A DNA stretch of 20,184 nucleotides from positions 1 to 20,184 of IMG/VR virus record IMGVR_UViG_3300007734_000430; one strand, 5' to 3'. The notes under the pieces are model-generated. The model ran no database searches, was not told the origin of the DNA, and saw only the letters and a list, made by a program, of their open reading frames with translations. This DNA is from a virus. Below, one piece after another: positions 1-20,184 of this stretch (positions are counted from its first letter, which is position 1; the number at the start of each line of letters is the position of its first letter). The translations under genes were made by a program, and so were the position numbers.

Positions 1-792
1 ACCGATGGGGAGAGCGGGGCGATGATCCTTGACGGCAAGGAGATCGAAGAAGACGAAGTGCCAGAACCGCCAGTCGATCCGATCACGAAGGCGGGTGACC
101 TATGGCTACTCGGTGATCACCGGCTGCTCTGCGGCGACTCGACGAAGGCCGAGGACGTGGAGCGGCTGATGGCAGGGGCGAAGGCTGGCATGGTTCACAC
201 TGACCCGCCCTACGGGATGTCTTACCAGTCAAATATGCGAACCAAGTCGGCCAAGTTCGCTGTCTTAGAAAACGACGACCGCGTGCTGACGGAATGGATT
301 GAGCCAGCCATCCGCAACAGCGAAGGGTGGGTGTTTATCTGGACTACATGGAAAGTTCTGGAGCAGTGGTTTCCTGTCGTGAAGCCATTTGGAAAGCTGA
401 GCAATCTGGTTGTCTGGAGTAAGGGTGGAGGCGGGATCGGCGACCTTAAGAAAACCTTCTCAACCGACCATGAGATCGCGTTTGTATTTAACCGAGGAGC
501 CGAGTTGTGCGGCAAGCGAATCGGCAGCGTTTGGTCGTTCGGCAAGGACGCCGCAGGCGACTACGAACACCCAACACAGAAGCCAGTTGCATTGGCTGCG
601 GAAGCAATCGACAAGACCACCACCAAGGCCTGCACGGTATACGACCCGTTCCTCGGCTCGGGCTCAACCCTCATTGCCGCAGAGCAATTGAACCGCAAGT
701 GCTACGGCATGGAGATCTCGCCTGCATACTGCGATGTAGTCGTCAAGCGATGGGAAACGCTCACAGGAAAAACGGCAACGCTTTCATCCTAG
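1..792 (+). CDS. DNA adenine/cytosine-N4 methyltransferase, beta class (5' end outside window)
   Basis: This enzyme transfers a methyl group from S-adenosylmethionine to an amino group in DNA. Counting from the first ATG in the window (position 22), the catalytic motif DPPYG is at residues 61-65, HPTQKP at 183-188 and the SAM-binding DPFLGSGST at 208-216. Catalytic motif before SAM motif is the beta-class order of the N6/N4 methylase family (Pfam DNA methylase N4/N6), with the target-recognition region between them. The frame is open through position 1 without a stop, and the text just before the domain (GDLWLLGDHRLLCGDST) usually follows a ParB-like nuclease domain in phage ParB-methyltransferase fusions. 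The gene therefore probably starts upstream, and ATG 22 is unlikely to be the true start. Its place before the terminase fits self-modification of phage DNA. The target sequence cannot be read from the protein. Confidence 0.9.
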   Translation, partial: TDGESGAMILDGKEIEEDEVPEPPVDPITKAGDLWLLGDHRLLCGDSTKAEDVERLMAGAKAGMVHTDPPYGMSYQSNMRTKSAKFAVLENDDRVLTEWIEPAIRNSEGWVFIWTTWKVLEQWFPVVKPFGKLSNLVVWSKGGGGIGDLKKTFSTDHEIAFVFNRGAELCGKRIGSVWSFGKDAAGDYEHPTQKPVALAAEAIDKTTTKACTVYDPFLGSGSTLIAAEQLNRKCYGMEISPAYCDVVVKRWETLTGKTATLSS

Positions 793-800
793 AATCAAAC

Positions 801-1100
801 ATGAGCGACATCACGCCAATCAACAACGAGCCCGATCATCACGCACGAGAAACGCTCGTGCTGCTCGCATCGGCAATCCGCAACGGGTGGCAGATTCCTG
901 ATGCTGCGTTGCGATCTGCACCGAACATCGTTGCAAGCATGCTGATCAACGGAACGGCACGGGAAAAACTACGGGCTGCCGAGGTGCTCATCCGAATGCG
1001 AGATTCGAACATTGCTGCGCTTGCAGTCGGTGACAAGATCGAACGACTCGACTCGGGTGAAGCGACCGAAAACTTTCGCTTTGGACCGATCGAACTTTGA
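801..1100 (+). CDS. Small protein in the small-terminase position, function unproven
   Basis: This 99-residue protein starts MSDITPINNE, eight bases after the methyltransferase stop. It is rich in predicted helix, with an acidic and His-containing N-terminus, a central segment (RNGWQIPDAALRSAPNIVAS) and a charged helix (REKLRAAEVLIRMRDSNIAA). I see no clear helix-turn-helix signature. Proteins of about this size and composition often sit directly before phage large terminases, and position suggests a small terminase subunit or packaging accessory that recognises DNA. That is inference from location only. No good Shine-Dalgarno precedes the ATG. Its TGA overlaps the TTG start of the large terminase (TTGA at 1097-1100), so the two are probably translated together. 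Confidence 0.7.
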   Translation: MSDITPINNEPDHHARETLVLLASAIRNGWQIPDAALRSAPNIVASMLINGTAREKLRAAEVLIRMRDSNIAALAVGDKIERLDSGEATENFRFGPIEL

Positions 1101-2302
1101 CAGTCACAACGCTGACACTTCCAAAGATGTATCCAGCGCAGCGTCGTGTGATCATGGACTCTGCACGCATCGTCGTGATCGAAGCGGCAACCAAAGCCGG
1201 CAAGACTGCAGGCTGCTTGATGTGGTTGCTCGCCAAGGCGTGGAACGACAAGAAGGCAGGCGGCTCGTACTGGTGGGTTGCTCCCGTGTATCAGCAAAGC
1301 AAGATGGCGATGGACCGTGTGAAGAAGTGGCTCATCCAAGCAGATCCGCACAAATCGCACTGGTCATCGCACGACACGGATCTTTGGATCATGTTGCCGA
1401 GCGGCTGCAAGATCTGGTTCAGATCTGCCGACGATCCCGACAACTTGTATGGCGAGGATGTGCGAGCCGCAGTGATGGACGAGGCGACCAGGTGCAAAGA
1501 AGAATCGTGGCACGCCGTGCGATCAACGCTGACGGCAACCCGTGGACAGGTCCGCATCATCGGCAATGTTCGAGGCCGCAAGAATTGGGTGCATCAGATG
1601 GCGCAGCGGGCGGACGGTGTCGACCTCGCATATCACAAACTCACCGCATGGGATGCAGTCGAGGGCGGCATCCTCGAGCGTGAGGAGATCGAGTCTGCAA
1701 AGCGTGACTTGCCCGATCATGTGTTCCGTGAGTTGTATCTCGCCGAGCCTGCAGACGATGGCGGGAATCCCTTCGGCATTCCTGCGATCGGTCGATGCGT
1801 GATGCCGCTGTCCACCGATCCAGTCGCAGCGTGGGGAGTCGATCTCGCAAAGTCGCACGACTGGACCGTTGCAGTTGGGCTCGATGCCGACTACAGAGTT
1901 GCGCAGATTCACAGGTGGCAATCGGACTGGGGACAAACCAAGCGGCGACTCATCGAGATCATCGGCGACAAGCCTGCATTGATCGACTCGACTGGTGTGG
2001 GCGATCCGATCGTCGAGGAGTTGCAGAGATCGCTGCCGTGTGTCGAGAGGTTCAAGTTCACATCGCAGAGCAAGCAGCAGATCATGGAAGGGCTCGCCGC
2101 TCGAATTCAAAGTGGTGGCATAGGATTCTGTGATGGTTGGCTGCGTGATGAGTTGGAGGCGTTTGAATTTGAGTACTCTCGCAGCGGTGTCAAGTACAGT
2201 GCACCATCGGGCGTACACGATGACGGCGTGTGCGCACTCGCTCTCGCCGTTCGCTTGTTGGGTACGACCGCACGAAACACGCTCGAAGTAAGGATAATTT
2301 GA
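1097..2302 (+). CDS. terL: Terminase large subunit
   Basis: This is the ATP-driven motor and nuclease that packages DNA into the prohead through the portal. In the 401-residue reading the N-terminal ATPase has a Walker-A-like EAATKAGKTAG (residues 29-39) and a Walker B RAAVMDEA (123-130, D128-E129). The C-terminal RNase H-like nuclease supplies acidic residues in WGVDLAKSHD (D249), LIDSTGVGD (D297) and HDDGVCALALA (D375/D376), the usual terminase pattern. Length is a little short but complete. The TTG at 1097 overlaps the previous stop (TTGA). The alternative ATG at 1127 (MYPAQRR) would lose only ten residues. The stop at 2300-2302 overlaps the portal ATG. The family is clear from the motifs and from the portal next door. 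Confidence 0.93.
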   Translation: MTVTTLTLPKMYPAQRRVIMDSARIVVIEAATKAGKTAGCLMWLLAKAWNDKKAGGSYWWVAPVYQQSKMAMDRVKKWLIQADPHKSHWSSHDTDLWIMLPSGCKIWFRSADDPDNLYGEDVRAAVMDEATRCKEESWHAVRSTLTATRGQVRIIGNVRGRKNWVHQMAQRADGVDLAYHKLTAWDAVEGGILEREEIESAKRDLPDHVFRELYLAEPADDGGNPFGIPAIGRCVMPLSTDPVAAWGVDLAKSHDWTVAVGLDADYRVAQIHRWQSDWGQTKRRLIEIIGDKPALIDSTGVGDPIVEELQRSLPCVERFKFTSQSKQQIMEGLAARIQSGGIGFCDGWLRDELEAFEFEYSRSGVKYSAPSGVHDDGVCALALAVRLLGTTARNTLEVRII

Positions 2303-4440
2303 TGGCACTACTAGACTTCTTCCGACGACGACGACCCGACCTGACGACCAAAGCGGTCTACGACGATTCAAAGTTTGTTCAATCATCCATCTCGATTCTC
2401 GACAATGCTGCAGGGCGTGGCAAGTTGCCACCATTTTCAATGCAGCGGAGCGTGCTCTCATTTGAATCTTGGGTGTACGCAGCGGCAATGCTCAATGCGC
2501 AGGCCGCATCGAGTGTGCCTCTGCGTTTATATGTTCGTGCAGATGCGCAAGGACCGCAAAAGTTCTGGCGCACTCGCAAGGTGTCTCGATCTCGCAAGGC
2601 GTATCTACTCGGAGACAGTGAGCGCAAGCCATCGCCGAGCGTGATGAAGTCGGCAGCAACTGCAGGCGATTTCGAGGAGGTCGTTGATGCGCATCCGATC
2701 CTCGAGTTGCTTCGCAAGGCGAACCAGTACGAGGACGGCTTCTCGCAGAGCGTGATGCGCATGCTCTACATGGAGTTGTGCGGCAATGCGTATCTGCATG
2801 TCGTGACTGACAAGGCTCTCGGCGTGCCATGCGAACTGTTCACCGTGCCTGCGCAGAATGTCACGATCCTGCCCGGCAAGACTCAACTGGTCGAGGCGTA
2901 TCTGTACGGCACGGATCGAAACTCGATGCAGCGGTTTGAACTCGACGAGATCATCCACTTCAAGCGACCCAACCCACGCAATCTTTACTACGGGCTCGGC
3001 AAGGTGGAGGCTGCGTACGGTGCGATCCAACAATCGCAAGCAGCGCACATTCAGGATCTGTCGTTCCTTGAGAACATGAGCCGACCCGACTATGCAGCGA
3101 TCGTAAAGGGTGGCGCAAGCGAAGCGTCGATGCGGCGGTTCGAGGAGTCGATGAGGTCGCTGCACCAGGGAACTCGCAAGAGTGGTCGCATGGTCACGAT
3201 CAGCGGCGACATCCAACTGATGCCGCTGAATTTCCCAAGCAAGGATCTGACTGGTCGTGATGACATCGTTGAGGAGATCTCTGCGTGCTTCGGCGTTCCA
3301 GTCTCGATGCTCAAGGCAAACGATCCGAACCTCGCATCGGCGCAGGCGGGCTACTCGATGTGGCGTGAGACAACGATCGCACCGATCTGCCGCATGGACG
3401 AAGAGACGCTGAACAGTCGACTGCTTCCGTTGTTCGGCATCCACGAGGATGCTTACTTGGCGTACGACAATCCCGTTCCCGAGAACCGAGTTGCAGACTC
3501 TGCCGAGCGATCGGTTGCAGTTGCGGGCGGATGGCGCACACCCAACGAAGCACGACTCGAAGAAGGCTACGAAGCACTCGAGACACCGCACGCCGACATG
3601 CTGCATGTCAACGGCTTGCCACTTGGTGGAGTGCCACCAGTCTCGCCGTTCGGCGCACCTGCTCCGATGCCGTCATACGCAGCACCTGCACCTGCACCAG
3701 TCGAAGAGCCTGCGCAGTTGCCACCGACTGCAGAGGTTGAACAGCCTGCAGCAAAGGCGTTGTCTGATGTCGACACTACACCGACTGACGAGATGGCGAC
3801 GCTCGCACTCCGTGGGCTCAAGTATCGTGAGGAGTTCGGGCGTGGCGGGACTGCCGTCGGCGTTGCACGAGCACGAGACATCGGCAACATGGTCTCGCTT
3901 TCGCCTGACACGATCGGACGCATGAACAGTTTCTTTGCTCGTCACCGTGTGGATCTCGATGCAGTCGGCGCACGATCAGGCGACGAGGGATATCCAAGCG
4001 CAGGTGCGATTGCTTGGATGTTGTGGGGCGGCGATCCGAACAACCCTGACGGTGCAGGCGCAGCGTGGGCTGCACGCAAGGCGGAGGAACTCGCAGGCGC
4101 AAGCGATGTCAAATCCAAGGCGGTCGACTGTGTCGGCGACAAGATCTCGACGCTGATCGGCGAGGGCTATGCGCAGGACCAAGCCGTGGCGATTGCGATC
4201 TCGATGTGCGGTGGCAAGTCGTTCGATGATGCGTTGATCGAATACGAAAGTGCACGGCAGGAAAAAATGGCGAGCGCACGCATCAAGATCGCAGCGATGG
4301 AAGCGAAGGCGTGGGACGCAGTGCAGCAACAACCAAAGATCGAGGCGTTGCAGGCTGAACTCGACGCGATGAAGGACCGCACGAAGTCACTCGATGAGAT
4401 CGTGACGATGCTGACCGAAGCACTCGGAGACGAGGCGTGA
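2302..4440 (+). CDS. Portal protein with long C-terminal extension
   Basis: The portal forms the dodecameric ring at one capsid vertex through which DNA passes and to which the connector binds. The start at 2302 (MALLDFFRRRRPDL) overlaps the terminase stop as TGATG. The reading frame also runs further upstream, but only inside terminase code. Residues about 1-430 match the HK97-type portal pattern, including a typical core segment (YGLGKVEAAYGAIQQSQAAH) and VPVSMLKANDPN. A Pro/Ala-rich linker at about 437-487 leads to three extra parts. Residues about 505-600 form a compact domain (GLKYREEFGRGG, VARARDIGNM, GYPSAGAIAWMLWGGDP). Residues about 610-638 hold a short motif (DKISTLIGEGYAQDQAVAIA). 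A charged probable coiled coil fills about 648-712. I remember both small elements as recurrent in phage head proteins, function unknown. At 712 residues it is far longer than the usual 400-500. Confidence 0.92.
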   Translation: MALLDFFRRRRPDLTTKAVYDDSKFVQSSISILDNAAGRGKLPPFSMQRSVLSFESWVYAAAMLNAQAASSVPLRLYVRADAQGPQKFWRTRKVSRSRKAYLLGDSERKPSPSVMKSAATAGDFEEVVDAHPILELLRKANQYEDGFSQSVMRMLYMELCGNAYLHVVTDKALGVPCELFTVPAQNVTILPGKTQLVEAYLYGTDRNSMQRFELDEIIHFKRPNPRNLYYGLGKVEAAYGAIQQSQAAHIQDLSFLENMSRPDYAAIVKGGASEASMRRFEESMRSLHQGTRKSGRMVTISGDIQLMPLNFPSKDLTGRDDIVEEISACFGVPVSMLKANDPNLASAQAGYSMWRETTIAPICRMDEETLNSRLLPLFGIHEDAYLAYDNPVPENRVADSAERSVAVAGGWRTPNEARLEEGYEALETPHADMLHVNGLPLGGVPPVSPFGAPAPMPSYAAPAPAPVEEPAQLPPTAEVEQPAAKALSDVDTTPTDEMATLALRGLKYREEFGRGGTAVGVARARDIGNMVSLSPDTIGRMNSFFARHRVDLDAVGARSGDEGYPSAGAIAWMLWGGDPNNPDGAGAAWAARKAEELAGASDVKSKAVDCVGDKISTLIGEGYAQDQAVAIAISMCGGKSFDDALIEYESARQEKMASARIKIAAMEAKAWDAVQQQPKIEALQAELDAMKDRTKSLDEIVTMLTEALGDEA

Positions 4441-6362
4441 GCGACAAGGAAAAGATCAAGGCGGCCGTCAGCAAGTTGCGGCGCAAAGATCCTCGAGTGA
4501 TCGCCATCCGCAACATGATTGCGCTGGCGAAGGCGAAAGGCACACCAGGGGACACAGGCAAGGACGGCATCGACGGTCTGCGTGGTGCGGACGGCATCAA
4601 TGGCATGAACGGCATCGACGGTCTGCGTGGTGCTGACGGACTGCACGGCGCAAAGGGACTTGACGGACTCAAGGGTGAGGTCGGCGCAGTCGGTCCGCAA
4701 GGCGACAAGGGCGAAGCCGGGATGATCTGGCGTGGCACATATCGCAATGACATCGAGTACGACATCGGTGATGTTGTCGGCGTGAGTGGCTCGGCTTATG
4801 TTTGCGTCGCTGCAACAAACCAAGCACCACCAGTCGGCTTCGGTTGGGAGTTGCTTGTGTCTCGTGGTGCGCAAGGTGTGCGTGGAATCAAGGGCGAGGA
4901 CGGAACTGGTGGCGGCGGCGCAGCAGCGGCAGGCACATTGACGGGCGCAACACTTGCCGCCAATGTCGTCACATCGAGTCTCACGCAGGTTGGAACGCTT
5001 GAATTTTTGACGGTCACAAATACGATCACTGGCAGTATCACGGGCAACGCAGCGAGTGCAACTGTTGCAACAAGCGCAAGCTCTGCATTGACTGCAACGA
5101 CTGCGACGACTGCAACGAGCGCAACCACCGCTGCAACAGTCACAACAGCAGCGCAACCGACGATCACATCGGTCGGCACGCTGACCGCCATCAACACGAG
5201 CGGAGTCATCACAGGCACGAACACGACTGCATCGACATCCTCGACAACAGGTGCTCTCATCATCGCAGGTGGCGTTGGCATTGCGAAAGACTCGTTCATT
5301 AACGGTCATCGCATCGGCGTTGGATTGTTGGCAAGTCAAACGAATCTTGCAGTCGGAACAAATGCGCTCAACTCAACAATCGCACTCGGCGTTGACAATG
5401 TTGCCGTTGGATATTTAGCGGGACAAAATGTCACGAGCGGTGCAAACAATGTCATGCTCGGCAGCAATGCTGGATTTTCAAACACAAGCGGCGCATCTTA
5501 CAATGTTTTTCTTGGCAGCAATGCGGGATACTTTATTACTTCGGGCAATGAAACAACTTGCGTCGGTGGTGATGCAGGACGAAGGCAGGCTGACGGCTCG
5601 ACAAATATGACCGCATCGAGCAACAGTGTCTACATCGGATACAACGCAAAAGGATTCAACAACTCTGACAGCAACACGATTGTCATCGGTTCAAACGCAA
5701 TTGGTCTCGGCGCAAACAAGACAACGATCGGCACATCGTCCACCACAGAGACCAAGTTGTTCGGACAACTGACGCTCGATGCGACCGCTTGCATCTCTGC
5801 ATCAACTGCGACTGCGCTTGCGCTCAAGACAGTAGTTCCCGCAGGGACTGGTGTCACGCCGACCGTGCAAATTATCTGTCCATCGGCTGCGTACACGCTC
5901 ACAAACGGGACTGGAGCGCAAGCAGTTTTCAACACGGGGATGAGGACGATCACGCTTCAGGCATCAACAACCTATATGTTCGAGGGTCAGTACCTGATTA
6001 CGACAGGCACAACGACACACATCACATCAATGAGTTTCGTGCTGACATCGGCGACGATGACGAATTGCAATTGGGCAACTGTGTCAGGTTCACCTACTGC
6101 ATTGAATGCAGGAAGTTCTGGCGCATTCACCGCAATTTTTAATTCAGTTGCAGGCGGTGCTATCAACACGACAACAACTGCAGCAAACAAAGTGATCACA
6201 TTCAAGGGAATCATGCGAGTCAATGCCGCAGGAACACTTGTTCCAAACATCGCATTCTCTGCAGCACCAGGTGTCACCTGCTCGACATTGATCGGCTCGT
6301 ACATCAAGTTCTATCCCATCGGATCGAACACGATCGACAGCGTCGGGACTGCGATCTCATGA
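4437..6362 (+). CDS. Collagen-like, beta-roll fibre protein (possible head fibre)
   Basis: This 641-residue modular protein starts at a GTG overlapping the portal stop (GTGA). A basic helical N-terminus (residues 1-34) is followed by 20 uninterrupted Gly-X-Y triplets (35-94). Next comes a small aromatic domain at about 95-144 (MIWRGTYRNDIEYDIGDVVG to GWELLVSRG), resembling the carbohydrate-binding-like modules often strung between phage collagen repeats, and then a second short Gly-X-Y run. A Thr/Ala-rich stretch (about 195-245) precedes repeated NxAxGxxA-type units at about 303-434 (NLAVGTNAL, NVAVGYLAG, NVMLGSNAG, NVFLGSNAG, SVYIGYNAK, TIVIGSNAI), the pattern of trimeric YadA-head beta-rolls. 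A beta-rich C-terminal domain (about 443-641) may be the tip. This architecture indicates a trimeric surface fibre. Its place between portal and MuF suggests a head-attached fibre, although tail use is possible. Confidence 0.82.
   Translation: MSDKEKIKAAVSKLRRKDPRVIAIRNMIALAKAKGTPGDTGKDGIDGLRGADGINGMNGIDGLRGADGLHGAKGLDGLKGEVGAVGPQGDKGEAGMIWRGTYRNDIEYDIGDVVGVSGSAYVCVAATNQAPPVGFGWELLVSRGAQGVRGIKGEDGTGGGGAAAAGTLTGATLAANVVTSSLTQVGTLEFLTVTNTITGSITGNAASATVATSASSALTATTATTATSATTAATVTTAAQPTITSVGTLTAINTSGVITGTNTTASTSSTTGALIIAGGVGIAKDSFINGHRIGVGLLASQTNLAVGTNALNSTIALGVDNVAVGYLAGQNVTSGANNVMLGSNAGFSNTSGASYNVFLGSNAGYFITSGNETTCVGGDAGRRQADGSTNMTASSNSVYIGYNAKGFNNSDSNTIVIGSNAIGLGANKTTIGTSSTTETKLFGQLTLDATACISASTATALALKTVVPAGTGVTPTVQIICPSAAYTLTNGTGAQAVFNTGMRTITLQASTTYMFEGQYLITTGTTTHITSMSFVLTSATMTNCNWATVSGSPTALNAGSSGAFTAIFNSVAGGAINTTTTAANKVITFKGIMRVNAAGTLVPNIAFSAAPGVTCSTLIGSYIKFYPIGSNTIDSVGTAIS
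4566..4633 (+). repeat. 45-bp-period direct repeat in collagen-coding DNA
   Basis: A 23-base identical segment occurs at 4566-4588 and again at 4611-4633. The period is 45 bp, exactly five Gly-X-Y triplets, and it encodes GIDGLRGAD twice. Nucleotide identity at this level suggests recent in-frame duplication, or a site for length variation by slippage or recombination. Confidence 0.75.
5091..5160 (+). repeat. Low-complexity Thr/Ala-coding microsatellite-like tract
   Basis: The DNA repeats imperfect ACTGCAACG-like units that encode a TATTATSATTAA-type stretch within the fibre gene. It is probably a flexible linker or stalk segment between the collagen part and the beta-roll repeats. Confidence 0.55.
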
Positions 6363-7270
6363 CACACAACAAAGCCTGCCCATGCCTCACCTGCAAGTCT
6401 GCGAAGCCTCCGCTGTGGTGGATCGACTTCAACGCAGAAAAACAAGTCATCGTCAAGGACGGAATCAGCGAGAAATTCGCTGCGGCCGAGGCTCGAGCCG
6501 TTCGTGCATTCGCCGAAGGCATCCAAGCCGACATCGACAAGGTGATCGAAGAAGTCTCACGTAAACTCTCCGCATCCATTCGTGCAGGCGACACGGTGAC
6601 ACAGCGACAACTCGAAGAAGTCCAGGCGGCACTCAAGGCATCGCAGAAGAAACTCATCGACGATCTTGCGAACACGGCCAAGCCGTACGCACAAACAATC
6701 GCAGAGGCTGGACTCTCGCAAGGCGCATCCCTTCTGCCCGATGGATCTCTTGATCTCGGGCTTCTTTCTGGCAAGGCTTCCGAGTTCGTCGTGCAAGCGA
6801 CCAACCGTGCAGCCATTCGCATGGCACGATCAGTCTCCGACTCACTCGCAGAGCGTGTGTCAAACATCATTCGCATCGGCATCGAGGAGACAGCGACAGG
6901 CACAGATGTCATCGGGCTGCTCGAGGAAGCAGGCTTCGACGAGAACCGTGCGCAGACGATCGCACGAACAGAGTCTGCTCGTGCGTACACCGATGGACAG
7001 AATGCAGCGTGGGAGGCGAGCGGAGTTGTGAAGGGCAAGACATGGCTCGTGTCTCCGTACGCTTGCGAGTTCTGCGAAGCCGCGGCAAAAGAGTTCGGCG
7101 AGAAATCAGTCGGCGTGAATGATGCGTTCTACGAGCGAGGCGCAACGCTCACCGCTGCAAGTGGCGCAACTATGGCACTAGACTTTGATGACACGAGCGG
7201 ACCGCCCCTGCACCCGAACTGCAGGTGCAGCCTGCTACCAGTAATCGACTACGAAGGACCAGACGAATGA
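6359..7270 (+). CDS. MuF/SPP1 gp7-like head morphogenesis protein
   Basis: This minor head protein is usually packaged inside the capsid close to the portal. The 303-residue product starts at ATG 6359, overlapping the fibre stop (ATGA). A long helical middle region (about 40-200) leads to the conserved MuF C-terminal domain. That domain shows RTESARAYTDGQ starting at R203, the Cys pair CEFC at 236-239 after a tryptophan strand (KTWLVSPYA), and HPNCRC at 285-290, which together mark the family (Pfam phage Mu F-like). The N-terminus carries an additional CPCLTC cluster (about residues 8-13) that is not part of the usual domain. It lies just before the protease and capsid genes, as expected. The MuF assignment is firm. 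The role of the N-terminal cysteines is unknown. Confidence 0.9.
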   Translation: MTHNKACPCLTCKSAKPPLWWIDFNAEKQVIVKDGISEKFAAAEARAVRAFAEGIQADIDKVIEEVSRKLSASIRAGDTVTQRQLEEVQAALKASQKKLIDDLANTAKPYAQTIAEAGLSQGASLLPDGSLDLGLLSGKASEFVVQATNRAAIRMARSVSDSLAERVSNIIRIGIEETATGTDVIGLLEEAGFDENRAQTIARTESARAYTDGQNAAWEASGVVKGKTWLVSPYACEFCEAAAKEFGEKSVGVNDAFYERGATLTAASGATMALDFDDTSGPPLHPNCRCSLLPVIDYEGPDE

Positions 7271-7950
7271 ACCTACAAAAAACCTGCAACGCAACATTCA
7301 AGGCGATCGGCGATGGACTGACAAAGTTCACGGCGATCATCACAACGCACGCCATCGACCGTGATCAGGATGTCGTGATCCCGTCAGGCATGAACTCGAA
7401 AGAGTACGAGTCGAATCCAGTCCTGCTCTACTCGCACGACCCGAACAAGCCGATCGGAAAGATGGTCACGATGCGCCGTGGCGAGTCATCGATCGATGCA
7501 GACTTTGTCCTTGCGCCTCGACCCGACACACACGAGGGCGAGTGGCTGCCTGACACCGTGGGCGCACTCATGAAGTTTGGCGCACTCAAGGGCGTGTCGA
7601 TCGGATATATGCCGCTTGATGGCGGCGTGCGAAGGGCAAGCAAGGAAGATGCGACCAAGTACGGCACAGGTGTCAAGCAGGTCTACAGCAAGTGGAAACT
7701 CCTCGAGGTGTCCGTGGTCTCGATCCCGTCGAACCAAGAAGCGTTGATCAACGCCGTCAGCAAAGGCATCGTGACGACTGCAAGCCTCAAGGCTCTCGGC
7801 TGCAATGTTCCCTTGGTGAAACTTGCGCCAGTCGTCGTCGAACCCAAGCCGATGCACCGTGTGCAGATTGTCATGCCTGCGTATGTCAAGTCTGACATTG
7901 CCGACGCTGCGAAGGTTGCGATCAGCAAGATGCGTGGACAGTTTCGCTGA
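7267..7950 (+). CDS. HK97-type prohead protease
   Basis: This serine protease cleaves the N-terminal scaffold part of the capsid protein during prohead maturation and then degrades itself. From ATG 7267, which overlaps the MuF stop (ATGA), the product is 227 residues, normal for the family. Family landmarks are the entry DRDQDVVIPSG (31-41), the catalytic His in LLYSHD (H57), the catalytic Ser in LKGVSIGY (S111) and the later strand LLEVSVVSIPSNQEA (about 145-159). The 70 residues after that are unlike the core and may be a self-cleaved tail or capsid-targeting part. An in-frame ATG at 7225 would lie inside the MuF gene, and the overlapping ATGA start is preferred. The capsid gene downstream is the expected substrate. 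Confidence 0.93.
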   Translation: MNLQKTCNATFKAIGDGLTKFTAIITTHAIDRDQDVVIPSGMNSKEYESNPVLLYSHDPNKPIGKMVTMRRGESSIDADFVLAPRPDTHEGEWLPDTVGALMKFGALKGVSIGYMPLDGGVRRASKEDATKYGTGVKQVYSKWKLLEVSVVSIPSNQEALINAVSKGIVTTASLKALGCNVPLVKLAPVVVEPKPMHRVQIVMPAYVKSDIADAAKVAISKMRGQFR

Positions 7951-7962
7951 CCCGCCTATAGT
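7935..7962 (+). promoter_or_regulatory. Candidate sigma70-type promoter for the capsid genes
   Basis: TGGACA at 7935-7940 and TATAGT at 7957-7962 each match the -35 and -10 consensus at five of six positions, with a 16-base spacer. The -35 lies in the end of the protease gene. Transcription would begin near 7968-7970 and leave a leader of about 98 bases before the capsid ATG. It sits ahead of the longest non-coding gap in the window, which supports it. No experiment is implied, and the host sigma preference is unknown. Confidence 0.55.
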
Positions 7963-8066
7963 CTCAACATACAGGTGATTCGGATCGGTGACCCTGACAG
8001 GTCGAACGAGTGACTCGAACTGCGGCGTAGTTCAATTCATTTATTCCCCTCATCAGGAGACATCAC
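7951..8066 (+). promoter_or_regulatory. Capsid-gene leader region
   Basis: This 116-base gap is the longest non-coding stretch in the window. It contains the -10 element, a leader with short inverted repeats (for example GACC/GGTC near 8000 and CGAGT/ACTCG near 8010) too small to call a structure, and a Shine-Dalgarno AGGAGA at 8055-8060, six bases before the ATG. I see no small ORF or RNA gene in it. Confidence 0.6.
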
Positions 8067-9437
8067 ATGAAAATGTGCAACATTGAGACTCTGCGAAAAA
8101 CTTTGCAGGCTCTCGCAAACCAGGTCGGATCGAAGAAGTACGAGACCTCCAAGGCTCTCGTCCTGCAAGATCTGATCATCACGGACATGGACGGCAATGT
8201 GCTCGATCCATCCACAATCGACTATTCAGTCGAACTCATGCCGACAGGCGCAACCGAAGATCCCGCAGTCGAACTCGAAGCAGCACCAGTTGCTGATGCG
8301 AAGACGATCGCAGACGAAGTCGCCAAGGCCGTCAAGTTGGAACTCTCCAACAAGGCAGCCGCTCACCCAATCACAACCCGAAAGGAAGTTACAGTGGAAC
8401 GAAAAATTTACTCACGAATCAAAAACTTCAAGAACAACGACGATGCTTTCCGCTTCGGCTCGTGGGCTCTTGGATGCATCGGTTTCAAGAAGTCTGCGCA
8501 GTGGTGCGCTGACAACGGCATCATCACCAAGATCGCAAACATCGAAAGCACAAATCTTGCAGGAGGTTTCCTCGTTCCTGAAGAATTTGAGAACACGCTC
8601 GTCACTTTGCGTGAACAATTCGGAGTGATCCGAAATCATGCTCGCATCGTGCCGATGGCATCCGACATCAAGCGCATGCCACGACGATCTACAAATCTGT
8701 CTGCATCATTCGTTAGTGAAGCAAGTACTGCAACAGCAGTGAACGAAACATTTGACCAGATCAATCTCGTCGCAAAGAAGTCGATGGTCTTGACCAAGTT
8801 CTCAAGTGAACTTGCTGAAGATGCCGTCATCAACTTTGCTGACGACTTGGCTGGAGAAATGGCGTACGCACAGGCGAAACTGGAAGATCAGTGTGCATTC
8901 ATCGGCGACTCAACCTCGACCTATGGTGGCATCACTGGACTTGCAACTGCAGTCGGATCTGCAGGAGTTTCAACTGCAGCAAGTACAACTGCGCAGTCAA
9001 TCACGCTTCCAGAAGTTATGGCAGCATTCGCTCTCTTGCCACAATACGCAGACAACGCAAACGCAAAGATTTTCTGCAACAAGACAATCTGGAACGCTTT
9101 GTTCTTGCGTCTTGCATATGCGACAGGCGGACAAAATGCAGCAGACCTGATAAGTGGAAATGGTCAACTCGCTTTCGCTGGATATCCAGTTGTTCTCACG
9201 CAAGCGATGAACAATTCGACAGCAACTGGCAAGATCATGTGCCACTTCGGAGACGCATCGCAAGGAATTTATTTTGGTGATCGTCGACAGACAGCAGTCG
9301 ACTTCAGCAATTCTGCCTTGACAAGTTTCGAGACCGATATGCTTGCATATCGTGCAACGACTCGTTGGGATCTTGTTTGCGCAAATGTTGGTGATACAAC
9401 GAACGCAGGTTCAATGATCACTCTCAAGACCGGTTAA
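8067..9437 (+). CDS. Major capsid protein, HK97 fold, with N-terminal scaffold-like region
   Basis: This is the shell subunit, 456 residues. Residues about 1-105 are acidic and helical (DAKTIADEVAKAVKLEL) and resemble the delta/scaffold part that the prohead protease removes, and the mature protein probably begins near residue 105-115 (KEVTVERKIYS). The body has classic HK97-family text: NLAGGFLVPEEFENTLV, the E-loop region with FVSEASTATAVNETFDQINL, and the spine-helix segment with FSSELAEDAVINFADDLAGEMAYAQAKLEDQCAFIGD. After that come the P- and A-domain strands to TRWDLVCANVGDTTNAGSMITLK. AGGAGA six bases upstream supports ATG 8067. The Met at 8073 is a less well-spaced alternative. Strong ribosome site, own promoter and downstream terminator fit high expression. 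Confidence 0.95.
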   Translation: MKMCNIETLRKTLQALANQVGSKKYETSKALVLQDLIITDMDGNVLDPSTIDYSVELMPTGATEDPAVELEAAPVADAKTIADEVAKAVKLELSNKAAAHPITTRKEVTVERKIYSRIKNFKNNDDAFRFGSWALGCIGFKKSAQWCADNGIITKIANIESTNLAGGFLVPEEFENTLVTLREQFGVIRNHARIVPMASDIKRMPRRSTNLSASFVSEASTATAVNETFDQINLVAKKSMVLTKFSSELAEDAVINFADDLAGEMAYAQAKLEDQCAFIGDSTSTYGGITGLATAVGSAGVSTAASTTAQSITLPEVMAAFALLPQYADNANAKIFCNKTIWNALFLRLAYATGGQNAADLISGNGQLAFAGYPVVLTQAMNNSTATGKIMCHFGDASQGIYFGDRRQTAVDFSNSALTSFETDMLAYRATTRWDLVCANVGDTTNAGSMITLKTG

Positions 9438-9453
9438 TCCACACACAAAAGAA

Positions 9454-9460
9454 AGAAGGA
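9454..9460 (+). promoter_or_regulatory. Strong ribosome binding site for the capsid accessory gene
   Basis: AGAAGGA ends seven bases before ATG 9468 in a purine-rich spacer. This is one of the few good Shine-Dalgarno sites in the window and it fixes this start. Confidence 0.7.
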
Positions 9461-9467
9461 AAATACT

Positions 9468-9917
9468 ATGGCTATGAATTTACAAGGTCTGAAACATGTC
9501 GTTGCAATCGCAACGCAATCGCTCGCAACCACTGCAACCGCAACTGGTTCTTCGATTGACACAAAGGGTTTTGAAGAGTTGCAAATTGTTCTCGTTCGTG
9601 CAACGCACGCATCAGACGCAATCACAACTTTCACGATTGAACAGTCCGACGATGACAGCACCTACGCAACCGTCACAGGTTATGTGCAAGGAACTGACTT
9701 CACCGTGGCCTCAATCATCGGTGGAACAAGTCAGGCGGCTGCACAGCCTGCCGTGTTCAATATCGATCTTCGTGGGAAGAAGCGATATTTCAGATGCAAA
9801 GTCACGCCAGCAACAAGCACATCGCTTGTCGGCGCAACTGCAATCCTTGCTCGTGCTGAACAAGCACCGATCACGGCTGCAAAGGCGAATGTGACACAGT
9901 TGGTCAACCCGACCTGA
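9468..9917 (+). CDS. Probable capsid decoration/accessory protein
   Basis: This 149-residue protein is rich in beta strand, Thr and Ala, with no membrane segment or catalytic motif. Segments such as GFEELQIVLVRATHA, TTFTIEQSDDDSTYATV and KRYFRCKVTPATSTS read like a single beta-sandwich domain, a type common in small phage head or tail surface proteins. It follows the capsid gene by 30 bases, has a strong ribosome site, and is the last gene before a strong terminator, so it is probably made in large amounts with the capsid protein. A cement or decoration protein on the shell is the natural reading. Homology to a named decoration family is not evident, and it could be another minor structural protein. 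Confidence 0.75.
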   Translation: MAMNLQGLKHVVAIATQSLATTATATGSSIDTKGFEELQIVLVRATHASDAITTFTIEQSDDDSTYATVTGYVQGTDFTVASIIGGTSQAAAQPAVFNIDLRGKKRYFRCKVTPATSTSLVGATAILARAEQAPITAAKANVTQLVNPT

Positions 9918-9939
9918 TTCGGTCTCAAGTTTCAATCCC

Positions 9940-9979
9940 CAACGGCTCGGAGTCGAAAGATTCCGAGCCGTTGTCTTTT
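9940..9979 (+). terminator. Strong intrinsic terminator after the capsid genes
   Basis: The arms CAACGGCTCGGA (9940-9951) and TCCGAGCCGTTG (9962-9973) are perfectly complementary over 12 bp. Three more pairs (one G-U) extend the stem to 15 bp closed by a GAAA tetraloop at 9955-9958. TCTTTT follows at 9974-9979. GC-rich stem, GNRA loop and U-run make this a textbook Rho-independent terminator. Confidence 0.9.
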
Positions 9980-9998
9980 GCGTGGTATGTTGGTTTGC

Positions 9999-11249
9999 AT
10001 GAAACTAGATCTTGGATGCGGGACAACTCGGATCGATGGATACACACCGTGGGACTGGAGCACAAATAACGATGTGCAGTTCTTGCCGTTCGCAGATGGA
10101 TCGATCGAGGAGATCCGTGCCAGTCATGTACTTGAGCACATCGAGCGTCCGTACCTGCTCGAGGTCGTGCAGCACTGGGTGGACAAATTGCAACCAGGTG
10201 GAATCCTGCGCATCGCAGTCCCTGACTTCGACGAGATCATTCGCCTCGCTGCGCTCGATCGAGATCAGGAAGATCAGAGCGGCAAGCCATTTCCGTGGGA
10301 AGGCTACATCATGGGTGGGCAGAGCGACTCGTTCGATCAGCATCACACCTTGTGGAACGATCCAAAGTTGCGAATGCTTTTCAATCAGGTCGGCATCACA
10401 GAGATTCTGCCGTGGAAAAACAGCGAGCCGCTCGACTGCAGTGATCTCCCGATCTCGCTCAACCTCGCAGGTCGCAAGCCGTACGCAGTTGGAGAGTTGA
10501 CGCAGCCGCCAAAGTATCCCGACATCCGAGGCGTGATGACTATGCCGAGACTGACATGGACCGACACGATGTTCTGTTGTCAGAAAATTACGAGCGCACT
10601 CGGCATCGAGATCACGAACTCGTCAGGCGTGTTCTACGGGCAGGGCATGCAGCGCATCCTCTCGATGCACGCACAGGATACGAGCATCAAGTGGGCTCTG
10701 ACTATTGACTACGACAGTTTATTTGACTGGAAAGATCTGGTCGCCATGGTGGAGATCGCAACTCGGGAAAATTTAGATGCGCTCGCTCCGCTGCAAAGTG
10801 GTCGTGAGCGACTCGCTCCGCTTTGCGTTGCATCCACCAACTGGATTCCTCGACGCATCAACACGCACGATCTGCAGCAGGACTGGTTCGAGGTTTCGTC
10901 GATGCATTTTGGGCTCACACTCATTCGCATGGACTCGCTGCGCAAGTTGCCCAAGCCGTGGTTTCTCGCAACGCCAAATGCAAGCGGCGACTGGGAAGGC
11001 GACAAGGTTGACGACGATATCCACTTCTGGAAACAAACGCAGAAGGCGAACTGGAAGATCGGCGTGACACCGAAGGTCTCCATCGGTCACATCGAGACAG
11101 TCGCAACATGGCCTGGACCGAAGTTGCAATCGCTGCACCAGTCGACGCACAACTATCTGCGATCAGGCAAGCCGTGGTATGTCAAGAGTCGCGAGGGTTG
11201 GCGCAACGGTCCGCAGGATCAACCGCCCGAAATTGTCAAGCCTGCATAG
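9999..11249 (+). CDS. Bifunctional SAM methyltransferase / glycosyltransferase-like protein
   Basis: This 416-residue protein joins two enzyme-like parts. Residues 1 to about 165 form a class I methyltransferase. LDLGCG at 3-8 is the SAM loop, SHVLEHIERPYLLEVV at about 42-57 and KLQPGGILRIAVPDFDE at about 63-79 are typical of small-molecule or sugar methylases. Residues about 175-395 look like a GT-A-type glycosyltransferase. They contain ALTIDYDSLF with a DYD at 237-239 as the metal-binding DxD candidate, HFGLTLIRMDSLRKLP (about 303-318), the acidic VDDDIHFW (337-344) and SIGHIE (361-366). The likely job is adding and methylating a sugar on a virion protein, which is inference. The start is placed at ATG 9999 because MKLDLGCG is the usual opening. 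In-frame ATG 9987 and TTG 9978 are weaker, the latter inside the terminator U-run. There is no good ribosome site. Confidence 0.8.
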   Translation: MKLDLGCGTTRIDGYTPWDWSTNNDVQFLPFADGSIEEIRASHVLEHIERPYLLEVVQHWVDKLQPGGILRIAVPDFDEIIRLAALDRDQEDQSGKPFPWEGYIMGGQSDSFDQHHTLWNDPKLRMLFNQVGITEILPWKNSEPLDCSDLPISLNLAGRKPYAVGELTQPPKYPDIRGVMTMPRLTWTDTMFCCQKITSALGIEITNSSGVFYGQGMQRILSMHAQDTSIKWALTIDYDSLFDWKDLVAMVEIATRENLDALAPLQSGRERLAPLCVASTNWIPRRINTHDLQQDWFEVSSMHFGLTLIRMDSLRKLPKPWFLATPNASGDWEGDKVDDDIHFWKQTQKANWKIGVTPKVSIGHIETVATWPGPKLQSLHQSTHNYLRSGKPWYVKSREGWRNGPQDQPPEIVKPA

Positions 11250-11257
11250 GATCAAAT

Positions 11258-12142
11258 ATGGCAGTAGGACTATACGCACTCTCGACACTCGCTCAACTCA
11301 AATCGCACCTCGGGATCACGCTCTCAACCGACAATACGATCCTCGAGGGCTACATCGATCACGCAACGGCGAAGATCGAACGGTGGATCGGACGACAGAT
11401 CCTCGTGCGAAATTATTTTGAGTGGTACGGCGGCAACGATGTCCGCAGCGTGCGTGTTAAGCAGTATCCGATCAACAATGTTGTCGGCGTGTACACAGGA
11501 CTTGCCGCAGCGATCACGATCTCATCGACCGTGGCAAGCGATATCCGCCTGACGATCTCGATCAACACCGATCCACTTGGCACGGTGGCGAACGGCGCAC
11601 TCGCACCGTGCGCAGTCCTGACACGCACGACCAGCGCAGGCACGACGACCACGAGCACGCTGCTTTTCTCAACCTATCCCGACACGACCTCGCTTGTCGC
11701 TGCCATCAACGCAATCACGGGCTACAGCGCAACAGTGTCGACTGCGATGCGATGCGCACAACTGCATCCTCGTGCCGGTGGCGACATCAAGATGGCGACC
11801 GTGGTGCTCACAGGTGTCAATGTCTCGAGCGAGTTTGTCTACGACTCCTATCTCGGGATCGTCACGATCCGTCAGGACGCATTCCCGATGGCATCGCACA
11901 ACGCGAGATATCCAAGTGCGCTCCAGTCAACGCTGATCGAGTACTCCGCAGGCTATACGACTGCTCCCGATGACATTCATCAAGCGTGCTTGGTCATCGC
12001 AGGCACGATGTACTTGTCTCGCAAGTCCGACACATCGCTGCAGAGCGAGTCGCTCGGCGACTACTCGTACTCGATGGCGAGTGCGGATTCGTCACGAGCA
12101 ATGATGGAGGACATGCTCGGGAGTTGGAAAGAGATCCGATGA
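11258..12142 (+). CDS. Head-tail connector protein (gp6-like) with an inserted domain
   Basis: This protein forms the ring beneath the portal that starts the head-tail joint. The start is ATG 11258, with AGGA at 11248-11251 as ribosome site, giving 294 residues. The N-terminal helices LSTLAQLKSHLGI...DHATAKIERWIGR (about 8-46), the strand VRVKQYPINNVVGVYT (about 65-80), then LIEYSAGYTTAPDDIHQACLVIAG (about 226-249) and SESLGDYSYSM (about 263-273) follow the gp6-like connector pattern. Residues about 83-190 are a Ser/Thr-rich, beta-type insertion absent from typical members of 100-200 residues. It is followed directly by the stopper gene through an ATGA overlap. Confidence 0.85.
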   Translation: MAVGLYALSTLAQLKSHLGITLSTDNTILEGYIDHATAKIERWIGRQILVRNYFEWYGGNDVRSVRVKQYPINNVVGVYTGLAAAITISSTVASDIRLTISINTDPLGTVANGALAPCAVLTRTTSAGTTTTSTLLFSTYPDTTSLVAAINAITGYSATVSTAMRCAQLHPRAGGDIKMATVVLTGVNVSSEFVYDSYLGIVTIRQDAFPMASHNARYPSALQSTLIEYSAGYTTAPDDIHQACLVIAGTMYLSRKSDTSLQSESLGDYSYSMASADSSRAMMEDMLGSWKEIR

Positions 12143-12507
12143 GCGTCGACAGTCTCATCGCTCAATTCGGCAGGTCGCTTGAAATCTACACACGAGCGGA
12201 AAGCGTCGATGCAGGTGGCGCATACACAAGGGTCTATACAGCGTCAGGAGTCCTCATCACGGTGTACTTGCAGCCTGCAACCCCAAACGAGTCGATGCTC
12301 AACGGTTCGATCCGATCATCAACAAGTGTGACCGCATATGTTAATGCGGTCGACGGATCGAGTCTTGCGACTGGCTCTCGCCTTTTCGACAACGACACAT
12401 CGATCATGTATGAAATCACAGGATTCCGCCGACCCGATATGCGAAGCGGTCCTGACTCGATGGCGTACTACATCCTTGCGCTCACAGCGGTCGAGGGCGA
12501 ATCATGA
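12139..12507 (+). CDS. Probable head closure/stopper protein
   Basis: This 122-residue protein starts at ATG 12139, overlapping the connector stop (ATGA). It is mostly beta strand (RSLEIYTRAESVDAGGAYTR, GVLITVYLQPATPNES, DTSIMYEITGFRRPDM), ending in YYILALTAVEGES. Size, the strand-rich character and the position between connector and HK97-gp10-like protein fit the small beta-barrel stopper (SPP1 gp16-type) that seals the capsid after packaging. No diagnostic motif is visible, so the call rests on size and gene order. Confidence 0.72.
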   Translation: MSVDSLIAQFGRSLEIYTRAESVDAGGAYTRVYTASGVLITVYLQPATPNESMLNGSIRSSTSVTAYVNAVDGSSLATGSRLFDNDTSIMYEITGFRRPDMRSGPDSMAYYILALTAVEGES

Positions 12508-12989
12508 GCGCATCGCACAATTTTTCCGCTGCGGACATTATGTCTGCGAACATTGAGGGCATCGAGCGTGGGCTAAAAATTATAATGGTTGAATTGCAAA
12601 TTGAACTGCGAGAAAGATTGAGTCAGATGGGCACAGGCGCAGGATATTTCGGAGGCGCAAAAAAACTGGGGTTCTATCGCACACGGTCTGCACCAAGTGA
12701 ACCTCCTGCCGTTGACACAGGCACGCTGCGGCAATCGACACAAGTAAAACCGCAATATGTACCAGGCACTGGCATGACAACGCTCGTGCTTGCTGGGCTT
12801 GTTGCAGGCGTGAACAAAGATGCACGAGTCCCACGGTGGCTCGAATACGGCACAAAGCGAATGAAGGCTCGACCATACATTGCGCCATCGCTTGAAGTTG
12901 TTCGTAAAGATGCAGCAAAAAACATCAGCGAACAGATGCAGCGATCGATCAAGAGAATGCGAACTCGAGCAATGAAGGCGGCACAATGA
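12504..12989 (+). CDS. HK97 gp10-like tail completion protein
   Basis: This 161-residue protein starts at ATG 12504, overlapping the previous stop (ATGA). It carries hallmarks of the HK97 gp10 family: the segment SAPSEPPAVDTGTLRQSTQV (about 68-87), then PRWLEYGTKRMKARPYIAPSLE (about 110-131), and a basic helical C-terminus (KRMRTRAMKAAQ). This family acts at the head-tail interface in long-tailed phages. Both neighbours are joined by ATGA overlaps, indicating a tightly coupled joining cassette. Confidence 0.88.
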   Translation: MSASHNFSAADIMSANIEGIERGLKIIMVELQIELRERLSQMGTGAGYFGGAKKLGFYRTRSAPSEPPAVDTGTLRQSTQVKPQYVPGTGMTTLVLAGLVAGVNKDARVPRWLEYGTKRMKARPYIAPSLEVVRKDAAKNISEQMQRSIKRMRTRAMKAAQ

Positions 12990-13411
12990 GCCAAGTCATA
13001 CTCACCACGATCTACAACAAGTTGGTCGCAGTGCAAACTGCAGGCACGGTGTACAACCTTGTCGGCGGGAAGATCTACCAACTCGAAGGACCACAAGGCG
13101 ACGCTATGCCGCTGCTCGTGTATGCGATCAGCAACGAGGACACGACGACTTTTATGTCCTCGGCAACGCAGTCGATGCACACGCTCGACTGTGCCTTCAC
13201 CTTTTACTTCAAGCCTGACTCGTCGGTTGTCACAGCGATGGCAGCCGAGGCCGCTTTGTTCCTGCTCCTGCACAAGGCGAGCATGACACCTTCGGATGCG
13301 TCATACTCGACGATCGAATCGATCTGCACTTCTCGGGGAGTGCCTACGATCAATGTAGACTCGATCGTCATCGATACGACATACAGAATTTTCGCAACGA
13401 AACAATCTTAA
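12986..13411 (+). CDS. Probable tail terminator protein
   Basis: This 141-residue protein starts at ATG 12986, overlapping the previous stop (ATGA). The N-terminal helix (ILTTIYNKLVAV), then GGKIYQLEGPQGDAMPLLVY, a strand pair (MHTLDCAFTFYFKP), a helical stretch with AMAAEAALFLLLHK and the closing strands (DSIVIDTTYRIFA) match the layout of the small tail-terminator fold (DUF3168-like). Position directly before the tail tube gene agrees. It would cap the tail tube and bind the stopper. The fold call is from pattern, not from a signature motif. Confidence 0.75.
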   Translation: MSQVILTTIYNKLVAVQTAGTVYNLVGGKIYQLEGPQGDAMPLLVYAISNEDTTTFMSSATQSMHTLDCAFTFYFKPDSSVVTAMAAEAALFLLLHKASMTPSDASYSTIESICTSRGVPTINVDSIVIDTTYRIFATKQS

Positions 13412-13416
13412 AGGAG
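13411..13416 (+). promoter_or_regulatory. Near-perfect ribosome binding site for the tail tube gene
   Basis: AAGGAG overlaps the preceding TAA stop and ends seven bases before ATG 13424. It is the best Shine-Dalgarno in the window and fits a protein needed in many copies. Confidence 0.75.
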
Positions 13417-13423
13417 CATCACA

Positions 13424-13831
13424 ATGGCAGGAATGAGCGGAGTAGCAGGAAATGTAGCAATGGCAGGTTGTATCGGTGGAATCATCAAGTCATGGACAGC
13501 AAATTTCACGCGAGCAACGACTGACATCACAGGCTTTCAAGGTGCGACACGCAATCGAGCGATTGGCATCCAAGATGTCACTGGCTCATTGACAGGATCG
13601 ATCGACGACACGCTGATGCCATTGCTTGGCATAGCGTCAACTTCTGCCACATCACCAGTGTCGCTGACACTCACGGCACAAGGCGGCAACACGATTGCAT
13701 TCCTTGCGCTGATTGACTCGGTCACTTTGGGAGTGGCAGTCGATGGCGAGGCAACCTTCTCATGCAACTATGCCATAGCATCAACTGCGACCGCATACAC
13801 GAGCGCAGTCACGACTAGTGTTTGGGCGTGA
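13424..13831 (+). CDS. Probable major tail tube protein
   Basis: This 135-residue protein has a Gly/Ala-rich N-terminus (MAGMSGVAGNVAMAG) and the alternation of strands expected of tail tube proteins: IIKSWTANFTRATTDITGFQ, then RNRAIGIQDVTGSLTGSID, then the paired strands NTIAFLALIDSVTLGVAV and EATFSCNYAIAS. The order 'strand with Trp, distinctive G-F, then aspartate-containing G-S-I-D loop' is often seen in siphovirus tube subunits. It is short for the family. The strong ribosome site, place after the tail terminator and before the chaperone-like ORFs and tape measure support the call. No catalytic or membrane feature is present. Confidence 0.78.
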   Translation: MAGMSGVAGNVAMAGCIGGIIKSWTANFTRATTDITGFQGATRNRAIGIQDVTGSLTGSIDDTLMPLLGIASTSATSPVSLTLTAQGGNTIAFLALIDSVTLGVAVDGEATFSCNYAIASTATAYTSAVTTSVWA

Positions 13832-14076
13832 GCGAAGAATTTAATCCATTCGCAGGTCGCAAGGAGAACCCTGACGATTTGCGGGTGGAGTTTTTTTATC
13901 AAGGCAAGCAGCACGCTCGATGGGTGGGCGCAATGGATCGCAAGGATGCGTTGCAATTTGTCATGCTTGCCGAAAACATATCGCCATCGTTGAGGCGTGA
14001 TCTCGTGCGTGTTACTATCAAAACACGAAAGGAACTCGCACGATGGAAACCAACAAACCAAAAGCCCGCCTGGTAG
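13828..14076 (+). CDS. Candidate tail assembly chaperone, first ORF (G-like)
   Basis: This 82-residue protein starts at a GTG overlapping the tail tube stop (GTGA, 13828-13831). TTG 13822 is a poorer alternative. The sequence mixes beta strand (LRVEFFYQGKQHARWVG) with a helix (DRKDALQFVMLAENISPSLRRDL) and a basic tail. It lies between tail tube and tape measure, the usual place of lambda G/GT-type chaperones, and overlaps the next ORF by 34 bases in the -1 frame, as G and T do. The C-terminal residues after the candidate shift site (ELARWKPTNQKPAW) would be replaced in a fusion product. I recognise no named family, so position and frame relation are the evidence. Confidence 0.68.
   Translation: MSEEFNPFAGRKENPDDLRVEFFYQGKQHARWVGAMDRKDALQFVMLAENISPSLRRDLVRVTIKTRKELARWKPTNQKPAW
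14008..14027 (+). other. Small hairpin just before the overlap of the two chaperone-like ORFs
   Basis: CGTGTT (14008-14013) and AACACG (14022-14027) can pair over six bases with an 8-base loop. The 3' arm runs into the CGA AAG hexamer and lies just before the AAAGGA purine run. It could influence frameshifting or access to the downstream ribosome site. The stem is short, so chance is possible. Confidence 0.35.
14026..14031 (+). other. Candidate -1 frameshift site CGA AAG
   Basis: In the frame of the first ORF the codons CGA AAG fall inside the window where the -1 frame is open (from 14001 onward). This hexamer is a known -1 slip site in Bacillus subtilis cdd and in IS1222 (recalled knowledge). 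A shift here would join 68 codons to 134 codons of the next ORF, giving a 202-residue fusion. The overlapping AAAGGA (14028-14033) can equally serve as ribosome site for ATG 14043. Confidence 0.4.
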
Positions 14077-14435
14077 CGATCGGACGGCACATGCTTTCGT
14101 GTCTCTCTGCCAACGACTACATCGAGATCGGGGAGCGCAGGTGGCACGCACTACACAACCGAGCGCAGGAGATGCTCGAGGACTCCCGTGCAGACTCGGC
14201 GCAGCGGGTCGAGTGCATGAAGGCGATCTACGACCTGCGAGATCGCACAACGCAACTGGCGATTCAACACGGCGCAACTCTTGAAGGTGCGCTCGAGGTC
14301 ATCGAGCACGCCTGCAAGAAGGCGAAGGTGGACGGCGGCGAGGCGATTGCGCTGATGCAGCCCGAGGTGGTCGTGTCGACTGCGCTCGCACTGTTCGGCA
14401 TCGATCTTGATGCGGAGTCCTCAAGCCCAAAATGA
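14043..14435 (+). CDS. Second ORF of the chaperone pair (T-like or separate protein)
   Basis: This 130-residue, largely helical protein begins at ATG 14043 nine bases after AAAGGA, so independent initiation is plausible. It could also be made as the extension of the preceding ORF by a -1 shift. It opens METNKPKARLVAIGRHML, has a basic and Trp-containing segment (IEIGERRWHALHNRAQEM), and helices to the end (LEGALEVIEHACKKAKVDGGEAIALMQPEVVVSTALALF). No enzymatic motif is seen. Placed before the tape measure it fits the role of a protein that coats the tape measure during tail assembly. Its stop overlaps the next ATG (ATGA). Confidence 0.72.
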   Translation: METNKPKARLVAIGRHMLSCLSANDYIEIGERRWHALHNRAQEMLEDSRADSAQRVECMKAIYDLRDRTTQLAIQHGATLEGALEVIEHACKKAKVDGGEAIALMQPEVVVSTALALFGIDLDAESSSPK

Positions 14436-14617
14436 CAGCGGGGAGCGGCGACCTCGACTGGCATTCGCTCGCCGCATTTGTTTCGCACTACGCTCCCGGC
14501 TCGCCTGATCCGATGGAGTTGCCCGTGGATCGACTGCTTGCGATCGCGCACGCAACGAGTGCGCTGCTCGTGCGCAACGCAGAGGCACAAACGCAGAGCA
14601 TGCGTAGGATGAGATAG
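14432..14617 (+). CDS. Small 61-residue protein between chaperone ORFs and tape measure
   Basis: It starts at ATG 14432, overlapping the previous stop, and is a compact helical protein (DWHSLAAFVSHYAPGSPDPM, then LPVDRLLAIAHATSALLVRN). It ends in a Met/Arg-rich tail (QSMRRMR). Codon use and coupling match its neighbours, so it looks real despite its size. Short proteins in this slot are often a further chaperone segment or a regulator of tape-measure assembly. I do not recognise a family. Confidence 0.65.
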   Translation: MTAGSGDLDWHSLAAFVSHYAPGSPDPMELPVDRLLAIAHATSALLVRNAEAQTQSMRRMR

Positions 14618-14621
14618 CACT

Positions 14622-15884
14622 ATGAATCCGACACTCGAAGTACAAATCACGGCGAGACTCGACAAACTCGATGCTGCGCTGAAGGTGGCTGAAGCGAAGA
14701 TCGGCACAAGTGCCGTGACGATGGGCAAGACAGGTGAGCAGGGCGGCAGCATGTTCGTCGACAAATTGGCTGGCAACATGGCAAAAGGTTTGGCGATGGG
14801 CGCAATTTCAAGTGTTCTTGGCGGCGGAATCTTGACTGCGCTGCAAGGAGTCAACGCAGGCAAAAGCGGTGAAGATATCGGGCTTGACATTGCGAAGGGA
14901 ATTGTCGATGGGGCAAAAGGAATACCAGTTGTCGGAACGATCGTTTCAATCTTCGATGAAATCGTCAACGGTGCGAATCGTGCAATTGACAAACTGCAAG
15001 TTGACATCAATGGTGCGGTCAAAAGTTACATAAATGCTTGGGACAAGATGAAGTCTGCTCGAGAAGCATTTATTGCCTCAACTCAGACCAAGGTAGAAGA
15101 TGTGGCAGTAATGGACTCTCCTGAAAACATTATTCGATTGAGTGCTGCAAGGCAAAAAGAAGAAGCAAGAAAAGCCGCTGCGGATGCTGCAGAGGCTGGT
15201 GCTGTTGAACAAACTATTGCTCTTCAAAAGAAACAATCCGATGAGATGCAGGCTCTAAAAACAAAACAGAACAGCGAATCATTCACAGAGATGTCAATTC
15301 GTACATCGACTGGATCGACAGAGTTTCAAGATCAAGTTTCTAATTTAAGAAAACAGCAACAAATGGAACGAGAGTCTACTGCGAAAAGATCTTCAGACAA
15401 TGTTGCTGCTTTGCAAACTGATCTACAAGTAAGGCTTGTAGCAATTGACGATGAGAGGAACAAGAAACTAGCAACACTTCATAAAAGTCAATCGGATGAG
15501 GCGAAGACAATCCAAGCGAAAGCCGATGCTGATAAGCAAGCAGCCGCAGAAAAAGCCTCCGCTGCACTCGTGGCAATTGACAAGAAGCAAGCGAAAGAAA
15601 AGTTAGACGCAGCAATCCAAGCGCAAAAAGACATCATCGATGGCGAGAAGGCAGCGCAGGAACAGATCGACAAGATCGGCCGTGTCGACCAACTCGCAGG
15701 GCAGGCAGCGCAAGGCATGATCAGCAGCGGTCAAACTGCGCTCGGTCAGTTCAACTTTGCGCAACAAGGCGCAGGCGGGACTGCGCTTGACATGGCAAAG
15801 AAGCAGGTAATGAGCCTCGAAAAGATCGAGGCAGCGACTGCCGAACAGGTCCGACTCACGAAAGAAAATAAGGGCTTCCAATGA
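14622..15884 (+). CDS. Short tail tape measure protein
   Basis: The tape measure sets tail length and is threaded inside the tube. This 420-residue protein begins with a strand (LEVQITARLDKLDAALKVAE), then has two hydrophobic Gly-rich stretches at about 50-78 (KGLAMGAISSVLGGGILTAL) and 90-111 (VDGAKGIPVVGTIVSIFDEI). A long charged coiled-coil-like region (about 155-360), rich in Lys, Glu, Gln and Ala, follows. It ends with KKQVMSLEKIEAATAEQVRL, a typical tape-measure ending. For a siphovirus it is short: at the usual 1.5 angstrom per residue the tail would be near 60 nm. The middle (about 15050-15500) is visibly AT-richer than the flanks (about 42% GC in one 60-base line, against 68% in a portal line). 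AGGATGAG upstream serves as ribosome site. Confidence 0.82.
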   Translation: MNPTLEVQITARLDKLDAALKVAEAKIGTSAVTMGKTGEQGGSMFVDKLAGNMAKGLAMGAISSVLGGGILTALQGVNAGKSGEDIGLDIAKGIVDGAKGIPVVGTIVSIFDEIVNGANRAIDKLQVDINGAVKSYINAWDKMKSAREAFIASTQTKVEDVAVMDSPENIIRLSAARQKEEARKAAADAAEAGAVEQTIALQKKQSDEMQALKTKQNSESFTEMSIRTSTGSTEFQDQVSNLRKQQQMERESTAKRSSDNVAALQTDLQVRLVAIDDERNKKLATLHKSQSDEAKTIQAKADADKQAAAEKASAALVAIDKKQAKEKLDAAIQAQKDIIDGEKAAQEQIDKIGRVDQLAGQAAQGMISSGQTALGQFNFAQQGAGGTALDMAKKQVMSLEKIEAATAEQVRLTKENKGFQ

Positions 15885-16738
15885 GTGATGTCTACGAACT
15901 AAATACCAGTCGTAAGTATCTCAACAATGAGGGCAAGCCTCGTGCCGAGCGACAGTTCGTCGTTGTCGGCGCAGCGACCGAAGGCGATGTCGTTGCGCTG
16001 CTCGGAACAACCTTGCCTGGCGAATACGAGAACTATCCAAACGATGGTGCGTTGCCGTACGACATGCTCGCCTTCGACTACTCGATCACGAAAGATCCGA
16101 GCGCAGTCAGCACATGGCAAGTCACGATGCGCTATCGAGCCGAGATCGGCGCAGCGCAAGCGTTCAACAATCCGACATCACCGCAGTTGAGTCCGACCGA
16201 AGTTGGATATCGCACGGCTCGACTGTCGATGCAGGCGGAGTTTCGTGACCTGTGGCGTGACTTTGCATCGGTCGCAGCATTGCAGGCGGTGGCAAGTGGC
16301 AACTACTCCGTGACTGACATCGGCGGGAGTTCGATCGATGCAGGTGGCATTCCACTCTCAACGCTCGTGTACAAGCAAGAGTTTTCGATCCTGATCACGG
16401 ACTCGCTGCTTCCCGATGCGCAAGCGATCGCAACGCAGATCGGCACACGCAACGCATCGACATTCCTCAACTATCCGTCAGGCTCGGTTGTGTTCGCAGG
16501 ATGCAACTGCGAGACGATTCCTGAGGTCGGGCGCAACTCGATCGAGTATCGATTCATCTACGATCAGGCGTATCATCAAATCCAATATCCCGTCAAGGGA
16601 AATAACGGATCACCGATCCTCGCCGCAGCGACTGCAGGGACAATTCTCAAGGGCTCGGCAGAACAAGTTTTCTACAAGCAGCCGTTCAAGTACACCAGCA
16701 ACTTCAACAACCTCTCGCAATACTTCACAGGACTATAA
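15881..16738 (+). CDS. Tail protein following the tape measure, unrecognised
   Basis: This 285-residue protein is coupled to the tape measure by an ATGA overlap. It is mixed beta/alpha with repeated pairs of strands (AERQFVVVGAATEGDVVALL, STWQVTMRYRAEIGAAQAF, LVYKQEFSILITDSLL, NSIEYRFIYDQAYHQIQYPV). The two-fold look of 'strand, xYRAEI/xYRFIYD' hints at a duplicated domain (about 60-130 and 165-250). The slot immediately after the tape measure is normally held by the distal tail protein, so a tail-tip hub role is reasonable. I cannot identify a family motif, and the assignment rests on position. Confidence 0.68.
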   Translation: MSDVYELNTSRKYLNNEGKPRAERQFVVVGAATEGDVVALLGTTLPGEYENYPNDGALPYDMLAFDYSITKDPSAVSTWQVTMRYRAEIGAAQAFNNPTSPQLSPTEVGYRTARLSMQAEFRDLWRDFASVAALQAVASGNYSVTDIGGSSIDAGGIPLSTLVYKQEFSILITDSLLPDAQAIATQIGTRNASTFLNYPSGSVVFAGCNCETIPEVGRNSIEYRFIYDQAYHQIQYPVKGNNGSPILAAATAGTILKGSAEQVFYKQPFKYTSNFNNLSQYFTGL

Positions 16739-16740
16739 AC

Positions 16741-17136
16741 ATGGCAGACGAAATCAATATCTCACTCAATGTCGATGTCTCGTCAGGAAACTTTCGCGCA
16801 TCGTTTCGACCAGGCACGATCCAGCCCGACATGGCAACGATCATCGGATCAGACTTGTCGCAGACCATCGGCACGACAATTGAGAATCTCAACATCGGAT
16901 CGGATGTTGTTGCAGGTGGCTACTACTGGTTTCGCAACTTGTCGACGAGCACGAGCACGACTTTTGATCCATCGATCAAGATCTCGTCGTGCGCTGCGAC
17001 GGCAGCAGGAACATCGTTCCCGTTCCTCAACCTTCGACCAGGTGAATATGCGCTCGGTCGATGCGTGACGACATCGTTCTCGGCGATCTCCTCGACTGCG
17101 ACCGCCAATCTTCAATTTGGAATTATGTCACTGTGA
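16741..17136 (+). CDS. Small beta-rich minor tail protein, unrecognised
   Basis: This 131-residue protein starts at ATG 16741 with AGGA eight bases upstream. It is strand-rich with many Ser/Thr (EINISLNVDVSSGNFRASF, GGYYWFRNLSTSTSTTFDP, FPFLNLRPGEYALGR, ANLQFGIMSL), with a pattern like a single beta-sandwich. The GxYYWFRNLS...FLxLRPGEYALG arrangement resembles small proteins often found near phage tail tips. No catalytic or metal motif. Its stop overlaps the GTG of the next gene (GTGA). Confidence 0.7.
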   Translation: MADEINISLNVDVSSGNFRASFRPGTIQPDMATIIGSDLSQTIGTTIENLNIGSDVVAGGYYWFRNLSTSTSTTFDPSIKISSCAATAAGTSFPFLNLRPGEYALGRCVTTSFSAISSTATANLQFGIMSL

Positions 17137-17987
17137 AACTCCCACGCTTCACAAGCGGGAGCATCGGGCGACTCGACTACAAGGCCTTGAATGAGGCGTT
17201 CATTGCCATCGAGAAGATGGACGGGAAAGCACAGGACGGCGGCTCGTATCAAGGCGCACATCGTGAGTCGTTTATTGCAACGATCACAGGACTGATGACG
17301 GACTCGCTTCAAGGCGCATATCAAACCACAGGACAAGGCACGCTGTTCAAGACCTATGTCTACGACTGGAACGAGGTCGACATCTCGTACGGCCTTGACG
17401 GATCGAACAGCGGTGTCGGTGTCAGCGATCTGCAAGGTGCACGAGGCATCGACTACACGGATGGCGTAACAATTACAGCACCTGCGTCGTATTACCCTGC
17501 GATCGACTTTGCGCCGTATCGCCGTTTCGCTGCAGGCGATGTGGTGATGCTGACGAGGTGCGCAGTCAAGAGCGGCAGCACATACTCCATGATGTACACG
17601 ATCACGCCAGTCTCGGCGGTGACTCCGTTTCTTGCACGGTTGACTTCCGTGGTTGGTGGCACAGAATCGGGTCGATATGCGTGGACAGGTCTCTCACGCA
17701 TCATCGAGGGAACAGTTGCGCTCAAGACAGTTGCGACGAACCTTTACGAGAAGAACCGCATCTGCACCCCTGGCGCAGCGACTGCGCAATCGGTCAACGG
17801 TGCTTCGTGGGACGGCTCGAACTCTTGGGGACACGGGCAGGATGCGACTGGCGTGACAAAGTTGGATTTGCCCGTGGGTGTAGCAGGCACGGGTACGATC
17901 GTCGTCATGCACCAAGGCCATATTCTTGAGTCAACAGATGGCACTACCTTTTGGTTCTACTGTATCAGTCCGATCACTTGCGCATGA
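17133..17987 (+). CDS. Tail-tip/fibre-associated protein, unrecognised
   Basis: The start is taken as GTG 17133, overlapping the previous stop (GTGA), giving MKLPRFTSGSIGRLDYKALN and 284 residues. An earlier in-frame ATG at 17061 lies inside the preceding gene. A conserved-looking N-terminus with helix (DYKALNEAFIAIEKMD) may be an attachment region. The rest is Gly/Ser/Thr/Tyr-rich beta sequence (QGTLFKTYVYDWNEVDISYG, SGSTYSMMYTITPVSAVTP, GTGTIVVMHQGHILESTDG) and ends with two Cys (FWFYCISPITCA). It looks like a minor tail or fibre protein. No family recognised. Confidence 0.7.
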   Translation: MKLPRFTSGSIGRLDYKALNEAFIAIEKMDGKAQDGGSYQGAHRESFIATITGLMTDSLQGAYQTTGQGTLFKTYVYDWNEVDISYGLDGSNSGVGVSDLQGARGIDYTDGVTITAPASYYPAIDFAPYRRFAAGDVVMLTRCAVKSGSTYSMMYTITPVSAVTPFLARLTSVVGGTESGRYAWTGLSRIIEGTVALKTVATNLYEKNRICTPGAATAQSVNGASWDGSNSWGHGQDATGVTKLDLPVGVAGTGTIVVMHQGHILESTDGTTFWFYCISPITCA

Positions 17988-17994
17988 GATCCAT

Positions 17995-19689
17995 ATGAGC
18001 GTACTTCAATTCTGTTGCTTGCCACCGTGTGGACTTTACAACCCGTGGGTCAAGGGTGTAAGTGGTGATGGCTACAGTTGCAACTCGCCAAAATATGTGC
18101 GAACAACATTGTCAATCGGGACTGATTTCGGGCTTACAACATACGCATCATTTACGGATGGATCGCCTGGTCAAGACCCATGTCAGTACAACGGTATTGG
18201 TCCATGGCAGCGAGACTTGGCGGACATCTATCCGACTGCGATTGACTATTCGGACTATTGCGATGAGTTTCCACAGGGAGTCAACTATTGCTGCTGCTCA
18301 TCAAATCAGTCCTGTAGCCCAAACACAACTGGGCAACAATGCGAATGGTTTGCAAATGACACGAAATACCCTGGCTCGTGGTTTACAGATTTCAATTTGC
18401 TTTGCCTGAAGACAGGCGTAGATATTGCGTCGCAGACTGTTGAAGAAACAAATTATATAGGTTGTTGCGGAACTTACTTTGGCGAAGCGAACTGCAGTGA
18501 GGTTGCTTGTGGCTGCGATTTGCTCTACGGAAACACAACCTGCAACAGATCCAAAGTGGCGTATACATTTGGCGATCCTTGCACCAGCGGAGGTCCTTGT
18601 CCGCCTCATGTAGGTTTTCAGTACTACACCGATGAGCCCGTTCTCACAACCTACTATGGATTCGATGCGGCGGTGAATGCAGGCGTAATTGACTCGAATG
18701 ATCCGCTCGGCGTATATCAAGAAGCATTAGTTTTTGAGTCGCTCACGGGTGACACTTTCACCGCTCGGATGCTGTTGCGTGATCATTATGTTGATGCAGT
18801 CAATGATCCGATCAGTCCTGGTGTTGGACTAAAGCAAGGTTTTTTCGGCGGGCCTCCTGATGATGATGCGACACTCTTTCCAAACGGTCCGTATTCTCCT
18901 GATGCATATTCCTACGGTGCATTTCCTTGGGTGAGCATTACGCTGACGATGACGAGCGGCGCATACAACGGCAACACCTACACATACAACGGCTACGGAA
19001 CAGCGCAACAGTTTCAGATTTGGGCGCAAACAAATTGGGCTCCAGTTGCAAATAATGTTGTGTCAGTCGTCGGCAGTGCAGACTATTGGCTCGGGCTTCG
19101 CATATCGGAATTCGCTCTTGACACGGCGACAGGTCAGTACACGCCGTACCACGAGTACAGGCGCATCGTGACTCGAAATGTGACTCTTGGATATATGCCT
19201 GACAACTCCGACGATTTTGATTTGTTCTCGACGACAACAACAAAAGTTGTTTGGAAAGCAAGAGTGCGACAGTTTTACACTTGGCGTGTTTTTACAACAA
19301 TGCAAGATCAGAGAGTGCACGGGATGAGTATCGAGCAACTGCGTGTCGTGACTGGTACTTGCTGCAATTTCGATCACTGCACTCGCACAAGAATTTGGTT
19401 TGGCGTGTCAGGGAGTGATCCAGCCGTCGCACCGTGCACCGTCACAAATCCACTCATTGAGACCTCGGGAACTTGTGGTACTGAAGGCGCACCAAATAAC
19501 ACGCACAACGATACTTGCGAAATGTCCAACTGTGCTGCATTAGGTTATATAACCTATGAAGGATACTGTCGTGGCTATACGCAGAGCACCTGCTTTCCAA
19601 GCCAGTACAATGTGGACATGGACTATGACTTCGTGCAAGACCCAAACCAATTTGACTGCAGCAACAGTTCCTGCATAGACCTGCCATGA
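17995..19689 (+). CDS. Cysteine-rich tail/surface protein (31 Cys in two clusters)
   Basis: This 564-residue protein starts at ATG 17995, eight bases after the previous stop, with a weak GAGAT upstream. It has 31 cysteines: 20 in residues 7-202 (including FCC, YCCC and GCC runs), none in about 203-455, and 11 in 456-560. The middle is an aromatic, strand-rich domain (ITLTMTSGAYNGNTYTYNGY, WKARVRQFYTWRVFTTMQD). There is no signal peptide or membrane segment. The clusters could be disulphide-bonded knots or metal sites of a receptor-binding or tip protein. The gene is AT-richer than the flanks (about 37% GC in one 60-base line near 18421). It is coupled to the next gene by ATGA. Family unrecognised. 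Confidence 0.72.
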   Translation: MSVLQFCCLPPCGLYNPWVKGVSGDGYSCNSPKYVRTTLSIGTDFGLTTYASFTDGSPGQDPCQYNGIGPWQRDLADIYPTAIDYSDYCDEFPQGVNYCCCSSNQSCSPNTTGQQCEWFANDTKYPGSWFTDFNLLCLKTGVDIASQTVEETNYIGCCGTYFGEANCSEVACGCDLLYGNTTCNRSKVAYTFGDPCTSGGPCPPHVGFQYYTDEPVLTTYYGFDAAVNAGVIDSNDPLGVYQEALVFESLTGDTFTARMLLRDHYVDAVNDPISPGVGLKQGFFGGPPDDDATLFPNGPYSPDAYSYGAFPWVSITLTMTSGAYNGNTYTYNGYGTAQQFQIWAQTNWAPVANNVVSVVGSADYWLGLRISEFALDTATGQYTPYHEYRRIVTRNVTLGYMPDNSDDFDLFSTTTTKVVWKARVRQFYTWRVFTTMQDQRVHGMSIEQLRVVTGTCCNFDHCTRTRIWFGVSGSDPAVAPCTVTNPLIETSGTCGTEGAPNNTHNDTCEMSNCAALGYITYEGYCRGYTQSTCFPSQYNVDMDYDFVQDPNQFDCSNSSCIDLP

Positions 19690-20168
19690 ACGAACGAATG
19701 CAAACCGCTTTGGATCGATCACGCAACCGACCTGAACTGAATCGGCAGCGAACCGAGTCGCCAAAGATCACGATGAAAGAAAAACTCGAAGGCGAGACCG
19801 AGTCGCAGTATGTCGAGAGGTTGACGGCCGAGTACAAGGCGAAGATGAGCGATGCGACTCCACCGGCATTGTTCAATCGTGCGGTGACTTTCATCCAGGC
19901 GATGGCGAGCAAGGTGTTCGAGTTGCCTGCGAGCGAGGCACTGCAGGCAGAGCGACTCGAGGTGTGTTTTGGTTGCGAGCATTTCTTGGTGGCGATCGAC
20001 GCACCTGATCAGGTCGGACACTGCGCTGCGTGCGGATGCGGGAAGAGCAAGATGACATCTCTGCCCGAGAAGGCGAAGATCCTCAAGTCGACCTGCCCGA
20101 AAAATATGTGGGATGTGACGATCGATCCCGCAGCGGTTGCGCTCCCGATCGCTCCGCCGTCCGCATAA
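19686..20168 (+). CDS. Small protein with zinc-ribbon-like Cys motif
   Basis: This 160-residue protein starts at ATG 19686, overlapping the stop of the cysteine-rich gene (ATGA). The N-terminal half is charged and helical (KEKLEGETESQYVERLTAEYK). The C-terminal part carries cysteines at 94, 97, 113, 116, 118 and 137 in the order CxxC, then CxxCxC, then CP followed by W (TCPKNMW). I recall this layout (CxxC...CxxCGC...CPxxKW) from small phage and bacterial proteins and take it to be metal-binding. A role near the tail genes is unknown. It might be an accessory to its cysteine-rich partner, which is inference. Gene end and start are well defined. Confidence 0.72.
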   Translation: MNERMQTALDRSRNRPELNRQRTESPKITMKEKLEGETESQYVERLTAEYKAKMSDATPPALFNRAVTFIQAMASKVFELPASEALQAERLEVCFGCEHFLVAIDAPDQVGHCAACGCGKSKMTSLPEKAKILKSTCPKNMWDVTIDPAAVALPIAPPSA

Positions 20169-20184
20169 CGGTCTTTCTTGTCTG

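Follow-up and report, generated by a model that had tools for sequence, protein, structure and literature searches.

We analysed a stretch of 20,184 nucleotides (hereafter the window), i.e. positions 1 to 20,184 of the IMG/VR virus record IMGVR_UViG_3300007734_000430, with a focus on one open reading frame (ORF) combining a methyltransferase (MT) with a putative glycosyltransferase (GT). The following genes and features were considered:

8067..9437, + strand: major capsid protein (MCP; Phage_capsid, profile match), candidate acceptor
9468..9917, + strand: small decoration-like head protein (phrog_5707), upstream neighbour and candidate acceptor, which precedes the GT in most loci
9940..9973, + strand: intrinsic-terminator-like hairpin of 15 pairs just upstream of the gene (folding; kept in relatives)
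9986..9991, + strand: candidate -10 element TATGTT, ending 7 nt before the ATG (TANNNT conservation; putative function)
9999..11249, + strand: MT-GT fusion gene P0001, 416 aa (translation, 46 relatives, AlphaFold model with pLDDT 77)
9999..10472, + strand: N-terminal class I SAM methyltransferase domain, residues 1-158 (phrog_6636, Pfam Methyltransf_23/11 below cut-off, PDB folds, dN/dS 0.066)
10005..10022, + strand: SAM motif I LDLGCG, residues 3-8 (GxG kept in 69/85 fused MTs)
10521..11183, + strand: predicted C-terminal GT-A glycosyltransferase domain, residues 175-395 (fold prediction, phrog_1574)
10707..10715, + strand: DxD motif DYD (237-239), expected metal/nucleotide-sugar site (both D invariant, 199/199)
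10905..10913, + strand: HFG motif (303-305; H and G invariant, 199/199)
11010..11018, + strand: DDD motif (338-340) before FW(K/R), likely catalytic-base region (D340 199/199, D338 198/199)
11085..11090, + strand: GH motif (363-364; 199/199)
11258..12142, + strand: head-tail adaptor (Phage_connect_1, profile match), downstream neighbour

Elsewhere in the window, a DNA N6/N4 methylase gene (22-792; PF01555, 2.5e-25) adjoins the terminase gene at the left edge, and a collagen-like protein (4437-6362) is encoded between the portal and morphogenesis genes. Gly-X-Y runs were also found in the related loci L069, L073, L178, L181 and L183.

The ORF at 9999-11249 (+) is a real gene: relatives spanning the full length of its 416-aa product, at 41-98 % identity, occur in independent contigs, and the first scan gave 46 loci with relatives. 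In one relative (L013) a stop codon lies in frame three codons before the ATG matching window position 9999, so this ATG is the only one common to the relatives and the right start. Residues 2-88 match phrog_6636 ‘methyltransferase’ (1.5e-8). Against the Pfam models Methyltransf_11/23/25 the MT half of the window protein stays under the cut-offs (19.3 vs 21.2 and 19.7 vs 27 bits), and the relatives L113, L246 and L276 pass that of Methyltransf_11. The motif I GxG (LDLGCG) and a predicted Rossmann-like fold assign this half to the class I SAM methyltransferases, and it may resemble the COG4627-type enzymes. The GT half matches phrog_1574 ‘unknown function’ (3.5e-6); in the window protein no curated model was matched by sequence in this half, Pfam Glycos_transf_2 (PF00535) included, and the relative L125 passes the latter (24.5 bits, cut-off 23.3).

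Structure prediction was more informative on the C-terminal half. The AlphaFold model of the whole protein (mean pLDDT 77) retrieved both SAM methyltransferases and GT-A enzymes from the PDB, with TM-scores of 0.42-0.48 for the best single-domain methyltransferase matches. A relative with an eroded MT half, L037, was modelled with a pLDDT of 90 and a pTM of 0.80; its best PDB matches were LH3, COLGALT1, STIV A197, mimivirus R699, GlfT2 and GalNAc transferases, with values down to 3e-8 in this model lacking an intact MT domain. As two independent models match GT-A enzymes, the C-terminal half is by prediction a GT-A-fold protein; at 7-16 % identity, these modelled likenesses to the GT-A superfamily do not give specificity. 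The original prediction, made from the sequence alone, described a fused MT and GT-A-like protein with LDLGCG at residues 3-8, DYD at 237-239 and SIGHIE at 361-366: translation places the motifs exactly there, phrog_6636 and the predicted folds agree with the fusion, and a C-terminal half without any glycosyltransferase fold, the outcome that was to speak against it, did not occur.

Nine residues of the GT half are identical in 199/199 aligned sequences, i.e. D237, D239, R269, H303, G305, D340, W344, G363 and H364, so that both aspartates of the DxD metal/nucleotide-sugar motif are invariant. Within the window clade, purifying selection acts on the two halves, and more strongly on the MT (dN/dS 0.066) than on the GT (0.121); the linker gives 0.39. 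No transmembrane-like segment was found in the protein (maximum KD19 1.07), a result that speaks against a membrane O-antigen enzyme.

The genomic context of the gene is constant. In the first-scan loci holding the neighbour genes, the order is always capsid, small decoration-like protein, MT-GT gene and Phage_connect_1 adaptor. In order to avoid a choice of loci by the GT gene itself, further loci were picked by MCP alignments alone: 119 of the 124 with more than 2.5 kb downstream carry the GT, i.e. 119/123 once L127, which ends inside the methyltransferase and is uninformative, is set aside. Among the loci without GT, L254, L260 and L269 have other genes after the decoration gene, and in L198 two decoration-like genes are directly followed by the adaptor (6446-8331), making the latter a natural GT-free site useful for comparison. 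A non-redundant set comprised 202 GT loci under 95 % identity; the GT lies between decoration/capsid and adaptor/neck genes in all 155 with both sides detected. Two scans with GT alignments gave at least 596 and at least 598 confirmed stretches, which means that the family extends beyond the loci sampled here. Across these loci the GT is a near-universal core gene of the head module in this lineage. A separate observation concerns the decoration-like genes, of which up to three tandem copies stand directly before the GT gene in L095 (4202-5483), L097, L098 and L100-L103; such copies occur mostly in a lineage with eroded methyltransferase.

The gene had been placed inside the head module, between the terminator of the capsid unit and the connector gene; from its place just after this terminator and its lack of a good ribosome site, it had been considered a possible separately acquired or weakly expressed insertion. 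Its position is confirmed by the 155 loci above, and the terminator by the hairpin at 9940-9973 (-29.1 kcal/mol over a 61-nt stretch, z = -5.6 vs shuffles), which L022 and L024/L025 also have, with stem sequences unrelated to it. A recent insertion or weak acquisition is contradicted by the presence of the GT in 119/123 MCP-chosen loci and by its fixed position in 155/155, and was rejected. There is indeed no Shine-Dalgarno site, as stated, and weak expression does not follow from it: 16/16 representative loci of the window clade have a TANNNT 6-7 nt ahead of the ATG and lack a Shine-Dalgarno site, a conservation that suggests an own promoter giving a leaderless mRNA rather than weak expression. 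In other lineages TANNNT was found in 0/44 loci and a Shine-Dalgarno-like site in 24/44. No -35 match was found for the candidate promoter. Between the terminator and the ATG (window 9974-9998), the conserved element TTTTGCGTGGTATGTT is present in 16/16 clade loci and 0/44 others. The leaderless-promoter element is possibly a clue to an actinobacterial host.

Searches for relatives of the GT half among 50,697 phage records, mycobacteriophages included, gave no match, and a cultured phage model was sought and not found. A search of sequenced genomes for a prophage or host gave only six genome contigs, all from metagenome-assembled genomes. When the genomes around two of these six contigs were surveyed, the 395 taken from one family yielded only a single match, and of the 294 taken from a phylum one genome held two strong matches; with so few matches, lysogeny looks rare.

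We further assessed the MT part across the 202 GT loci. An N-terminally fused MT spanning the core is present in about 84, a shortened remnant in 44 and, in its place, an unrelated CmoB/TIGR04290-like domain in 15, and in the remainder the MT is absent from the ORF. An audit of motif I in the 85 loci with a fused MT reaching this region found the strict GxG in 69, a loose form in three and no motif in 13. Erosion is visible in several states: the SAM motif is lost and the later part retained in L028 and L033, and a short stub is left in L034-L040. LDLGGG in L041, which could pass for a weak motif I, is probably due to chance. The 15 loci with the CmoB/TIGR04290-like domain form one clade of the GT tree (98 % SH-aLRT). 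Fusion order and partners also vary: L276 has the GT followed by the methyltransferase in one ORF, and L229 joins a methyltransferase, an FkbM-like domain and the GT. Separate FkbM genes stand directly upstream of GT-only ORFs in L234 (PF05050, 2e-12) and L257 (6e-10), and downstream of one in L265 (weak match, 0.003). Dehydratase genes are found as well, with a GDP-mannose 4,6-dehydratase between the decoration gene and the MT-GT gene in L246 and L247 (PF16363 about 1e-115; TIGR01472 below cut-off), and dehydratase-type genes near the GT in seven loci, i.e. these two and five further ones.

On a GT tree of 144 sequences, architecture requires at least 11 changes vs 65 for shuffled labels, and erosion requires several changes. 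In a smaller tree, intact methyltransferases lie on both sides of the midpoint root. Taken over the loci compared, the GT is the constant part and the methyltransferase the exchangeable one, a point that the original prediction did not make. Two loci show other arrangements: L340 (3293-6663) has two methyltransferase-GT units in tandem, and in L126 methyltransferase and FkbM-like domains are encoded upstream of the portal gene (2491-3440), the GT there having no fused methyltransferase.

We consider it likely that the gene encodes a glycosylation enzyme of the phage head module, acting on a virion protein of the same module, with the SAM domain O-methylating the sugar. The GT-A half would take the sugar from its nucleotide carrier and attach it to a virion protein of this module, most likely either the decoration-like product of the preceding gene or the MCP, and the N-terminal SAM domain would then O-methylate the transferred sugar. 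The GT would form the constant core of a cassette, around which methyltransferases of different families have been recruited, fused, moved or lost. The GT fold with its invariant residues, the fixed capsid-side place, the recruitment of methyltransferases and the dehydratase genes together point to the building of a methylated sugar. Enzymatic activity, the identity of the sugar, the protein that accepts it, the sequence of the two steps and the benefit to the phage are inferred. A 6-deoxyhexose is suggested by the dehydratase-type genes near the GT, from which alone this identity is drawn. The head-module position is circumstantial evidence for the acceptor, adjacent-encoded virion proteins being the simplest candidates. 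An acceptor Ser/Thr conserved in the decoration family was sought and rejected, none being invariant across the family alignment, so no acceptor site stands out. The proposal of a dedicated enzyme adding a sugar to virion proteins is retained as the most likely role. For the lineage as a whole, we lean slightly towards virion glycosylation being kept as a near-obligatory, vertically inherited part of the head module, with at least three MT families swapped, fused in either order, split off and eroded around it, i.e. a modular sugar-plus-methyl system that would diversify capsid surface chemistry.

Other targets and roles were weighed against this one. Phage GTs often act on DNA, and the window also has the DNA methylase at 22-792, so the enzyme could glycosylate and methylate modified phage-DNA bases, of the T4 or Thanatos type, and block restriction; the fixed place of the GT between structural genes in 155/155 loci, the dominance of protein-glycosylating enzymes among the fold matches and the lack of a base-hypermodification gene among the annotated head-module genes (the window itself being a fragment) make this unlikely. 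Rather unlikely too is an action on the host surface, where a modified receptor glycan would prevent superinfection or the re-adsorption of progeny. Phages are known to glycosylate and methylate host-surface glycans, and lipid-linked or surface glycans are conceivable substrates of the cassette, but the protein has no membrane segment (maximum KD19 as above), its gene belongs to the head module and not to lysogeny genes, and lysogeny looks rare given the genome counts above.

The fold matches to LH3, COLGALT1 and mimivirus R699, together with 21 Gly-X-Y triplets in the window protein at 4437-6362, raise the question of a collagen-like tail or fibre protein as acceptor, as in eukaryotic and mimivirus collagen glycosylation. 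Such runs were seen only in the window and five related loci and occur in 0/40 GT-bearing loci with both portal and morphogenesis genes; this protein was therefore rejected as a general acceptor, and we hold it to be quite improbable that it is the acceptor, although it may be an extra one in the window clade. A non-catalytic function, in which the GT fold would serve structure or assembly at the head-neck junction and the MT half be a passive appendage, would account for the near-universal head-module position, the erosion of the MT to a stub in many lineages and the confident folding of the eroded version. It seems very improbable, since the catalytic-type residues are invariant in 199/199 sequences, different methyltransferases and dehydratase-type genes were recruited repeatedly, and purifying selection in the window clade strongly constrains the MT half.

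The preferred reading, virion-protein glycosylation with sugar methylation, was compared with known systems. STIV A197 (PDB 2c0n) is also a small virus-encoded GT-A and gave the closest single-domain match by fold (TM-score 0.67-0.72 when normalised to A197), but it comes from an archaeal virus, has no methyltransferase and shares 12-15 % identity. LH3/PLOD3, COLGALT1 and mimivirus R699 have a metal-binding DxD-type site and a protein acceptor. They share the GT-A fold, predicted here, and differ by their 7-16 % identity, by other accessory domains and by their collagen-like substrates, such proteins not having been found in most loci studied.

In chlorovirus PBCV-1, A064R joins GT(s) and a SAM methyltransferase in one protein, the latter methylating the rhamnose at the end of the major-capsid-protein glycan (PMC9614988), and the virus also encodes a second methyltransferase and a GDP-mannose dehydratase (PMC9614988; PMC7826918). 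A064R, with A061L and the GMD A118R, resembles the present system as a virus-encoded GT-methyltransferase fusion; it differs by its eukaryotic giant virus, its two GT domains, its C-terminal methyltransferase and its other GT families, and would be the closest worked-out analogue, probably a functional and convergent one. The closest phage analogue would be the virion glycosylation of mycobacteriophages. As described in two reports, GT genes of Che8 and its relatives modify capsid and tail-tube proteins (PMC11256854, PMC11600133), three tandem GTs lie downstream of an O-methyltransferase gene in Cluster O (PMC11600133), and the GT genes of Maravista lie near the 3' genome end, virion glycosylation being reported there in a few phage clusters (PMC11256854, PMC11600133). 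Both systems belong to tailed phages and bring a GT together with a methyltransferase; the mycobacteriophage GTs and methyltransferases are separate genes, whereas here one fused GT has a fixed head-module place throughout an uncultivated lineage, and the 50,697 phage records hold no sequence match to the present GT half.

Glycosylation of phage virions has been shown for a few clusters of mycobacteriophages, whose GT genes lie apart from the structural genes; the candidate enzyme described here is a core head gene in a lineage of at least several hundred contigs with no cultured GT relative. If it is active, these environmental phages would as a rule, and not exceptionally, have capsids that are both glycosylated and methylated, and the swappable methyltransferases would provide a natural experiment on the gain and loss of sugar methylation.
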